A DNA stretch of 64,000 nucleotides from Parvibaculaceae bacterium Mf 1.05b.01 (GTDB lineage: Bacteria; Pseudomonadota; Alphaproteobacteria; Parvibaculales; Parvibaculaceae), in contig BAOK01000001.1 of NCBI GenBank assembly GCA_000509225.1, positions 1,674,001 through 1,738,000 of the forward strand, written 5' to 3'. Below are positions 1 through 64,000 of the stretch, in pieces. The translations under genes and the position numbers were made by a program. Positions within the stretch are counted from its first letter, which is position 1; each line of letters opens with the position of its first letter. A model generated the notes under the pieces. The model made no database searches and was not told the DNA's origin. It saw only the letters and a program-made list of their open reading frames with translations.

Positions 1-438
1 ATTGATCTCAAGCCGATTGGTCCGACTATTGGCCAGGCATCAGGTATCAAGATGTGTTACGCGGCTCTCACAAAAGGACAAATGACGCTGCACGCGGCGA
101 TTCTCATGCTGGCCCACTCTCTGGATCTGCTGGGGCCTCTCTCAGCCGAGCTGGAACTCAGCCAGAATGATGCCTGGCAGCGCATGCAGTTTACGACGCC
201 TTTCATTGCACCTGATTCAGGCAGGTGGGTCGGTGAGATGAATGAAATTGCCGCCACATTTCGTGCCGCTCACCTGCCGACCGGCTTCCACGATGCCGCC
301 GCACAGGTTTTTGAAGCAGCCGCAACCACGCCGCTCGCTGCTGCTACGCGGGAGACCGCGGATTTCAGCGTACCTCTGAGCGAGGTTGTTGCGCTCTATA
401 CCGACGCTTGCCAGAAGGCGCTGCAGCGAAACAACTAG
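1..438 (+). CDS. NAD(P)-dependent oxidoreductase, DUF1932 C-terminal domain (5' partial)
   Basis: The reading frame is open from base 1, so the first ATG (position 52) is internal and the N-terminal Rossmann domain lies outside the window. The visible 145 residues begin with a Gly/Pro-rich stretch and GQASGIKMCYAALTKG, which resembles the all-helical C-terminal domain (DUF1932) of 6-phosphogluconate-dehydrogenase-like and beta-hydroxyacid-dehydrogenase-like proteins. The lysine in the GIKMC segment sits where this superfamily usually has its catalytic lysine. The substrate cannot be told. The stop overlaps the convergent kinase gene by 4 bases. Family assignment is from motif recognition only. 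Confidence 0.7.
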   Translation: MDLKPIGPTIGQASGIKMCYAALTKGQMTLHAAILMLAHSLDLLGPLSAELELSQNDAWQRMQFTTPFIAPDSGRWVGEMNEIAATFRAAHLPTGFHDAAAQVFEAAATTPLAAATRETADFSVPLSEVVALYTDACQKALQRNN

Positions 439-1820
439 GTGGCCCTCACCGGCAATCGCAAAACCGCTTTCAAACCCGGCTCAGCATCATCGAGCTTAAG
501 CTTGCCGCCATGCAATTGTGCCGCCGCCGCTACGAGTGATAGCCCAAGGCCACTGCCGGGTGTATTGCGGCTTTCTTCCAGGCGAACAAACCGTCCAAGA
601 ACGCGTTCTCGATCTTCAATGGCAATTCCTGGTCCATTGTCGGAGACACTGACCGTCACCGCACCCGGCTCCCGTCGTGCAACGACCCTAATCTGAGGCG
701 CACCACACGTCGCCTTGTTGCCATGCTTGATCGCATTGTCGAGCAAATTTGCGATCGCCTGTGCCAACAATTCCCGATTGCCGAATATCTCAAGTTCCTC
801 ATCGGTTTCCACGGTGCAGGTGATTCCGGCATCTTCGGCGACAGGTTCGTAGAGCTCAACCGCGTCATGCACGAGCTCTCCCAAATCAAAGCGCGTCATG
901 GTATCGCGCATAGACCCCGTCTCCGCACGTGCAATGGCGAGCAATGAATTAAATGTCGAGAGAAGATGATCTGCGTCAGCGATAGAGCGCTCAAGCTCCG
1001 TGCGAACTTCTTCGGTTGATCCCTCCCGCATCATCGCCATTTCAAGACGCGTCCTCAGGCGGTTCAACGGGCTTCTGAGATCATGGGCCACATTGTCGGT
1101 CACTTCGCGCATGCCGGTCATCAGACTCTCGATCTGTTCCAGCATCTCATTCAAATTCTCAGCCAGTTGGTCGAACTCATCACCAGATCCCGCGACGGAG
1201 ACACGCTGGGAGAGATCACCACGGATGATGTTGCGGCTGGTTTGGTTGATCTCATCAACGCGGGCCAACATGTTCCGGCTGATGATGACACCGCCGACAA
1301 GCCCCAGTGCCACAGTGAGGGCAATTGCCCAGGCAAGGGATGAGGTGATGAGGTTTTCAATGCTGCGCAATTCCTGCACGTCGCGCCCAACCAGGAGGAA
1401 TGACCCGTCAGGCAATGGAAACGCCCGCGCGCGCGCAGAGTGAACTTCCGAGCCTTCCATGGTGAGCCGATTGAACTGAAAATCCATCCACCCGTCGGGG
1501 CCTGGCTCCACCCCCGGCCGACGGCCCAGATTGCCCGCGAGTACGCTGCCTCTCGGATCGACGAGCAGATAGAGGCTCTGACGCGGGTCGCGGCTGCGTT
1601 GAATGACAATATGCACGAGCTGGGCAAGGCCCCCTTGGGCATATTGTTCGGCCAGACCTGTGATTTCCACCTGAACCGCTTCATCCGACTGGCGGGCCAG
1701 AAACCCGGCGGTGTTCCAGTACACATAACCCAGAAGCGCGATCGCAGAAGTGGCGAAAAGCGCGAGGTAAATCAGCGCCAGTCTGAAGGTGGTTGTATTT
1801 AGAAGATTACCCTGCTGCAC
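435..1820 (-). CDS. HAMP-domain sensor histidine kinase paired with the upstream response regulator
   Basis: Membrane sensor kinase, 461 residues from the chosen start. TM helices lie at about 12-34 and 160-181 and flank a periplasmic sensor region of about 125 residues. HAMP and HisKA follow (phospho-acceptor His246 in NVAHDLRSPLNR), then HATPase_c with NLLDNAIKHG, DNGPGI and GSGLGLSLV. An upstream ATG at 1880 would add 20 residues that merely re-read the conserved 3' end of the regulator gene. The GTG at 1820, overlapping the regulator stop by 14 bases, is therefore preferred and suggests translational coupling. It sits downstream of degP and the regulator, so an envelope-stress role is likely, but that is inference from context. 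Confidence 0.88.
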   Translation of the reverse strand: MQQGNLLNTTTFRLALIYLALFATSAIALLGYVYWNTAGFLARQSDEAVQVEITGLAEQYAQGGLAQLVHIVIQRSRDPRQSLYLLVDPRGSVLAGNLGRRPGVEPGPDGWMDFQFNRLTMEGSEVHSARARAFPLPDGSFLLVGRDVQELRSIENLITSSLAWAIALTVALGLVGGVIISRNMLARVDEINQTSRNIIRGDLSQRVSVAGSGDEFDQLAENLNEMLEQIESLMTGMREVTDNVAHDLRSPLNRLRTRLEMAMMREGSTEEVRTELERSIADADHLLSTFNSLLAIARAETGSMRDTMTRFDLGELVHDAVELYEPVAEDAGITCTVETDEELEIFGNRELLAQAIANLLDNAIKHGNKATCGAPQIRVVARREPGAVTVSVSDNGPGIAIEDRERVLGRFVRLEESRNTPGSGLGLSLVAAAAQLHGGKLKLDDAEPGLKAVLRLPVRAT

Positions 1821-2484
1821 GTAGCGAGTATCCGGCACCTCGGATCGTATGCAAGAGGGGAACGTCGAAATTTTTGTCAATTTTCGACCTGAGCCGCGAA
1901 ATATGCACGTCGATCACGTTGGTTTGGGGATCAAAATGATATTCCCAGACATTCTCCAGCAGCATCGTCCGGGTGACGACCCGGTCAGCATTTTTCATGA
2001 GATATTCAAGCAGGCGGAACTCCCGGGGCTGAAGGTCAATTTCAGTATCCGCCCGGGTCACCTTGCGGGCGAGCAGATCAATCTCCAGGTCACCCACCTG
2101 GAGTTTGGTTTTCACCTGATCCGGGTTTGAGCGGCGCACCAGCACCTCAATGCGGGCCAGCAGTTCCGCGAAAGCATAGGGCTTGGTGAGATAGTCATCC
2201 CCACCGGCCTTCAGGCCTTTGATCCTATCGTCCACTTCACCCAGGGCACTTAAGAAAAGGACAGGCGTTTCATTGCCTTGCTCGCGGATTGTGGACACAA
2301 CGGTCAGACCATCGCGTTTGGGCAACATGCGGTCAACAACCAGCACGTCATAAGGGGCAGACATGGCAAGCGTCAGACCATCGTCTCCATCGGCGGCATG
2401 GTCCACCGTATGACCACTCTCCTTCAAGCCTTTGACAAGATAGGCTGCTGCCTCGACATCGTCCTCAATCACCAATACCCGCAT
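1807..2484 (-). CDS. OmpR/PhoB-family response regulator downstream of degP
   Basis: A two-domain transcription factor of 225 residues. The receiver domain has the acidic pair in VLVIEDD, phospho-acceptor Asp51 in VVDRMLP and Lys101 in LTKPY. A C-terminal winged helix follows, with FRLLEYLM and IDVHISRLRSKI. An in-frame ATG at 2544 would add 20 unlike residues. The ATG at 2484 has a strong GGGAGG ribosome site just upstream and starts directly with the receiver fold, so it was chosen. The gene begins 113 bases after degP on the same strand and overlaps its kinase. In several rhizobia the ccm (cyc) genes are followed by degP and such a pair, and this arrangement fits that. Confidence 0.92.
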   Translation of the reverse strand: MRVLVIEDDVEAAAYLVKGLKESGHTVDHAADGDDGLTLAMSAPYDVLVVDRMLPKRDGLTVVSTIREQGNETPVLFLSALGEVDDRIKGLKAGGDDYLTKPYAFAELLARIEVLVRRSNPDQVKTKLQVGDLEIDLLARKVTRADTEIDLQPREFRLLEYLMKNADRVVTRTMLLENVWEYHFDPQTNVIDVHISRLRSKIDKNFDVPLLHTIRGAGYSLRAAG

Positions 2485-2597
2485 GTTCTCCCTCCCTTCC
2501 GCCTCTATCTCCGTGTTGTCCACGTTTTTGGGCGGCTGGCTCAAGTGTAACGCGGAAGTGGGTTGGCTGGCGAGTGCGGACCGAAACCGGGTGATGC

Positions 2598-4091
2598 TCA
2601 GGTCTCCTGCAGGCGTAACGCAACGAAGCGCTGTCCCCCATCAGAGCGGACCAAGAGAAGGACGGATTTGCGATCCTGCTCCTTTGCATCTGCAATGTCG
2701 TTTCTGACATCTGAGAGGCTCTCAACTCGGTCGCCGGCCACCTCAATGATGATGTCGCCTGGCCGCAGTCCTTTTTCAGCAGCCTGGCTTGCAGGCTTCA
2801 CCGCGCGGATGACAACACCTTCCGGACTTTCCGCAAGGGCCAACCCCAATCCATCAAGCACACCCTCATCTGCTGGCTCACTCAACGCGGCGGACTGGCG
2901 TTCTTCTGGGTAGGCGCCGATTTCCACGTCAATCGTCTGGCGATCACCATCGCGCCACAGATTGAACTGCGCGGTATGACCTGCTTTGAGCGCGGCGACC
3001 GCTTTGCTGACATCCTTGGGCGTTTCCATGATGGCGCCGTCGATGGAATAGATGACGTCACCCGGTTCAAGGCCACCCGCTTCGGCGGGACTTCCGGGAA
3101 CGACCTGCGCAATAAGCGCGCCTTCATCTGCTGAGAGACCGAGCGTCTCAGCGATTTCCGGACCGACCGGCTGGATCGCAACACCGAGCCAACCGCGGTC
3201 AACGCGCCCATTTTCGCGGAGGTCTGCAATCACATCTGAAGCGACATTTGCCGGGATCGCAAAACCAATGCCGACATTTCCGCCTGTTGGAGAAAAGATC
3301 GCGGTGTTTACGCCGACGACATTGCCACTCAGATCAAAGGTCGGGCCACCGGAATTGCCCTGATTGATGGAGGCGTCAATCTGAATGAAATCATCATAGG
3401 GACCAGCGCCAATATCGCGCCCGCGGGCCGATACAATGCCGGATGTGACCGTGCCACCAAGACCAAACGGATTGCCCACAGCGACGACCCAGTCTCCGAC
3501 ACGGAGGTCATCTGTTTCCTTGAAGGAGACGAACGGGAGTTCCTTATCGGTCTCTATCTTGAGGAGCGCGAGATCCGTCTTCTCATCAGTTCCAACAATC
3601 TCCGCCTTGGCTTCTGTGCCATCTTTAAACACGACAGAGACTTCAACGCCCTTGTCGACCACGTGATGATTGGTAACGATGTAGCCGTCTTCAGAAATCA
3701 CAAAGCCCGACCCTTGCGCTTGCGGACGCGGTCCGCGACGTGGGGTGGCCTCTTTGCTGCCCTGCCCACCTGGTCCTTCCCGGAAAAAGCGCTCGAAGGG
3801 ATGCCCCGGCGGGAAGCCAGGCCGTGGGCCGGATGCTGCGGCAGGTACCTGCTGTACAACCTGGATGCTCACAACGGCGGGGCTGACCTGTTCCACCATG
3901 TCCGCGAAACCAGCCATTGGCAGACCTGGGGCAGACCCGGTCTGAAGCGCCCCGACGCTCGTGTCTGCAGAAACAGGACGGTCAAGCGATGCTGCCCCAA
4001 AGCCGATGATGGCGGCAGCGCCGACAGCGGCGATAAACGTGCCTTTGTTGCAGAAGAAACTTTTATTGTTGGTGTTGTCGGATCGAGGCAT
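2598..4091 (-). CDS. degP: DegP/HtrA (Do) family periplasmic serine protease
   Basis: An envelope quality-control protease and chaperone of 497 residues, the usual Do-family length. An N-terminal hydrophobic segment (about 17-35) serves as signal or anchor. The trypsin-like domain carries the triad His143 (in NHHVVD), Asp173 (in KTDLALLKI) and Ser247 (in GNSGGP). Two PDZ domains follow: the first carries the VPGSPAEAGGLEPGDVI stretch and the second the KGLRPGDIIIEVAG stretch. A Gly/Pro/Arg-rich linker lies at about 85-125, as in the LA loop region. It is followed on the same strand by a response regulator and kinase, suggesting that the protease and its stress-sensing system are co-expressed. 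Confidence 0.95.
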   Translation of the reverse strand: MPRSDNTNNKSFFCNKGTFIAAVGAAAIIGFGAASLDRPVSADTSVGALQTGSAPGLPMAGFADMVEQVSPAVVSIQVVQQVPAAASGPRPGFPPGHPFERFFREGPGGQGSKEATPRRGPRPQAQGSGFVISEDGYIVTNHHVVDKGVEVSVVFKDGTEAKAEIVGTDEKTDLALLKIETDKELPFVSFKETDDLRVGDWVVAVGNPFGLGGTVTSGIVSARGRDIGAGPYDDFIQIDASINQGNSGGPTFDLSGNVVGVNTAIFSPTGGNVGIGFAIPANVASDVIADLRENGRVDRGWLGVAIQPVGPEIAETLGLSADEGALIAQVVPGSPAEAGGLEPGDVIYSIDGAIMETPKDVSKAVAALKAGHTAQFNLWRDGDRQTIDVEIGAYPEERQSAALSEPADEGVLDGLGLALAESPEGVVIRAVKPASQAAEKGLRPGDIIIEVAGDRVESLSDVRNDIADAKEQDRKSVLLLVRSDGGQRFVALRLQET

Positions 4092-4226
4092 GTTGAGGGA
4101 ACTCCATTAAATTGGTTCCTTACAAACATGGGGATGCCCGCCTTACCGTCACCTGAACGGCCCATTACTTTTCGTTTAGCGCAGCGCCGCCTTCTCGCCA
4201 CAATTGAAACGCAACCGGCGGTTTCT

Positions 4227-5462
4227 CTAGGCTTTCAGCCTTGTCACGACCTCGATATCTGATTCAAGCGTTCGATGGACTGGACACTTATTCGCGATCT
4301 CGACGAGTTTCGCGCGCTCCTCATCGCTCATATCACCTTCAATCGAGAGCTCGCGGTACATCACATCTATCTTCTGATTCCCTTCAGCGGCACATTCTTC
4401 ACAATCATCAGCATGGACCTTGTCATGGGAGAGGGTCACGCCGAGCTTGGTAGCGTTTATGCCCTTCCGCGCTGCATACAAGCGCATGGTCATGGAGGTA
4501 CAGGCACCAAGGCCTGCCAGCAGCAGATCATAGGGTGCGAGGCCCGTGTCATCGCCGCCCACTTTCTTAGGCTCGTCTGCAAAGATTTCGTGATTGCCAA
4601 TGCGGACAAGATGCTGGAACTTTCCAGCTCCTGTTTCTTCAACAGTCACCTTTCCCTTCTCTAGCGGGAGCAGGTCTGCCGCGTCTGTTTCTGGCAGATA
4701 GCGGGACGCCCAAGCGGAGAGGACATCTGCGACATAGATGGCGTCTTCCTTGCGGGTGAGCAGATGATCAGCATCGTCAAGCGACACAAAGCTCTTCGGG
4801 TGTTTGGCTGCCGTGAAGATGTCGGCTGCATTGTCCACGCTCACCTGCGCATCAAGCGGCGCGTGAAAAACGATCAGCGCCTTCTTCAGGGTTGCGATTT
4901 TGTCTTTGAGGGTTGTCTCCGCGATGTCCTCAAGGAACTGCTTCTTGATCTTGAAAGGCCGTCCCGCAAGCGTGACCTCTGCTTCGCCGTCGCGTTCGAT
5001 CGTCTCAATATCATTGGCAAAGGAATCGGCTACATGGTGCGCGGTTGAGGGTGCGCCGATGGTTGCGACAGCAACGGCTTCCGGCACTTCAGAGGCAGCG
5101 GCGAGCACGGCGGCGCCACCCAGAGAATGGCCAACCAGAACACGGGGGGCTTCATGCTCTGTGCGCAGATAGTCAGCCGCGGCAACAAGGTCTGCGACGT
5201 TCGAGGAGAAATTCGTATTGGCGAAATCCCCTTCGCTCATGCCAAGTCCTGTGAAATCAAACCGCAGGACTGCGATGCCCCGCTCTGCCAGCGCGCCGGC
5301 AATCCGCGACGCAGCAAAAATGTCTTTAGAACAAGTGAAACAATGAGCAAAGAGCGCATAGGCCCGGATCGGACCGACAGGACGGTCGAGGCGGGCCGCA
5401 AGCGTATCGCCCAGACTGCCAGTAAACGTGATTTTTTCAGAGCGTACGGAACCGGTCGCCAT
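4227..5462 (-). CDS. Bifunctional alpha/beta hydrolase - OsmC family fusion
   Basis: A 411-residue two-domain protein. Residues 1 to about 260 form a serine alpha/beta hydrolase: the nucleophile elbow is GHSLGG, an oxyanion-type AHCFTCSKD segment precedes it, and a late ADHLL supplies the probable His. Residues about 270-411 are OsmC/Ohr-like, with the first redox cysteine in LGACTSMTMRLYA and the second in NKCPVHRTLE. The two cysteines imply thiol-based peroxidase activity on organic hydroperoxides. The hydrolase half may release the substrate. This fusion is a recognised architecture in alphaproteobacteria. The start has a good GGGAGG site. It lies between ccmH and degP in a same-strand run. 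Confidence 0.9.
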   Translation of the reverse strand: MATGSVRSEKITFTGSLGDTLAARLDRPVGPIRAYALFAHCFTCSKDIFAASRIAGALAERGIAVLRFDFTGLGMSEGDFANTNFSSNVADLVAAADYLRTEHEAPRVLVGHSLGGAAVLAAASEVPEAVAVATIGAPSTAHHVADSFANDIETIERDGEAEVTLAGRPFKIKKQFLEDIAETTLKDKIATLKKALIVFHAPLDAQVSVDNAADIFTAAKHPKSFVSLDDADHLLTRKEDAIYVADVLSAWASRYLPETDAADLLPLEKGKVTVEETGAGKFQHLVRIGNHEIFADEPKKVGGDDTGLAPYDLLLAGLGACTSMTMRLYAARKGINATKLGVTLSHDKVHADDCEECAAEGNQKIDVMYRELSIEGDMSDEERAKLVEIANKCPVHRTLESDIEVVTRLKA

Positions 5463-5562
5463 GGAACCCTCCCAGGGTGCTGTCCAACAAGATCGACGAC
5501 GCTGCTTTGGAGCGCCGTCTCAGCCTAAGCTAGCATCCATATGGCGAAATGGGCAGACAGCC

Positions 5563-6039
5563 TCAATCGGTCCGTGGATCACGGGCAATCACAATTTCCT
5601 CAAGTCGGGCTTTTTCTAACTCTGACAGAGGTTCGGGCGCCTCCGCGACTTCCGGACGGCGGCTGCGCACATAAACCAGGACAGAGGCAATGCCGGCGAG
5701 AAGGACGATGAAGGGAGCAAGCCACAGAAGGACTGTTCCTGCGCGGAGCGGTGGCCGCAGCAGCACAAATTCACCATAGCGGTCGACAATGTAGGACAGG
5801 ACTTCCGCGTCCGTGTCGCCTTCTTGCAGCCGATCTCGCACAAGGACTCTCAAATCTTTGGCAAGCGGCGCGTCACTATCGTCAATCGACTGGTTCTGAC
5901 ACACCAAACAGCGCAGCTCCTGAGACAGGCCTCTGGCGCGTTCTTCGAGGACGGGGTCATCCAGGCGTTCCCCCGGGTCCACCGCGGCGGCGGGACTCGC
6001 AATCAGGAGCACAACCAACAGCGCTGCCAGCCGCATCAT
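5563..6039 (-). CDS. ccmH: Cytochrome c maturation protein CcmH (CycL)
   Basis: A thiol oxidoreductase subunit of the haem-ligation complex. It acts on apocytochrome c in the periplasm together with CcmF and CcmI. The 158 residues start with a cleavable signal (to about residue 19, ASPAAA). The redox motif LRCLVCQNQ follows, then a three-helix domain, one TM helix at about 105-125 and a short cytoplasmic tail. The start codon overlaps the ccmF stop (ATGA), showing translational coupling. This is the last gene of the ccmE-ccmF-ccmH block. No ccmG or ccmABCD is seen here, so those must be elsewhere. Confidence 0.95.
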   Translation of the reverse strand: MMRLAALLVVLLIASPAAAVDPGERLDDPVLEERARGLSQELRCLVCQNQSIDDSDAPLAKDLRVLVRDRLQEGDTDAEVLSYIVDRYGEFVLLRPPLRAGTVLLWLAPFIVLLAGIASVLVYVRSRRPEVAEAPEPLSELEKARLEEIVIARDPRTD

Positions 6040-8015
6040 GCGGGCACACCAGGTTTGGCATTGCGGGCACGTACAGGCGCCCCCACACGGTAGCGCCGAT
6101 CACTCAGCGAAATCATGCCGCCCAGGACCATAATCACGGCGCCAATCCAGACCCAGGGAACCAGCGGGTTCACATAGGCGCGCACGGTCCACGCACCTGT
6201 ACCTGTCGGATCTCCCAGCACCACATAAAGATCCGCCACCCAGATTGTATAAATAGCGGCTTCTGTCGTCGGCATTTCAGAGACAGGATAGACACGCTTC
6301 TCGGGTGTCAGGGTCGCAATCTCTTTGCCATTGCGCTCAACCAGGAAAGAGCCTCTGTCGGCCCGGAAGTTCGGGCCCTGATAGGATTCCACATTCTGAA
6401 ACGTAATTGCGTAGCTGCCCACATCAAATGTCGCGCCCGGCGCAAGGGCTTCGATGACCTCCACGCGCCAGGACGTGATGCCAACAATGCCAATCACCAT
6501 GACGCCAACACCGGCATGTGCCATCGCTGTGCCCCAGGCGGAACGTGGCAAACGCCGAGCCTTGCCGAAGGCCTCCGCCACAGTCGCCCCACGGAACAGA
6601 CGCACGCGGTAGCCGATTTCAGAGAAGGCCCCGGCGATCAACCAGACACCGAGCGCAATGCCAAAAGGCGCGCCCCACGGACCGTCATTCTGCCACATCC
6701 ACGCGGCGGCAAGACCGATGGTGCTAATCGCTGCGGCAACGCCAAGCCGTTGGGTTGCGCCCAATACATCTGCCCGCTTCCAGCCCAGCATAGGACCAAA
6801 GGGGACCAACAGGAGAAGTGGAATGACGATGGGCACAAAGGTGAGATTGTAGAACGGCGCCCCAACGGAGATTTTGCTTCCGTCAACTGCATCAAGCGCC
6901 AACGGGTAAAGCGTGCCGACAAACACGGCAACCGTTGCGGCAGTGAGTAGAAGATTGTTCACGATGAGCGCTGCTTCGCGACTTAACGGCGCGAACAGGC
7001 CTTCGACTTTAAGCGCGGGCGCGCGGATCGCGTAGAGCGTCAATGCCCCGCCGACGAAGAAGACCAGAATGCCGAGGATTACGACGCCCCGTGCTGGATC
7101 CACTGCAAAGGCGTGCACGGATGTCAGGACGCCGGATCGCACCAGGAAAGTGCCAATGAGGCTCAGCGCAAAGGTGAAGATCGCCAACAACAAGGTCCAG
7201 CGCTTCAGTGCGCCGCGTTTCTCCACCACAATTGCCGAATGAAGAAGGGCCGTCCCGAGCAGCCAGGGCATGAGCGAGGCATTTTCAACCGGGTCCCAGA
7301 ACCACCAGCCACCCCAGCCGAGTTCGTAATAGGCCCACCAGGATCCCATGGCGATGCCAAGCGTCAGACAACACCAAGCAGCCAGCGTCCAGGGTCGCAC
7401 CCAGCGGGCCCAGGCCGGATCAACTTTGCCTTCCAAGAGGGCGGCAACGGCAAAGGAGAAGGCGATCGAAAAGCCCACATAGCCCGCATAGAGGAAGGGC
7501 GGATGAAAAGCGAGCGCCGGATCCTGCAGGATCGGGTTGAGGCCATTGCCATCAAACGGTGCGGGATCAAGGCGCAGGAAGGGGTTCGAGGTGAAAAGCA
7601 GGAACATAAGGAACGCGGCACCGATCAGTCCCTGAACACCCAACACCCGGGCACGCAGGCCATCGGGCAGATTGCCGCCGAAGAAAGCCACTGCGGCGCC
7701 AAAGGTTGCGAGGATCAGGGTCCAGAGCAGCATGGAGCCTTCATGGTTTCCCCAGGCGCCTGTGAGCTTATAGATGAGCGGTTTGGCGCTGTGGGAGTTC
7801 GCCGTCACGAGAGACAAGGAAAAGTCAGATACCGCAAACGCATAGACAAGAGCGAGAAAGGAGACTGACAGCAAAACGAATTGGACCCGCGCCGCTGGTA
7901 CCGCAAGCCGCCCGAAGGCTGCGTTAAACGGCATGCCGAGCAGCGGGCCGAAGGCCTGCACCAGCGCGACGCCAAGTGCCAGGACCAACACAAAGTGGCC
8001 GAACTCAGCAATCAT
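6036..8015 (-). CDS. ccmF: Cytochrome c maturation haem lyase subunit CcmF (CycK)
   Basis: A polytopic inner-membrane protein of 659 residues that transfers haem from CcmE to apocytochrome c. The diagnostic tryptophan-rich periplasmic signature GWGGWWFWDPVEN is present, together with many TM helices (about 15) and conserved histidines such as those in WGNHEG, AFHPPFL and LLHSAI. The length matches the family. ATGA overlaps join it to ccmE upstream and ccmH downstream, so the three genes form one translationally coupled operon. Confidence 0.97.
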   Translation of the reverse strand: MIAEFGHFVLVLALGVALVQAFGPLLGMPFNAAFGRLAVPAARVQFVLLSVSFLALVYAFAVSDFSLSLVTANSHSAKPLIYKLTGAWGNHEGSMLLWTLILATFGAAVAFFGGNLPDGLRARVLGVQGLIGAAFLMFLLFTSNPFLRLDPAPFDGNGLNPILQDPALAFHPPFLYAGYVGFSIAFSFAVAALLEGKVDPAWARWVRPWTLAAWCCLTLGIAMGSWWAYYELGWGGWWFWDPVENASLMPWLLGTALLHSAIVVEKRGALKRWTLLLAIFTFALSLIGTFLVRSGVLTSVHAFAVDPARGVVILGILVFFVGGALTLYAIRAPALKVEGLFAPLSREAALIVNNLLLTAATVAVFVGTLYPLALDAVDGSKISVGAPFYNLTFVPIVIPLLLLVPFGPMLGWKRADVLGATQRLGVAAAISTIGLAAAWMWQNDGPWGAPFGIALGVWLIAGAFSEIGYRVRLFRGATVAEAFGKARRLPRSAWGTAMAHAGVGVMVIGIVGITSWRVEVIEALAPGATFDVGSYAITFQNVESYQGPNFRADRGSFLVERNGKEIATLTPEKRVYPVSEMPTTEAAIYTIWVADLYVVLGDPTGTGAWTVRAYVNPLVPWVWIGAVIMVLGGMISLSDRRYRVGAPVRARNAKPGVPA

Positions 8016-8494
8016 GGGTAGGCCCCTTGTCCGTAGGTTTCGCGATGGGGTGCTTCTGCCCCTTCGCCCTGCCAGTTGCCATTCCGCTTCAGCGCATCGG
8101 CCACTTCTGGCGGCATGTAATTCTCATCATGCTTGGCAAGCACCGTGTCGGCGCTAAATTTCAGGTCCGCCTGCAAGACACCTTCGGCCACCACGCCCTG
8201 GCCCTCTCGAAAGAGGTCCGGCAGGATGCCGTCATAAGTCACAAAAAGGGTTTCGGAGAAATCAGTGACGGCAAAGCGGACAAAAGTCCCCTCGCCACGT
8301 TCAATGCTGTCTTCAACGACCAGACCGCCGATCCGCATGCGGGTGCCCTCTTCCACGTTCTGCTCCACGAGATCCGCGGGGCTGTAGAAGAAGACAATAT
8401 TGTCACTCAGGGCATAGAGCACGAGGCCAACGGCCAGGCCCAAAATGCCAAGGCTGGTGCCAATCATGGTGGCGCGGCGCTGCTTACGCGTCAT
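8012..8494 (-). CDS. ccmE: Haem chaperone CcmE (CycJ)
   Basis: A periplasmic, membrane-anchored haem chaperone of 160 residues that holds haem covalently before passing it to CcmF. It has a basic N terminus, one TM helix (about 9-30), a beta-barrel OB fold and the haem-attachment motif LAKHDENYMPPEV, in which the His is the covalent haem site and the Tyr is the likely axial ligand. The gene overlaps ccmF by 4 bases. Unusually, its upstream neighbour is a chitosanase-like gene and not ccmI. Confidence 0.97.
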   Translation of the reverse strand: MTRKQRRATMIGTSLGILGLAVGLVLYALSDNIVFFYSPADLVEQNVEEGTRMRIGGLVVEDSIERGEGTFVRFAVTDFSETLFVTYDGILPDLFREGQGVVAEGVLQADLKFSADTVLAKHDENYMPPEVADALKRNGNWQGEGAEAPHRETYGQGAYP

Positions 8495-8678
8495 GGATCC
8501 TCACAGACTCAGGGAGCCTCACACATTTCAGGCCAGCGACAAGACGCCCGCCCTTCCTGGTTTCAGGTATACCTTCGCTCACCCAAGTCGCAAAACGGCA
8601 AATCGCCGCGCATTGATTGGTCCTGGTTCCAACGCATTTCCGGACGGACAACCAGTGGCCACTTGTCCTGCAGATGCT

Positions 8679-9608
8679 CTAAAGCCCCAGCGCCGAGCGG
8701 GTTATTGGGCCGACCATGCCGTCGACGCCGAGACCCAGTTCCTTTTGACGCTCCCGGACGATCCGCTCCAGGTTCGCATCGAAGATCCCGTCTACATTAA
8801 TGGCATATCCCGCCTCGATCAGGGCCTCCTCGAGCTCCCGGACATCCGCCCCACTCATGGGCGGATCGGCGAGTTTTAGTGTCCTGAGCCCGGCATCCTC
8901 TGCCGTCACCCGTACAGGGGCGGCAACCTCCAAAGCATCGCGGTCGATCCGCACGCCCCGGGCTGTAAAGGGCAGATCAAGGGCCCAGTTGTCTGCGTCC
9001 ATCAGCGCCAAGAACACATCCATGCGATAGACAGTCTTCTGCAGTAGGCGGTTTCGATGGGAGGCCAGCCAATCCCGGCGTTCTGCAACATAGCGCCTGA
9101 TCCATGACCGCGCGCTCGTTTCACTGGGGTGTCCATGTCTCTCCAGGGTGCGGTTTTTTATGAACCGCCAGGACCCATGGATATGGCTGTCATAGACCAC
9201 TGCAATGGCGAGCGGGTCGGTGAGGCCCAAGGCCTCTGCCGCACGCGCAGCCGGTGCCCAATAGGCGTCATCAAAAAAGCGATCCTGCTCCTCCTGCATG
9301 ACCGGATCGTCTCCAGCGGCCTCCAGCAGAGCTTTCAGCGTGGCATCAAAATCTAGGCTGACGTCCATGTCGCTTAAGCGTTGAAGATAGGGTTCGAGAT
9401 GGCGTCCAAAGGCGGCCCCGGCTGCATTCACATAACGCTTAATGAGCAGGAAGAGGTTGCCCGATGCCAGCGTTGTCTGCGCGCGGCCGTAGGTCAGGTG
9501 TCCAGTGTCGCCCGGCAGGAGCGTGACTTTGCCATAGTCTCCCAGGACAGCGCCGGTTTCGAAAATATTCACAACCGCCTGCGCAGCCTTTTTTTCTATC
9601 TCGTTCAT
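8679..9608 (-). CDS. GH46-type chitosanase-like protein with C-terminal peptidoglycan-binding domain
   Basis: 309 residues with no signal peptide. The N-terminal 230 resemble family-46 chitosanases: IFETG with Glu17, then YGKVTLLPGDTGHLTYGRAQ with Asp34, the spacing expected of the general acid/base pair. A C-terminal segment (about 245-309) looks like a peptidoglycan-binding-1 helical bundle (GADVRELEEAL, VDGIFDANLERIVRERQ, LGLGVDGMVGP). The combination suggests hydrolysis of a beta-linked amino-sugar polymer while bound to cell wall. No export signal is visible, so the route out of the cell is unclear. The start has a GGAG site. It sits between ccmI and ccmE, an unusual place. Confidence 0.82.
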   Translation of the reverse strand: MNEIEKKAAQAVVNIFETGAVLGDYGKVTLLPGDTGHLTYGRAQTTLASGNLFLLIKRYVNAAGAAFGRHLEPYLQRLSDMDVSLDFDATLKALLEAAGDDPVMQEEQDRFFDDAYWAPAARAAEALGLTDPLAIAVVYDSHIHGSWRFIKNRTLERHGHPSETSARSWIRRYVAERRDWLASHRNRLLQKTVYRMDVFLALMDADNWALDLPFTARGVRIDRDALEVAAPVRVTAEDAGLRTLKLADPPMSGADVRELEEALIEAGYAINVDGIFDANLERIVRERQKELGLGVDGMVGPITRSALGL

Positions 9609-9706
9609 TGGCCTGTCCGCTCCTCAATCCTCATCTGGTTGACCAGAACCTGCAATTTGTGACTTCATATTGCAGAATAAGAGGTGGTGTGAGGATAGGG
9701 GATAGA

Positions 9707-10336
9707 ATGAATTTGTCACGATTACTGTTGGGAGGGCGTGCCGCAGCTAGGATCGCCCTCGCCGGGCTGTTTGCGGTTTCACTGGTGGCGTGTTTTCCCA
9801 CATCCGAGCACCCGATCGCGCTCAACGGGGAAACCCAGGTCCCCGCCATCTTTTCAGGCATTTGGGAGGGCGGCCTTGGTGACGGTAAAGCAACCCTCAT
9901 TTTCATGGAGGGTGCCGAAGATGCAGCCCCCTCCCCGCGGTTCACGGGGCTCATCATTCGTCACAGAGAGGGCAAACCTTCCATCAATGAAGGCTGGATT
10001 GAGTTTGAGGCAGAGGCTGCCGACATCCGGGGAGAGATTTTTCTTTCCGCTCTTCTCAAGCGCCTTGATGGCAAGCCAGCTGAGGCGGACGAGGAAGGAT
10101 ATTATCTGTTTCGCATTCAGATGACTGGTGACGAAATGTCGGTCACGACCCTTGATGACCGTGTCATGGTCGAGCTGCTCAACCGAGGGGCCCTCGACGG
10201 CACCATATCCAGCACTGTCGGACTTCAGGTTATCCGGATCACGTCAGATAGTATTGGCCTGCGCGCGTTCCTGGTGAACGCGGACCTGGATGAGGTCTTT
10301 TCCGAACCATTTGCGCGCTTTACTCGTCAGCAGTAG
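9707..10336 (+). CDS. Putative lipoprotein of unknown function
   Basis: 209 residues. The ATG at 9707 was chosen over one at 9608 because it opens a canonical lipoprotein signal: basic start, hydrophobic core, lipobox LVAC with Cys26. The mature part looks beta-rich (repeated short strands, IWEGGLGDGKATLIFMEG) and hints at a small barrel. No known family was recognised. The gene is transcribed opposite to the ccm genes around it, its 3' end overlaps that of ccmI by 17 bases, and its start is divergent from the chitosanase-like gene. Confidence 0.75.
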   Translation: MNLSRLLLGGRAAARIALAGLFAVSLVACFPTSEHPIALNGETQVPAIFSGIWEGGLGDGKATLIFMEGAEDAAPSPRFTGLIIRHREGKPSINEGWIEFEAEAADIRGEIFLSALLKRLDGKPAEADEEGYYLFRIQMTGDEMSVTTLDDRVMVELLNRGALDGTISSTVGLQVIRITSDSIGLRAFLVNADLDEVFSEPFARFTRQQ

Positions 10337-11198
10337 GTGCGTTTTGGGTCGCCAGGATGTTTTCGGCGGCGCGAATCTGAGCTTCCACGGCGGCAGCCCA
10401 GGGGGCTCCCTCTGGCGCTTCTGCTAACAAGACCTTCCAGTCCGCCAGTGCGTCTGCAATATCGCCGCGTTGCGCTTTGGCCAGTGCAAGATAGAAACGG
10501 GCCCTCGCATGTGTCGGGTCTTCCCCTAACGCCGCCTCAAAGGCCTGCCGAGCCGGCGGCGGCACCATACCATCTCCGGACAAAGTCAGCGCTTCACCAA
10601 GCCCCGCAAGTGCATCGGCGTCGCGGCCTTCGAGTTGCATGACCGTCCCGAAAGCATTGATCGCATCGCTGTAGCGACCCAGCTGCATATAGACCGGTGC
10701 AATCAACCGCCAGCCCGTTGCATCATCTGGTTCCTGCTTGAGTTGTTCTTCCAGGCGCGCAACCAGACCCTCAACGGGCAGCTGATCAAGAGGTTGCTCC
10801 AACCTTTCGGCATAGGGCTGCCCGGGCAGCCCAGGCGACCCCATTGCGAGATAGGTAGCCAGGACACACAGGGGCAATACGCCAGCAATTGCCGTCAAAA
10901 GTATTTTGCCGCGTCCAGCGCGCATAATGCCTGGCTCTTCTGCCTCATTGTCGGCAGCTGCGAGCAAACGCCGGGAAATTTCGATCCGCGCAGATGCGGC
11001 TTCGGTTGCAGGCAAAATCCCTTTCTCAACATCCCTGTCGAGCTCTTCCAATTGGTCCTGATAGACGGCGATGCCTGCTTCGCGAGATCCATGGGCCTTC
11101 CCCTCGCCGAGTACCGTCCTCAGAATGTATGCGATTGTTGCAGCGGTAACCGCGGCAAACAGAAGCCAAAGCAGCATCTCTTGGGAGCTTAGGGGCAC
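10320..11198 (-). CDS. ccmI: Cytochrome c biogenesis protein CcmI (CycH)
   Basis: An apocytochrome c chaperone of the haem-ligation complex, 292 residues. TM1 is at about 9-28, then a cytoplasmic CcmI-N domain with the typical YQDQLEELDRDVEKG and ISRRLLAA stretches, TM2 at about 98-118, and a periplasmic TPR region with repeats near 150-250 (ATGWRLIAPVYMQLGRYSDA and DADALAGLGEALTLSGDG). The start could be TTG 11204, GTG 11198 or ATG 11177. GTG is taken because a GGAG lies 7 bases upstream. It would normally be followed by ccmE; here two unrelated genes lie between. Confidence 0.93.
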   Translation of the reverse strand: MPLSSQEMLLWLLFAAVTAATIAYILRTVLGEGKAHGSREAGIAVYQDQLEELDRDVEKGILPATEAASARIEISRRLLAAADNEAEEPGIMRAGRGKILLTAIAGVLPLCVLATYLAMGSPGLPGQPYAERLEQPLDQLPVEGLVARLEEQLKQEPDDATGWRLIAPVYMQLGRYSDAINAFGTVMQLEGRDADALAGLGEALTLSGDGMVPPPARQAFEAALGEDPTHARARFYLALAKAQRGDIADALADWKVLLAEAPEGAPWAAAVEAQIRAAENILATQNAPTADE

Positions 11199-11325
11199 CG
11201 GCAATCTCCAGCACAGGGTGGGTTCAGGTCTGTGGTGTCGATTGTATAAAGGGTCCGTCCGCTCGCGTCACCCTATGGCCGTGCTCTGAAAGCCCAACCG
11301 CCTGCCCCGATAATTCGCAGCGCGC

Positions 11326-13167
11326 TCAGGCGCTCACTATTTCAGGTTCATTTTGATCGGCCGGTGCGTCAATTCGTTCCAGGGGAAGATCGATCAGGAC
11401 ACTTGTCCCTTCGCCCCTTGCGCTTTCAATTGTCAGCTGCCCACCATGGAGTTCTGTCAGGCGCCTGGCCAGTGGGAGTCCCAGGCCGGTGCCTTCATAG
11501 GTGCGGGTCAGCGTGCCATCAATCTGACGGAAAGGCTCCAGCGCTTCTGGAATATCTTCCGGTGCCATTCCAATGCCCTGGTCGATCACTGCAATCCGCA
11601 ACGCAGTATCCGTCTCCGTCACGTTAACGCGGACGGTGGTTTTCTCTCGGGAGAACTTAACCGCGTTGGATAGAAGGTTGATCAGGATCTGCTTCAGCGC
11701 ACGCTCGTCACAATTCACTCCCAGACCGCTCTTAACCGACCTTTCAAGTTTCACACCGGCCTGGTCGGCCCGCGTGGCAACGATCCGCATCACCGTGTCA
11801 ATCGTGTCTTCTAGGCTCACGATTTCTTCTGCCAGCTCGAACTTGTCTGCCTCGATCTTGGACAGGTCCAAAATGTCATTGATGATGTTCAGAAGATGAA
11901 TGCCGGAGCTATGAATGTCCTGCGCATATTCCTTGTATCGATCATTCCCAAGTGCGCCGTAAATCTCGCGGTCCAATGCTTCGGAAAATCCAATGATTGC
12001 ATTCAGCGGTGTCCGCAGCTCATGGCTCATATTGGCGAGAAATTCTGTTTTTGAGCGGTTCGCAGAGTCTGCCACATCGCGGGCATCGCGGAGGCGCTCT
12101 TCTTCTTCACGCCGATGAGTGATGTCATGTAGCGCAATCAGGATCGTCGGCGCTCCGCGATAGCGCATCGCTGAACTGGTCACGTTCACCCAAAGATGGC
12201 GACCATCTGCTGACTCAATGGCAATTTCCGCTGGTTCGCGGGCGCTTAAAAAGGTCTTCACATCCTCAAAGCGATTTTCCACCATGCGGGCTTCAATGAC
12301 TTTTTGAAGATCCAGTGTCTTCATCTCTTCCGGGCGAACGCCGAGCAGGTCACATGCAGCTCTGTTTCCGAGCTGGATTTTCGTTTCGCCAGGATGGACG
12401 AGAACCAAGGGCAAGGGTGCCGCGCGGAAAACGCCTTCAAAGCTGCGTTCATTGGCCCGTGCTTCGGTCTCAGCGACCTGTCGCTCGGCTATTTCTTCGG
12501 CCAAACGCCCAGCCATGGTTTTGTGGTGTTCCATCGACAGATATTCGGTCCGACGCAACCTGCCCCATAACCGTCCCAACTGGATGCCGACAAAATTCAC
12601 CGTCACGCACATTACGGACAATACAAGCAATCCATAGAGCGAGATATCCGGCGTAAAGCCGATGGTCACAATAAGAGCAGCGCTACAGACCACACCTACC
12701 AGAGCATTCAAATGCAACCGGTTGGGCACCGCGATATAGTAGGTGAAAAGGATGACTATTGTTGCCACCGCCATATCGCGGACCGGCGACGTGCCGACAA
12801 TCGACGACATGAGGAACACAGTGAAGAGATAAATCTGCGTAAAGGAAACGCTTGCATAAAAAGCCTTAGGATCTCTTCCGTCCGAAAACAGAACCACGGG
12901 CACAAAGGCGACAATGAGCGTCAGCACACGCAGGGCAAGGAGCTGCAGAAAGGCTTGAGAATATCCGAGCGTTATATAGTCAACGCCAGCTGCAACCATA
13001 AACACGAGCCCGGCCAACATCACAGCGCGGCTCCTCGCGACAACCTCGCCCCAGGTGTCTTTCACAAAGCGCGCTTCCAGCGTCCGGTCGGCAAATTCCC
13101 CATCCCAGCGGTAAACAGGCTGGTCCGAATTTGTGTCGACCGGTTGTGTAGATATTGTTGTCGACAT
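11326..13167 (-). CDS. PAS-domain sensor histidine kinase with multi-TM N terminus
   Basis: 613 residues. About six TM helices (roughly 45-205) form an N-terminal membrane sensor. A coiled segment follows, then a PAS domain (about 250-350, FEGVFRAAPLPLVLVH, ending in ALHDITHRREEEE), HisKA with the acceptor His in FLANMSHELRTPLNAI (about residue 380), and HATPase_c (LINLLSNAVKFS, DQGIGM, GTGLGLPLA). The H-box is of the PleC/DivJ kind common in alphaproteobacteria. No receiver domain or partner regulator is adjacent, so this is an orphan kinase. A GTG 9 bases upstream is an alternative start. The signal is unknown. Confidence 0.9.
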   Translation of the reverse strand: MSTTISTQPVDTNSDQPVYRWDGEFADRTLEARFVKDTWGEVVARSRAVMLAGLVFMVAAGVDYITLGYSQAFLQLLALRVLTLIVAFVPVVLFSDGRDPKAFYASVSFTQIYLFTVFLMSSIVGTSPVRDMAVATIVILFTYYIAVPNRLHLNALVGVVCSAALIVTIGFTPDISLYGLLVLSVMCVTVNFVGIQLGRLWGRLRRTEYLSMEHHKTMAGRLAEEIAERQVAETEARANERSFEGVFRAAPLPLVLVHPGETKIQLGNRAACDLLGVRPEEMKTLDLQKVIEARMVENRFEDVKTFLSAREPAEIAIESADGRHLWVNVTSSAMRYRGAPTILIALHDITHRREEEERLRDARDVADSANRSKTEFLANMSHELRTPLNAIIGFSEALDREIYGALGNDRYKEYAQDIHSSGIHLLNIINDILDLSKIEADKFELAEEIVSLEDTIDTVMRIVATRADQAGVKLERSVKSGLGVNCDERALKQILINLLSNAVKFSREKTTVRVNVTETDTALRIAVIDQGIGMAPEDIPEALEPFRQIDGTLTRTYEGTGLGLPLARRLTELHGGQLTIESARGEGTSVLIDLPLERIDAPADQNEPEIVSA

Positions 13168-13389
13168 GGTGCTCACTCAACTCAATGCAGGCTCAAGGCC
13201 TTCACTAAACCCCCGCTTTCCCAGCGCTTGCCGAGAGTAACCGCTGGACCGAAAAGATTTGGTTATGGCGAAAGAACAATTTTCATTAAAAAACGGTGGA
13301 TCTGCGCGGGAGCGATCGAGAGCGCTATAGTGAGTTTCTGTTAACGATACGGGCCGCGATTCCCCGCGGTTTCCATAGGGAGTGATGAC

Positions 13390-14592
13390 GTGTCAGGGGT
13401 TTTAGACGGCATAAAAGTATTGGATTTTGGGCGCTATATCGCAGGGCCCTATTGCGCGACCCTGCTTGCAGATATGGGCGCAGACGTGATCCGCATCGAA
13501 AAACGCGAAGGGAGCGAGGACAGGTTTGTTCAGCCCGTCGTGCCCGATGCCGCACCAGGTGAAGGCGGTGAGGGAACCATGTTCCTTCAACTCAACCGCA
13601 ATAAGCGCGGTATGACACTGGATCCCATGTGCGACAAAGGACGGGAGATTGTCGCTCAACTTGTCGCTGAGGCCGATGTGGTGGTGGCGAACCTGCCTCC
13701 GCAGACACTTTCCGCCATGGGGCTTGATTATGAAACTCTGTCAGCCACCAACCCCAAAGTCATTCTGACAACGGTTTCGGCCTTTGGACATGGTGGTCCC
13801 TACTCAAACCGGGTTGGCTTTGATGGGGTTGCTCAGGCCATGAGCGGCGCTGCCTACCTCACCGGGCGGGCCGACGAACCCACCAAGAGCTATGCGCCCT
13901 GGGTTGATTTCGGCACGGCCGTTCTTTCTGCCTACGGAACAATGGCTGCCCTTATGGCGCGCCAGCAGACGGGCAAAGGCCAGATGGTCGAGGGTGCCCT
14001 GCTCGCGACAGCTCTTAACTTCTTCAACTTTCACCTGATCGAACAGGACCTGCGGGGCACAGACCGAACAGCTATCGGCAACCGCAGTCCCTATGCAGGT
14101 CCGGCAGACTGTGTGCAGACAAAAGACGGATGGATATTCGTTCAGGTAATCGGTGACCCTCTCTTCAAGCGGTGGGCGAAACTGATGGGAGAAGACACCT
14201 GGTTGTCAGACCCTCGGTTTTCCGATGACTTGAAGCGCGGCGAACATGGGGAGATCCTGAGCCAACGCACAGCAGATTGGGCCGCCCAATATACGATGGA
14301 AGAAGCCCTAAACATTCTGGGTGATGCCCGTATCCCTGCCGGGCCTGTCTATTCACCGGCGCAAGCGCTTGCAGACCCTCATATTCAGGCGATGAAATAT
14401 ATGACGCCGCTTGATTTCCCCGGCCTTCCCCATCCGGCACCAGTGATGGAAACACCCATTAAACTCTCAGATACGCCTGGCGGCATCAGACACCGAGCCC
14501 CCCTGCTCGGCGAGCATACGGACGCCATCCTTGCTGACCTTGGATATAGCGAGACCGCGATTGAAGAGTTGCGTGCCCAAGGTGTGATCTGA
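13390..14592 (+). CDS. CaiB/BaiF (family III) CoA transferase
   Basis: Moves CoA between acyl groups through an enzyme-bound aspartyl anhydride. 400 residues, the usual size. The family N terminus is clear (GIKVLDFGRYIAGPYCATLL, ADMGADVIRIEK), as are NLPPQTL, FGHGGPY and the catalytic Asp173 in APWVDFGTA. The start is GTG. Donor and acceptor acids cannot be told. A PLP desulfhydrase gene follows 25 bases downstream, so the two may be co-transcribed. Confidence 0.93.
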   Translation: MSGVLDGIKVLDFGRYIAGPYCATLLADMGADVIRIEKREGSEDRFVQPVVPDAAPGEGGEGTMFLQLNRNKRGMTLDPMCDKGREIVAQLVAEADVVVANLPPQTLSAMGLDYETLSATNPKVILTTVSAFGHGGPYSNRVGFDGVAQAMSGAAYLTGRADEPTKSYAPWVDFGTAVLSAYGTMAALMARQQTGKGQMVEGALLATALNFFNFHLIEQDLRGTDRTAIGNRSPYAGPADCVQTKDGWIFVQVIGDPLFKRWAKLMGEDTWLSDPRFSDDLKRGEHGEILSQRTADWAAQYTMEEALNILGDARIPAGPVYSPAQALADPHIQAMKYMTPLDFPGLPHPAPVMETPIKLSDTPGGIRHRAPLLGEHTDAILADLGYSETAIEELRAQGVI

Positions 14593-14617
14593 CTGATATT
14601 GTCGAGAGGACTTCTCC

Positions 14618-15637
14618 ATGCAGCTGCCTGATACTCTAGCTCACGTCTCGTTGACGGATGGCGCCACACCGTTGCAGGAAATGCCCCGTCTTCGGGAAGC
14701 CCTGATGGCTGACGGGCGGCCCTGTCCTCATCTCTATATCAAACGAGATGACCTAACGGGCCTGGCGGGTGGCGGCAACAAGACCCGGAAATTAGAATAT
14801 CTTGTTGGCGACGCCCTTGAAAAAGGCGCAGATACGGTCATCACCGCTGGCGCACTGCAGTCCAATCATGCGCGGCAAACTGCGGCGGCGGCGGCCAAAA
14901 CCGGCTTGGCAGCTCACCTTATTCTGTTTGAAACCGTTGGCTATGATGACCCTGCCTACAGCATGTCCGGCAATCTTCTTCTAGACACTATTCTGGGGGC
15001 TGAGGTCCATCGGCAAGCAAAAGACGCGGATGCCAGTGCCGTTTTTGAAGACGTGACCGCCAAAATCCGCGCATCGGGTGGCACGCCCTATCTCATTCCC
15101 GTTGGAGGCTCAAACGCGATCGGGTCCACCGCTTATGCTCAGGTCTTTCTTGAAATCCAAGAGCAAGGCGACGCTTTGGGACTAACCATAGATCGCATAT
15201 TCCATGCGAACGGAAGCCTGGGGACCCAAGCTGGCCTGCTCGCGGGCCGGGCACTTGCGAAGGGCGGACCCAACGTGGAGGGGGTAAGTGTTTCTAAGCC
15301 AACCCGGGAAGCTCTGCTTGAGGAACTCCTGGATATTGCCAATCAAACGTCCGAGCGCATCGGTGGCGATCCTGTCACCGAAGACGATGTGCATGTGGAT
15401 TTTCGGCACCTTGGCGACGGGTATGGACTGCCTACGGAAGGCATGGTCTCAGCGGTAGAGCTTGTCGCGCGCACCGAAGGCATATTGCTCGACCCGGTCT
15501 ATACGGGCAAAGCGATGGCAGGGATGATTGCCGCGATCCTGAATGGGGAGATTGCAGAGACAGAAACACTCGTCTTTCTGCATACCGGCGGCATGCCAGG
15601 CCTCTTCGCCTACCCGGCAGAGTTCACGCCGAAATAG
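14618..15637 (+). CDS. D-cysteine desulfhydrase / ACC-deaminase family PLP enzyme
   Basis: A fold-type II PLP enzyme of 339 residues. The PLP lysine is probably Lys55 in GGGNKTRKLEYL, the signature of the ACC deaminase/D-cysteine desulfhydrase family. TAGALQSNHARQTAAAA provides the substrate/PLP phosphate region, and GGSNAIGS and HTGGMPGLFAY are also typical. Reactions known in the family are D-cysteine to pyruvate plus sulfide and ammonia, L-cysteate desulfonation, and ACC deamination. Sequence reading cannot choose among them, though the HTGGMPG tail is closer to the desulfhydrase/CuyA branch. It lies just after a CoA transferase, with a GAGAGGA site before the ATG. Confidence 0.88.
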   Translation: MQLPDTLAHVSLTDGATPLQEMPRLREALMADGRPCPHLYIKRDDLTGLAGGGNKTRKLEYLVGDALEKGADTVITAGALQSNHARQTAAAAAKTGLAAHLILFETVGYDDPAYSMSGNLLLDTILGAEVHRQAKDADASAVFEDVTAKIRASGGTPYLIPVGGSNAIGSTAYAQVFLEIQEQGDALGLTIDRIFHANGSLGTQAGLLAGRALAKGGPNVEGVSVSKPTREALLEELLDIANQTSERIGGDPVTEDDVHVDFRHLGDGYGLPTEGMVSAVELVARTEGILLDPVYTGKAMAGMIAAILNGEIAETETLVFLHTGGMPGLFAYPAEFTPK

Positions 15638-15660
15638 CGGAGCAACGCAGCAGGCATGAA

Positions 15661-17097
15661 TCAGGCCGATGCCTGGAGGGCAACGCGTCCCCGCTTGAGC
15701 AAGGTCGCGGCCCCTGCCCGGCCCGTCAGTTGTTCAGAAACCTCTGCTGCAAATTCCAGGAAGGCTTCGGCGCGCTCTGCAGCCTCAGGTTCACAATGGC
15801 GCATCTCTTCGAGGATGGCATCTTCGTAGGTGACCATATAGGCCTCGAACTCAGGGAGCAGCTTATCAAAGGCTGCCTGGGCACCAATTGATTGCGCCAG
15901 ATCTTTGGTCTTCAGCACGAACTTGAGCTCGCGCCGAATCCGCGAGAGCTTCTCTTCGTCTGGCATATGGGATATGTCGACGCGTCTGGGTCCGGAACGA
16001 CCGAACCCGCCAATGCGCTGCAACGGAAGCGCCGCGCCCAAGTCTTTCGGGTAGTGAGCAAATTCATCACTGATGGCTGTGGAAATCACATTCCGTGCTT
16101 TCAGCAGGCGCTGCCCCCAGTTTCCGATCCTGAGCAACTCGATTTCCCGCGTAATCCCTTTTGAAAGTTCGGAGAACTCAATTATCTGCAAGTGCAGTTC
16201 TTCAAGGTCAGAGAGGCCCGGTCGAAGGTTTTCGAAATAGGAGGCAATCATCTCCAGTCGACGAATAAGACGCTCTCCAAGGATCGAAAAGTCCGTCCTT
16301 GAGATCATCGTGTCGTCGCTTTTCTGCGCCACTTTGCGCGCCAGACGAAGGATCTGCCAGGGGCAATCCAGACGCCCCATAACGGCAAGCGCTAGATAAA
16401 TCGCCCGGTCTGCATCCCGTTCGTACAGGTCATCATAGAGATCGCGCACGCCGGAGACCATTCGGTCATCAAACGCCCTAATGTGGCGTGGCACGCTTTC
16501 CTGCATCTCCTGCATCTCATCGAGGATGACAAATACATCTGCCACCTCACGGGCATCTGCAACAACGTCATAGCCACCCAACCGCGTGGCCGTCGTGTTT
16601 GCATATTTGGTATCAGTATCGCAGCGCTCTATGGCGGCGGTCATGGCAGAACCTGCAGCCTGCAGCAGCACGGTCACGGCGGCACGCAATGCTTCCTTAT
16701 CGCCACTTGCGATGTGCTTTTCTATTCTCGCCGCCATCGCGGGGAAGGTGTCTGGAATAAGCTCTTTTGTAATCCAGTTCCAGATGGGTTCGACGGAACT
16801 GCGCGGAATGAGTCCTGCTTCTTTTTCTTTGCGCTCACCGTCAAACAAAAAGTCTTCGAAAGGGGCCGTAAACAGACGCAGGTCAGTTAACGTGCCGTCG
16901 CGCTTACCTTTCATCTTGGCAAGCGCCGAACCAAGAGCCGCACGAATTTCTTCTATCGGCAGACCGAGATGTGTCGCCGGAAGCGTTCCACTTTCGACAG
17001 CATCCATCAGCTTCACCGCTGCCGGCGGAGGCAGGTCCGATAGAAACTGTCTCAATGCATCGGTCTTGGTCACAACCAACCTTCCAAATTGCTCCAT
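15661..17097 (-). CDS. Conserved helical protein of unknown function
   Basis: 478 residues from the ATG at 17097. An upstream frame to 17244 reads through a Cys/Pro-rich stretch that does not look like protein. The product is almost entirely alpha-helical and charged, with no signal peptide or TM. Notable stretches are LRQFLSDLPPPAAVKLMDAV at the start, VADVFVILDEMQEMQE mid-protein and a C-terminal KLSRIRRELKFVLKTKDLAQ. The helical character suggests a cytosolic or scaffold protein. No function can be given. The gene is convergent with the desulfhydrase and separated from the upstream thiolase by a clear terminator, so it has its own promoter. Confidence 0.75.
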   Translation of the reverse strand: MEQFGRLVVTKTDALRQFLSDLPPPAAVKLMDAVESGTLPATHLGLPIEEIRAALGSALAKMKGKRDGTLTDLRLFTAPFEDFLFDGERKEKEAGLIPRSSVEPIWNWITKELIPDTFPAMAARIEKHIASGDKEALRAAVTVLLQAAGSAMTAAIERCDTDTKYANTTATRLGGYDVVADAREVADVFVILDEMQEMQESVPRHIRAFDDRMVSGVRDLYDDLYERDADRAIYLALAVMGRLDCPWQILRLARKVAQKSDDTMISRTDFSILGERLIRRLEMIASYFENLRPGLSDLEELHLQIIEFSELSKGITREIELLRIGNWGQRLLKARNVISTAISDEFAHYPKDLGAALPLQRIGGFGRSGPRRVDISHMPDEEKLSRIRRELKFVLKTKDLAQSIGAQAAFDKLLPEFEAYMVTYEDAILEEMRHCEPEAAERAEAFLEFAAEVSEQLTGRAGAATLLKRGRVALQASA

Positions 17098-17209
17098 CGC
17101 AGGCGGTTGCGTCGTGCAGCCGCGCGGGCACCCGGACCGGGAGCATCCCAAACTTAGTATTATGGTCTCATGTTTAACAATCTGTTCACAAAAGGAGAAC
17201 TCAGGCACG

Positions 17210-17240
17210 AAAAAGGCCGCAGAAACAGGGTTCTGCGGCC
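17210..17240 (-). terminator. Rho-independent terminator of the thiolase gene
   Basis: On the minus strand a 10-bp perfect stem (GGCCGCAGAA with TTCTGCGGCC) closes a 6-base loop and is followed by a run of five T. It starts 26 bases past the thiolase stop. The shape is textbook for intrinsic termination. Confidence 0.9.
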
Positions 17241-17265
17241 TCAATTCAGCAAAATGCGCGTTTGT

Positions 17266-18504
17266 TTAGTTCATGCGCTCAATGATGACCGCTGGTGCCA
17301 TGCCGCCAGCAGCGCACATGGTCACGAGGCCGAACTGTTTGTCCTGGCGTTCCAGCTCATCAAGCATCGTCCCGACGAGGATAGAGCCCGTCGCACCAAT
17401 TGGATGGCCGAGAGCCATTGCGCCGCCGTTTACGTTCACTTTTTCGCGGTCAAGATCCAGATCGCGGATGAACTTTTCGGTCACGACTGAGAAGGCTTCA
17501 TTGATTTCGAAGAGATCAATGTCTTCGATTTTCATGTTGGCCTTCGCAAGTACTTTCTTCGCTGCAGGAACAGGTGCGTTCAGCATCAGCGTTGGACTGT
17601 CGCCCATGTTGCACATTGCTACAATCCGTGCCCGTGGCTTCATGCCATTGGCTTTTGCATATTCTGGTGAGGCCAGAAGCAAAGCAGCTGCGCCATCAAC
17701 CACACCCGAGGAGTTACCCGCATGGTGAACGTGGTTGATCTTCAGGTCAGGATATTTAGCAAGAACCAGCTTGCGGAAGGTTGTCCCTTCTTCATCCAAC
17801 TCAAAATCCGCAATGGCCTCGAATGAAGGCGCAAGACTGGACAGGCCTTCCATCGTTGTCTGCGGACGTGGGAACTCTTCCTTGTCGAGCGCAAGCGTAC
17901 CGTCTTCGTGATAGACCGGCACCAGGCCTTTGTCGAAATGACCGCCTTTGATCGCCGCGTCAGCACGCTGCTGGCTTACCAGCGCAAGTTCATCGAGTGC
18001 TTCACGGGGAATGTTTTCCAGTGTTGCGATCGCATCTGCGCAGACACCCTGGTGGGGTTGAGGGCGCTCATGGCGCAAGCGCTTATTGCCATTGTCCATG
18101 AACGGCGAACCGCCTTTATTCATGCTGCCAAAAAGCGACATCATTTCCGTGCCGCCAGCAATGGTCATGTCTTCCATGCCGGACATGATGTTAGCTGCTG
18201 CGATATTCACTGATGTGATACCAGAGCCGCAGAAACGGTCGAGGGTCATCGCACTTGAACGCACGTCATAGCCCGCATCCAATGCTGCCATGCGGCCCAG
18301 GTCACCAGACTGCGGACCCTTCTGAGAGCTTGTGCCCCAGATGATGTCGTCGACTTCTTCTGTCTTGATGTCGTTGCGCTCTTTCAGCGCTTTCAGGACA
18401 GTGGCGCCAAGCTGTTGCGGGTGGATTTCCGCCAGCGCGCCCTTGCCTACTTTGCCGATGCCGCGCGGTGTGCGGCAGGCGTCGATAATCCATGCGTCAG
18501 ACAT
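17266..18504 (-). CDS. Acetyl-CoA C-acetyltransferase (thiolase)
   Basis: Condenses or cleaves acyl-CoA (thiolase II or degradative thiolase). 412 residues with the full active site: acyl-accepting Cys92 in LDRFCGSG, His in NEAFSVV-context and in ALGHPIGATG, and the deprotonating Cys in TMCAAGG near the C terminus. The order and spacing are normal. Family members act in fatty-acid beta-oxidation or in polyhydroxybutyrate synthesis. The nearby acyl-CoA dehydrogenases and CoA transferase favour a catabolic role, but this is inference. Transcription ends at a strong terminator just downstream, and imperfect repeats lie upstream of the start. Confidence 0.95.
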   Translation of the reverse strand: MSDAWIIDACRTPRGIGKVGKGALAEIHPQQLGATVLKALKERNDIKTEEVDDIIWGTSSQKGPQSGDLGRMAALDAGYDVRSSAMTLDRFCGSGITSVNIAAANIMSGMEDMTIAGGTEMMSLFGSMNKGGSPFMDNGNKRLRHERPQPHQGVCADAIATLENIPREALDELALVSQQRADAAIKGGHFDKGLVPVYHEDGTLALDKEEFPRPQTTMEGLSSLAPSFEAIADFELDEEGTTFRKLVLAKYPDLKINHVHHAGNSSGVVDGAAALLLASPEYAKANGMKPRARIVAMCNMGDSPTLMLNAPVPAAKKVLAKANMKIEDIDLFEINEAFSVVTEKFIRDLDLDREKVNVNGGAMALGHPIGATGSILVGTMLDELERQDKQFGLVTMCAAGGMAPAVIIERMN

Positions 18505-18527
18505 GTTTCTTACCCTTTTTGTTTAGA

Positions 18528-18610
18528 ACAGATTGGCCCATTCTTAATTCCAGACAATCCGGCTTCTTTCGGACAGTCTGGCTTATTTCGAACAGTTTGG
18601 ATAATGGGTT
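18528..18610 (-). promoter_or_regulatory. Imperfect repeats upstream of the thiolase gene
   Basis: Four copies of a motif close to ACAGTNTGGC (plus-strand reading) start at 18528, 18554, 18573 and 18592. The last three are spaced exactly 19 bases apart and share the extension TTATTTCG-like. They lie 24-106 bases before the thiolase ATG. Phased repeats at this place suggest binding sites for a regulator. No regulator gene is adjacent, and the assignment is inference. Confidence 0.4.
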
Positions 18611-18788
18611 CCGGCCTGCCTCGCAACAGGTCTCGGACCGGCTTTTTGATTGACGCAGGGGCGACGTAGTGCCGATCTGGAAAAAACTTCAGCGCCTGTG
18701 GAGAGAATGCGCTGTTTTTCGCCAAAATCTGTCAAAACAGGTACATTGACCGCAATAAGGACCCCCCTTTTCGGGCGTGGAGGCATAT

Positions 18789-20129
18789 GTGTTCGGTAGC
18801 TTAGTTTCAGACCTGCAAGCGCGGCTCACCCGAGAAATCTGGGCCAAGCCGAAAGAGGATGACCCGTTTTTTCGACGTCCGCTTGTCGTGGCTGCTCAGA
18901 TTTTCTGGGTGGTCGTGCGCGATCTCCTCACAGGCCAAGCGAACCTTCGCGCCATGAGCCTCGTCTACACAACGCTCCTTGCCATCGTGCCCGTCCTGGC
19001 GCTGATGTTTGCAATTCTCAAAGCGTTCGGCGTTGACGATCAGATCGAGACTTTGATGCTGGAGTTTCTGGCGCCCATGGGTGCGCAGGGTGTCGAGATC
19101 ACGGAGAGGACCATCGCCTTCGTGCAGCAGGTGAATATTTCTGTGCTCGGATCAGTCGGGCTTGTGTTCCTTATTTACACGCTCATCTCTCTGATCCAGA
19201 AAATTCAGGCCGCTTTCAATTCGGTCTGGCAGGTCACCGCTGATGGGTCACTGGCAAAACAAATGGCGGCCTATGTGAGCGTCGGGCTGCTCGGGCCTCT
19301 AGTTCTGTTCCTGGCCATTGGTGTCATAGCCACCACAGCCAGTTCGTTCCTTATGGATACCATTGGCGCATTCGGCCCGATCCGAATGGCGATCGAGGAA
19401 GCGAGCAAGCTTGTTCCCTTCATCATGACCATGAGTGCCTTCGCATTCCTCTATCTCGTTGTTCCCAACACACGGGTGAAACTGTCAGCCGCGCTTGTCG
19501 GCGGCGCCATAACGGGTCTTATGTGGGTCGCAACCGGTTGGGCCTTTGCTACATTTGTTGTCACATCTGCACGCTACGCGGCGATCTATTCCGCGTTCGC
19601 AAGCGTCGTGCTGTTCATGATCTGGCTCTACGCAGCCTGGCTCATCGTGCTCGTCGGGTGCTCGGTCACCTATTATTTCCAGAACCGTGCCCATCTATCT
19701 CCGGAGTCGGGCCTTATGCGCCTAACACTCGACCAGGTGAAACGGATCTGCCTTGTTCTCCTCACAGTGATCCATCGTTCTTTCCATACAGGCGATACAT
19801 CCTGGACCAGTGCGCGATTATCGCGGCGCCTGGGCATTCCGCCACAGACCGTAGAACTCATCGCAGATCCCCTGCGCCGTGCCGGACTTGTTGCCTGGGC
19901 TGGCGCTGACAAGCGTCTGGTCCCGACCAAGCCTGCCGACATGACCCAGGTGAAAGACGTGTTGGACATCATCGCCACCGACGATCATCGCGGCGCAGCC
20001 GATGATGTGACGCTTGGCTCTGATGCGTCTGTCGATACGCTCCTGCAATCACTGAGTGACGCAGAAAGTTCTGTTCTAAAAGACGCGACGATTGCCGATC
20101 TGATCTCGAAAGAGGCGGCTGCCAGCTAA
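18789..20129 (+). CDS. YihY/BrkB family integral membrane protein
   Basis: A polytopic inner-membrane protein of 446 residues from the BrkB/YihY family (once misnamed ribonuclease BN). About six TM helices lie in residues 35-290, with family segments AMSLVYTTLLAIVPVLALM, LVFLIYTLISLIQKIQAAFN and FASVVLFMIWLYAAWLIVL. The cytoplasmic C-terminal region (about 300-446) contains a winged-helix-like part (LSRRLGIPPQTVELIADPL). GTG 18789 is chosen because GGAGG sits 5 bases upstream; GTG 18777 would add four residues. The biological role of the family is unresolved. Confidence 0.9.
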   Translation: MFGSLVSDLQARLTREIWAKPKEDDPFFRRPLVVAAQIFWVVVRDLLTGQANLRAMSLVYTTLLAIVPVLALMFAILKAFGVDDQIETLMLEFLAPMGAQGVEITERTIAFVQQVNISVLGSVGLVFLIYTLISLIQKIQAAFNSVWQVTADGSLAKQMAAYVSVGLLGPLVLFLAIGVIATTASSFLMDTIGAFGPIRMAIEEASKLVPFIMTMSAFAFLYLVVPNTRVKLSAALVGGAITGLMWVATGWAFATFVVTSARYAAIYSAFASVVLFMIWLYAAWLIVLVGCSVTYYFQNRAHLSPESGLMRLTLDQVKRICLVLLTVIHRSFHTGDTSWTSARLSRRLGIPPQTVELIADPLRRAGLVAWAGADKRLVPTKPADMTQVKDVLDIIATDDHRGAADDVTLGSDASVDTLLQSLSDAESSVLKDATIADLISKEAAAS

Positions 20130-20193
20130 GGCTTACGATTTGCCACCAGGAGCAGCATCTGTCCAGAATTGCCCCTCCAAGCATTGGACAAAC

Positions 20194-20230
20194 AAAAAAC
20201 GCCGCCCTGACGGCTAGGTCAGAACGGCGC
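20194..20230 (-). terminator. Probable terminator of the glycine-zipper lipoprotein gene
   Basis: The minus strand shows an interrupted stem (GCCG/CGGC plus CTGAC/GTCAG with a two-base mismatch) followed by six T, about 33 bases past the stop at 20263. It lies between two convergent genes, but the T run supports minus-strand use. Confidence 0.7.
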
Positions 20231-20262
20231 TCGATTGGCAGAAATGTTTTGCGAGGAGGAGA

Positions 20263-20724
20263 CTACATAACCTGCCATTGACCATCAGGCTGGCGACAGG
20301 CGGTTCCGTATGCCTGTTGAGGTTCGCCACCGATGTAAACGGTCTGCTGATATTCGCGGCAATATCCTTGTGCGGATTTGTAAGAGCGACCTGGCGACAC
20401 GGTTCCGTAGTTCCCGCTGTCATCATTGTACCAGTCCTGCTCATAACCGGTATCCAGCGCGCGCGTGGACGCGTAGGCAAGATGCTGACGGTCTCGCTGA
20501 TCAAGACTGCGACCAACGCCCTGGCCGAGAGCCGCACCCGCAACGGCACCAACGCCGGTAGCAATCAGGCGTCCGCTGCCGGACCCGAACTGAGAGCCGA
20601 CAAGTCCACCGGCAATGGCCCCGATGATCGTGCCCGCACCTTCGCGCGGTCCTGCACCATGGGCATAACAGCCTGTAAGAGAGACGGCGATGAGGCCCAC
20701 CGTGGCCAGCTTGGCGATTTTCAT
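20263..20724 (-). CDS. Glycine-zipper 2TM-domain lipoprotein (17 kDa surface antigen-like)
   Basis: A small envelope lipoprotein of 153 residues. The signal peptide ends in lipobox LTGC (Cys19). A glycine-zipper hairpin follows at about 30-72 (GTIIGAIAGGLVGSQFG, then GVGAVAGAALGQGVG). A C-terminal soluble region has two cysteines (YCREYQQTV and GTACRQPDGQW), a pattern typical of the Rickettsia 17 kDa antigen/RT0821 family. The role is structural or unknown. The gene is monocistronic with its own terminator. Confidence 0.88.
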   Translation of the reverse strand: MKIAKLATVGLIAVSLTGCYAHGAGPREGAGTIIGAIAGGLVGSQFGSGSGRLIATGVGAVAGAALGQGVGRSLDQRDRQHLAYASTRALDTGYEQDWYNDDSGNYGTVSPGRSYKSAQGYCREYQQTVYIGGEPQQAYGTACRQPDGQWQVM

Positions 20725-20846
20725 AACGAACCCCGTTTGTTCGGTTGATCTAACGTAAGCACAACTTTACGCGCGCGGGTTTGATTGGCCCGTGAACACT
20801 CTGTTCATCTGGCGTTCATGTAGGAATGGCTGATTTCCGGGGAAAA

Positions 20847-22238
20847 TCAGACGCGGGGCAGTGAAATCTCCGCGCGCAGGCCGTTTTGTTCACTTTCGGA
20901 GAGGCGCAATTCACCTCCGTAGAGCTCGGCGGTTTCACCGACAATATTAAGACCCAGGCCTGAACCTGGCACCGCTTCATCCAATCGTTCGCCGCGTTTT
21001 AAGACCTGATCGCGCTTCTCAGGCGGCAAGCCCGGACCATCATCATCGACGGTGATCATCAGCATGGGGATGGTTCCCACCGTGGCGACTGCTGTCACCG
21101 AGACATTTTTCTCTGCCCACTTGCAGGCATTGTCGAGCAGATTGCCAACCATCTCTTCCAGGTCCTGTGCTTCGCCCTTGAAGCTCAGTCCCTCCTCCAC
21201 CGACATGCTGACTGAGACAGCACGGTCCTGATAGATGCGCTCCAGTGTCCGAGCAAGCCCTGCCAGTAAAGGTTCCACTGGTGCAGAGGCACCGAGCACG
21301 CGAGCATTGGCGGCGGTTCGGGCGCGGGAGAGATGATGTTCGATCTGCTGTCGCATGAGGCCGGTTTGATGAGAAACAACTGGTGCCAAGGGCCCATCGT
21401 CATCGCGGGCTTCATTGGCCAGCACACTTAGTGGCGTCTTCAGCGCATGAGCCAAATTTCCAACATGGGTCCTGGCGCGCTCCAACACGTCATTGGCATA
21501 TTCCAGAAGAGAATTCAGCTCGTTCGCAAGCGGCTCAATCTCAGTTGGGAAATCTCCTTTGAGCCGGGTTTCATCGCCGGTTCGAATATCGTGCAAACCT
21601 TGCGTCACCCGCTCCAGCGGGCGCAAGCCATAGCGGACCTGAATAAGAAGCGCGATTAAGATGCCTGCCCCAATGACTCCCAGGGCGGCTGCCAAAAGCC
21701 CTCCAAACTCGTCGATCTGTTCATCTAGTTTGGAGATGTTGCCCGCCACTGCAAAAGACACGTGCGCATCCAGACCTGGCAAACGCACAACCCGTTCCAC
21801 CACACGCAAAGGCTGGTTTTCAGGCCCAGAACTCCGCCCCGTCAGCAGCCTGTCCTGAGGCGCATCCGTATCGACCAGATCCCTACTGGGCGTGCGCAGC
21901 GCCTGATCAAACAGAGACCGTGAACGCAAGGGTGTTTGTTTGCCGTCCAGCGCTTCAGGCTTGCCATCACCGATGGCCCGAACTTGCCAATACCATCCGG
22001 AATAGACCCGCTGAAAACGCGGGTCACTGAGCTGTCTGGTGAGAGCGAGTTCGCCGTCCGCGCTCACCTCAATGGCGGCGATCAGACTATCGAGAATGGC
22101 ATCGAGGTTTGCATCGAACGTGTCTTCCACCGATTGACGGAAGACAGAGGCAAGCGCAAGCCCTCCCGCGATCAATACAATGGCAAGCCAGATTGCAGCC
22201 GCGGCGGTGAGCCGGAATGCAAGACTATCGAGCCGCAT
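20847..22238 (-). CDS. Sensor histidine kinase, PhoQ/FeuQ-like
   Basis: 463 residues. TM1 is at about 9-32, the periplasmic region runs to about residue 170, and TM2 is at about 180-203. HAMP follows (YGLRPLERVTQGLHDIRTGD), then a HisKA-like dimerisation helix with NLAHALKTPLSVLANEA, and HATPase_c (NLLDNACKWAEKN, DDDGPGL, GSGLGLNIV). The LAHALKTPL H-box is the PhoQ/FeuQ kind. The TTG at 22253 is less likely than ATG 22238, which overlaps the regulator stop by 14 bases. Rhizobial FeuQ responds to osmotic conditions; the signal here is not known. Confidence 0.88.
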   Translation of the reverse strand: MRLDSLAFRLTAAAAIWLAIVLIAGGLALASVFRQSVEDTFDANLDAILDSLIAAIEVSADGELALTRQLSDPRFQRVYSGWYWQVRAIGDGKPEALDGKQTPLRSRSLFDQALRTPSRDLVDTDAPQDRLLTGRSSGPENQPLRVVERVVRLPGLDAHVSFAVAGNISKLDEQIDEFGGLLAAALGVIGAGILIALLIQVRYGLRPLERVTQGLHDIRTGDETRLKGDFPTEIEPLANELNSLLEYANDVLERARTHVGNLAHALKTPLSVLANEARDDDGPLAPVVSHQTGLMRQQIEHHLSRARTAANARVLGASAPVEPLLAGLARTLERIYQDRAVSVSMSVEEGLSFKGEAQDLEEMVGNLLDNACKWAEKNVSVTAVATVGTIPMLMITVDDDGPGLPPEKRDQVLKRGERLDEAVPGSGLGLNIVGETAELYGGELRLSESEQNGLRAEISLPRV

Positions 22239-22899
22239 CTTCCGCAGTTGCAAGTCGGTACCCCAATCCCCGAACCGTTTCGATTACGTCTTTGCCAAGC
22301 TTGCGACGCAGACGCCCAACAAAGACTTCGATCGTGTTTGAATCACGATCAAAGTCCTGATCGTAGAGATGCTCGACCAATTCGGTCCGGGAAACAACCT
22401 TATCCTGGTGGTGCATCAGATAGGCGAGCAAACGATATTCAAGCGATGTGAGCTTGATAGGCTCGCCGTTCAGCGTCACCCGCGCGCTGCGCGTATCAAT
22501 CCGCAAACCACCAAGTTCCAACTCACTGGTGGCATGGCCAGCTGAGCGTCGGAGCAGTGCACGAACGCGCGCCAAAACTTCTTCCGTGTAAAAAGGCTTG
22601 GTCACGTAATCATCTGCACCGGCATCAAAGCCTGCGACCTTGTCTGACCAGCGATCTCGGGCCGTGAGAATGAGGACCGGCATGTCCTTGCCTGCGCGGC
22701 GCCATTTTTCCAACACCGTCACGCCGTCCATTTCCGGCAGGCCAAGATCCAGGATGACGGCATCATAGGGTTCAGTATCACCCAAGAAGTGACCTTCTTC
22801 GCCATCCGCGGCGGTATCCACCACGTAGCCTGCGTCTGACAGCGCTTCACGCATCTGGCGGCTCAAATCCGGATCATCTTCAACTACAAGCAACCGCAT
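22225..22899 (-). CDS. OmpR-family response regulator, PhoP/FeuP-like
   Basis: 224 residues: receiver (VVEDD, phospho-acceptor Asp51 in LDLGLPEMDG, Lys101 in VTKPF) and winged-helix output domain (LTSLEYRLLAYLMHH, EVFVGRLRRKLG, TVRGLGYRL). The close match to PhoP/FeuP-type regulators, the overlapping PhoQ/FeuQ-type kinase downstream and the PepSY gene upstream together mark the FeuPQ-like operon common in Hyphomicrobiales. The regulon cannot be read here. Confidence 0.92.
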   Translation of the reverse strand: MRLLVVEDDPDLSRQMREALSDAGYVVDTAADGEEGHFLGDTEPYDAVILDLGLPEMDGVTVLEKWRRAGKDMPVLILTARDRWSDKVAGFDAGADDYVTKPFYTEEVLARVRALLRRSAGHATSELELGGLRIDTRSARVTLNGEPIKLTSLEYRLLAYLMHHQDKVVSRTELVEHLYDQDFDRDSNTIEVFVGRLRRKLGKDVIETVRGLGYRLATAEDAAR

Positions 22900-22928
22900 G
22901 GAAATCTCCTTCGTGCGTCCCGCGGGCG

Positions 22929-23276
22929 TTACCGCCCACCCCTGCGCACATTCATGATGCTGCCAGAGCGGGCATCGACTGCGACCAGCAGAACTTCCCC
23001 TTCCGAGAGCATTTTGATGTTGTAGACACCAGACCGGCGATTGAACGCCGCATCCAGAAGACGTCCTGGATAACGGGACCGCACCGTGGACAAGGCCTGC
23101 TCCATGGAGATGTATTGACCGGAGCGCACAGCGTCGCGGGCATCATCCTGATCGGACCTTGCATAGGTGCTGCCAAAGGGGCCCCATGGGTCATCATTAG
23201 CAGAGGCTATGCCGCCGCTTGTGATGAGACAGGTCAGGGCCAACAAAGTGGCAAATATGGTGGACTGGCGTTTCAT
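22929..23276 (-). CDS. Exported PepSY-domain protein
   Basis: 115 residues with a signal peptide (hydrophobic segment about 9-22, cleavage near ASA). The rest is one PepSY unit: YISMEQALSTVRSRYPGRLL, then a beta-hairpin with VYNIKMLSEGEVLLVAVDARSG. It is the first gene of the operon, 30 bases before the FeuP-like regulator. Small periplasmic PepSY proteins next to PhoPQ-type systems are thought to modulate the sensor or proteases; that role is inference. Confidence 0.85.
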   Translation of the reverse strand: MKRQSTIFATLLALTCLITSGGIASANDDPWGPFGSTYARSDQDDARDAVRSGQYISMEQALSTVRSRYPGRLLDAAFNRRSGVYNIKMLSEGEVLLVAVDARSGSIMNVRRGGR

Positions 23277-23368
23277 GACCCTCGTTGTACGCGAGATCGC
23301 CTGAACCCGCCATGAACATGGCCGTTCAGGTTCGTTAAAGAAACCAGGCGCACGTTCTAAGGGGGCTA

Positions 23369-23416
23369 GATCACGTTCGTTTTAGCTTACCGAAAGCTAA
23401 AACGATAAACGTGATC
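23369..23416. repeat. Long inverted repeat
   Basis: Nested dyad: outer arms GATCACGTT and AACGTGATC, inner arms CGTTTTAGCTT and AAGCTAAAACG, 4-base loop. The total span is 48 bases. It lies upstream of the PepSY-FeuPQ operon and 62 bases past the nitroreductase stop. It would fold as RNA from either strand. It could be a terminator-like or dispersed element; only one copy is in this window. Confidence 0.7.
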
Positions 23417-23431
23417 GCAATCAATAAATTT

Positions 23432-23478
23432 GAGCGGGATCGGACGGAAAACCGTACACACTTTTCCTGATCCCGCTC
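23432..23478. repeat. Rhizobiales-type palindromic intergenic repeat
   Basis: Outer arms GAGCGGGATC and GATCCCGCTC enclose GGAAAACCGT and ACTTTTCC-type halves. The layout (GATC palindrome ends, GGAAAA and TTTTCC interior, GTGTACGG centre) matches the intergenic palindromes widespread in Rhizobiales genomes. It touches the last base of the nitroreductase stop codon and may also work as a 3' hairpin for that gene. Confidence 0.7.
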
Positions 23479-24152
23479 TAAAACCCTTCTATGTGAGCAT
23501 ATTCGTTAAAGTCAGCGCGGTCAGTTCTCAATGTGTTGATCGGCGCATTTTCGTCCATATAGCCGATCCCCATGCCACAAAAGAACATCAGATTGTCGGG
23601 AATGCCCAAAAACTCGCCGATGGTTTTGTACCAGAGAGCCCATGCTTCCTGTGGGGCTGTATGCAGGCCTTCTTCCCGCGCCATCAGCATGATGCTTTGA
23701 ATATACATGCCCAGATCTGACCACTGGCCAAGGCCCATTTGCCGGTCAATGGCAAAGAACATGGCCGCCGGGGCGCCAAAGAGGTCAAAATTGCGGTTGA
23801 AGTGTTTCTGCCGCTCGGCTTTGTCTTCGCGGGCAACATTGATGCTCGCATACATGTCTTCGCCGCATTTCGCGCGCCGAGCCTTATAGGGCTCACTCAG
23901 TTCTTTTGGGTAAATGTCATATTCGGTCGCGCCATCGCCAAACGGATTGTCCACGATCTTCGACTGAACAATCGAGCGAAACTCAGCGAGTTTCTCCCCG
24001 CCAATGGCCCATACATGCCAGGGCTGCAGGTTCCCGCCAGAGGGAGACCGCGCCGCACTCTTCAAGATGCGATTTATCTTCTCCGCTTCCACCGGCTGGT
24101 CCGTGTAGGCGCGGCAGGTGATGCGGGTGTCGAGTGCTTCGGAGACTTTCAT
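23478..24152 (-). CDS. Nitroreductase-family FMN oxidoreductase
   Basis: 224 residues, an FMN-dependent NAD(P)H nitroreductase-like enzyme. The N terminus TRITCRAYTDQPVEAEKINR holds the Arg residues that bind the FMN phosphate, SGGNLQPWHVW is the FMN-binding signature, and GMGIGYMDE is near the C terminus. An in-frame ATG at 24311 would add 53 residues of Arg/Pro-rich sequence from the other gene's leader, so 24152 is chosen. The substrate is unknown (nitroaromatic, quinone or flavin reduction are all possible). It follows two acyl-CoA dehydrogenases on the same strand. Confidence 0.9.
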   Translation of the reverse strand: MKVSEALDTRITCRAYTDQPVEAEKINRILKSAARSPSGGNLQPWHVWAIGGEKLAEFRSIVQSKIVDNPFGDGATEYDIYPKELSEPYKARRAKCGEDMYASINVAREDKAERQKHFNRNFDLFGAPAAMFFAIDRQMGLGQWSDLGMYIQSIMLMAREEGLHTAPQEAWALWYKTIGEFLGIPDNLMFFCGMGIGYMDENAPINTLRTDRADFNEYAHIEGF

Positions 24153-24199
24153 GACGCTGTCTTTCTTCGAACGGGTTATCGAAATTGAGAGAAATGAGT

Positions 24200-25228
24200 T
24201 TAGCGCGCGGTGACGTCTGCCCAAAGGGCCTCTGCGCCGCGTTCGATTGCCTGTCGGCCCAGGCGCGCCGCCCAGGAGCGGCCGCTGCCATATTCTGCCC
24301 GCCAGCTCCACAGGCGGCGGGTGACGAGATGAAGTCCATGCTCATAGGTGAAACCGATGGCGCCGTGGACCTGATGGGAGATCGATGTGGAAAGATTGAC
24401 CGCCTCATCTATGCGGGTCTTCGCGACCGCCACTTCAAAGCCCGGATCATCCGTCTCGCTCGCGCGTTCGCAGGCATGGGCTGCAATAGCACCTGCGGCA
24501 GCGGCCTGGGTCGCAAGCACCGCCAATTGCTGCTGCACCGCCTGGAACTTGCCGATGGGTTTTCCAAACTGTTTGCGGTCATTGGCATATTCAACGGATT
24601 GGGTGAGCAGATAGTCGAGCCCGCCAGCCATAAGGCCTGACCGCATCAGTGCTCCCCAGGTCTCAAGACCTTCTGTCAGGTTGCAAGGGGCTGACGTTAC
24701 TGAGTGGCAGTCAAAGGTGATGGTGTCGCGCGGTTCGCGGGCGATGTTTTCTTCTTCCACGATCTTCGCACCGGCGAGCGGGGTGGAGACGACATGGAGT
24801 TTTCCACCCGCGCCTTTCACCATGGCAACGCCGATGGCCGCCTTGCGTCCCCAGGGCACATGAGGAGCGGTTCCGCTGAGCTTCCCGTCAGTGTCAAGGG
24901 TCACGCCTGTCAACAGAGTGAGTGGCCCGTCTGGCACATCAAGCCCCGCTTCAGACAGGAGCCAGGCGGCGACCATCGTCTCCGCTAATGGCACTGGAGC
25001 TGCGTACCGACCTTGGGCCCGCAGCAAAACCAAGGCATCGCCCCAGGTTCCGCCCGCCCCGCCCTGGGCCTCACTTGCCATGAGGCGTGTCAGGCCATTT
25101 TCTTCCAATGCAGACCACAGACCCTCGGGCCAGGTGCCTTCTTCCGCGCCCTGCACGGTCTCTTTGGTTGCATGATCGGCGAGAAGACGCTCAATGGTTT
25201 CGCCGAGGAGATTTCTGAATTCGCTCAT
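24200..25228 (-). CDS. Acyl-CoA dehydrogenase family protein (second of a pair)
   Basis: 342 residues from the ATG at 25228, which has a GAGGAG site. A short N-terminal helical domain precedes the beta-domain, and the C-terminal helical domain has the typical MAGGLDYLLTQSVEYANDRKQF, KPIGKFQAVQQQLA and HQVHGAIGFTYEHGLH stretches. Compared with the classical family the middle domain is short and the usual catalytic Glu region is not obvious, as in the small partner of heterodimeric ACADs (steroid or side-chain beta-oxidation). The ACAD immediately upstream (10-base gap) is the natural partner. Heteromer formation is inference. Confidence 0.87.
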   Translation of the reverse strand: MSEFRNLLGETIERLLADHATKETVQGAEEGTWPEGLWSALEENGLTRLMASEAQGGAGGTWGDALVLLRAQGRYAAPVPLAETMVAAWLLSEAGLDVPDGPLTLLTGVTLDTDGKLSGTAPHVPWGRKAAIGVAMVKGAGGKLHVVSTPLAGAKIVEEENIAREPRDTITFDCHSVTSAPCNLTEGLETWGALMRSGLMAGGLDYLLTQSVEYANDRKQFGKPIGKFQAVQQQLAVLATQAAAAGAIAAHACERASETDDPGFEVAVAKTRIDEAVNLSTSISHQVHGAIGFTYEHGLHLVTRRLWSWRAEYGSGRSWAARLGRQAIERGAEALWADVTAR

Positions 25229-25238
25229 AATGCTCTCC

Positions 25239-26387
25239 TCACCGCAATCCAAGGCCACGGGCAATAATGCCACGCAGTATTTCGCGGGTGCCGCCGCGCA
25301 ACGAAAAAGACACGCTTGCCTGGGTCAGGAAGCCCAAGACCTGTGCATAGTCGGACCCCGTGCCGAGCATCGGCTCTACGCCTGCGAGCTCATGGGCCTT
25401 CACGGGAAGTTCCTGCTCGTAGAGAGCCCCGAGGTCTTTCACGACCGAGGCTTCCTGGATCGGGTTTTCACCTGCCTCCAAGAGCCCCGCAATGGAGACC
25501 GACATTTGTCGGAGCGTGACAAGATGGGCGACAAGCCGTCCAATCTCCGCGTCCGCACTCGCGTCCCCTGTTCGTCCAAGTTCGCGAACCAATTCAGTCA
25601 GAAGAAGGAAACTGGAGAGGTAGCGTTCCGGGCCGCTGCGCTCAAACGCGAGTTCGGCCGTGACCTGCATCCATCCATTACCCTCTTCACCGACCATCAT
25701 ATTGTCCGGCACAAAGACATCTTCAAAGATGACTTCGTTGAAATGGGCATTGCCTGTGAGATCTTTGATCGGGCGAATCGTGATTCCGGGGATCGTCAGA
25801 TCCACGAGAAACTGCGTAAGGCCCGCATGCTTATTGTCGGGATCAAAATTCGTGCGGAAAAGCGCGATCATGTAATGGGCGTTGTGGGCGTTTGACGTCC
25901 AGAGCTTGGTCCCGTTGACGATCCAGCCGCCGTCGGTCTTTTCCGCCTTCGTGCGGGTCGCTGCGAGGTCGGATCCGCTATCGGGCTCACTCATGCCGAT
26001 GCAGAATAGCAGTTCGCCTTTTGCCGCTTTCGGCAAGATCATCTGGCGTTGTTCTTCAGTTCCGAAACGCAGCAGTAGCTGGCCGCTCTGTCTATCCCCG
26101 ATCCAGTGCGCCCCGACCGGCGCGCCCGCCGCCAGCATTTCTTCCAGCATCACGTAGCGTTCCAAGGCACTGCGCTCATGCCCGCCATATTTTTTCGGCC
26201 AGGTCATGCCGATCCAGCCTTTGGCCCCCAGTTTTTTGGAGAATTCCGGGTCGTAGCCACTCCAGGTTTGTGCGCGGACCACTGGGGGAATGTCTGTCAG
26301 CGCCTCGCTCAGAAAGGCGCGGACCTCGCCGCGAAGCGCTTCGGCTTCCGGCGGCAACCGGCAGGGATCAAATCGGAACGTCTGCAT
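25239..26387 (-). CDS. Acyl-CoA dehydrogenase family protein (first of a pair)
   Basis: 382 residues starting at ATG 26387; a longer frame to 26519 reads non-conserved sequence. FAD/acyl-CoA signatures: IGMSEPDSGSDLAATRTKAE for the flavin segment, WIVNGTKLWTSNAHNAHY, and the C-terminal QASVSFSLRGGTREILRGII. It oxidises an acyl-CoA at C2-C3, passing electrons to ETF. Together with the next gene it forms a two-ACAD operon of the type seen in sterol or branched-acid degradation; chain specificity cannot be read. Confidence 0.92.
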   Translation of the reverse strand: MQTFRFDPCRLPPEAEALRGEVRAFLSEALTDIPPVVRAQTWSGYDPEFSKKLGAKGWIGMTWPKKYGGHERSALERYVMLEEMLAAGAPVGAHWIGDRQSGQLLLRFGTEEQRQMILPKAAKGELLFCIGMSEPDSGSDLAATRTKAEKTDGGWIVNGTKLWTSNAHNAHYMIALFRTNFDPDNKHAGLTQFLVDLTIPGITIRPIKDLTGNAHFNEVIFEDVFVPDNMMVGEEGNGWMQVTAELAFERSGPERYLSSFLLLTELVRELGRTGDASADAEIGRLVAHLVTLRQMSVSIAGLLEAGENPIQEASVVKDLGALYEQELPVKAHELAGVEPMLGTGSDYAQVLGFLTQASVSFSLRGGTREILRGIIARGLGLR

Positions 26388-26525
26388 GAGGTTTGGCGTC
26401 TCCCACCTGAGTTTCTGTTCGTCGAGGCGGCACCTTGGGGCATCAAACAGGAGGGAGCAAGAAAGAGATTTATGGTTCTCTAAACCCTTGGTCGACGTTG
26501 CGTGAGGTTGGCCCCCCATCCCACT

Positions 26526-26599
26526 GTCACCCCGGACTTGATCCGGGGTCCATTAAGGCCATCGATTCAATATGGATCCCGGGTCAAGCCCGGGATGAC
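26526..26599. repeat. Dispersed CCGG palindrome pair (family copy 1)
   Basis: Two palindromic units face each other: 26526-26551 (GTCACCCCGG ... CCGGGGTCC) and 26574-26599 (GGATCCCGGG ... CCCGGGATGAC). Each is a stem-loop bounded by GTCA on the outside and GGATCC or GGTCC on the inside. The same design recurs at 35871, 39616, 49669-50012, 52795-52895, 53261 and 57617-57756. Confidence 0.85.
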
Positions 26600-26616
26600 G
26601 GATGTGCAGCACTCCT

Positions 26617-27417
26617 TCACGACACAATCGCGGTTGACCCACCATCGATACGGAAATTCGTGCTGGTGATGGAATCAACAAGGGGGCTCGCGACAAATGC
26701 CACAAGCGCCGCGACTTCCTCGGTCCTCGCGATGCGGCCGGTGAGCCCTCCGGTCACTTCTTCCATGGCCTTGGCTTCAACCTCGTCCCAATCCTCGCCC
26801 CACCCATTCTTCTTGGCCAGCGTCATGAACCAGGCCTCCACCTCTTTGGTTTTGATCAGCCCCGGCGACACAATGTTGGAGGTGACCCCTGTCCCGGCGA
26901 GTTCTTTTGCAAGACTCACCGTCAGGGTGTGGAGTGCCCCTTTGGACGCATAATAATGCGGCATGCGGGCAGCGGGTGTGGTGGACCCGATGGTGCCAAG
27001 CTGAATGATGCGTCCCCACCCTGCTTTCTTCATGGGTTCAACAAAATGACGGACCATGCGCACAGCAGAGAGCACATTTACATCATAGGCTTCGTGCCAG
27101 GCGTCGCTGTCAGCGCTCGACCAGCTGGCGCGATCTGCTGTGCCGTAATTGTTGATAAGAATGTCGAGGGACCCCAGCGCATCCACTTCCGCTGCCAACT
27201 GTGCCGCGCCTTCATCACTACGAATGTCGCCGGTCACAGGAGCTGCTTTGCCACCCGCAGCGTTGATTTCCTCAGCGACAGGTTCGGCAGTGCCAGATTC
27301 CAGGCCATGCACGAGCACCGTTGCCCCTTCATTTGCGAAGAGCCTGGCAATCGCCTGTCCCGTGCCCCGATAGGAGCCCGTAACAAGGACGCGTTTGTCG
27401 GTGAGATGAAGATCCAT
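26617..27417 (-). CDS. Short-chain dehydrogenase/reductase
   Basis: 266 residues, classical SDR. The cofactor motif TGSYRGTGQAIA (TGxxxGxG) is at about residue 13, the NN.G-type motif is ILINNYGTAD, and the catalytic Tyr and Lys are in YYASKGALH. The C-terminal tail GLTGRIARTEEVAALVAFVAS and INFRIDGGS-like ending are typical. It oxidises or reduces a hydroxy/keto group; the substrate is unknown. It sits beside the ACAD pair with a palindromic repeat between them. Confidence 0.93.
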   Translation of the reverse strand: MDLHLTDKRVLVTGSYRGTGQAIARLFANEGATVLVHGLESGTAEPVAEEINAAGGKAAPVTGDIRSDEGAAQLAAEVDALGSLDILINNYGTADRASWSSADSDAWHEAYDVNVLSAVRMVRHFVEPMKKAGWGRIIQLGTIGSTTPAARMPHYYASKGALHTLTVSLAKELAGTGVTSNIVSPGLIKTKEVEAWFMTLAKKNGWGEDWDEVEAKAMEEVTGGLTGRIARTEEVAALVAFVASPLVDSITSTNFRIDGGSTAIVS

Positions 27418-27507
27418 GACGTTTCCCCGAATTGTTTGGGAAAGTCATAGCAGGAAAGTTCAGAGGGGGGAATTTAGGGGAGCTGGGGCGGCTGCACCAA
27501 CTGAATA

Positions 27508-28206
27508 TTAGTGCGGTGTGTTAGCTTCCACAGCTTTTTCAACCTCCTGGAGAACGCCTTCAGCTTCTTCCTTCTGCTTCTTGCCAAGGTCTTTTAGGTT
27601 GTAATGCAACTCCCTAGTAACACTACTTTTGACGATAGCTCCAGAAGTCACACAAAAAATTGGCCAAACAAAAGCTGCGATAGATGTCCAGAAAGGAACA
27701 CCGGTGAACTCAAGAACGGTACAAACAATTCCCTCAGCATTATGCGTTTCAAGAGCCACGCCGATAACCATGCCAATCGCACAAAACCCTGTCGCGGCAA
27801 TCGACAAGACTTTACCGATACGCCATAAGAACAAAACATTGAACAGAGCAGCGTTACGTTTCGATTTGAACCTTATCCACCACGGATTACGTTCCGTCGG
27901 ATCAAGAGTTTCTAGGTTGTGTATTGAGGCCAATTCTGCAGCGTCTTTGTACCATGGGGTCTCCTTGACATTATCCAACACGCCCTTGGACAAGCCACTC
28001 AAGCAGTCTTCAACGCCTTTGCTAATGACCGTTATGAACCCGAACATCGGCAAATTAAGATAGGCGAGGTTTAGGGCTAGCCCCAATCCCAAGACTGGCT
28101 CCAGCTTCCCCACCAAAGAAATACAAGTCTCCAAACGCTCCCCCAGCCCAGCTCGCTTTTTCGTAGCGTCACGCGAACTCGTATTCTTTAGATTGCTCCC
28201 ATACAT
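27508..28206 (-). CDS. Unknown multi-TM protein (second gene of an AT-rich pair)
   Basis: 232 residues, not recognised. Hydrophobic stretches lie at about 38-62, 118-150 and 160-192, giving three or four TM helices. A basic N terminus (KKRAGLGERLE) precedes the first, and a charged, probably coiled C-terminal tail (NLKDLGKKQKEEAEGVLQEV) lies outside the membrane. A central soluble loop (about 70-115) separates the first and second helices. The start overlaps the end of the upstream gene by 38 bases, so the two are surely co-expressed. Base composition is visibly more AT-rich than the neighbours, a sign of transfer. Confidence 0.7.
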   Translation of the reverse strand: MYGSNLKNTSSRDATKKRAGLGERLETCISLVGKLEPVLGLGLALNLAYLNLPMFGFITVISKGVEDCLSGLSKGVLDNVKETPWYKDAAELASIHNLETLDPTERNPWWIRFKSKRNAALFNVLFLWRIGKVLSIAATGFCAIGMVIGVALETHNAEGIVCTVLEFTGVPFWTSIAAFVWPIFCVTSGAIVKSSVTRELHYNLKDLGKKQKEEAEGVLQEVEKAVEANTPH

Positions 28207-28681
28207 TTTCGAACAATGTCGAAAGTCGTTCTGTTAGGCCGACATCACCAAACGCGACAATAGCAGTGGCACCGGACCCGGATTGATCCTTTTCAAACCG
28301 GTAGCCACAGTCGTCCATCACGGTAAAATTCACGGAGATAGGTTCACGCAGAACTTCAGGAACCACCCGTATCGACAAATTACCGAATTGACTCAGCTCA
28401 CCAAAATACGGATTGCCTTTCGGGTTAGTTGCCTCAATCTCCTCAATCAAAATCTTTATTGATCGGGAGTTGTCTCCCAACATCTGTTGCGCAGCTTCCA
28501 CTGTTTCAGCATCGCAATAGATACGTGGATCGAACTTACGCGTAAGGATTTTGACGGACTCTCTAGCGCGCGAAAACATACGCTCAACGATAATGGCAGC
28601 GTGATCATGCGAGCCATTTAGCACAATCTCACCGGAAGACTCCGATATCAGGCGGTCAATCTTGTCTCTATAAACTTCCAT
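28169..28681 (-). CDS. Unknown soluble protein with PLD-like fold pattern (first gene of an AT-rich pair)
   Basis: 170 residues, no signal or TM. The strand-helix order resembles one half of a phospholipase-D-like domain: helix HAAIIVERMFSRA, strand SVKILTRKFDPRIY, helix VEAAQQMLG, strand RSIKILIEE, strand NLSIRVVP, strand NFTVMDDCGYRFE, then ATAIVAFGD and a last helix LSTLFENVWEQS. The catalytic HKD motif is absent, so an enzymatic role is unlikely and ligand sensing or scaffolding is more plausible. The fold call is inference from pattern alone. Coupled by overlap to a multi-TM protein. Confidence 0.65.
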   Translation of the reverse strand: MEVYRDKIDRLISESSGEIVLNGSHDHAAIIVERMFSRARESVKILTRKFDPRIYCDAETVEAAQQMLGDNSRSIKILIEEIEATNPKGNPYFGELSQFGNLSIRVVPEVLREPISVNFTVMDDCGYRFEKDQSGSGATAIVAFGDVGLTERLSTLFENVWEQSKEYEFA

Positions 28682-29011
28682 ATTCGTGCACAGTTCCCCC
28701 TTGCTTCATCGCCAGGGCTTCTGCTCCAATCAAATCTTCAAGTGACATTCAGACAGAGCGTCCTTTAGAAGCCCGAAGATGCTCGCAGCGGACTTTAGCT
28801 CCGATTTAATAATGATTCATACCCCTTAAAAGGGGCAAAACTGTGTTTTTACGCAATATATCGGTCGATGCGTCAATACTTCGACCTTATTAAGTAACAG
28901 ACTGGCAAACATGCGATCCACAAACCCTTCAAGCAAAGGGTTCAAACAGCGGTTTATGATCGTCTGATCTATGCCCACAGAGCATTTGTCAAAGTAACGC
29001 AAAAAAGCATA
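28682..29011. other. AT-rich intergenic stretch without genes
   Basis: 330 bases, upstream of the two-gene unit and downstream of a small membrane-protein gene, both on the minus strand. No credible ORF was seen. It holds short dyads: CCCCTT/AAGGGG at 28822-28835, and AACCCTT/AAGGGTT with a 6-base loop at 28923-28942, the latter a possible weak terminator for the gene at 29012. The promoter of the two-gene unit should lie here, but no convincing -35/-10 pair was found. Confidence 0.5.
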
Positions 29012-29191
29012 TTAATGCTCGAGCGACGCGAAGACCGGTGTCCGCTCATTGATCTGCGAGGCGTATTGCACGCCAACACGAACGCCCGCCAGGAAGATCA
29101 TCATGGTGACGGCCATCAGCAGGACGACAAAAGACATGCGGCGCATCGAAGCCCGCCGCCGTTCTCTTAAAAAAATCATCCGCTGTGCCAT
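29012..29191 (-). CDS. Small single-TM protein
   Basis: 59 residues from the ATG at 29191: a very basic N terminus (RERRRASMRRM), one TM helix (about 21-42, SFVVLLMAVTMMIFLAGV) and a short tail. The upstream extension to 29287 reads unlike protein. It could be a small type II membrane protein. The function is unknown, and it lies between the AT-rich pair and the GTA-linked hydrolase. Whether it is translated is uncertain. Confidence 0.45.
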   Translation of the reverse strand: MAQRMIFLRERRRASMRRMSFVVLLMAVTMMIFLAGVRVGVQYASQINERTPVFASLEH

Positions 29192-29303
29192 CGCACCGAT
29201 CCTTGGTCGCACAAAGAGTGCTGAACCATCAGAATACGGATGAAATCCTAACCAAATGCAAAAACCTGAAGTTCGATTTGCAACCAAATTGCTGCGATTT
29301 GTC

Positions 29304-29783
29304 CTAACCTTTTGATCTAGAGGCGTAAAAGAGATAGGGACCGATCACCGCGCGAATGTCCATGTCTTCTGCCCAGGACGGCGTTTCGTCGTGGCAATGA
29401 AAGCGTGTGGCACCCGCTGTCGGATCCGCCACACCACCTGCGACGACACGCGTAAACACCGCAAGCGCCCGGGCGGTCTCTGGCTCCAGAGGATCGCCCA
29501 TCAGCGCGGCGGCCCAATCTGGAGAACTGGCGGGCGGAACGGCGGTGGCGGGTCCCATCTCCGTCCCGTCTTCATAGGCGCGGCGATTAAGGAAAGCCCA
29601 ACTCAGCGCCGCCAGCACATCCTCATCCAACCCTCGCCCATAGTGGGCGACAGCGGCACCGAGAACCATCAGGTCCATTCCACAGATCACCGGCTGGTTT
29701 GATCGCACAGCATGGTTTCCCTTTGGAATCATAGCGTTAGACGTCTCCGGTCTTAACAGGGATGGGCGTGTCGATTGGGTCAT
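29304..29783 (-). CDS. Divergent SleB-like cell-wall hydrolase at the end of the GTA cluster
   Basis: 159 residues. The stretch AAVAHYGRGLDEDVLAALSW followed by AFLNRR aligns by pattern with the Hydrolase_2 (SleB) core, in which a helix ending in V(L)NR follows the catalytic Glu. The C-terminal part DPTAGATRFHCHDETPSWAE ... IGPYLFYA matches the family's GGATHFH ... IG.H.FY ending. The catalytic Glu position appears to hold Tyr or His, so activity is doubtful or relies on another residue. No signal peptide. It lies 61 bases after the last tail gene, same strand, separated by a perfect dyad. A role in particle release or entry is inference. Confidence 0.65.
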   Translation of the reverse strand: MTQSTRPSLLRPETSNAMIPKGNHAVRSNQPVICGMDLMVLGAAVAHYGRGLDEDVLAALSWAFLNRRAYEDGTEMGPATAVPPASSPDWAAALMGDPLEPETARALAVFTRVVAGGVADPTAGATRFHCHDETPSWAEDMDIRAVIGPYLFYASRSKG

Positions 29784-29798
29784 GTGAGCAGTATAGGT

Positions 29799-29822
29799 GA
29801 TATAGGTTTATTTTCCTATATC
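29799..29822. promoter_or_regulatory. Perfect 8-bp-arm dyad before the hydrolase gene
   Basis: Arms GATATAGG and CCTATATC around an 8-base AT-rich centre, 16 bases before the hydrolase ATG. No T run follows on either strand, so a protein-binding operator is more likely than a terminator. A second TATAGGTG overlaps its left side. Confidence 0.45.
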
Positions 29823-29844
29823 TGTTTTGACCTCCTTGCCCCTA

Positions 29845-30564
29845 TCAAACGGTCGGAATTTCCAGCGCCAGATAGTGGAGCGCCAGGCGGAGCGACCCGC
29901 CGGTGAAATCGCCGCCGGTTCCGCTCACCCGAACTGGCGTCCCCCCATAATAAGCCGTGGGCGTGCCACTGACGCCGTTAACAGTGCTGCCCGCGGAGAC
30001 GCCAATGGTGGTGCCATAGCGGCCGGGGTCAGCGCTCACGCCAAGGGTCCAGGATGCAGGACCTGTGATGTCTATCAGCACCCTCCCGGTCACCCCGAAG
30101 ACGATGGCGCGATCTGGAATGGTGAGCGCCGTATCATTCGACGCGCCTGGCAGCAGAGTGTGGTCGATCTCTACAGTTTCGATATTAGTGGCGGCCTTGT
30201 TTGGCGTCAGAGCTGCGACTGTTCCCGCAGGTCCGGCGAGCCAGGTGACCCCATCGTGGATCATCAGGGTTCGGGTCGCCGCGACCCATGCCTGCCAGCC
30301 CGCTTTGGGGATCAGAAACACCCAGGCACCGTCGATAAAGGCGGCAAGCCTCCCATCTTCTCCGGCCCAGGGGCCAGTGGCTCCATCTGCAACTATCCAG
30401 CGCGCGCCCTCGGTGGGGGAAACTGGCGGCGCCGTGTCTGTCGCACTTTCCACAGCCAGATGTACAAGCGCATCCAGACGGCTCAACGCCTCGTTCATGG
30501 TCACATGCTTTTGTGCCTGGGCAGCTTCTACAAAGGGCAAGGACAGATGTGTGCTGTCAGACAT
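29845..30564 (-). CDS. DUF2793 domain-containing protein, GTA/phage tail-associated
   Basis: 239 residues from ATG 30564, which overlaps the end of the host-specificity gene by 8 bases. The first 95 residues match DUF2793: PFVEAAQAQKHVTMNEAL, RWIVADGATGPWAGEDGRLA, WVFLIPKAGWQAWV. The C-terminal part is a Gly/Thr-rich beta region (about 130-239), probably a receptor-binding or fibre-like domain. The domain is common in alphaproteobacterial prophages and downstream of GTA tail genes. The extra gene at the tail end likely shapes which cells are recognised; this is inference. Confidence 0.83.
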   Translation of the reverse strand: MSDSTHLSLPFVEAAQAQKHVTMNEALSRLDALVHLAVESATDTAPPVSPTEGARWIVADGATGPWAGEDGRLAAFIDGAWVFLIPKAGWQAWVAATRTLMIHDGVTWLAGPAGTVAALTPNKAATNIETVEIDHTLLPGASNDTALTIPDRAIVFGVTGRVLIDITGPASWTLGVSADPGRYGTTIGVSAGSTVNGVSGTPTAYYGGTPVRVSGTGGDFTGGSLRLALHYLALEIPTV

Positions 30565-33500
30565 GAAGCGTAACCTCTCTGCTCGTGCCACGGCCAGAGG
30601 CCTGGCTCAATTGACTGATCCGAAGATCAAGGGTGGGAAATGCACCGCTGCCAAAGTCTGCAAGCTGATGCGCACTCGTGTAGGTGGTCGAAGTCGTTGA
30701 CGCGATAAGCGTTCGCGCCACACTCCCGCCATCCAAAATATCGATCTCATAGGCCTCAATTTCTTCACCCAGAGGCACGTCGAGGCCAACCCAGCTGTCG
30801 CCGTCCAGGCGGGTCCGCCGTATCCAGGAAAGGTCGATGTCGCCCAATTCGTTGCGGTGCCCTCTTACATGAACAGGGGACAAAGGACGCAGGCCAATTC
30901 CTTCAAAGGCGCGGACCTTGGTCGCATAAGTCTCATGATCGATGCCATATCGGCTAGGGCCATAGCGCCAATGAATGTTGAGACTGCGCTCCGCTGATGA
31001 AAGACCGACCTGCTGAACCGCTTCATCCAAGAGCACGAAGCGCGCGCCAGCGCCAAGCGGTGCTGCCATCGCCTTTTCGGTGCCGCCCTGCCCGCGCAGC
31101 AGGCCGCTCAGAACATAAGTGTTCACGTCAACAAGGTCGGCTCGCGCAAACTGGATCACCTCCCAGGTGCCTAGTGTTGTTTCCAGAGCCGCAAGGTTCG
31201 CCCCATTGAGCACGGCCTGTTCTGAGACGCTTTGCAAATCGCCACTTGTCAGGCGCACCTTAAGTGAATTTGCCCTGTCCCACCGGCTCGCAGGACCGGC
31301 GGCAAGGTCCGTCAAGGTTCGACCCATGGTTGCCGGTATCTCCACCACGCGGTCGAGCACAAAGCCGGACCCTGTTGCACTTCGATAGAGCGCAACACTG
31401 CCCGGCCAGGGCGTCGCTGTTGCAGCAATGAAGGGCGCATGGGGTGTTTGTTCAGTGTTCAGCAATGGCAGGTCAAGAAACGCCACATCCGGCGGACCAA
31501 AACTCGGCAACGAGTCTGCGGGCCGTGTGCGCTCGGGCGCTGCCAGGAGGCCAAATACCTGCGCATCGGTCTTCACAGCTTCTGCCTCAATCACTCCCTC
31601 GTCGGAGAGGCTCACAAGGTGATAGTCCACCTCGCGATCCTCAAGTTCGAGGGTCACAACGTCTCCTGGATCAATGGCCAGCCGACTTGGTGGCAATGTC
31701 AGCGACGCGCGCTCCCGTTTTACCCAAGTGTTCTGGAGCCAAATCTCGGCAATGCGCTGCGCATCCGCTTGAGACAAAACCATGGGCAGGGCGGCTGTCG
31801 ACACCCGTTGAGATGAGACTGTTGCCCGACGGGCTTCTACCGCGGCCTGCCGATAGTCGGCCTGTGCATCGAGGTAAGTGAGTTTCGCGGCGAAAGGCAA
31901 TTCCGTTTCCTGACCGCGGGTGAGCATGAAGCCTGCCTGCGCTGACATCTGCTGTACTGCGAGGTTTTGAGGCGTCAATGTTAGAGACGATGCATTCCCC
32001 ATATGCTGAAAGCGAATGATTCCTTCGCTTTCCACCGCGTCAAAGAAGTGGGCGAGCATAAGCGGCTCAATCGCCTGGCGCGGCGACAAGATGCGATCAA
32101 GCACGAAGCCTTCCACAGTGCTGGTGAGACTTCCAGCGGCAATTGGTACATCGCCCCCCGCTTTTGCGAGTTCAGGAACAATCAGAGCAAGAGGGACCGC
32201 GCCTAAGCGTCCGGTGATCCAATGTCCGAGCTTCCAATTGTCGCCATCTGACCAGACAGAGGTGAGAGAGGGGAATGAAGGATAAGGCCGCGCGTCCCAT
32301 GTCCAGATATAGAGATGATCTGTGTCGATCATGGGTCCGCCATAGACAGGCGATACAGGGTTGGCTGTCGCATCCTGCCAATAGCTCAGATGTGCTTCCA
32401 GAAAACGGCGCTGCCCGTAATCGTCGCGGATGCCGTTTGAAAAATAGGGCAGATTGCTTTCAGAGGATTTGGGGTCTACGAACACATTGGGCTGGTTCGC
32501 ACCCTTGTCTACGGCAGGGCATCCGAGTTCGGTAAATCGGATGGGCTTTCCCATCGGCACCCAATTGGTGGCTGCACCACTCTCTACTCCACCTGGCCGA
32601 TTGACATGGGCATTGCTCCACCAGCTATGCAGATCCTTGTAGCGAAAGACCCAGGGCTTCCCATGCAACCCATCAGTGATCGGGGTGCGGATTTGGGTCT
32701 CGCGATCTGCCGCGCTGGCATAGTACCAATCATAGCCCTCCCCACTGGTTATATTGCTCTTCAGATAGTCCAGGTCATAAATGCTTGGGGCACCGGCCTC
32801 CGCGTCCAAATGCGCGGTTCCATCCCGCCAGTCGGCGAGCGGCATGTAATTGTCGATGCCGACAAAGTCGATATTCACATCAGACCAAAGCGGATCGAGA
32901 TGGAAGAAGACATCGCCACTTCCGTCGGCTGGATGGTGGCCGAAATATTCGGACCAATCGGCCGCGTAGGAAATCTTAGGTAATGGCCCGAGCAATGCGC
33001 GCACTTCAGCGGCGAGTGCACTCAGCTCAGTGACGGCCGGGTATGTGGTGGCGCTATCACGAAGGTGTGTAAGGCCCCGCATTTCTGAGCCGATGAGAAA
33101 GGACTCAACACCTCCCGCCCATGCGCACAGCGCCGCATTGTGGAGGATCATGCGCCGGTAGGACCATTCTTCGGGGCCTGAATAGGTGACACCCGAAGCG
33201 GAGACAGAAAAGTCGCTCGCCGATGCTGTCCCGAAAAAGGCAGCGACATCTGTTCCCACCGCCGGCGTCTTGTCCGTGGAGCCCACAAAGCCCGGCGCCG
33301 GATCAATCGACATGCGTCCCCGCCAGGGATAGGCCGCCTGTTCATCCCCGCCATACGGGTCGGGCAATCCATTGCCCGAAGGCACGTCCATCAGGACAAA
33401 GGGATAGAAGCAGACCTCAAGGCCTCGGCTCTTCAGGTCTTCAATGGCACGCTTGACGGAGCTATCAGAGGGTGTGCCACCAAAGGCTGGCCGTCCATCA

Positions 33501-34489
33501 ACCTCACTCACGGCATAGGCTGTCGCACGGTCCAGTCCTGCAACCTGCCAGTTTTCGGGGATCGTCACTTTGTCCTGTCGGTCCACCTTCGGGCGCAGGG
33601 AGCAGGATCCGCACCGCAGATCATCGCCATACCAACTCATCACCAAGGCGGCAGCGTTCAGATTGGGGCATGTCGCCTGCAGGTTATCTAAGGATAGCTG
33701 CCAATCGGTTCCGCCCAGGCGGTTGTTCATGTTCTCTGATTGGCTCACGCCATCTGCGAAGATCCGGCGGAAGGCTGTTGTGTCATAGCCGAACTCGGTC
33801 GCACCCGGAATGATGGTGACCGCCTTGATGTCTTTCTCAATATCTCTTAGGGCGCGAAACACTTCGATGGAGAGCTGCGGCAGGCGGTTGCCAAAGTCTG
33901 CGAGCTGCAGATCATCAAAAACAATATAGGCGAGCCCCTTATAGGCCGGCACATTGCCCGCCCCCTCCACCGCTTCCATTGTGCTGTCGGGCATCTGCGT
34001 TTCAGACCCCAGATAGATTCGGTAGGAAATGCCAGACAGGTCGAGCAAATTTCCATCTGCCCAAATGCCACCAATGCGGGTGATGGGCCCTTCGCACAGA
34101 GCAATCGCGCAGGACACAGAATAGCTGTAGCTGGTCGTTTCCGCGGAACTGCCGCCGCCGCTCCCTTTACCGCCACCGCTGGAACTTGTGGTGGCCGTCT
34201 CCTTGAACTTAGTGGACCAAATGACCTGGCCGGCCAAGCGTACGCGCCCATAGACGCGGGGGATCGCCGCGCCTTCGGTGGATGCCTGCACATCAAGGTC
34301 TGACAGTCGCGGCCCGTCGCGGGTGATAGATGTGCCAAAGAGTTGATCGTCGATGAGAGATCCGGCGATGGAGCCGACGGCCTTGCCAATGGCCGCGCCG
34401 GACACATTGGCGCCGAGGAAATTCAGCCCGGCAGGCAGGGCCGCAGATCCGGCGGCGGACCCTGCCGCGCTTAAAAGGACGGACGCCAC
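30557..34489 (-). CDS. GTA host-specificity/tail-fibre protein (RcGTA g15-like)
   Basis: 1310 residues. The N terminus is small-residue-rich and hydrophobic (GSAAGSAALPAGLNFLGANV), followed by the megatron-type domain, a GTA TIM-barrel-like region near 400-720 (AALCAWAGGVESFLIGSEMR, DVNIDFVGIDNYMPLADW) and a fibronectin-like or beta-rich C terminus. It forms the tip of the tail that meets the recipient cell in RcGTA. The start is GTG 34489, whose G overlaps the TAG of the preceding gene, with a GGGAGGTGA site; the ATG upstream at 34540 lies inside the peptidase gene and is rejected. The frame is open throughout, so the protein looks functional. Confidence 0.95.
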   Translation of the reverse strand: MASVLLSAAGSAAGSAALPAGLNFLGANVSGAAIGKAVGSIAGSLIDDQLFGTSITRDGPRLSDLDVQASTEGAAIPRVYGRVRLAGQVIWSTKFKETATTSSSGGGKGSGGGSSAETTSYSYSVSCAIALCEGPITRIGGIWADGNLLDLSGISYRIYLGSETQMPDSTMEAVEGAGNVPAYKGLAYIVFDDLQLADFGNRLPQLSIEVFRALRDIEKDIKAVTIIPGATEFGYDTTAFRRIFADGVSQSENMNNRLGGTDWQLSLDNLQATCPNLNAAALVMSWYGDDLRCGSCSLRPKVDRQDKVTIPENWQVAGLDRATAYAVSEVDGRPAFGGTPSDSSVKRAIEDLKSRGLEVCFYPFVLMDVPSGNGLPDPYGGDEQAAYPWRGRMSIDPAPGFVGSTDKTPAVGTDVAAFFGTASASDFSVSASGVTYSGPEEWSYRRMILHNAALCAWAGGVESFLIGSEMRGLTHLRDSATTYPAVTELSALAAEVRALLGPLPKISYAADWSEYFGHHPADGSGDVFFHLDPLWSDVNIDFVGIDNYMPLADWRDGTAHLDAEAGAPSIYDLDYLKSNITSGEGYDWYYASAADRETQIRTPITDGLHGKPWVFRYKDLHSWWSNAHVNRPGGVESGAATNWVPMGKPIRFTELGCPAVDKGANQPNVFVDPKSSESNLPYFSNGIRDDYGQRRFLEAHLSYWQDATANPVSPVYGGPMIDTDHLYIWTWDARPYPSFPSLTSVWSDGDNWKLGHWITGRLGAVPLALIVPELAKAGGDVPIAAGSLTSTVEGFVLDRILSPRQAIEPLMLAHFFDAVESEGIIRFQHMGNASSLTLTPQNLAVQQMSAQAGFMLTRGQETELPFAAKLTYLDAQADYRQAAVEARRATVSSQRVSTAALPMVLSQADAQRIAEIWLQNTWVKRERASLTLPPSRLAIDPGDVVTLELEDREVDYHLVSLSDEGVIEAEAVKTDAQVFGLLAAPERTRPADSLPSFGPPDVAFLDLPLLNTEQTPHAPFIAATATPWPGSVALYRSATGSGFVLDRVVEIPATMGRTLTDLAAGPASRWDRANSLKVRLTSGDLQSVSEQAVLNGANLAALETTLGTWEVIQFARADLVDVNTYVLSGLLRGQGGTEKAMAAPLGAGARFVLLDEAVQQVGLSSAERSLNIHWRYGPSRYGIDHETYATKVRAFEGIGLRPLSPVHVRGHRNELGDIDLSWIRRTRLDGDSWVGLDVPLGEEIEAYEIDILDGGSVARTLIASTTSTTYTSAHQLADFGSGAFPTLDLRISQLSQASGRGTSREVTLHV

Positions 34490-34947
34490 TAGTTCACCTC
34501 CCCTGGAAATCGAAAGGCAAAGGCAAGGTGGCGCGGCCACCAGTTTCCCATATGAACTTCCGCCACAGCACGACCGGAACAGGCATGGATCATGCGATCG
34601 TCGAAACTCCTGATCGCCGCGTGTTTTGCCACGGCTCCAGGGGTCATGCGGAACAGGAGCACATCGCCTGGTCTTGTGTGCGCTACATCTAATTCTGTGA
34701 GGTGACGGCGGGCGGCCTTGGCCATGGTCTCAATCCGCTCACCGCGAAGGTCAGGCACTTCTGCCCAATCTGGACTGTAAGGCGGTGGTGTTTCCGGTTC
34801 CTGCGCATACAGATCCCGGTAAACGCCCCGGATCAGACCCAGACAGTCACTCCCCACGCCGCATTTGCTGGCCTGATGGCGATAGGGCGTGCCGATCCAG
34901 CGTCGGGCGCAGGTGACGATCTGATCCGGGCGTATCTCATTGCTCAT
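34489..34947 (-). CDS. GTA cell-wall peptidase, NlpC/P60 family (g14-like)
   Basis: 152 residues. The catalytic Cys lies in GVGSDCLGLIRGV, the His in VAKHAAI and a further polar residue in NWWPRHLAF, the NlpC/P60 order. The tail peptidase opens a path through recipient peptidoglycan. It is joined by ATGA to g13 upstream and by TAGTG to g15 downstream. The length agrees with RcGTA g14. Confidence 0.93.
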   Translation of the reverse strand: MSNEIRPDQIVTCARRWIGTPYRHQASKCGVGSDCLGLIRGVYRDLYAQEPETPPPYSPDWAEVPDLRGERIETMAKAARRHLTELDVAHTRPGDVLLFRMTPGAVAKHAAIRSFDDRMIHACSGRAVAEVHMGNWWPRHLAFAFRFPGEVN

Positions 34948-35831
34948 ACCTGACTGCCCCCATCATTGTTGCTGCCACGCAGCGGATAAGAGAGAGCGAA
35001 ATCATTTCCGGGGATGTGTGGGAAGCCGCGAAAGCTTGCAGTGTTGGCGAATTTCGCGCGACAGGTTTCAAACTGTTTGTCGCAACCCGCCGACACACTC
35101 AAAGTCACTCCCTCTTCAATTATTTGCGCGGGCGCATGCCAGACCTCCAGAACAACGGCGCCGGCGCGATTGGAATGGCGTTTTACTTCTAACACTTCAT
35201 CCTTGTTGACGCCAGAGGTGAAGGTCAGCAGACCTCTCGCAAACCAGGCGTCCGGATAGGCATCAAGGCCTGCAACAGTCATCACTCGATTGTTTGTGAC
35301 ACTGATAGCCGAGCCGGTGCCCGTGAACGCGCTGCCTGCCAGAGACACGCCGCAGCGGGCATCGCCCAGATCCGCATCACAGGCATATTGAAAGAGGCGG
35401 CCTGTCGGCTGGTTCAATCGATGCGAAAGACCGCGCACTTCAGCGGTGAAGCCTGTGGGTCCCCGGCTGATTTCGCCGAGATTGCCTTTTCGCATCAAAA
35501 CCCGCTGATCTGTTGCCTGCCAATTCACGCGCCAGATTTCGATCTCTGCATCGTCATAGAGACCGGCGGCGAGATCCGCGTCTTCCAGATGATCAGAGGA
35601 GAGCGCTCCCAAAACATCCAGATTGTCCACCGCCAGTCCACTGGATGAGGAGACAGTACTCGCGGTGAAGCCCGCGGCTGCCTCAAACAATGTTCCATCG
35701 AAACTCAAGACCCGGTCATGGTCCGTGAAGCCCATTGTGGTGCCGTCGCGTCGTGTCAGCTTCCAACATTGGCACAGGGTTGTTGTCCCGCTGTCCAGGT
35801 GTGCCTGGAAATCGGGCGAAAGTGATTTCAT
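34944..35831 (-). CDS. GTA tail hub protein, DUF2163/BR0599 family (g13-like)
   Basis: 295 residues. Family features: LDSGTTTLCQCWKLTRRDG at the N terminus, then VEIWRVNW-like, GLSHRLNQPTGRLFQYACDA and a C-terminal CDKQFETCRAKFANTASFRG. The cysteines in YACDADLGDARCGV and CDKQFETC fit the iron-sulfur cluster reported for the RcGTA hub. The hub joins tail tube to tip. Overlaps g14 by 4 bases. Confidence 0.93.
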   Translation of the reverse strand: MKSLSPDFQAHLDSGTTTLCQCWKLTRRDGTTMGFTDHDRVLSFDGTLFEAAAGFTASTVSSSSGLAVDNLDVLGALSSDHLEDADLAAGLYDDAEIEIWRVNWQATDQRVLMRKGNLGEISRGPTGFTAEVRGLSHRLNQPTGRLFQYACDADLGDARCGVSLAGSAFTGTGSAISVTNNRVMTVAGLDAYPDAWFARGLLTFTSGVNKDEVLEVKRHSNRAGAVVLEVWHAPAQIIEEGVTLSVSAGCDKQFETCRAKFANTASFRGFPHIPGNDFALSYPLRGSNNDGGSQV

Positions 35832-35870
35832 GTCTTGGGTTCCGTTAGCGGTATTTCGGCTTGCTTTGCT

Positions 35871-35945
35871 GTCATCCCGGACGCGCTAGCGGTCCGAGGC
35901 GACGTGGCGTTCTGGGCGAGCATCGTGAGACAGATCTCGGGTCAA
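35871..35945. repeat. Degenerate dispersed palindrome between g13 and g12
   Basis: GTCATCCCGGACGCGCTAGC (from 35871) starts like the outer half of the palindrome family, and the block ends in GATCTCGGGTCAAATT, resembling the other half, but the stems are decayed. It fills most of the 110-base gap between two GTA genes, with its last bases covering the g12 stop. Confidence 0.55.
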
Positions 35946-36580
35946 ATTCGGATTTCAACCAGGGGAATGGAGGGGATGTCCCCCGCATCAAAACCGGCGA
36001 GTGAAATGTCGAGAAAGTCCGTGTCGAAACGGACGGGCACATCGAACTCAAACCCTGCTGTGACACTGAGATCCGGACCGGGCTCACGTCCGCTCAGAAA
36101 GGTGATCAGGCCTTTGGTCGCATCCAGAACAAAATCGGACGCCAATGTTTGCTCCACACCGTCAACGGCGACCCGCACGGTACCCTCCACGGGTTTTATA
36201 ATGGCTCGCGAATAGGTAGCCCCACCGGACGTGTAGTGTTTGATCAGATTGAAAGTCGCAGTGCTGCCATCCCCGGATCCAAGGAGCTCGTCGGTGGATG
36301 TCACTGGCACACCATAGGCCCCGGACGCATGGTCCACGCGATCCTTCCAGCGAAAGCCATGCAACCGCCCATGGCGGGCTTCAAAAAAGCCGATCACTGT
36401 GTCCAGATCTTCCATGGACCGAATGCCATAGCCTGCGTCATACCGCCTGCGGCTGTCGGCCCAGGGCGCGTTGCGCTCCTCATGACCAGACCCGAGCGTC
36501 ACAATTTCGGTGCGGCGCTCCGGACCGCCAGAAGAGCCAAAACTCACCTCCAGCGGAAAACGAATTTCATGGAACGCCAT
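35942..36580 (-). CDS. GTA distal tail protein, DUF2460 (g12-like)
   Basis: 212 residues. Opens with FHEIRFPLEVSFGSSGGPER and HEERNAPWADSRRRYDAGYG, the family hallmark, and has RHGRLHGFRWKDRVDHAS mid-protein, where the TIGR02217/DUF2460 family is most conserved. Forms the distal tail ring in RcGTA. The length is normal. Confidence 0.94.
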   Translation of the reverse strand: MAFHEIRFPLEVSFGSSGGPERRTEIVTLGSGHEERNAPWADSRRRYDAGYGIRSMEDLDTVIGFFEARHGRLHGFRWKDRVDHASGAYGVPVTSTDELLGSGDGSTATFNLIKHYTSGGATYSRAIIKPVEGTVRVAVDGVEQTLASDFVLDATKGLITFLSGREPGPDLSVTAGFEFDVPVRFDTDFLDISLAGFDAGDIPSIPLVEIRI

Positions 36581-36595
36581 GAGCGCCCTCCCAAA

Positions 36596-37267
36596 TTAAA
36601 GATTGCGATTGCCACGACTGACCGTGCGTTGAAGCATGGCGGCGATCTGACTTTCGCTGCGTTTGAAACTCGCCGCATCGGTTGCTGTGACATTGAAAGT
36701 TATGTTGAGCGCTTGACTGGTGCCCTGCGACGCCACGCCGAGCTTTCCATCCGCCCCGCGCGCTAGTGGCAGGATTGCTTCGGCACCGGCTTCACCCGCG
36801 AGCCCCACTCCCCCTTGCATGGGGAAGAGAGTTGGGTTTGACAGGATGCCGCCTTTGGCAAAGGCTTGGATGCGGCCTTGATCAAACACGTTCCCTTTGG
36901 CATTGGGCGTCAGGATCGATCCAAACAAATCCCCCAATACCGAACCCGCCCCTCCGCCCCGTCCCCCGCCGACGCCGGTTCCAAAAATGTCCTGCGCGGC
37001 GAGTTTTGCGAGATCGACAGCGAGAGATTTCAAGACATCTTGGAAGGAACGCACGCCAATGACCAGATCGTCGAAGGCAGATCCGAGGGTGCGGTGCAAT
37101 TGCTGTCCCACTTTTGAGGCGCGGTCGCCTTCTCCTGCGATACCCGCAAAGGCATTCTTGGCTTCTTTGCCGAGCCGCCCACTGGCGCTGGTCGCCGCGT
37201 CAAACTCCGCGCGCAGACCCCGCAAGTCAGACGATAGTCCGCCCAGGTCGAAACTCTCAAACTCCAT
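36596..37267 (-). CDS. GTA tail tape measure protein (g11-like)
   Basis: 223 residues, short as in RcGTA (its tail is short). A helical N-terminal half (SDLRGLRAEFDAATSASGRL) precedes a conserved FDDLVIGVRSFQDVLKSLAV and LAKLAAQDIFG segment. A Gly-rich low-complexity region then leads to FAKGGILSNPTLFPMQGG, the phage tape-measure C-terminal signature. The ATG at 37267 is chosen over an earlier one at 37291 that lies inside the chaperone gene. Overlaps the chaperone by 11 bases. Confidence 0.92.
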   Translation of the reverse strand: MEFESFDLGGLSSDLRGLRAEFDAATSASGRLGKEAKNAFAGIAGEGDRASKVGQQLHRTLGSAFDDLVIGVRSFQDVLKSLAVDLAKLAAQDIFGTGVGGGRGGGAGSVLGDLFGSILTPNAKGNVFDQGRIQAFAKGGILSNPTLFPMQGGVGLAGEAGAEAILPLARGADGKLGVASQGTSQALNITFNVTATDAASFKRSESQIAAMLQRTVSRGNRNL

Positions 37268-37445
37268 CGGTGCTTTTTCCTGTCTGTTCATCGGGGAAGC
37301 GGGTCATCAGCCTGTTAAGACCAATCAATGGCATCGCAGCACCATCACTGGGGACAAATGCCAGAGCGGCACCCTCTATTTCGCGTAAGCTTGCTGACCA
37401 GAAGTCATTCGGCCTCCAGTGCAGAACGCCGCAGGCAAAGCTCAA
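37257..37445 (-). CDS. GTA tail assembly chaperone-like small protein (g10.1, rcc01693-like)
   Basis: 62 residues. CGVLHWRPNDFWSASLREIE fits the TIGR02216-type small tail-assembly chaperone of GTAs and lambdoid-like phages (W..E.FW.ATP.E pattern). Start and stop overlap g10 and g11. Small, but position, overlaps and motif agree. Confidence 0.83.
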   Translation of the reverse strand: MSFACGVLHWRPNDFWSASLREIEGAALAFVPSDGAAMPLIGLNRLMTRFPDEQTGKSTDGV

Positions 37446-37843
37446 GAGGGGTTGCCAGGGAAAGGGGGCAAAGTCTCACCGCCCTCCTCAACCCGATTGA
37501 TTTCCGCATCGGCCCTTTCGATGACGTCAGCATCCACGCTTCCAAATGTCACCCGCAACAGGTCTGCCAGGGTCCGGATGAGCCCTGCCATGCCGCCCTC
37601 GTAGCTCAGATTTTCGAGATCGAGCGCTTCGCTCTCGTGACCGCCGCCTTTCAGACCGGCCTCCAGCAGGTTCACCGCGTCTCTGCTCGTCAGCTGGCCC
37701 TGGGAGAAGCGGTCGGCGAGTGTCAAAATGTCTTCGCCCCCGTAAGCCTCTTCCAGATGGGCAAGTGCGCCGAGCGTGAGGCAGAGCGTGTAGCGCTCGC
37801 CATCTGCCTGGAGCTCCACTTCGCCGCGATGTCGGTTCACCAT
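37442..37843 (-). CDS. GTA gp10-family tail protein
   Basis: 133 residues from ATG 37843. NRHRGEVELQADGERYTLCL starts the GTA_gp10 domain (gain of a small beta fold then helices TLGALAHLEEAYG, DILTLADRFSQGQ). The longer frame to 38059 overlaps the tail-tube gene and is rejected. The stop of the tail-tube gene and this start are one base apart. Confidence 0.92.
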   Translation of the reverse strand: MVNRHRGEVELQADGERYTLCLTLGALAHLEEAYGGEDILTLADRFSQGQLTSRDAVNLLEAGLKGGGHESEALDLENLSYEGGMAGLIRTLADLLRVTFGSVDADVIERADAEINRVEEGGETLPPFPGNPS

Positions 37844-37844
37844 G

Positions 37845-38258
37845 TCAGGCGCCCGTGAAGAGAAGTTGCCCGGCAGACTCAAGGGCAAGGTCAAAGCGCA
37901 GCTCATCTTCATAAGAGCCTGCATATTCAAGGGACGTGATCTGAAAGGCGCCTTGCACGGTTCCAAAATCTGGAATGATGACCTGCCAATCACGAATGGT
38001 GCCGTCGAAGAAATAGCCTCTGACAAGGGCATCGGAGGTCTCATCCTTGAAGATGCCACTGCCGCTGAGGCTCGCAGTTTTCACGCCAGCACCTGCGAGC
38101 AATTCCCGCCAGGCCCCGGCTGATTCCGCATGGGTCACATCCACCGTGCGCGCGTTGAAGGAAATGGCTCGGGCGCGAAGTCCCGCCATGGTTGTGAAGG
38201 TCCCCAGGCCATCGCTGTCTATTTTGAGCAGCAGGTCCTTGCCACGTTGAGCGGTCAT
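37845..38258 (-). CDS. GTA major tail (tube) protein (g9-like)
   Basis: 137 residues. AQRGKDLLLKIDSDGLGTFT followed by AGLRARAISFNARTVDVTHA is the TP901-1-like tail-tube opening. The WRELLAGAGVKTASLSGSG stretch and DFGTVQGAFQITSLEYAGSY are also characteristic. ATG 38258 is preferred over 38360, since the extension lies in the intergenic gap. Confidence 0.95.
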   Translation of the reverse strand: MTAQRGKDLLLKIDSDGLGTFTTMAGLRARAISFNARTVDVTHAESAGAWRELLAGAGVKTASLSGSGIFKDETSDALVRGYFFDGTIRDWQVIIPDFGTVQGAFQITSLEYAGSYEDELRFDLALESAGQLLFTGA

Positions 38259-38292
38259 GCTCACGTCTCCTTTGTTGGTCCGTGTGAAATGT

Positions 38293-38703
38293 TCAGACTG
38301 TGGGTTCTGTGTAGGCGCGAAAGACGAGGCGTCCACGAAGAGCCTCCGCCTCGGGTGCATAGGAAACGCTCGCGCGCTCCAATTGCAGGTTCACAAGCAC
38401 GTGGCCGGTCAGCGCCAAGCTCGCATCCTGCAGTGCCACATCAAGGGCGCTCATGATCTCTTTTGCTTCGCGTCGTCCACGGGCCCGCGACCAGACAGAA
38501 AGAGCAAGGCGATGAATGGCAGCGCCGTTGCTTCCTGCACCATCGGGCTCCACCTCTGTGTCACCAAGTGTCACGAACGGAAAGGCCGCATCTTGCGGTG
38601 GTCGGTCAAACACGCGCCCGCCGACCAGGGAAGAAAGTGCGGCGTCGGCGACCAGGCTTGCATGAATGGTCTTTTGCAGCTCCCAGCTGGCGGCCAAGGT
38701 CAT
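38293..38703 (-). CDS. GTA tail terminator-like protein, DUF3168 (g8-like)
   Basis: 136 residues. WELQKTIHASLVADAALSSL, VGGRVFDRPPQDAAFPFVTL and a C-terminal LVFRAYTEP fit DUF3168 (phage gp10-like). In RcGTA it terminates the tail tube or joins it to the connector. ATG 38703 overlaps g7 by 4 bases. The extension to 38730 is rejected. Confidence 0.93.
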   Translation of the reverse strand: MTLAASWELQKTIHASLVADAALSSLVGGRVFDRPPQDAAFPFVTLGDTEVEPDGAGSNGAAIHRLALSVWSRARGRREAKEIMSALDVALQDASLALTGHVLVNLQLERASVSYAPEAEALRGRLVFRAYTEPTV

Positions 38704-39020
38704 GACGCTCCTCCTTCTTCGCAAGTGCATTTGAGCCAGCGCCGACGACCGTCCGCATCCTGGACTGCCCGGATGTTGAAATGTCTCCCCCCGTGGCGAA
38801 AGCGCATATCGGTGGTGACATCGCCGCGGTAGCGAATCGTGATGTCGGTGGTGGCACGCGTCCCCAAACGATCAGCCGCTTCGCGTTCCTGTCCGCTTTT
38901 CGGATGCATGGCCGCCCAGACAGTCGCCAGTTCGGTCCAGCTTTCAGTGGCACCGCCGCCGCCATCGGCAACAGAAACACGCTCTTCCAGAACGAGACGA
39001 TGTCGGAGGTCCGCAATCAC
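38700..39020 (-). CDS. GTA head closure protein (g7-like)
   Basis: 106 residues. LRHRLVLEERVSVADGGGGA, then WTELATVWAAMHPKSGQERE is the SPP1-gp16-like head-closure pattern, with the ITIRYRGDVTTDMRF tail. Overlaps its neighbours by 4 bases each. Confidence 0.93.
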   Translation of the reverse strand: MIADLRHRLVLEERVSVADGGGGATESWTELATVWAAMHPKSGQEREAADRLGTRATTDITIRYRGDVTTDMRFRHGGRHFNIRAVQDADGRRRWLKCTCEEGGAS

Positions 39021-39568
39021 AGGCGGAGCTTTCGATAGGGAGCGAGCAACCTGCGCACCGGCGGCGTCAGCTGATCGCCGTCGCCCGGTGCCAGCTCCCG
39101 GTTTTCATACCAGTGCGCCACGGTCATGAGCAGGGCATGGCGGATGTCCCGCGGCACCTCGCTCCCGCTTGCGCCAAAACCGCTCGCAAAGCGCACCACA
39201 ATACCTGCGGCAAGCGATCTGGGCCGGGGCCAGGTCGCCCCGTCTGTACGGACCAACCGAGCGTTAAGGCCCGGCGCCAGATTGTATGTGTCAGGACTGA
39301 GTGTTTTTCCGTCTACAGAGACGCTGATGATGGAGGTAACCGGCCCCATGTTGAAGTCGACGACGGGCCCTGGCCAACTGTCGAGCACCAGATCCCAGCT
39401 TTGGTCCAGAAGCGCCAGACCCGCATAGGCTTCAATGCTCAATCGTGCTGCCGAAATATAGCCTTCGATCAGGACATCTTCGTCGATACCATCGACGCGG
39501 AGGTGCAGTTTCGCATCGGCCAGATCAACGGGCTCGCTGACCGGACCGGTCACCAATGTGTGGGGCAT
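39017..39568 (-). CDS. GTA head-tail connector (adaptor) protein (g6-like)
   Basis: 183 residues. PVDLADAKLHLRVDGIDEDV and LIEGYISAARLSIEAYAGLA are the gp6-like helical adaptor opening. A beta insert (GPVVDFNMGPVTSIISVSVD) and PRDIRHALLMTVAHWYENRE follow. Links portal to closure protein. Separated from the next upstream gene by 161 bases that hold a palindrome pair. Confidence 0.94.
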   Translation of the reverse strand: MPHTLVTGPVSEPVDLADAKLHLRVDGIDEDVLIEGYISAARLSIEAYAGLALLDQSWDLVLDSWPGPVVDFNMGPVTSIISVSVDGKTLSPDTYNLAPGLNARLVRTDGATWPRPRSLAAGIVVRFASGFGASGSEVPRDIRHALLMTVAHWYENRELAPGDGDQLTPPVRRLLAPYRKLRL

Positions 39569-39615
39569 GAACTTCTCGTTCGTGGAAGAGTTGAGTTCTC
39601 AAAAAGACAAAGGAT

Positions 39616-39707
39616 GTCACCCCCGGACTTGTTCCGGGGGTCCAGGGCAAAACAACTCAAACCTATGTTTGTAGCCCCTGGATTGCCGGAACAAGTCCGG
39701 CAATGAC
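39616..39707. repeat. Dispersed palindrome pair inside the GTA cluster
   Basis: Units at 39616-39647 (GTCACCCCCGG ... CCGGGGGTCC) and 39675-39707 (CCCCTGGATTGCCGG ... CCGGCAATGAC) face each other. Stems are intact. They fill the gap between the extra GTA gene and the connector gene. RNA hairpins here could affect expression of the genes downstream of the capsid. Confidence 0.85.
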
Positions 39708-39729
39708 ACTCTGGTTTTGTTGAGGAGGC

Positions 39730-40161
39730 TTAAGACACAGGCTTCACATTGCCGTGGCCCAACAAGGCCAGAGCGGCAACAGGTATGCCATTGGTATGGG
39801 TCCCGGTGAGTTCTACCTGGAGACGGCAATAGCGGGCATCGCCCACATAGCCGATGGCAATGGCCTGCCCGTCTTCTGAGGGATCATCGACCAGAGCAAA
39901 GGTGCCGCTGCCGTCGATCGCCCTGCCCAGCACGTCACTATCATTGACAATAGATGACCAATTCGTGCCGTCTTCGCTTTCTTCCAGCTTGAGCGCAAGA
40001 GAAACCGACGGGGACAGCGTGTCGCCGCTCATGCCCAGCAACACGATATGCTCCACGCTCTCATAGCCCTGTCGATCAACCGGCGCGCCAACCCGTGTCG
40101 ATGTGGTCACTGCCGGGTCAAGGATTTGAACAATGCCGAGATTTGAATGTAGATCACGCAT
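39730..40161 (-). CDS. Extra GTA structural-type protein of unknown function
   Basis: 143 residues, between major capsid (12-base gap) and connector; the canonical RcGTA has no gene there. It reads as beta-rich: SVEHIVLLGMSGDTLSPSVS, SLALKLEESEDGTNWSSI and DARYCRLQVELTGTHTNGIP, resembling short phage head-decoration or jelly-roll modules. No known family is firmly recognised. Close spacing to the capsid gene suggests equimolar expression, as expected of a capsid decoration or head-fibre protein; this is inference. Confidence 0.75.
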   Translation of the reverse strand: MRDLHSNLGIVQILDPAVTTSTRVGAPVDRQGYESVEHIVLLGMSGDTLSPSVSLALKLEESEDGTNWSSIVNDSDVLGRAIDGSGTFALVDDPSEDGQAIAIGYVGDARYCRLQVELTGTHTNGIPVAALALLGHGNVKPVS

Positions 40162-40173
40162 GGTGAGGCCTCC

Positions 40174-41490
40174 TTACGCTGTGCCGAATTTCAGAAGCTT
40201 GATCGCTTCGAAATTCTGAATGCCGCCGCCCACACGTTTTGTTGTGTAGAAGAGGACATAGGGTTTTGCTGTGTAGGGATCGCGCAACACACGAATGCCG
40301 AGACGGTCCACAATGAGATAGCCCCGGCGGAAGTCGCCATAGGCAAGCGCGAAACTATCGGCATCCACATCCGGCATGTCTTCTGCTTCAGCAATCGGCA
40401 CATTCATCAGCCGCGGTGCTTGACCTGCGCTCAAGCTTGGCTGCCAGAGATAGTTGCCATCTGCGTCTTTGAACTTGCGGATTTGTGCTTGCGTTTGCCG
40501 GTTCATGACAAAGTGCGCATTGGCGCGATAGCCGGACTTCACGGAATAGACCAGGTCGAGAAGGACATCCGACGGGCTCGTCGACGGGAAGGCCCCTGAT
40601 GCGCCGGTGGCGACATAGCCCACCTTGCCCCAGGCCCAGCTGTCATTATCGACATTGTCGTAGGAGAGGAAGCCACGGGGCTTCCGCACTCCATCGCCTG
40701 AGACAAAGGCTGTGCCTTCCTGTTCTGCAAAGGCTGTTTGCACTTCTTCGGCGATCCACTGATCGATATTGACCGCGCTGTCGTCCAGCAGGGTCGATGT
40801 TGCCGCCGGCATGGCATAGAGCTCCATCACCGGGAATTCGAGTTCGGAGATTTTCGGCGTGCCGGTCTCCGCACGTGGCTCTGTCTCGCCGACCCACCCT
40901 GTCGCCGCCCCGCTTGTGGCAAAGGGTTTCTTGTAGGATGCTGCACCAATCTGGCGCACACCTGCGATTGCCCGAATGGGAGAGGCTTCCGAGACGATCC
41001 GGTCAATCATCTGCTCCGTTTCACTTGGCACCAGATAGCCGCCATCGGGATCAGACTGTACGGACAGGGCCTTTTCTTCCAGACCGCGCAGTGGGCCTGT
41101 GCCACCCTGGCGCACATAGGTTTCAAAGGCAGCTTTATGTTCCCGCGCAATTGGATTGAGCGCAGCGACGGATCCGATTTCAGGTCGGGTGAGCGACAGG
41201 GCCAGGCCATCAACAGTCTTTTGTTGAAGATCCAGGGCGGCATTCAGACGATCCACTTTTTCCGTGGTCACCACGTCCGCGGTGAGCTTTCGCTCCACCT
41301 GGGACAGGCGGTCATCATTGGCCTGCTTGAATGCATCGAAGCGCGTCATGAACTCATCCATGGCGTCGCGCACTTCATGCATGGCTGGTGAGCCCAAATT
41401 CGCACTTTTCTTTTCCGGCGCGGCGGTTGGCGCAGGACTGCCCAGCGTGTGGCCAATGCGGCCCACACCGGTCTCTCCGTTAAGAGGCAT
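40174..41490 (-). CDS. GTA major capsid protein, HK97 fold (g5-like)
   Basis: 438 residues. The N-terminal ~130 are a coiled scaffold (delta-like) domain (RDAMDEFMTRFDAFKQANDD), presumably removed by the protease. The mature HK97 fold follows, with LSVQSDPDGGYLVPSETEQM, the E-loop/P-domain stretches EPRAETGTPKISELEFPVME, FVMNRQTQAQIRKFKDADGN and LAYGDFRRGYLIVDRLGIRV. The protease gene is 20 bases upstream. The frame is intact. Confidence 0.96.
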   Translation of the reverse strand: MPLNGETGVGRIGHTLGSPAPTAAPEKKSANLGSPAMHEVRDAMDEFMTRFDAFKQANDDRLSQVERKLTADVVTTEKVDRLNAALDLQQKTVDGLALSLTRPEIGSVAALNPIAREHKAAFETYVRQGGTGPLRGLEEKALSVQSDPDGGYLVPSETEQMIDRIVSEASPIRAIAGVRQIGAASYKKPFATSGAATGWVGETEPRAETGTPKISELEFPVMELYAMPAATSTLLDDSAVNIDQWIAEEVQTAFAEQEGTAFVSGDGVRKPRGFLSYDNVDNDSWAWGKVGYVATGASGAFPSTSPSDVLLDLVYSVKSGYRANAHFVMNRQTQAQIRKFKDADGNYLWQPSLSAGQAPRLMNVPIAEAEDMPDVDADSFALAYGDFRRGYLIVDRLGIRVLRDPYTAKPYVLFYTTKRVGGGIQNFEAIKLLKFGTA

Positions 41491-41510
41491 ATCTTTCTCC
41501 TTAGATGGAT

Positions 41511-42203
41511 TTAGTGAATGAAATGAGCGCCTGCTGCGCGGAATGTCCGCGCCAAGACTCCCAAGTCTGTTGAGGTGAAGCCAGCATCCCGCCGCGCCCT
41601 CACCGCTTTGTAGCCACCCGCGATCAAGGCACGGGCGTCTGATCTGCTAAGTCCCGCATCCCGCGAAAGCCAGCGTTCAAGTTCTCGTTCTGTGGGCAGC
41701 CATGCAGACTTCACCGCGCTCACACGTGCGCCGGGCTGCATGGGAAAAGTCACAACTGAAATTTCCCAGAGGTCCAGTTCCATCAGGTGGCGCACACCCG
41801 TCTCCGCATCCCGCACGGCTTTCACCGTGTGGAAGCCGATAGAGAGGCCATCCAAGGCGCCTGCTTTCATGAGCGCGTGGACGTCTCTTGCCCGCGCCAC
41901 GTCCAGGGTGAGACGGCCGCGCACATAGAGACCTCTGCTGTCTTCGCGAATCTCATCCCACGACCCGATCGGGTCAGCCGGATCATGCTGAAAAAGCATG
42001 CGGACCTGATCGGCACCGCGCTTGGCGAGGCTTGCGCGAAACGCGCCGCGCTGGACCAGATCGTGGCCCAGATCTTCAGCCCCGAAGAGGCTCGCATAGC
42101 CTTCAAAGGCTCCGGCATCGTCGACCTCTGCCACCTGAAAGGCCGCCCGTTTGGTTTCACACGTGGTGTTTGCTTGTTTTTTCTGTCGTGTTGGGTCGCT
42201 CAT
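41511..42203 (-). CDS. GTA prohead protease, HK97 family (g4-like)
   Basis: 230 residues from ATG 42203 (the longer frame to 42281 overlaps g3.5 and is rejected). Family S78/U35 features: FEGYASLFGAEDLGHDLVQR, VRMLFQHDPADPIGSWDEIR with the catalytic His, and GALDGLSIGFHTVKAV with the catalytic Ser. It trims the capsid scaffold. A C-terminal helical tail (about 160-230) may be a scaffold or targeting part. Confidence 0.94.
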   Translation of the reverse strand: MSDPTRQKKQANTTCETKRAAFQVAEVDDAGAFEGYASLFGAEDLGHDLVQRGAFRASLAKRGADQVRMLFQHDPADPIGSWDEIREDSRGLYVRGRLTLDVARARDVHALMKAGALDGLSIGFHTVKAVRDAETGVRHLMELDLWEISVVTFPMQPGARVSAVKSAWLPTERELERWLSRDAGLSRSDARALIAGGYKAVRARRDAGFTSTDLGVLARTFRAAGAHFIH

Positions 42204-42277
42204 GTTTCTCCCGGTACAAAAAGGCGCCCTCGCTTTGTTGCAGGGCGCTGGATGAAACTTTTGGTTGGTGAGGTACG

Positions 42278-42544
42278 TCATTCCTTGGCAATAGCGCGGT
42301 CGAGCTTGTCTTCAATACGTGTGAGCGCCGCGCGCATGTAAGCCGCCTGCACTTCCAGGCGGGCAGTGCGCTCACCCATATCGTCATCGCTGATCACCTG
42401 GCGTTCCAAATGATTGATGCGTTCTGATGCAGCCCCGGCCCAGGTCAGCGCCCCAGCAGTTTGAATAAGGATCGCCACGATGAGCGCAATGGGCACCCGC
42501 TTATCCAGATGCCAGCGTCCGGGCTCTTTCTCTTCACCCATCAC
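42278..42544 (-). CDS. GTA small head-formation protein (g3.5, rcc01685-like)
   Basis: 88 residues. One TM-like helix near 18-36 (PIALIVAILIQTAGALTWAG), then a coiled helix (RINHLERQVISDDDMGERTA) and another (RAALTRIEDKLDRA). Size, place between portal and protease and helix pattern fit RcGTA g3.5; its exact role is not established. Overlaps the portal gene by 4 bases. Confidence 0.85.
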   Translation of the reverse strand: MMGEEKEPGRWHLDKRVPIALIVAILIQTAGALTWAGAASERINHLERQVISDDDMGERTARLEVQAAYMRAALTRIEDKLDRAIAKE

Positions 42545-43731
42545 TCCGTCTCCCTTGCACTCAAGCCAACGGTCCGGCGTTTTTCCTCATCACTCAGAAA
42601 GTCCGCCTCTTTTACCCGCGCCCAGACGCTTTCTCGCTCGGCGGCGAGGGCCGGAACCGTTTCAAGATCGATATCGAGATGCAGAGCCGGACCAAATCGG
42701 GGGCCCAACCAGTGGGTGAGTGCCGTTGCTGATTTTCGCACCAAGGGCACAATGGTCTGGCGCCAGAACACCAGATTGGCTTCCTTGTAGTTTGAGAACG
42801 TGTTGTCGCCGGGAATGCCGAGCAACATGGGCGGCACGCCAAAGGCCAGCGCAATTTCGCGCGCCGCCGCATTTTTTGCCTCATTGAAGTCCAGATCACG
42901 AGGACCCAAACCCATTTGCTGCCAGTCGAGCCCCCCTTCCAACAGAAGTGGGCGGCCTGCATTGGCTGAGCCTGCATAATTGTCTTCCAGCTCCCGCTTC
43001 AGCCGGTCGAACTGATCATCCGTGAGCGCGCTATCACCCCCTGACCCCTTGTAGACAAGTGCGCCAGAAGGACGCGCTGCATTGTCCAACAGAGACTTGT
43101 TCCAGGCGCCTGCTGCATTGTGAATATCGACGGCCTTTGCCGCTGCCTCCAGCGGTGAAAGACCATAATGATCGTCGGTCGGGTGAAAGGCCTTCATGTG
43201 CAGGATTGGCTTTGTGGGCTCGTCGCGAAAAAGAACCGTCCGCCCGTTCACCTCATACTCATAGCCTTCCGGCCAGCCCCGCGCGCCGGGCACCACTTTC
43301 ATGCGGTCCGGGCGCAGCGCATAGAGTTCACGGACCTCCTCGCCAACACTCACCGCTTCCAGATAGGCATTGCCCGCCACCTGCAAGTGGCCATACCAGG
43401 CTTCAAGAAGGTCGGTGCCGCTGTCAGCCGGATTAGGTCGCGCGAGCAGGGTCAGGAGCGGATGCTCGCTTAAAGTCTGATCGCCTTCGCGAAGCCTCCA
43501 GGGGACACTTGCCGCGGCCTCTGCAATCATGCGGACACATCTGAAGGCCACCGCGTTCTGTTCATAGCCCTCGCGCGCCAAGCGGTCATAATCGCGAGGG
43601 GTCCAGACCGGCCGCCCCAGCGAGCTCAGTGCGATGAGCGATCCGGCTGCACTCGCTTTGGTGGCCAATGGACGTGCGAAGAGGCGAGACCAAAGGCCCG
43701 CCGGCTTTTGCTGCGTCATTTCGTTCATCAT
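42541..43731 (-). CDS. GTA portal protein, HK97 family (g3-like)
   Basis: 396 residues. VAFRCVRMIAEAAASVPWRL, DLLEAWYGHLQVAGNAYLEA, ILHMKAFHPTDDHYGLSPLE and the C-terminal GVPPMLLGIPGDNTFSNYKE are the HK97 portal signatures. Forms the dodecameric ring through which DNA enters the head. Starts 8 bases after the terminase stop. Confidence 0.96.
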   Translation of the reverse strand: MMNEMTQQKPAGLWSRLFARPLATKASAAGSLIALSSLGRPVWTPRDYDRLAREGYEQNAVAFRCVRMIAEAAASVPWRLREGDQTLSEHPLLTLLARPNPADSGTDLLEAWYGHLQVAGNAYLEAVSVGEEVRELYALRPDRMKVVPGARGWPEGYEYEVNGRTVLFRDEPTKPILHMKAFHPTDDHYGLSPLEAAAKAVDIHNAAGAWNKSLLDNAARPSGALVYKGSGGDSALTDDQFDRLKRELEDNYAGSANAGRPLLLEGGLDWQQMGLGPRDLDFNEAKNAAAREIALAFGVPPMLLGIPGDNTFSNYKEANLVFWRQTIVPLVRKSATALTHWLGPRFGPALHLDIDLETVPALAAERESVWARVKEADFLSDEEKRRTVGLSARETE

Positions 43732-43738
43732 TATTTCC

Positions 43739-45058
43739 TTACAAGCGTCGGATGGCGGGGTCGCCCGCGGTTCGCATGAGATCTGTTATGGCCCAGACAA
43801 GTGCGTCCAGTCGGTCGGGACTTTTGCCGCGGCCTGAGAAGTTGCACATCTGGTCTTCAAGCTCCGGCAAAGGTGCGAGATGCGACACCCTGCCCTGTTC
43901 ATAAAGCGCTGCCACTGGTTCAGCGCGGACTTTCTTGCCCCGCGTTGCGCGGACCTGGCGCACCGGAAGCGTTGGTGCCACATGGTGAAGCACGCTCGCC
44001 ACCATCTCACCGCCCTGGTTCACCTCGGCGATCACACGGTCTGCATCGAAATTCTCATAGGCCTCAGCGACCGCCTTCGCCCAGGCCGCCGGTTTGGCGC
44101 GGGCGCGTGAGCGATCTGCGATCACATAGAAACGATCGTCGCTCCCGAGCCCCGCAACCACAATGCCGCATTCATCCGCGCCTTCACCGGAGCTTGCTGG
44201 CGGGTCGACACCGATCACCACCCGCTCAAAATCGGGTGTGGACGCACTACGACAGCGTTCAACAAGCCCGCGTGTCCACAAGGCATCGGGATCATCTTCC
44301 AGTAATTCGCCATTTAGCTCCTGACGACCCAACCGCGTGCCTTCATATGTCTTGATCACGGTCGAGAAAAATGCGTCGGCGAGGTTCGCGCGGTTGTCGT
44401 AAGTTGTCGCCCGTGTCACAGCGACCCTGTCATCTGCCAAGAGGCTTCTGATCAAAGGAACGGCGCGGGGCGTTGATGTGACCACCTGGCGCGGATTGTC
44501 TCCCAGACGCAAACCAAACTGCAGCATGGACCAGGCTGCTTCCGCATCCGGCCATTTTGCAGCTTCATCGCTCCAGGCGGCGTCAAATTGTGGACCGCGC
44601 AACCCTTCGGGGTCACTCGCTGAATGCAAGCTTGCGACCGCTCCATTTGGCCACAGCAGGCGTCGGCGCGTTGCTTCGTAGCGTGGCCTTGTGTGGTCTG
44701 GTCCTAGCGCGCGCAAGCCCGACGTGCCTTCCACCATAACTTCGCGCGCGTCCGCATAACTCTCCCCCACCAGCGCAATGCGCCCGGCGCGTGCGGCTTT
44801 TACCTCGCCTGCAATCCACTCAGCGCCCGCCCGGGTCTTGCCCGCGCCGCGCCCACCCAGGATCAACCAGCTTGTCCAGTCCCCCGCCGGAGGCCATTGA
44901 CTGTCTCGCGCCCAGAAGCGCCAATCATGTGCTAGAAAGCTGAGCTCCTGGCGGCTCAATCCGCCAAGGAAGGCCTCAATCTGCGCTTGCGGTTGCGATG
45001 CGAGCCAGGCGGCGTGCCAGGTCTTGTCTGAGCACGTCGTCAGTCTTTGTGCCGTCAT
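43739..45058 (-). CDS. GTA terminase large subunit (g2-like)
   Basis: 439 residues. Packaging ATPase/nuclease. Walker A is GGRGAGKT near 68-75; the Walker-B-like acidic pair is in FDAAWSDEAAKWP. The nuclease part has VIGVDPPASSGEGADECGIV with metal-binding Asp and later DRVIAEVNQGGEMV. The start overlaps g1 by 83 bases; residues 1-27 are thus double coding, and the true start could be a later codon. In RcGTA this enzyme packages random chromosomal DNA by headful. Confidence 0.94.
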   Translation of the reverse strand: MTAQRLTTCSDKTWHAAWLASQPQAQIEAFLGGLSRQELSFLAHDWRFWARDSQWPPAGDWTSWLILGGRGAGKTRAGAEWIAGEVKAARAGRIALVGESYADAREVMVEGTSGLRALGPDHTRPRYEATRRRLLWPNGAVASLHSASDPEGLRGPQFDAAWSDEAAKWPDAEAAWSMLQFGLRLGDNPRQVVTSTPRAVPLIRSLLADDRVAVTRATTYDNRANLADAFFSTVIKTYEGTRLGRQELNGELLEDDPDALWTRGLVERCRSASTPDFERVVIGVDPPASSGEGADECGIVVAGLGSDDRFYVIADRSRARAKPAAWAKAVAEAYENFDADRVIAEVNQGGEMVASVLHHVAPTLPVRQVRATRGKKVRAEPVAALYEQGRVSHLAPLPELEDQMCNFSGRGKSPDRLDALVWAITDLMRTAGDPAIRRL

Positions 45059-45494
45059 TGCCGCCTGCTTTTTCTCTCATTCGTTTGGCTTCCGCGCGCT
45101 CAATAGCGGCCGCTCTTTTCAATTCAATCAACTTGTCGAGTGTGCGGGTCAGATTCGACAGAGTTCTCGCATCTCTTTCATGGTCCCGGCATTCCGCCGG
45201 TTCGGCCAGGCGCCACTCAATCTCAGCGATCTGTCTTTCAACGAGTGCTGTCAAGCGCCTGCGCAAGGTCGCCGGATCAGTGCTCCCCGGCGACCGCTTC
45301 TGCTTGCCCGCCTGCTCTCTTTCATATCGCAGTGGCCAGTTGTGACGCTGGGCATGCGCCACAATCTTCTGAACCGTGAGGCCATATATTTTTGCGGTAT
45401 TCGCAAGTTTTTCTTCGGTCTGATAAACCTGTTCTATATGCGCCCAGTCAACGGGTTTGGGTTCTTCCGTCTCGGGCGGCGTGGGAACAGTCAT
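44976..45494 (-). CDS. GTA small terminase-like protein (g1-like)
   Basis: 172 residues. An HTH-like N-terminal region (EKLANTAKIYGLTVQKIVAH) and helical C-terminal part (RRRLTALVERQIAEIEWRLA) fit RcGTA g1. It is the first gene of the cluster, so the main GTA promoter should lie just upstream (45495-45680). Confidence 0.87.
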   Translation of the reverse strand: MTVPTPPETEEPKPVDWAHIEQVYQTEEKLANTAKIYGLTVQKIVAHAQRHNWPLRYEREQAGKQKRSPGSTDPATLRRRLTALVERQIAEIEWRLAEPAECRDHERDARTLSNLTRTLDKLIELKRAAAIERAEAKRMREKAGGNDGTKTDDVLRQDLARRLARIATASAD

Positions 45495-45681
45495 GGAGCA
45501 GATTTCTGGAGATGAGTTGAGAGATAGGAAGGACCGTCACGATTTCAAGCTGGTGGCGGAAAAAATATTGACCACCGCTCTGTCGGAGGATGCTCACTGT
45601 TCTGATGCATTTCTGGAGATGGACTTTAGATGGGATCGGAGTGTTTCATGTTCAAGTATGAATTTGCATTTTTCGCAAATT
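45495..45681 (-). promoter_or_regulatory. Upstream region of the GTA cluster with repeats and a dyad
   Basis: Two copies of ATTTCTGGAGATG (plus-strand reading) start at 45502 and 45609. A perfect dyad, AATTTGC and GCAAATT around ATTTTTC, lies at 45661-45681 and reaches into the stop codon of the convergently oriented YcgN-like gene's 3' end. The block is AT-rich compared with its surroundings. RcGTA transcription depends on GafA binding upstream; these repeats are candidates for that function, by position only. Confidence 0.4.
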
Positions 45682-46144
45682 ATTTTCCTTGCTCAGGCCA
45701 GGTTACGATACGGCCTTCGAGGTCTGTCGGGTCAACCTCATCCTCGCTGACGGTTCGCCCGCGAACTGACATGCCTGCCAGGTGTACAGATTCCTTTTCC
45801 CCACTCACCAAAGGGTGCCACCAGGGCAGGTCTTCCCCATTTGCGAGCAATCGATAGGCGCAGGTGGAGGGCATCCAGTTCAATTGCTGCACATTCTTCG
45901 GCGTCAGCGTGACGCAGTCGGGCACTTTGACCGAGCGGTTGGGATAGTCGCCACACTGGCAGGTTTCGCAATCCAGGAGACTGCAGGAAATATCGGTATA
46001 TTCCAGCTCGCCCGTGTCTTCGTCTTCCAGTTTGATGAGGCAGCATTTCGCACATCCGTCGCAGAGGGATTCCCACTCCTCCCGGCTCATCTCGGTCATC
46101 TTTTTGGTTTGCCAGAAAGGTTGTTCGGTCAATTTCTTGTCCAT
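45680..46144 (-). CDS. YcgN family cysteine-cluster protein
   Basis: 154 residues. [20 protein letters not shown] and [20 protein letters not shown], together with PDCVTL and STCAYR, form the CxxCxxCC-type zinc/iron-chelating cluster of the UPF0260/YcgN family. Further family parts are [20 protein letters not shown] and WHPLVSG. The function is unknown. It lies upstream of the GTA on the same strand and next to PBP1A on the opposite strand. Confidence 0.93.
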
Positions 46145-46329
46145 AAGGGTCCTGGATGGTCAGCACGGTAAGGCTCTACCGGAGTTTACGCTGATTTGGG
46201 GCCTGCGTGCACAGGCAAGACTTCAATTGTGCCGCGGCACAGGGCTTGCGATGTCTCCTCTCAGACAAATTTGCGGGGCCCCCGCTGTGCCATTCCGGCA
46301 CAGGTGCGTCCTATTGAAAGACCAAACCC

Positions 46330-48351
46330 GTGCGAGACGACGAAGAAAATCAAGAGCTGCCCCAAAAAGGCACCCGATCGCGTTCCTTCCTTTGGCGCGC
46401 CTTTGGCGTGCTCTTCTTTATTGGCAGTATTCTGTTCGGCATCCTGATCCTCGACACGCTGCCCAAAACGCAACGTCAGCTGCTTGGGCCCCTGGGGCCC
46501 GACGCGCTTGCGCTTACGGTCCTTGACCGGGATGGCGACGAGATCGCCAATCGTGGCGGGCGTTATGCCCCCATCGTACCGCTCAATGAAATGCCGGACT
46601 ATCTGGTGCTTGCGGTGCTCAGCACCGAAGACCGTCGTTTCTATGACCATTTCGGGTTTGATGTGTTTGGCATTGGCCGGGCCATTGCCGCCAATCTCAG
46701 CGCAGGGGGTGTTGTTCAAGGCGGCTCAACCATTACCCAGCAGCTTGCCAAGAATCTGTATCTTGGGTCCGAACGCACATTCTGGCGCAAGGCTCAGGAA
46801 GCGGTGATCACTGTCTGGCTTGAGTATGCCTATACCAAAGAGGACATCCTCACCCTCTATCTCAACCGGATCTATATGGGGGCGGGTGCCTATGGGTTTG
46901 AAGCCGCCTCACAGCATTATTTCGACAAGTCGGTTCGCGAAGTGAACCTTGCGGAAGCCGCCTTGCTTGCGGGGCTCATCAAGGCGCCGTCACGGTTTGC
47001 ACCCACCAATGATCTCTCCCGCGCCCAACGCCGCGCGGAGATTGTGCTCAGCACTCTGGTCGAGAACGGTGTTCTGACAGAAGGCGAGACATTCGCTGCG
47101 CGCGTGACACCGGCAACTATTATCAAGCGGGCGCCGCGTCAGGGGTCGCAATATTTTGTGGACTGGATTGCCTCAGAAGTCGCTAAAATCCTGCCCGGCA
47201 TGACGGGGCAACTCATCATCGAAACCACGCTTGATCCGGTGCAACAGGCCGCGGGCGAACTGTCTATTGCGGATGCGATCGCTGAGCGTGCGGCGAACCT
47301 GCCAGAAGATGTGGATGAGCCCCCAACCCAAGGCGCACTTGTCTCTATGGACCCGGACGGGGCACTTCGCGCCATGGTGGGTGGCCGGGATTATCTGGAG
47401 AGCCAGTTCAACCGCACCTTCCAGGCAGAACGCCAGCCAGGCTCCGCCTTTAAACCCTTTGTCTATCTTGCTGCGTTGGAGAATGGGCTCACACCTGAAT
47501 CCCGCGTGAGTGATCGCCCCATTAATGTCAATGGCTGGTCACCTCAGAACAATGGACGGTTCCGGGGCAATGTAAGCCTCCTCACGTCGATGAAGTATTC
47601 GATCAATACGGTTGCGGTGCGCCTGTCAGAACAGGTTGGTCGCCTCGAGGTCATTGAAGCCGCAGAGCGCCTTGGGATCACTTCGCCGCTTGCCTCTCAC
47701 CCCTCCATTGCGCTTGGGACGGAAGAAGTGACGCTGCTGGACCTCACCTCTTCCTACGCGGTGTTTGCAAATGGCGGTTTCAGAGCCAAGCCTTATGGCA
47801 TCAGACGCATTCTCAACCCAGACGGCGACATTCTATTTGAACAGCAATCGCTTGCCACGCGTGTGGTGGCCCCGGGAGCTGCACGGTCCATGAACTATCT
47901 GCTTTATCAGGTGATCCTCGGTGGGACAGGCTCCAACGCTGCCATAGGTGGGCGTCCTGCCGCTGGGAAAACGGGCACAAGCCAGGACGGGCGCGATATC
48001 TGGTTCGTAGGCTATACCGCTGACCAGGTTGCTGGTGTCTGGTTTGGCCACGACAATGCCTCGCCCATGGTCGATGCAGAAGGAGGGGGCCTCAGCGCCA
48101 CCACCTGGGCATCCTTCATGAAGTCGGTGCATGAAGGCATGCCGATTGCGGATCTTGCGGGCGGCAAGCCTGCCCCAATCCGCCGCGCGCAGCCGCGGAC
48201 AGCAGAGGACGAACCATCGGTGGCCACAGCCCCTCAGCCGGAACTTCATCGCTTTTACGTCTCGCTGTCGAACCTCTTCCGCGAGGCACACCGCAAACAG
48301 TTGAACCCGGGACCCGGGTTTAGACGGGGTGGCGAGACAATATCGCGTTAA
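46330..48351 (+). CDS. mrcA: Penicillin-binding protein 1A-like transglycosylase/transpeptidase
   Basis: 673 residues. Cytoplasmic basic tail, TM at about 20-42, glycosyltransferase domain (STEDRRFYDHFGFDVFGIGR with catalytic Glu, GGSTITQQLAKNLYL, RIYMGAGAYGFEAAS), then transpeptidase with Ser in PGSAFKPFVY, SMKYSIN and KTGTSQDGRD. It builds peptidoglycan at the inner membrane. Shorter than E. coli PBP1A because it lacks the OB insertion. The start is GTG 46330. Confidence 0.95.
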   Translation: MRDDEENQELPQKGTRSRSFLWRAFGVLFFIGSILFGILILDTLPKTQRQLLGPLGPDALALTVLDRDGDEIANRGGRYAPIVPLNEMPDYLVLAVLSTEDRRFYDHFGFDVFGIGRAIAANLSAGGVVQGGSTITQQLAKNLYLGSERTFWRKAQEAVITVWLEYAYTKEDILTLYLNRIYMGAGAYGFEAASQHYFDKSVREVNLAEAALLAGLIKAPSRFAPTNDLSRAQRRAEIVLSTLVENGVLTEGETFAARVTPATIIKRAPRQGSQYFVDWIASEVAKILPGMTGQLIIETTLDPVQQAAGELSIADAIAERAANLPEDVDEPPTQGALVSMDPDGALRAMVGGRDYLESQFNRTFQAERQPGSAFKPFVYLAALENGLTPESRVSDRPINVNGWSPQNNGRFRGNVSLLTSMKYSINTVAVRLSEQVGRLEVIEAAERLGITSPLASHPSIALGTEEVTLLDLTSSYAVFANGGFRAKPYGIRRILNPDGDILFEQQSLATRVVAPGAARSMNYLLYQVILGGTGSNAAIGGRPAAGKTGTSQDGRDIWFVGYTADQVAGVWFGHDNASPMVDAEGGGLSATTWASFMKSVHEGMPIADLAGGKPAPIRRAQPRTAEDEPSVATAPQPELHRFYVSLSNLFREAHRKQLNPGPGFRRGGETISR

Positions 48352-48448
48352 CTGCGCAGCGTGATCTCACTGGTGCTTTGTCTGGTTCTTTCTGGCCTCT
48401 GTGCTACAACCTCCCTTCGGGGACAATGATTGGGGAAGCTGGGAATCC

Positions 48449-49039
48449 ATGGTTTCAGGACTTCTAAAAGCTCTGGGCGTTTTGGTCGGCGCTCTCATTA
48501 TCGGATTGGGAACGACCTGGCTGTCGATCAATGCGGGTCTTGGGACTGCGCTTCAAAATGGCGCGTGGACAACAGACCCGGCCATCGGAAGCCCAACCGC
48601 AAGTCCCTATGCCCGCGCTGCGGTTGCCCGCGCCGGACTGCTGGCCCTCAATAAAAGTGAGACTGTGTACTTCACTGCCATACGCGATGACGCGGATGAG
48701 CCACTATCCACCAAATGCAGCTACCGCCTAGAAGGTACGCCGTTGGCAACACGCTGGTGGAGCATCACAGCCTACGGGGCAGACCATTACCTCATCCCCA
48801 ACGCTGCCAATCAATATAGCCAAGCCATGAACACGGTGACACGCAACGCAGAAAACGGCTTTACAATTTCTGTAAACCCCGACGGCAGCGGCGCGAACGG
48901 TATTCCCACCGGCTTTGATGGCACGGGTGAAGGAACGCCGTTTAGCCTGACTCTCAGGCTCTACAATCCTGAGGAAGAAACCTATTCGAACCTTGAGCGC
49001 CTGAGCCTTCCGACCATTGTGAAGGAGAGATGCTCATGA
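48449..49039 (+). CDS. DUF1214 domain-containing membrane-anchored protein
   Basis: 196 residues from ATG 48449. N-terminal TM (about 5-27), then a beta-sandwich with GAWTTDPAIGSPTASPYARA, YRLEGTPLATRWWSITAYGA and FTISVNPDGSGANGIPTGFD, the DUF1214 signature. The longer frame from 48401 is not supported. Coupled to the DUF1254 gene by ATGA. Role unknown. Confidence 0.9.
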   Translation: MVSGLLKALGVLVGALIIGLGTTWLSINAGLGTALQNGAWTTDPAIGSPTASPYARAAVARAGLLALNKSETVYFTAIRDDADEPLSTKCSYRLEGTPLATRWWSITAYGADHYLIPNAANQYSQAMNTVTRNAENGFTISVNPDGSGANGIPTGFDGTGEGTPFSLTLRLYNPEEETYSNLERLSLPTIVKERCS

Positions 49040-49560
49040 AACCCTGGCCCTATCTGCTCGCCGCCACGCTGATTTTGGGTGGCATCATCCACATCGTCAC
49101 GATCCTGGTCTTCCCGAGTTTTGTGATGGACCGCCTGATCTCTGGCGTTGAGGACCAGGTTGGGCTGGGCGTTGTCGCCCATGCGCCGCGCGCGACGTCT
49201 GAGAGCCGCACGGTGGTCCGGCCAAGCCCTGATCTCATCTATACGATCTGCGCATTTGATGTCTCAGAGAATCCGTTGCACATCTCCGCGCCTGTGCCCA
49301 AAGACACCTATTTCTCGCTCTCCATGTTCGCGGACAATACGGACAATTTCTTTGTGGTGAATGATCGTCAGCTTCCGAAAGAAACAGTAGAAGTGATCCT
49401 GGTGAAAAACGAGGATCAGGTTGAGGGCCTAGGTGGCGCGCCCATCGTCGTTGCGCCGTCAACGCGTGGGGTGGTTCTATTTCGCACACTCATTCAATCG
49501 GAAGAACGGTTTGAAGAGCTGAACGCCACCCGTCTCGAGGCCACCTGCGAGGTGATGTAG
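49036..49560 (+). CDS. DUF1254 domain-containing membrane-anchored protein
   Basis: 174 residues. TM at about 5-27, then SPDLIYTICAFDVSENPLHI and PVPKDTYFSLSMFADNTDNF, matching the DUF1254 pattern. The ATG at 49036 overlaps the previous stop and has GGAGAG upstream; ATG 49030 is an alternative. DUF1254 and DUF1214 are often fused; here they are split into two coupled genes. Confidence 0.9.
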   Translation: MKPWPYLLAATLILGGIIHIVTILVFPSFVMDRLISGVEDQVGLGVVAHAPRATSESRTVVRPSPDLIYTICAFDVSENPLHISAPVPKDTYFSLSMFADNTDNFFVVNDRQLPKETVEVILVKNEDQVEGLGGAPIVVAPSTRGVVLFRTLIQSEERFEELNATRLEATCEVM

Positions 49561-50111
49561 GGAGGACCGCCTGGGCGAACGGGGTCCTCTTCATGCTCAC
49601 CAGTTCCCAGTGCCATCGATAACAAGTGTGATGGCGCACAGCGTTTTGATCGAACTACACCGCTGACTGTCATTGCCCGATTTATTCGGGCAATCCAGGG
49701 GCGACAAGAGCTGACGTTGAGGGATCACGTGAACGTTGCTCGATAGTGGAAGGATGTGCGGCATCTTCTTATGTTATCCGATGCCGCACGCTTGGGATCC
49801 CTTACGCTGGACCACCCGAACAAGTCGGGTGGTGACACTTCTGTTTTTCGAGGGACCTCACTGGCCTCAGCTCGAGGGCCGGGGTCGTCATTGTTGTTTG
49901 CGGCCAAGCCAGCACCAAACTCACGTGTCATCCCGGCCTCCGAGCCGGGATCCATATGGTTTATCGCACTAATCGAGAGTCAGAATGGACCCCGGGTCAA
50001 GTCCGGGGTGACGGTTTGTTTGTGAATTAGGTATCCAGCACGCCTGACGGTTCACTTCAGTTTACATCTTTCCCCTGCTAAACTCCCGCCAATTATTCAG
50101 GTGGGGGTTTC
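49561..50111. repeat. Repeat-rich intergenic stretch without genes (family copies)
   Basis: Holds five dyads. Four are family members: 49669-49700 (GTCATTGCCCG ... CGGGCAATCC), 49808-49836 (TGGACCACCCG ... CGGGTGGTGAC), 49927-49953 (GTCATCCCGG ... CCGGGATCC) and 49986-50012 (TGGACCCCGGG ... CCGGGGTGAC). A separate hairpin with GTGCGGCAT/ATGCCGCAC arms is at 49756-49789. No ORF of note. A GGTGGGGG ribosome site for the next gene lies at the right end. Confidence 0.85.
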
Positions 50112-51170
50112 ATGGATCGTAATGTCCTGGTCGGCGCGGGTGCCGTCATTGTCGTTTTAGCGCTGCTGGTCTTTTCGCTCTATGTGCCGGGTGGTGCGCC
50201 ATCAGATGATGCTGACGCGCCGGAGCTGCGCCCCATCAGTTTTGTGACCGACTGGAAAGCACAAGCGGAACATGGCGGTTTTTATCAAGCACTCGCCAAT
50301 GGCTATTACGCGGATGCGGGCCTTGACGTCACCATTCGTCCCGGCGGCCCCGGCATAAATGTGCCGCAGCTTCTCGCGTCGGGCAGCGTGGATTTCGGCA
50401 TGGGATCGAACAGCTTCATTCCATTGAACATTGTCGCCGCCGACGCCGGCGCCAAAGCCGTGATGGCCTCTTTCCAGAAAGACCCACAGGTTCTCATCAC
50501 CCATCCCCGCGATGATGTGAAGACGCTGGAAGACATGCGCGGCATGCCCATCATGGTGTCCGACGCCACGATCAGCGCGTTCTGGGTCTGGCTGCGCTCG
50601 CGCTTTGGCTTCACCGACGATCAGATCCGCAAATATACGTTCAACCTGGCACCCTTCCTGGTAGATGAACGCGCCATCCAGCAGGGCTATCTTTCATCAG
50701 AACCCTATTCGATTGAAAAAGAAGCAGGTTTCACGCCACAAGTCTTCCTGCTCTCAGACCATGGCTATCCCGGCTATGCCACATTCATTCTCGCCAACAA
50801 TTCCATGATCGACCAGGAACCGGAACTGGTTCAGGCATTCGTAGATGCCACCATTATGGGCTGGGTCTCCTTTCTTTATGGGGACCCCTCGCCCGCAACC
50901 GCGCTCATCCTCGCCGACAATCCGGATATGGGCGAAGACGTGGTGGCGCAAGCCATCGAGAAACTGAAAGACTATGGCATTGCTGATTCAGGTGACGCGC
51001 TCACCCTTGGTGTTGGTGCGATGTCTGAAGAGCGGTGGCTAACCTTCTTCACGGTCATGTCGGAGAACGGTGTTTATGACCCGGCGCTCGACTGGCGCCA
51101 AGCCTACACACTTCAGTTCGTGAATAAGGGCGTGGGTCTTGATCTTAAAGAGCAGCTGACCGCTGAATGA
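50112..51170 (+). CDS. ABC transporter substrate-binding protein, NMT1/THI5-like
   Basis: 352 residues. An N-terminal TM or signal (about 5-24) is followed by ISFVTDWKAQAEHGGFYQAL, the start of the NMT1/THI5 type-2 periplasmic binding fold, then ADAGLDVTIRPGGPGINVPQ and DFGMGSNSFIPLNIV. Relatives bind thiamine precursors, sulfonates, taurine, nitrate or riboflavin-type ligands; the WKAQAEHGGFYQA segment is closest to the THI5/ThiY-like branch, but the ligand is not settled. Coupled to the ATPase gene by ATGA. Confidence 0.9.
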   Translation: MDRNVLVGAGAVIVVLALLVFSLYVPGGAPSDDADAPELRPISFVTDWKAQAEHGGFYQALANGYYADAGLDVTIRPGGPGINVPQLLASGSVDFGMGSNSFIPLNIVAADAGAKAVMASFQKDPQVLITHPRDDVKTLEDMRGMPIMVSDATISAFWVWLRSRFGFTDDQIRKYTFNLAPFLVDERAIQQGYLSSEPYSIEKEAGFTPQVFLLSDHGYPGYATFILANNSMIDQEPELVQAFVDATIMGWVSFLYGDPSPATALILADNPDMGEDVVAQAIEKLKDYGIADSGDALTLGVGAMSEERWLTFFTVMSENGVYDPALDWRQAYTLQFVNKGVGLDLKEQLTAE

Positions 51171-51955
51171 GCCCGCCTCCTCCTGCTCCCAACGGACCTC
51201 TTCTGACGCTTTCGGGTGTCAGCAAATCCTACAATGGAGATACGCCTGCAGTCGCTGACGTCTCTCTCTCCATTGAACGTGGCTCCTTCGTGTCCCTCGT
51301 AGGACCGTCGGGATGTGGCAAGAGTACGCTTCTCCGCCTCATTGCCGGCCTGCTCCAGCCGAGCCACGGCACACTCGACTGGGAGGATGGCGAGCGGCCC
51401 AATGATCTGGGCTTTGTTTTTCAGGACGCCACCCTCCTTCCCTGGGCGAGCGCCTTTGACAATGTCTATCTGCCATTAAAGCTTAAGGGCCTATCCCGGG
51501 ACGACGCAGACAGGCGCGTAAAAGACGCTCTCGCCCGCGTCGGATTGGCTGATGCGTCTGACAAACTGCCGCGCGAACTCTCAGGCGGTATGCGCATGCG
51601 GGTCTCCATCGCCCGCGCTCTCGTCACCGAGCCGCCTGTACTCCTGATGGATGAACCCTTTGCGGCTTTGGATGAATTCACGCGAGAGAAGCTCGACGAT
51701 GACCTGCTCACGCTTTGGCGCGATCTTGGCTGGACGGTGATCTTTGTCACCCATTCGGTCTATGAGAGTGTCTATCTCTCGGAGCGCATCCTGGTGATGA
51801 GTAGCGGCTCACATGGTTCTGGGGGCCCTGGTCAGATCGCGGATGACGTTCGCATTGACGCGCCCTACCCGCGCGGTCTCCCGTTCCGGCAATCGTCAGC
51901 CTATTTCGATCATTGCAAGGGAGTGTCTACGGCACTCCGGGACGGTGACGCATGA
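51167..51955 (+). CDS. ABC transporter ATP-binding protein
   Basis: 262 residues. Walker A GPSGCGKST near 45, Q-loop FVFQDATLLPW, signature LSGGM (with RMRVSIARALV), Walker B VLLMDEPFAALDE and switch His in FVTHSVYES. The nitrate/sulfonate/taurine importer subgroup. The C-terminal extension (about 215-262) is ordinary for the group. Overlaps both neighbours by 4 bases. Confidence 0.95.
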   Translation: MSPPPPAPNGPLLTLSGVSKSYNGDTPAVADVSLSIERGSFVSLVGPSGCGKSTLLRLIAGLLQPSHGTLDWEDGERPNDLGFVFQDATLLPWASAFDNVYLPLKLKGLSRDDADRRVKDALARVGLADASDKLPRELSGGMRMRVSIARALVTEPPVLLMDEPFAALDEFTREKLDDDLLTLWRDLGWTVIFVTHSVYESVYLSERILVMSSGSHGSGGPGQIADDVRIDAPYPRGLPFRQSSAYFDHCKGVSTALRDGDA

Positions 51956-52740
51956 GCATGCCGCTTTTTCGCATCCTTGTTCCCATCCTCGTGGGCATTG
52001 CCGCGCTTGGTGTTTGGGAGGCGGCTGTCACACTCGGCGATGTGCCGAAATTTGTGTTGCCTGCCCCCAGTGTCATCGGCACTGCCCTAATGGAGAATTT
52101 CGGAAGCCTTATGTCCGCGCTTTGGGTAACGCTCCGCATCACATTACTCGCCTTTGCGCTCGCCGTTGTGGGCGGTGTGGCACTCGCTATCCTCTTTTCC
52201 CAAAGCAGGCTCATTGAGATGGCCCTCTTTCCATATGCCATCATCCTGCAGGTGACCCCTGTCGTGGCCATCGCGCCCCTCGTTCTCATCTGGGTCGGCT
52301 TTGACAATGTGAACATGGCGCTCTTGATCCTTGCTTGGATTGTGGCCTTCTTCCCGATCCTGTCGAACACGACACTCGGCCTTCGATCTGTCGACCACAA
52401 TCTGATGGACCTTTTCACCCTCTATGGCGCGACGCGCTGGCAGCGCCTTTGGTCGCTGCAACTTCCGGCCGCGCTCCCTTTCATTCTGGGGGGCATGAAG
52501 ATTTCCGGCGGCCTTGCCCTCATCGGTGCGGTGGTCGCTGAATTCGTCGCGGGTTCCGGCTCGGGCACCGGACTTGCCTGGCGGATTATCGAGGCTGGCA
52601 ACCGCCTTCAAGTGCCCACCATGTTCGCTGCCCTGCTCCTGTTGTCGCTTCTGGGGATTGCGATCTTCTTTGCGCTCACCCTGCTGGAGCATCTGGCGCT
52701 ACGCCGCTGGCATGAAAGTGCTGTAAACCGCAGTTCTTGA
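51952..52740 (+). CDS. ABC transporter permease
   Basis: 262 residues with six TM helices. The EAA loop is in LYGATRWQRLWSLQLPAALP, followed by ILGGMKISGGLALIGAVVAE, the SsuC/TauC-type permease pattern. N-terminal APSVIGTALMENF is also typical. It completes a three-gene importer with the binding protein and ATPase. Confidence 0.94.
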   Translation: MSMPLFRILVPILVGIAALGVWEAAVTLGDVPKFVLPAPSVIGTALMENFGSLMSALWVTLRITLLAFALAVVGGVALAILFSQSRLIEMALFPYAIILQVTPVVAIAPLVLIWVGFDNVNMALLILAWIVAFFPILSNTTLGLRSVDHNLMDLFTLYGATRWQRLWSLQLPAALPFILGGMKISGGLALIGAVVAEFVAGSGSGTGLAWRIIEAGNRLQVPTMFAALLLLSLLGIAIFFALTLLEHLALRRWHESAVNRSS

Positions 52741-52794
52741 CAGTGGCGCAATATTTAGAGGGACAGGACATCCTGCGCCTGGCTGGAGGTCTTG

Positions 52795-52895
52795 TGGACC
52801 CCGGATCAGGTCCGGGGTGACAATGGTGTTTGCAGCAGGGGCCACGCCAATCTTTAATGTCATCCCGGCCCCCAATTCTTTGGGGAGCCGGGATC
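52795..52895. repeat. Dispersed palindromes left of the GIY-YIG gene
   Basis: Units at 52795-52821 (TGGACCCCGG ... CCGGGGTGAC) and 52859-52895 (GTCATCCCGG ... CCGGGATC, with an extra inner CCCC/GGGG stem). The second ends 50 bases before the nuclease ATG. Confidence 0.85.
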
Positions 52896-52945
52896 TATAC
52901 TGAGGTCGAATTACCTCATATTGGTGTGTTGGGCCCTGGGGTCTG

Positions 52946-53239
52946 ATGAATAACACCTACTTCGTCTACATAATGGCCAGCAAACGCCGAGATACGCTGT
53001 ATGTAGGCGTTACCAACGATCTAGTTCGCCGCGTCCATGAACATCGAACCGGTTCCATTGAAGGTTTCACAAGCAAGTATTTAGTGAAGCACCTTGTCTG
53101 GTATGAAAGCACATCCAGCATTGATGCTGCGATCACGCACGAAAAACGCGTCAAACGTTGGCGACGGGATTGGAAATTTGACCTCGTAGAAAAAACCAAT
53201 CCCGAATGGCGTGATCTTTATGAGGAAATCTCTCAATAA
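52946..53239 (+). CDS. Stand-alone GIY-YIG nuclease-domain protein
   Basis: 97 residues. YFVYIMASKRRDTLYVGVTN gives the GIY-YIG strand pair (here VYI and YVG), followed by DLVRRVHEHRTG with the catalytic Arg. KYLVKHLVWYESTSSIDAAI supplies the Tyr/His part and ends with the metal-binding Glu in THEKRVKRWRRDWK. One domain only, no DNA-binding extension. Family known as UPF0213-like GIY-YIG proteins; role unresolved. It is bracketed on both sides by members of one palindromic repeat family. Confidence 0.93.
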   Translation: MNNTYFVYIMASKRRDTLYVGVTNDLVRRVHEHRTGSIEGFTSKYLVKHLVWYESTSSIDAAITHEKRVKRWRRDWKFDLVEKTNPEWRDLYEEISQ

Positions 53240-53260
53240 GAGGCTGGTGACATGCACTAT

Positions 53261-53286
53261 GGGCCCCGGATCAAGTCCGGGGTGAC
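53261..53286. repeat. Dispersed palindrome right of the GIY-YIG gene
   Basis: One unit, GGGCCCCGG ... CCGGGGTGAC, starting 22 bases past the GIY-YIG stop. It is in the same orientation as the unit at 52795-52821, so the gene lies between directly repeated copies. Confidence 0.85.
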
Positions 53287-53525
53287 GATTGGTGTTTGGA
53301 AATAGCCAACATCCGTGTGTCCAATTAGCCCCCTTACAAAATAGCCGTTTTCACATCACGTATTTGTAATTCATTCTATTTCACACCCCACTTGACCCTG
53401 AATGCAAAAACAACCATGTTTGCGGCCAATAAATGACCATTCCCAGTGGCTGCGACCATTGGTGGTTAAATCACACTTGCGACCCCAGGAGACTGGGTGG
53501 AGAGACTTGGTAAGGAGACTAGGCT

Positions 53526-53849
53526 TTGGCCCAGCACACCAATACACGCGCGACCACCCAGGCGGTCACCGCCAACCGCCTGCTCGATGGCGAGGTGGTC
53601 TATTTCACAGCTGATGGAACCTGGTCTGATTGGCTAAAGGACGCCGATGTCGCCGATGGCAAAGAGGCTTGTGCGGCACTGCTTGCGAAAGCCGAACCGT
53701 CAGTGGCGGCGCAACAGGTTGTTGAGCCCTACCTCTTTGAAGTTGCTGTGGAAGACAGCGCGATTGTGCCAGCTAGCGTGCGGGAAAAAATTCGCATGGC
53801 CGGCCCAACGATCCGCCTTGATCTCGGCAAGCAAGCTGCTTCTATTTGA
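53526..53849 (+). CDS. DUF2849 domain-containing protein
   Basis: 107 residues from a TTG start with AAGGAG 9 bases upstream. TRATTQAVTANRLLDGEVVY and WLKDADVADGKEACAALLAK are the DUF2849 pattern. The gene is regularly placed directly before cysI in alphaproteobacteria, and is here too, so a role in sulfite reduction is likely. No catalytic motif visible. Confidence 0.9.
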   Translation: MAQHTNTRATTQAVTANRLLDGEVVYFTADGTWSDWLKDADVADGKEACAALLAKAEPSVAAQQVVEPYLFEVAVEDSAIVPASVREKIRMAGPTIRLDLGKQAASI

Positions 53850-53934
53850 CGTGTTTCCGGACGCAAAACCGCAAGAACACTTTTGCTGGAAACACTTGAA
53901 CCACAATAAGACGCTTACAACGAAAGCACCTTAG

Positions 53935-55593
53935 ATGTATCGCTACGATGAATTCGACCACACGCTTGTCAAGGAACGGGTAACCCAGTTCCGCGGACAG
54001 GTTGAGCGCCGCCTGGCTGGCGACATTACAGAAGACCAGTTCAAGCCACTCCGGCTCATGAATGGCGTCTATCTGCAGCTCCATGCTTACATGCTGCGCG
54101 TTGCGGTGCCCTATGGCACGCTGTCGGGTAAGCAGATGCATATGCTCGCTGACATCGCGACGAAGTATGACAAAGGCTATGGTCACTTCACCACGCGCCA
54201 GAACATTCAGTATAACTGGCCTGCTCTCTCCGACATTCCAGCGATCCTAGATGACCTCGCCTCCGTTGAAATGCATGCGATCCAGACGTCCGGCAATTGC
54301 ATTCGCAACGTAACGTCCGACCAATATGCAGGTGCGGCTGCAGGTGAAGTGGACGATCCCCGCATCTGGAGCGAGATCATTCGTCAATGGTCCACTTTCC
54401 ATCCGGAATTCACCTTCCTGCCGCGCAAGTTCAAGTTTGCTGTCTGCGGCATGAATGAAGACCGCGCTGCGATCCGCTTCCATGACATTGGCATTGAAGT
54501 TGTGAAGGGCAAAGACGGTGCGCCTGCCTTCGACATTTATGTCGGTGGTGGTCAGGGGCGGACACCGATGATCGGCCATCTGATCGGCGAAGCTGTGCCC
54601 GCCGTGGACCTTATCGCGTATCTTGAGTCCATCATGCGCGTCTACAATATGAATGGACGCCGGGACAATCTCTACAAAGCGCGGATCAAAATTCTTGTTC
54701 ATGCGCTTGGTGCTGAAGAGATGAAGCGCCAGGTCGAAGAAGAGTTCGTCCACGTCAAAGAAAAAGGCGTGGTGAACCTGCCGGAAGAAGAAATCGCGCG
54801 CATTCGTGCCTATTTCGCCCCACCCGCCTACGAAGCACTGCCGGACGAGTCCTCCGCGCTCAATGAAGCGATGGCGGACAATAAGAAGTTTGCCGACTGG
54901 GTAAAAACCAATGTCGCTGAACACAAAGCTGATGGCTACGCGATCGCCAACATTTCGCTGAAGCCTGTTGGCGGTGTCGCCGGTGATGCGAGCGACGATC
55001 AGATGCATGTGATGGCGGATCTCGCCACCCAATACAGCTTTGATGAGCTGCGGGTGACCCACGAGCAGAACATTGTTCTGGCCCATGTGAAGAAAGATGA
55101 TCTCTTCGCACTCTGGCAAGGTCTTGAGAAGGCAGCGCTCGGCACACCGAACCTTGCCCTCATCACCGATCATATTGTCTGTCCTGGTCTGGACTATTGT
55201 GCGCTCGCCAATGCGCGCTCGATCCCTATCAGTCAGGAAATCGCGGAGCGTTTTAACGATCTAGATCGCCAGCACAATATTGGTGAGCTGAAGGTGAAAA
55301 TCTCCGGCTGCATCAATGCCTGCGGTCACCACCATGTGGGCCATATTGGTATTCTTGGTGTCGACAAGAAGGGCACCGAGTTCTACCAGATTTCTCTCGG
55401 CGGCTCAGCGGACGAAAACGCCTCCGTTGGCGACATTCTCGGCCCTGCCTTCACCGAAGATGAGATCGCGGATGCGATTGAGACCATCGTCGAGACCTAT
55501 ATCAAGATCCGACAAGAGGGCGAGCGGTTCATCGAAACCTACCGTCGTGTCGGCAAAGAACCGTTCAAGGAGACTCTCTATGCCACTCATTAA
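53935..55593 (+). CDS. cysI: Sulfite (nitrite/sulfite) reductase haemoprotein
   Basis: 552 residues. Reduces sulfite to sulfide in assimilatory sulfur metabolism. Two ferredoxin-like half domains; the 4Fe-4S/sirohaem ligands are Cys residues in HIVCPGLDYCALANA and GCINACGHHHVGHIG. The N-terminal half has GHFTTRQNIQYNW and TSGNCIRNVTSDQYAG. Both sirohaem-contact regions are intact. The 3' end overlaps the DUF934 gene. Confidence 0.95.
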   Translation: MYRYDEFDHTLVKERVTQFRGQVERRLAGDITEDQFKPLRLMNGVYLQLHAYMLRVAVPYGTLSGKQMHMLADIATKYDKGYGHFTTRQNIQYNWPALSDIPAILDDLASVEMHAIQTSGNCIRNVTSDQYAGAAAGEVDDPRIWSEIIRQWSTFHPEFTFLPRKFKFAVCGMNEDRAAIRFHDIGIEVVKGKDGAPAFDIYVGGGQGRTPMIGHLIGEAVPAVDLIAYLESIMRVYNMNGRRDNLYKARIKILVHALGAEEMKRQVEEEFVHVKEKGVVNLPEEEIARIRAYFAPPAYEALPDESSALNEAMADNKKFADWVKTNVAEHKADGYAIANISLKPVGGVAGDASDDQMHVMADLATQYSFDELRVTHEQNIVLAHVKKDDLFALWQGLEKAALGTPNLALITDHIVCPGLDYCALANARSIPISQEIAERFNDLDRQHNIGELKVKISGCINACGHHHVGHIGILGVDKKGTEFYQISLGGSADENASVGDILGPAFTEDEIADAIETIVETYIKIRQEGERFIETYRRVGKEPFKETLYATH

Positions 55594-56071
55594 GAACGGG
55601 GAATTTGCTGACGACAATTGGATCCTGGTCGGCGACGAAGACGAGCTGCCAGCGGATACACCCGTCATTGTATCCGCCGCCCGCTGGCAGGCGGAGCGGG
55701 AGACGCTTTTGGGCCGGAACGCACCTTTGGGCGTAAAACTCGAAGCAGGCGAAGCGCCGGAACTGATCGCGGACGATCTCGACCGGTTCCAGCTGGTTGC
55801 CGTAAACTTTCCCGCCTTCAAAGACGGGCGCGGCTTTTCCTATGCAAGCCTGCTCCGGGACCGCTATGGGTTTGACGGCGAGGTCCGCGCCGTAGGCGAA
55901 GTGCTTCGCGACCAATGGTCTCTCATGGTACGCTGTGGTTTTGATGCGTTCGACGTTGCGGACGGCACCAAGATCGATGCCTTTAAGGAGGCGCTGGGAG
56001 AGTTCAGCCATGTCTATCAGGCAACGGGTGATGGCAAGAAAACTGTCTGGCAATTGCGCCACGGCGGCTAG
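55580..56071 (+). CDS. DUF934 domain-containing protein (sulfite reductase operon)
   Basis: 163 residues. PLIKNGEFADDNWILVGDED opens the DUF934 domain; DRFQLVAVNFPAFKDGRGFS and YASLLRDRYGFDGEVRAVGE are its most conserved part. Starts 14 bases before the cysI stop. Family members always travel with cysI and are thought to assist it. cysH, the usual next gene, is not here. Confidence 0.93.
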   Translation: MPLIKNGEFADDNWILVGDEDELPADTPVIVSAARWQAERETLLGRNAPLGVKLEAGEAPELIADDLDRFQLVAVNFPAFKDGRGFSYASLLRDRYGFDGEVRAVGEVLRDQWSLMVRCGFDAFDVADGTKIDAFKEALGEFSHVYQATGDGKKTVWQLRHGG

Positions 56072-57119
56072 AACATCCCTCAAGAATGCGCTGCATGCCG
56101 CAAGCCTTCTTATCGCGAGCGCGCTTATGACACTTCCGGCGCGGGCAGAACTGATTGTGCTCGCCGCCCCGATCACGGGTGATTCCTATTACGGGGACGT
56201 CGCCGGTGAGATTTTCGATTTCCATGTGGCCTATGCCAAGGCAATCCGCGCACCCGATCAGGTCCTCATCCTGACAGATGAAGGCGCCTATGACCGCTAT
56301 GCGGCGGTGCTTGGACCCGAAAAGGTTCTGGTTGCTCCCATAGCGGATATCTGGGCGCGAGACTTTGCGCCTTCAAACGCAGAAGACCCTGTCTATTTCC
56401 GCTATACCGCCGCAGGCCAAGGGGGCGGGTACAGCGGACAGGATGATGCCGACGCGGTTCAGATCGCGCTTGCAGAACTCACCGACGCCGCCGACATGAC
56501 CATCCGGGCGACGCATCTTCTGAATGATGGCGGCAATTTCGTGGATGACTATGCGGGCAATGCGGTCGTCAGCACCAAATTCCTCACCGACAATGACCTC
56601 ACCGAAGACGAAGCCCGCGCCGCCATGCAGCGTGTGACGGGCATCAACCATGTAGCGTTCATTGAGGCTGATGAACAAGGTGGCCTGGAACATGCCGATG
56701 GTGTTGTGAGTTTCGTCGACACCAATACGCTCGTCATCAACTCCTATTCAGAAGACCCTGCCTATCGGCACCAGCTCTACAAAGATCTGGAGCGGGGCCT
56801 GCCCGGCGTCACGATCCACGAGATCGTCACGCCCTATGACGGCTCGGAAATTTATGACGCGCGGTTCGGGTCCGCCTGTGGGCTCTACACAAACGCGTTG
56901 GTCACACCGGAACGCATCTATCTACCGCAATTCGGCATTCCCGAGGATGCTGTGGCTCTCGCCCAGGTGCGCGCCGCAACCACCCGCGAGGTGGTACCCG
57001 TATCCTCGTCGGGGGTCTGCAAAATGGGTGGGGGCGTGCGGTGCATGTCCTGGCAATTGCGCGGGGCGCTGGCGCATGCTCTGCTCGCTTATGCGAGGGC
57101 GCGCCAAGCGCGGCGTTAA
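56010..57119 (+). CDS. Exported agmatine deiminase/peptidylarginine deiminase family protein
   Basis: 369 residues from ATG 56010 (GGAGAG upstream); ATG 56031 is an alternative and both overlap the DUF934 gene. A signal peptide ends near MTLPARAEL. Catalytic residues by motif: Asp in IWARDFAP, His and Asp in GLEHADG, Cys in the C-terminal MGGGVRCMSWQ. These convert guanidino groups to ureido groups plus ammonia. An exported member would act on an external substrate. Its relation to the sulfur operon is only positional. Confidence 0.85.
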   Translation: MSIRQRVMARKLSGNCATAARTSLKNALHAASLLIASALMTLPARAELIVLAAPITGDSYYGDVAGEIFDFHVAYAKAIRAPDQVLILTDEGAYDRYAAVLGPEKVLVAPIADIWARDFAPSNAEDPVYFRYTAAGQGGGYSGQDDADAVQIALAELTDAADMTIRATHLLNDGGNFVDDYAGNAVVSTKFLTDNDLTEDEARAAMQRVTGINHVAFIEADEQGGLEHADGVVSFVDTNTLVINSYSEDPAYRHQLYKDLERGLPGVTIHEIVTPYDGSEIYDARFGSACGLYTNALVTPERIYLPQFGIPEDAVALAQVRAATTREVVPVSSSGVCKMGGGVRCMSWQLRGALAHALLAYARARQARR

Positions 57120-57226
57120 GGGTCCATAAACCCTAAAAGCGATTTCAGTAAAATCTTGCCAATCGCCTTCAGCGTTTCTCCATTCGCTGCGGGGTAAAAC
57201 TCTCTCATGTTCCGAGGAGTTTTCTG

Positions 57227-57592
57227 ATGAGCCATTCTCTGTCGCCCAATCGCTGGCACTATGCCGTTGCAGCCGCGGCTTACTTTTTTGTTGCGGTCAT
57301 CGCCGCGCCTGTCTTTGCCGCGAGCCCGTCTGTGTTTGTGGAACAGGGCACAAACCGCCCGGGCGCAGATTACAAAGTGCTCTCGGCTGGCAGCGAAGGC
57401 CCGCAATATTGCGCGTCTGCCTGTTTTGCTGACACGCAGTGCCGGGCCTGGACCTATGTCCGCGCTGGCAATGAAGGCCCAGAGGCGCAATGCCATTTGA
57501 AGCTCGATGTGCCTCATGCACAGGCGACGCCTTGCTGCATCAGCGGTGTGACGGTCGGTTCAAGCATGCCGGGCCGCACTCGCGGGTATTGA
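57227..57592 (+). CDS. Secreted PAN/apple-like domain protein
   Basis: 121 residues. Signal peptide (about 12-31, cleavage near VFAAS), then one PAN-like unit with cysteines in PQYCASACFADTQCRAWTYV and AQCHLKLD, then TPCCISGV. The CRAWTYV core is the PAN_4 hallmark. Binds protein or carbohydrate; partner unknown. Confidence 0.85.
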   Translation: MSHSLSPNRWHYAVAAAAYFFVAVIAAPVFAASPSVFVEQGTNRPGADYKVLSAGSEGPQYCASACFADTQCRAWTYVRAGNEGPEAQCHLKLDVPHAQATPCCISGVTVGSSMPGRTRGY

Positions 57593-57616
57593 GCCTCTCT
57601 CGACTTACTCCAAAGT

Positions 57617-57756
57617 GTCACCCCGGATTTAATCCGGGGTCCATTCAGTGCTTCCCACAATCCATGTCATTGCCCGATTTATTGGGGCAATCCAGGGTTG
57701 CAAACTCAGGCTTTAGTTGAATCGCCCTGGACCACCCGAACAAGTCGGGTGGTGAC
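57617..57756. repeat. Dispersed palindromes, three units
   Basis: Units at 57617-57642 (GTCACCCCGG ... CCGGGGTCC), 57666-57693 (GTCATTGCCCG ... GGGGCAATCC) and 57728-57756 (TGGACCACCCG ... CGGGTGGTGAC). The last is identical over 29 bases to the unit at 49808-49836, so copying is recent or under gene conversion. They occupy the gap between two convergent genes. Confidence 0.85.
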
Positions 57757-57813
57757 AGTCTGGCTTGGGAGTTTGCTTGTCGTATAACATTCAGGAGCGA
57801 TTGGAGAAAACCA

Positions 57814-58578
57814 TCAAACAGGCAGATCGGACGCCGAGCGACGCCCGAAAAGCTCACCGCGCACAGCGCGATGGCGTGCCGCGTCACCTTTGATGCCTTC
57901 AATGCTCTTTTCAAGCAGGACAAGGGCTTCATCAATCGTCGCGATGAGATCGCGCTCGGGAATATCAAAGGCGGATTGCTCCAACGCCACACGATATTCC
58001 ACATACCGCCTGGACATGCGATCGGCCATATCGTCAATCACCTTGCCATTCTCCTCAACACGCAGCACCACATCCACCGCGTCAGAGAAGGCGGCACGGT
58101 TTGCTTCCATGGCTTCGCGCACGAGCGCTAAGCGCAGAGCATCGGCGGCTGTAACCGCAATGCTGAGATTCGCAAATTGGTCAATCATGGTCACATCGCG
58201 CAGCACATCATTGCCGAAGGCGTGGAGCATCGATGTCCCACTTGCCGCGTGAACACGCCTCAGCGTGTGATAGTAGACTTTCTCACCTTCAGCCTCCTCA
58301 GCGCCGTGGAGAAGGCGATCAACCAAGTCTGGCTCACGATCGGCTGCTTGATCATTAATGGTGTCAGCGATGGTACGAAGCTGCGCTTCTTCCGCCGTCA
58401 GCGGCAGATCAGCGGCAGCGTTTGTCGGCTCTGTCAAGCGGACCACCCGGTCGCCAAGACTGCTCAGAAAGGAAAACTCGTTCGGCTGTGTGCGACCGAG
58501 ATCAGCCTGCCCGGCGCAGGCCACAAGGCTCAACGTCAATAATCCGGTTCCCAAAATCTGGGTGTGGCGAGAGGCCAT
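57814..58578 (-). CDS. Putative helical lipoprotein of unknown function
   Basis: 254 residues from ATG 58578. Lipoprotein signal with lipobox LVAC. The mature part is nearly all helical and charged, with DLPLTAEEAQLRTIADTIND, a VYYHTLRRVHAASGTSMLHA motif and a long C-terminal helix pair. No family recognised. Divergent from the PqiA-like gene. Confidence 0.75.
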   Translation of the reverse strand: MASRHTQILGTGLLTLSLVACAGQADLGRTQPNEFSFLSSLGDRVVRLTEPTNAAADLPLTAEEAQLRTIADTINDQAADREPDLVDRLLHGAEEAEGEKVYYHTLRRVHAASGTSMLHAFGNDVLRDVTMIDQFANLSIAVTAADALRLALVREAMEANRAAFSDAVDVVLRVEENGKVIDDMADRMSRRYVEYRVALEQSAFDIPERDLIATIDEALVLLEKSIEGIKGDAARHRAVRGELFGRRSASDLPV

Positions 58579-58742
58579 GTCAGATCCACTTTCTGTTGCC
58601 GGAGCGGGCCTTTCCCTCGGCGGCATAGTTTCGCCACAAGCCTAGGGCGTAATCGTTAGATGGCTGTTAATGGCGGGGACACGCTTTGAGTGACCAAGGG
58701 ATATGGGCGAAAAAACGCAAGGAATGAGGGCTTTTTGGACAG

Positions 58743-59258
58743 ATGAACGACGCATTTCTTAAGTCCGGGCCGACATTCGGATCGGCCCCCATCAAGGGCC
58801 GTCGGTGGCTCATGATTGTGCTCCTGACATCCTTGGCAATGGTGATCGTTGGACTTCAGGTGCCAGCGGTCACTGTGAGCAGTTTCTGGTTCTATGAGAA
58901 TGACCTCTCGATCCTGGATGGCATCCAGTCTTTCTTTGACGAAGGGCAAACGGCGCTCGGCCTGCTGGTGCTCGGCGTGTCGGTTGTGTTTCCGGTTGGC
59001 AAAATCCTTTTGGGCCTGTTGCTCATCGCGCGGGGTCGCAAACGATCCAATGGAACCGGTGCCCTTCTCGGGCTCCTGGTCTGGCTGTCTCGTTGGTCGA
59101 TGACCGATGTGTTCGTGTTTGCGCTGATCGTGCTGGTGTTAAACGGGCAGCTACTCACCACCGCCGATGTGCATGGCGGTGTGGCTCTCTTTGCTGGAGG
59201 TGTATTGCTCTCTGCCTTTGCGGTCTCGCAGGTCCGTCGACGCCTGACGGCCGAGTGA
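58743..59258 (+). CDS. PqiA-like membrane protein (single-domain)
   Basis: 171 residues with four TM helices. FPVGKILLGLLLI and LVWLSRWSMTDVFVFALIVL are the PqiA half-unit pattern. E. coli PqiA contains two such units and a cysteine motif; this protein has one unit and no cysteines. Relatives aid lipid traffic with MCE proteins; no MCE gene is adjacent. Confidence 0.82.
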   Translation: MNDAFLKSGPTFGSAPIKGRRWLMIVLLTSLAMVIVGLQVPAVTVSSFWFYENDLSILDGIQSFFDEGQTALGLLVLGVSVVFPVGKILLGLLLIARGRKRSNGTGALLGLLVWLSRWSMTDVFVFALIVLVLNGQLLTTADVHGGVALFAGGVLLSAFAVSQVRRRLTAE

Positions 59259-59260
59259 GC

Positions 59261-60565
59261 TCAGAAACGGTTGGCTGAAAAATTTTCCGGGTCAACGGAC
59301 GGGTCGCGTCCACCGATCAGCTCTGCAATGAGAGCGGCTGATCCCATGGCAAGGGTCCAGCCCAAGGTCCCATGGCCGGTATTGAGATAGAGATTGTCCC
59401 GTCCCGGCGCCTTGCCCAGAACAGGTACGCCATCGGGCGTCATAGGTCGCAAGCCACACCAGAATTCAGGTTCGAGATCCTCGCCCAAGGCTGGAAAAAG
59501 AGCACGGACTGCGTCGAGCACGGACTGCGCCCGGTCTGCCTCCACCGTACGGTCATAGCCTGCCACTTCCGCCTGGCCTGCGACGCGCAAACGATTGCCC
59601 AAGCGGCTCACCACGATGCGCCGCACCTCATCGGTGACACTGACCTCTGGCGCTGAGCCATCATCAGGCACTTCAAGTGTCACGGAATATCCTTTGACCG
59701 GGTAGACCGGAAGCGTCACCCCATCGAGCAGATGGGGGCTCATAACGCCTGCGGCCAGCACGACTGCATCAGCTTCAAGGCGCCGCAGGTTCGTGCGTAC
59801 ATGGCTGATCCGCTCACCCTGGCGTTCCAGTTTGGCAACGGTCTCTCCATAGAGACAGGTGACACCCATCTCTTCTACCGCGCGCGCCAGCGCATCGGTG
59901 AACTTGTAGGCATCTCCACTCTGGTCGCTTCTGGAGTAGACCCCGCCAGCAAGCTCGCCGCGCTGATGGGCTGACGCCAGGGCGGGCTCAAGTGCCACAC
60001 ATTCCTGAGCGCTTAAGCGTTCCTGATGGAGCCCGAAAGGTTCCAAGCGCTCAGCTTCTCGTGCAGCATGATCGACTTCCGCCTCTGTCGCGAAGACCCG
60101 CAGAATGCCTTTTTCTTTGCGATCAAAAGCAGGCGCCATGCCTTTGGCTGCAAGATCATCCAACGTCTCCTGCAGAATGCTTCGGCTGAGGAGCGCAAGG
60201 TCCACATTGCGTTCTGCACCGTCGCGCTGCGCGTTCAACGAGCACCGCCGCCAGAAGCGCCACAACCACTTCCATTGTGCCGGGTCTGCTTTCAGCCGGA
60301 GCCGAAGTGGCGCGTCGGCACGTCCTAACCATTTAAGAGCCTGCATCGGTACACCGGGGCCCGCCCAGGGGGCCACTTCGCCGGCACTCACCTGCCCGCC
60401 ATTGGCGAAACTGGTTTCGAGACCAGGCCCCTGCTCTTTCTCGATAAGGGTTACGTCATGCCCGTCGCGCCTCAACCGATAGGCTGTCGCCACGCCGATC
60501 ACGCCTGCACCGACCACCACAATTTTTTGGGGAGCTTTTTCTTGTCGGGACACGGGAGGAGACAT
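59261..60565 (-). CDS. dadA: D-amino acid dehydrogenase-like FAD oxidoreductase
   Basis: 434 residues. FAD site VVVGAGVIGVATAYRLRRDG, then ETSFANGGQVSAGEVAPWAG, the DadA marker, and GHGTLGWTLAMGSAALIAEL at the end. Oxidises D-amino acids (often D-alanine) into the respiratory chain at the inner face of the membrane. No racemase is adjacent. Confidence 0.92.
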   Translation of the reverse strand: MSPPVSRQEKAPQKIVVVGAGVIGVATAYRLRRDGHDVTLIEKEQGPGLETSFANGGQVSAGEVAPWAGPGVPMQALKWLGRADAPLRLRLKADPAQWKWLWRFWRRCSLNAQRDGAERNVDLALLSRSILQETLDDLAAKGMAPAFDRKEKGILRVFATEAEVDHAAREAERLEPFGLHQERLSAQECVALEPALASAHQRGELAGGVYSRSDQSGDAYKFTDALARAVEEMGVTCLYGETVAKLERQGERISHVRTNLRRLEADAVVLAAGVMSPHLLDGVTLPVYPVKGYSVTLEVPDDGSAPEVSVTDEVRRIVVSRLGNRLRVAGQAEVAGYDRTVEADRAQSVLDAVRALFPALGEDLEPEFWCGLRPMTPDGVPVLGKAPGRDNLYLNTGHGTLGWTLAMGSAALIAELIGGRDPSVDPENFSANRF

Positions 60566-60844
60566 ATTGGCCAGAACTCATTACCGGAGGAGTGTGCGGT
60601 CTTCCTAGCAAACTCACCTTCTCTGGGCAAAAGAAAGGCGGACACGAGGCAAGAATTCGAGGTTCGACCTTTCTGTGCAAACGATGAAACCAACTCACAA
60701 AAGATTCACGCAGACATTCGCCCATCATTTAACGGTTTCCAGGCTCTACGCTGAGTTACTGGCAAATTTGCATCAATTTTCTTTTCAAACCCTTGCGCTG
60801 ACGTATAATAAATTAATTGTTTCAACTTGCTGTAAGGAAAGATT

Positions 60845-61789
60845 GTGAGACACATACGTTCCTGCGCTTGGATTGGCATCTTCGTCATTTTGACGGGGTG
60901 TGGCACGGTAACTGGGTTTCCAGAAAGGCCCGTTTCTGACAATGACGACCTAGACCATCTAGTGAACGTCTATTTTTCTGATGGGTTTGATGCCGCATAC
61001 ACGAATGCTGACCTTTCAACTCCGCAAGGGGTGGCAAGCAGACGCGATGCACGAAACAACATCCTCAACGGTCGTCTTGCAGCGTTTGACATACAGTTTA
61101 ATCGTTTTCAGCGAGAACTGCATTCGGTAGGCGTAGGCACCCAACTAAGTACAGATACCGCTCTTCTGGGTTTAGGAGCGGCGGGTGCTGTTGTGTCAGG
61201 CGGAACAAGCCAGCTCCTTTCCGCAATCGCTGGTGGGATTACAGGATTTCAGGGATCAGTTGACCGGGAGGTCTTCTTCGAACAAACGATGCCAGTGTTA
61301 CTACAACAGATGAATGCACAACGAAATCTAATCAGAGCCAAAATTCGGGCGGGCCTGTTGAAAAGTGTGACGGACTACCCCCTTGGACAAGGTCTGGCGG
61401 ATATCGAAAGCTACTATTTTGCTGGCTCGATCCCGGGGGCTTTGGTCGGCATTTCCGACGCAGCTGGTAAAAGCAACGATAGAGCACAGGCAATCGAAGC
61501 GGGAACCCTCACCGCTGAAGCAGTTACGGATGAAGTGATAAGCGGAGCTGGCTCAAATATCGAAAAAATCCAGAAACTGTCAGACGAGCGCGCTATTCGT
61601 CTCGCGCTCATATTGGAAAACACATTTCCGGAGGTCATCACGATATTTAGAACTCTTGACAGCGCCAATGCGCGTTTTACCGATGGTCGAGTTGCTAGAG
61701 ACTTTATCACGCGCATTACTCCCACCATGAATCGAACTATTGAGGGAGTAACAAAACTCAACAAAGCTATTGAGACCGTGAGCAAATAG
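60845..61789 (+). CDS. Putative lipoprotein of an AT-rich pair
   Basis: 314 residues from GTG 60845, with AAGGA upstream. Signal with lipobox LTGC. A glycine-rich hydrophobic segment (about 108-140, LGLGAAGAVVSGGTSQLLSA) is followed by VDREVFFEQTMPVLLQQMNA QRNLIRAKI-type helices and a C-terminal helical tail. Small families of such lipoproteins occur across proteobacteria without known role. AT-rich compared with its neighbours. A 55-residue gene follows 28 bases downstream. Confidence 0.75.
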   Translation: MRHIRSCAWIGIFVILTGCGTVTGFPERPVSDNDDLDHLVNVYFSDGFDAAYTNADLSTPQGVASRRDARNNILNGRLAAFDIQFNRFQRELHSVGVGTQLSTDTALLGLGAAGAVVSGGTSQLLSAIAGGITGFQGSVDREVFFEQTMPVLLQQMNAQRNLIRAKIRAGLLKSVTDYPLGQGLADIESYYFAGSIPGALVGISDAAGKSNDRAQAIEAGTLTAEAVTDEVISGAGSNIEKIQKLSDERAIRLALILENTFPEVITIFRTLDSANARFTDGRVARDFITRITPTMNRTIEGVTKLNKAIETVSK

Positions 61790-61817
61790 ACAAATAGAGG
61801 AAACGGGAGACCTAGAA

Positions 61818-61985
61818 ATGCGAGGTGAAATTAGGACATTCGAAGAAGATATTCCCAACAACCTAACGGTGGAGCAGGAAAAATCCCTCATAGCACTTCA
61901 AGAGAAGGCAGGGGCATTCGACGTAAAGATTGTCGAACGAAAGGGCGATAGGTTTCTACAATACAAGTTAAAGACGCTCAGCTGA
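61818..61985 (+). CDS. Small 55-residue protein downstream of the lipoprotein
   Basis: A short frame: it starts MRGEIRTFEEDIPNNLTVEQ and ends in a basic strand DRFLQYKLKTLS. A GGGAGA ribosome site lies 8 bases before the ATG, and the gene shares strand and AT-rich composition with the lipoprotein. Soluble; helix then beta hairpin. Not recognised. Confidence 0.6.
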   Translation: MRGEIRTFEEDIPNNLTVEQEKSLIALQEKAGAFDVKIVERKGDRFLQYKLKTLS

Positions 61986-61998
61986 GTCGGGTCCGATG

Positions 61999-63387
61999 TT
62001 AGCTCAATGCAGAGCCAAAAAGCGTGCCCCAAAATTTCGACGGCTTGCCGGTTTCCATCTCGATGCGATCGGCCTTGTCCCCAAAATACTGAATGGCTTT
62101 GACGCCGAGCCAGCGCAAGGGTTCGGGTTCCCATTTCGCGGGTGTGTCATTCACCCAGGCCAGGTCCGTCAGGTCGCTTTCCCGTTCGAGCACAAGATCA
62201 GAGAGAATGCGACCGGCAAGATTTGAGGCCGCGACTCCTTCCCCGGTGTAGCCGCCTGCATGTCCCAGCCCCGTTTGAGGGTCGAAAGCCACCGAAGGCC
62301 GCCAGTGACGGGGCACCCCCATCAGGCCACCCCAGCCATGAGAGACCTTATAGTCCTGCAAAACCGGGAAGATGCTCCGCAGCGTGCGTTCCACATTCTG
62401 CACCATTGGATCGTCGGGCGGGATGATGCCGCGGCGCTTGGAGCCGAAATAATATCCAGCCCGCCCCCCAAAGGCGAGGCGGCCATCGTCGGTCTTCTGG
62501 CCATAGATGGTGACGCGGCGGCTGTCGCCAAAGGTCTCGCGGTTCGCCAGACCAATCTCGTTCCATACATGATCCGGCAAAGGTTCTGTTGCGACCATCA
62601 TGGAATAGAGCGGCAGCATCTGACGTTCCTGACCCTTGATGGATTCCGTATAGCCTTCAGTTGCCCGGATGATTTTCCCCGCGCTCACGCGCCCTTTGTT
62701 GGTGTCCACATAGCCGGACGCCATTTCGGTCACGGGCGTGCCTTCATAGATTTTCACGCCCTTTGCGCGCACAACCCGCCCGAGCCCCTTTACCAGCCGG
62801 GCCGGATGAATGACGGCGCAGTGAGGCGTGTAGGTTGCACCATGATTGGGTGTCATGCCGACCCGTTCGCGCGCTTCCTCAGGTGGTAACCAGCGATAAT
62901 CATCTTCGCTGAAGCCCAATTCATGATGAAGGGCCATATGGTCCTGCATGCCCTTCACATGAAAGGGCGCGATCGCAACCTCCAGCGTGCCGCCCTTAGC
63001 AAAGTGGCACTCAATGCCTTCGCGTTGAGAGATGCGGCCGACTTCATCCACCGTGTCATGCATCGCCCGGAGGAGGCGCACGCCGGCGTCCCGTCGTTTC
63101 TCCTCTGCAAGCATGCCGTCAATGCCCCAGGCAAGCCCCATGCACCAGCCACCGTTTCGACCACTGGCGCCAAAACCAACAGTGTTGGCTTCAAAGACCG
63201 CAATCTCGAGAGACGGGTCTTTTTCTTTGAGGTAGTAGGCCGTCCAAAGGCCGGTATAGCCCGCGCCAATGATGGCAACATCCACCTTTTCCGGCAGCGA
63301 GGGCGCTTCAGCAATCGTGGACGGGGTGTCCAGTGTGTCAAACCAGAAGCTGCCGTTATCGTTTAGGGGGCTTTTATTTTCTGACAT
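61999..63387 (-). CDS. FAD-dependent amine oxidase-like oxidoreductase (PuuB-like)
   Basis: 462 residues. FAD site VAIIGAGYTGLWTAYYLKEK, FGASGRNGGWCMG (the DAO-family GRNGG motif), and a C-terminal GLGHAGGYTGEGVAASNLAG. This is the gamma-glutamylputrescine oxidase-type family. The C-terminal WEPEPLRWLGVKAIQYFGDK is also typical. Substrate not settled. No other put/puu gene is near. Confidence 0.9.
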   Translation of the reverse strand: MSENKSPLNDNGSFWFDTLDTPSTIAEAPSLPEKVDVAIIGAGYTGLWTAYYLKEKDPSLEIAVFEANTVGFGASGRNGGWCMGLAWGIDGMLAEEKRRDAGVRLLRAMHDTVDEVGRISQREGIECHFAKGGTLEVAIAPFHVKGMQDHMALHHELGFSEDDYRWLPPEEARERVGMTPNHGATYTPHCAVIHPARLVKGLGRVVRAKGVKIYEGTPVTEMASGYVDTNKGRVSAGKIIRATEGYTESIKGQERQMLPLYSMMVATEPLPDHVWNEIGLANRETFGDSRRVTIYGQKTDDGRLAFGGRAGYYFGSKRRGIIPPDDPMVQNVERTLRSIFPVLQDYKVSHGWGGLMGVPRHWRPSVAFDPQTGLGHAGGYTGEGVAASNLAGRILSDLVLERESDLTDLAWVNDTPAKWEPEPLRWLGVKAIQYFGDKADRIEMETGKPSKFWGTLFGSALS

Positions 63388-63497
63388 GGACTCTTTTCCG
63401 CTGGCCTGGACTTTGGAGCGAACACCAGGTTTTCCGCCCCAACCTTAAGCCTAGACGCTCCCTCCCGAGCCCACGACAAAAAATGCGTCACGGTTGC

Positions 63498-63558
63498 TTG
63501 ACTCCGAGGCCTTACCATTTTAAATACACCTAGTAGTTAATTAACTTATTGGTGTATT
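63498..63558 (+). promoter_or_regulatory. Promoter and operator of the ArsR-family gene
   Basis: A -35 TTGACT (63498-63503) and a -10 TTAAAT (63520-63525) with 16-base spacing. A 36-base near-perfect dyad at 63523-63558 has outer arms AATACACC/GGTGTATT and core AGTTAATTAACT. The dyad ends exactly at the start codon, leaving no visible ribosome site, so the mRNA may be leaderless or poorly translated. Autorepression by ArsR binding here is expected. Confidence 0.75.
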
Positions 63559-63894
63559 ATGAAACCTGACCCTCTCAGCGCCACGTTTTCCGCCCTCGCC
63601 GACCCAACACGGCGGGCCATTCTCGCCCGGCTGGCGCTTGGCGAAACGTCGGTCAAGGAATTGTCGGAACCGTTCGACATATCACCACCGGCCATCACCA
63701 AACATCTCAAGGTTCTTGAGAGCGCAGGTCTCATCTCTCGGGGACGGCAAGCCCAATGGCGGCCCTGCGCTCTGGAAGCGGGACCTCTTCGCGAAATCTC
63801 TGATTGGGTTGAGCAATACCGCCTCCATTGGGAGGGCAGCCTCGACCGCCTCGAGACCTATTTGCAGGACATTCAAAAAGGAAAAGACACATGA
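63559..63894 (+). CDS. ArsR-family winged-helix transcriptional regulator
   Basis: 111 residues. ALADPTRRAILARLALGETS and VKELSEPFDISPPAITKHLK form the winged helix; the recognition helix is SPPAITKHLKVLESAG. No metal-binding CxC, so a non-metal type. The stop overlaps the next start (ATGA), the usual ArsR-SRPBCC pair. Confidence 0.95.
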   Translation: MKPDPLSATFSALADPTRRAILARLALGETSVKELSEPFDISPPAITKHLKVLESAGLISRGRQAQWRPCALEAGPLREISDWVEQYRLHWEGSLDRLETYLQDIQKGKDT

Positions 63895-64000
63895 CCGCCG
63901 AGACAAAAGCCGTTGCTGACACATTCGACCTCACGCTCACGCGCGTATTCAATGCACCCCGCCCACTGGTGTTTCAAATGTGGGCGGACGCTGACCATAA
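63891..64000 (+). CDS. SRPBCC (AHSA1-like) domain protein (3' partial)
   Basis: Only 36 residues are in the window. FDLTLTRVFNAPRPLVFQMW is the START-like (AHSA1) opening. Coupled by ATGA to the ArsR gene. Lipophilic ligand binding is expected for the family; the rest lies beyond the window. Confidence 0.85.
   Translation, partial: MTAETKAVADTFDLTLTRVFNAPRPLVFQMWADADH

Follow-up and report, generated by a model that had tools for sequence, protein, structure and literature searches.

A lone GIY-YIG nuclease gene bracketed by CGTC-type REPs in an alphaproteobacterium: a likely RAYT-like module on a different nuclease fold

The window analysed here, 64,000 nucleotides from Parvibaculaceae bacterium Mf 1.05b.01, carries a gene for a small GIY-YIG nuclease placed between palindromic repeats of the CGTC type of REPs. 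We consider it likely that the locus is a module of the RAYT kind based on a different nuclease, in which an Ssn-type gene is bracketed by its own cognate REPs and its product cuts and spreads them; the GIY-YIG enzyme would thus probably spread or process a REP family whose partner had hitherto been missing. As judged from its sequence, the window gene belongs to the Ssn family, its cutting activity being putative. Among the homologues the catalytic residues are conserved, the genes are bracketed by cognate repeats in a usual orientation, and gene and repeats are present or absent together at some sites, while one REP pair was formed by internal deletion of a gene unit.

The gene (52946-53239, forward strand) encodes 97 amino acids and matches Pfam PF01541 with 52.4 bits (cut-off 22.6), the only Pfam domain matched in this open reading frame (ORF), and the HUH Y1 transposase domain is absent; the original prediction of a lone GIY-YIG gene is thereby confirmed. 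Its annotation as a single-domain, Ssn-like nuclease gene is based on Pfam, alignment and predicted fold. The residues Y8, Y19, G21, R29, H33, E66 and N85 are invariant in 59 aligned sequences, and we take these seven to be the GIY-YIG active site. Regarding the fold, the AlphaFold model has a mean pLDDT of 95, and its closest solved structures are BH0048, Slx1 and the N-domain of UvrC. The model shares the fold of UPF0213 (BH0048) and of the N-terminal GIY-YIG domain of UvrC, but identity to the window protein in the fold alignments is 16-28% and UvrC is far longer; identification as UvrC itself was rejected, as 97 residues stand against a multidomain protein of about 600. One GIY-YIG domain, a length of about 90-100 residues and intact catalytic residues are the features by which the Ssn family is recognised, and the window protein has all of them.

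The nuclease has no match in NCBIfam, and no Rfam family was matched in window positions 49500-58000. A phage origin was rejected, with one match in 50,697 phage records, as was a role in defence, with a single marginal PADLOC match (E 0.005). According to a reading of the neighbouring translations, the gene has an ABC-transporter permease gene on one side and, on the other, a short ORF preceding a sulphite reductase-like gene. The source genome (3.8 Mb, two contigs, 100% complete) also encodes a second GIY-YIG paralogue at C2:305095, 49% identical to the window protein and likewise bracketed by palindromes, in this case of a different subtype, the 29-nt type B.

Three REP units adjoin the window gene. 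The left bracketing unit, of 39 nt (52859-52897, forward strand), has its head outward and its tail (TCTA) facing the gene, and the right one, a type A unit of 27 nt (53260-53286, reverse strand), is placed likewise, with the tail CCCA facing the gene; a second left unit, also type A and of 27 nt, is found by the unit search at 52795-52821 on the reverse strand. The palindromes first noticed around the gene are thus real, the 39-nt unit ending two bases further than had been proposed, and the two 27-nt units stand as direct repeats, as had been stated. Folded as single strands, the three units reach -10.3, -16.0 and -8.8 kcal/mol (z -3.2, -5.7 and -3.1), and the 24-nt core, with up to three mismatches, occurs five times in the window against a mean of 0.00 in 100 shuffles. 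The family is laid out as a GTC head, a stem opening with A and closing with T, and mostly a CCA end, the CCA tail being present in 263 of 317 perfect-stem GTCA hits. The GTC head, A-T stem start, CCA tail and heads-outward dimers are also the features of the CGTC REP superfamily in its survey (Di Nocera 2013, PMC3733652). The C preceding GTC varies among the window units, and variant ends are seen in two of the three that adjoin the nuclease gene.

Dispersed copies had also been proposed, and these stand at 26.5, 39.6, 49.7-50.0 and 57.6 kb (2, 2, 4 and 3 units), whereas the one at 35.9 kb (35871-35903, forward strand) is a degenerate palindrome that resembles the family and is rejected by the strict detector. 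A type A pair with heads outward and a 20-bp spacer lies at 26526-26599, where the congeners G242, G241 and G008 have no such pair, and a type B pair with heads outward and a 34-bp spacer at 39616-39707, where G242 has one tail-less fused palindrome and G008, whose aligned block includes the site, carries a type B unit. A type C pair follows at 49669-49836, of the subtype beside the nuclease of G242, then a type A-like pair with a 31-bp spacer at 49927-50012 (unit search), an intergenic site that holds a GIY-YIG element in G243, and three units (types A, C and C; strict detector) at 57617-57756. The type C units at 49669-49836 and 57666-57756 match those beside the G242 nuclease. We regard the strict hits inside genes, at 19964 and 51831, as chance; the reversed window gives two hits. 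The 34-bp spacer is kept in six type B pairs of the source genome while its sequence varies. As the dispersed pairs of this genome share the arrangement of the gene-flanking units, a REP pair looks like a gene unit without the gene. Two other segments of the window are of a different kind: another dispersed repeat of about 57 bp at 53841-53898, with many copies in the genus and missing at this site in G242, G241 and G008, and a 125-bp segment at 23357-23481 with two strong inverted repeats without GTC head, missing in three congeners.

The bracketing recurs well beyond the window. Homologues were sampled twice, as the best 80 of 508 confirmed stretches in GTDB contigs and as a class set, the first 60 places by E-value outside the source genome from more than 60 matches in 241 class genomes; three loci are common to both. 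Units were found by strict and relaxed versions of a detector of GTC-stem-loop-stem hairpins, and the controls were mechanical ORFs of at least 100 amino acids, at least 600 bp from the nuclease gene at the same loci. Four of the 80 and two of the 60 loci, with short flanks, were dropped from the two-sided counts, and those with internal stops (L053, L079, L168) were kept in the flank counts. Among the best 80 of 508, 50 of 76 homologues have a unit less than or equal to 200 bp away on either side by the relaxed detector, as do 4 of 773 control ORFs, bearing out the proposed enrichment beside homologues over other ORFs, and the strict one counts 32 of 76 and 3 of 773; on reversed sequence, one of the 76 is two-sided with the relaxed detector. 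In the class sample the relaxed detector marks 32 of 58 homologues and none of 103 controls as two-sided, the strict one 16 of 58 and again none of 103; once the three common loci are removed, the relaxed count is 30 of 55. Without any motif definition, the two 150-bp flanks share a 12-mer in 45 of 61 class-set loci against 22 of 610 mismatched pairs, and in 53 of 78 against 104 of 780 cross pairs among the best 80 of 508 (61 of 62 and 78 of 80 loci used). Up to 200 bp from the gene there are 3.72 units per kb, and at distances above 500 bp about 0.1 per kb.

The nearest units have their heads outward and their tails towards the gene in 54 of 86 two-sided loci, where 25% would be expected, and 32 of the 86 break this rule; left and right units are equal in length in 52 of 63 loci. 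Twenty-five loci (11 of 80 and 14 of 60) are negative by the detector. When these are read by eye, which does not enter the counts, most have palindromes whose heads are altered (GCCAT, TGCCG) or whose stem differs, as in Brevundimonas L047, L050, L084 and L085 and the class loci L126, L149 and L164, and the flanks of L022, L133 and L172 show no such altered palindromes. In Brevundimonas L047, L050, L062, L070, L084 and L085 the stem does not start at A after GTC and the CCA tail is absent; by their sequence, these palindromes may possibly form a variant REP class.

Repeat types tend to be particular to each nuclease, as 12-mers are shared within the flanks of one gene and seldom between paralogues: in 14 genomes with two or more fetched paralogues, the source genome included, the flanks of the same gene share a 12-mer in 26 of 35 cases and those of different paralogues in 7 of 70. 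Unit length also follows the nuclease tree, with 24 changes against a shuffled mean of 42 (minimum 36 of 300) for 82 loci, though this match alone could reflect host kinship; 84 of 142 loci have a usable perfect-stem unit and no stop, and 82 remain after removal of near-duplicates. One class genome (G105) has 11 nuclease matches, and the six loci read there show different palindromes.

The window gene is adjoined by 27-nt type A units and one 39-nt unit. Among 14 genomes of the genus and family (G248 and G250, at most 70% complete, left out), the five with a type A-flanked nuclease hold 8-47 type A repeats, the bracketing ones included, and of the nine without such a nuclease eight hold 0-2 and G245 holds 10; a related 28-nt subtype was kept apart from the 27-nt type A in this comparison. 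Type B is common also outside the supported type B clade, in G252 (32) and G205 (11), and its test is weak (p 0.06 without G123, 0.01 with it). Regarding type C, the source genome has 15 units without a type C gene or any third nuclease, and G242, which has a type C gene, holds 19. A strict rule of one repeat for one gene between genomes was thus rejected, being good for type A, weaker for type B and failing for type C.

A strong homologue (E up to 1e-15) is present in 72 of 241 class genomes, and at least four copies of one broad REP pattern are found in 42 of these 72 against 21 of the 169 without the gene (p 7.5e-13). The expectation that genomes lacking the gene would also lack the repeats therefore holds in part, since 19 of the 169 still have at least five. 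Some repeat types escape the pattern, which is absent from 24 of the 72 genomes with a strong homologue. Among the 12 richest of the 19, seven have only UvrC-sized GIY-YIG genes, suggesting that the repeats can outlive the enzyme or use another.

At several orthologous sites, gene and repeats are found or missing together. The segment 52739-53347, with the gene and its units, is missing in the congeners G242, G241 and G243, which have 28, 26 and 38 bp there, and the empty sites of G242 and G241 contain no palindrome. In G243 the nearest nuclease (69%) lies 2.7 kb off, in the gap that holds REP pairs in the window. G242 has 19-56 bp in place of the segments at 26.5, 35.9, 39.6, 49.6-50.1, 52.7-53.3 and 57.6 kb, and none of the 12 credible strict units of the window falls inside a block aligned to G242 or to G241, G241 keeping a mismatched type C-like unit at 57.6 kb. 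In G008, 5 of the 12, at 39.6 and 57.6 kb, are inside aligned blocks, with type B units there. At the orthologue of 52739-53347, G008 has a different insertion, of 1085 bp, in the same intergenic gap, which suggests that this gap is a tolerant site.

The same is seen on Sphingobium plasmids, where the gene and both REPs lie between fnrL and a response regulator gene in TYG71, TYG46, MM15 and TYG73 (in the last of these the nuclease frame is broken into two tblastn pieces) and are missing at the fnrL site in TYG72, TYG64, TYG74 and TYG65; the empty site of TYG72 has no palindrome with a GTC head. Joint presence or joint absence is thus found at several orthologous sites, gain and loss being indistinguishable at each of them. 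As the nearest congener is about 85-91% identical, neither a target duplication nor an exact junction can be read.

One route by which a REP pair is born is seen in Sinorhizobium meliloti, where a pair at L241 1660-1818 keeps both REPs, the 5' flank and only C-terminal codons of the nuclease, next to an intact REP-nuclease-REP unit, and is an internal deletion derivative of it. Fused palindromes, with heads at both ends and no tails, occur in Sphingobium TYG64 and TYG74, in Sinorhizobium K101, where one of the heads is degenerate (CTC), and at 39.6 kb in G242, and relatives carry a REP pair or gene unit at these three sites; they are most simply explained by deletion between short repeats inside the stems. 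In the source genome, 6 of 19 non-bracketing REP clusters lie within 30 kb of nuclease genes, where 0.6 would be expected (p 2e-5; type C units left out of this count). A general signal of local hopping was looked for across the homologue loci and rejected as weak, the density being 0.14 per kb at 1-2 kb and 0.08-0.09 at distances above 5 kb.

In the reading that we prefer, the enzyme would recognise its own hairpin in single-stranded DNA, for example in the lagging-strand template or in incoming DNA, and would cut beside it. GIY-YIG enzymes are DNA hydrolases that leave the cut strands unjoined, so insertion would have to use host repair. Through repeated cutting and repair, REP pairs would be lost and re-inserted in intergenic DNA, and whole REP-gene-REP units more rarely; we infer both gain over loss at the compared sites and cutting as the driver of the spread. 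A more detailed version, somewhat more doubtful than probable, sees Ssn-type nucleases as the missing enzymes of CGTC REPs and as a second, independently evolved class of REPtron, where units would move rarely, pairs would arise by internal deletion and spread in trans by single-strand cutting, and fused palindromes would mark sites of excision and re-entry.

Among the other explanations, the nuclease may be a non-mobile housekeeping or DNA-uptake device that cuts single-stranded DNA at REPs, controlling transformation or processing replication hairpins, while the REPs spread passively. Ssn is reported to modulate natural transformation in Neisseria, and the persistence of repeats without the gene also agrees with such a device, as does purifying selection. 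In the orthologues L002 and L263 the gene is at the same site in two species with dN 0.009 and dS 0.92, so it is under strong selection to be kept and itself moves rarely; the L273/L274 pair gives dN 0.014 and dS 0.39, and in four pairs besides L002/L263 with both values dN is well below dS. Little constraint is seen in L256/L258 (dN 0.05, dS 0.09), and one pair gave no usable dS. Nevertheless, the joint absence of gene and REPs at orthologous sites, the REP clusters near nuclease genes and the different repeats of different paralogues fit a mobile history better, making this explanation an unlikely one.

Homing appears quite improbable: the enzyme would cut a tail-less fused palindrome, and REP-gene-REP would be copied into the loop during repair. 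Three sites do have a fused palindrome in one relative and a REP pair or gene unit elsewhere, but a simple deletion between short direct repeats inside the two stems yields an identical product, fused forms are rare in the loci (a GAC tail in 4 of 317 perfect-stem hits, each countable on both strands), and the empty sites of G242 and G241 are palindrome-free. These last sites, together with that of TYG72, also count against the idea that REP clusters are insertion hot spots where a nuclease gene merely lands, which we regard as very improbable, since the flanking REPs tend to match each other and the nuclease clade, and other ORFs are seldom bracketed in this way. On its side, this idea has the 1085-bp insertion of G008 at the site of the window gene and the fact that REPs are insertion targets in some genera, according to PMC3733652.

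The preferred reading, of a nuclease that cuts and spreads its cognate REPs, has its closest model in RAYT and REPIN. According to PMC3116915 and PMC2817692, in those systems too a lone nuclease gene lies between two inverted REPs, REP doublets with spacers are found elsewhere, and a REP class goes with each enzyme. The RAYT-like layout with a different nuclease fold, first proposed for this locus, is upheld and recurs outside the window. The differences are that the window gene encodes a GIY-YIG hydrolase and RAYT is an HUH tyrosine transposase, that the repeats here have a GTC head and not the GT(A/G)G of RAYT, and that up to 11 GIY-YIG matches occur per genome here.

CGTC REPs are described in the 2013 survey (PMC3733652) from all alphaproteobacterial orders, though not all families, and also from Neisseria, Wolbachia and Rickettsia, apparently without a dedicated transposase; the present loci differ in showing a GIY-YIG partner. 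In the literature searched, which included passages of PMC12306157 and outside which the Ssn paper lies, no paper was found that links GIY-YIG to REPs, identifies an Ssn-type nuclease as partner of CGTC REPs, or treats paralogue-by-paralogue cognacy or insertion and deletion history. What looks new is the assignment of Ssn-type nucleases as the partner reported missing for CGTC REPs. Should a small GIY-YIG nuclease be this partner, it becomes testable how a major class of bacterial repeats originates and turns over, and, if the reading is true, parasitism of the REP kind arose on two unrelated nuclease folds. Recognition could also be worked out on the natural pairs of enzyme and hairpin, which form a large and ready set.

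The kind of system itself, a GIY-YIG nuclease with cognate repeats, is probably already known. The window protein is 54% identical over 89 residues to a homologue from Neisseria gonorrhoeae (L240), which sits in an array of GTCATTCCCGCG..CGGGAATC repeats; the surroundings of this relative being the same, the window cannot count as the first example. We take the gonococcal ORF to be Ssn, and presumably the repeats are dRS3. Neisserial Ssn is reportedly a single-strand-specific nuclease that cuts at its cognate repeats, with thousands of homologues said to act on their own repeats (Chenal et al. 2025, Nature Communications). Ssn and the window gene have in common one GIY-YIG domain and many-copy cognate repeats beside the gene; they differ in that the window host is alphaproteobacterial, its repeats are mostly inverted pairs and not large arrays, and its nuclease is a predicted cutter. 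In the 2013 survey (Di Nocera 2013, PMC3733652), neisserial dRS3 is placed as CGTC-1 in the CGTC REP superfamily. Two gonococcal records of about 2.17 Mb, NZ_CP119140.1 and NZ_CP119142.1, are filed as plasmids and look like chromosomes.
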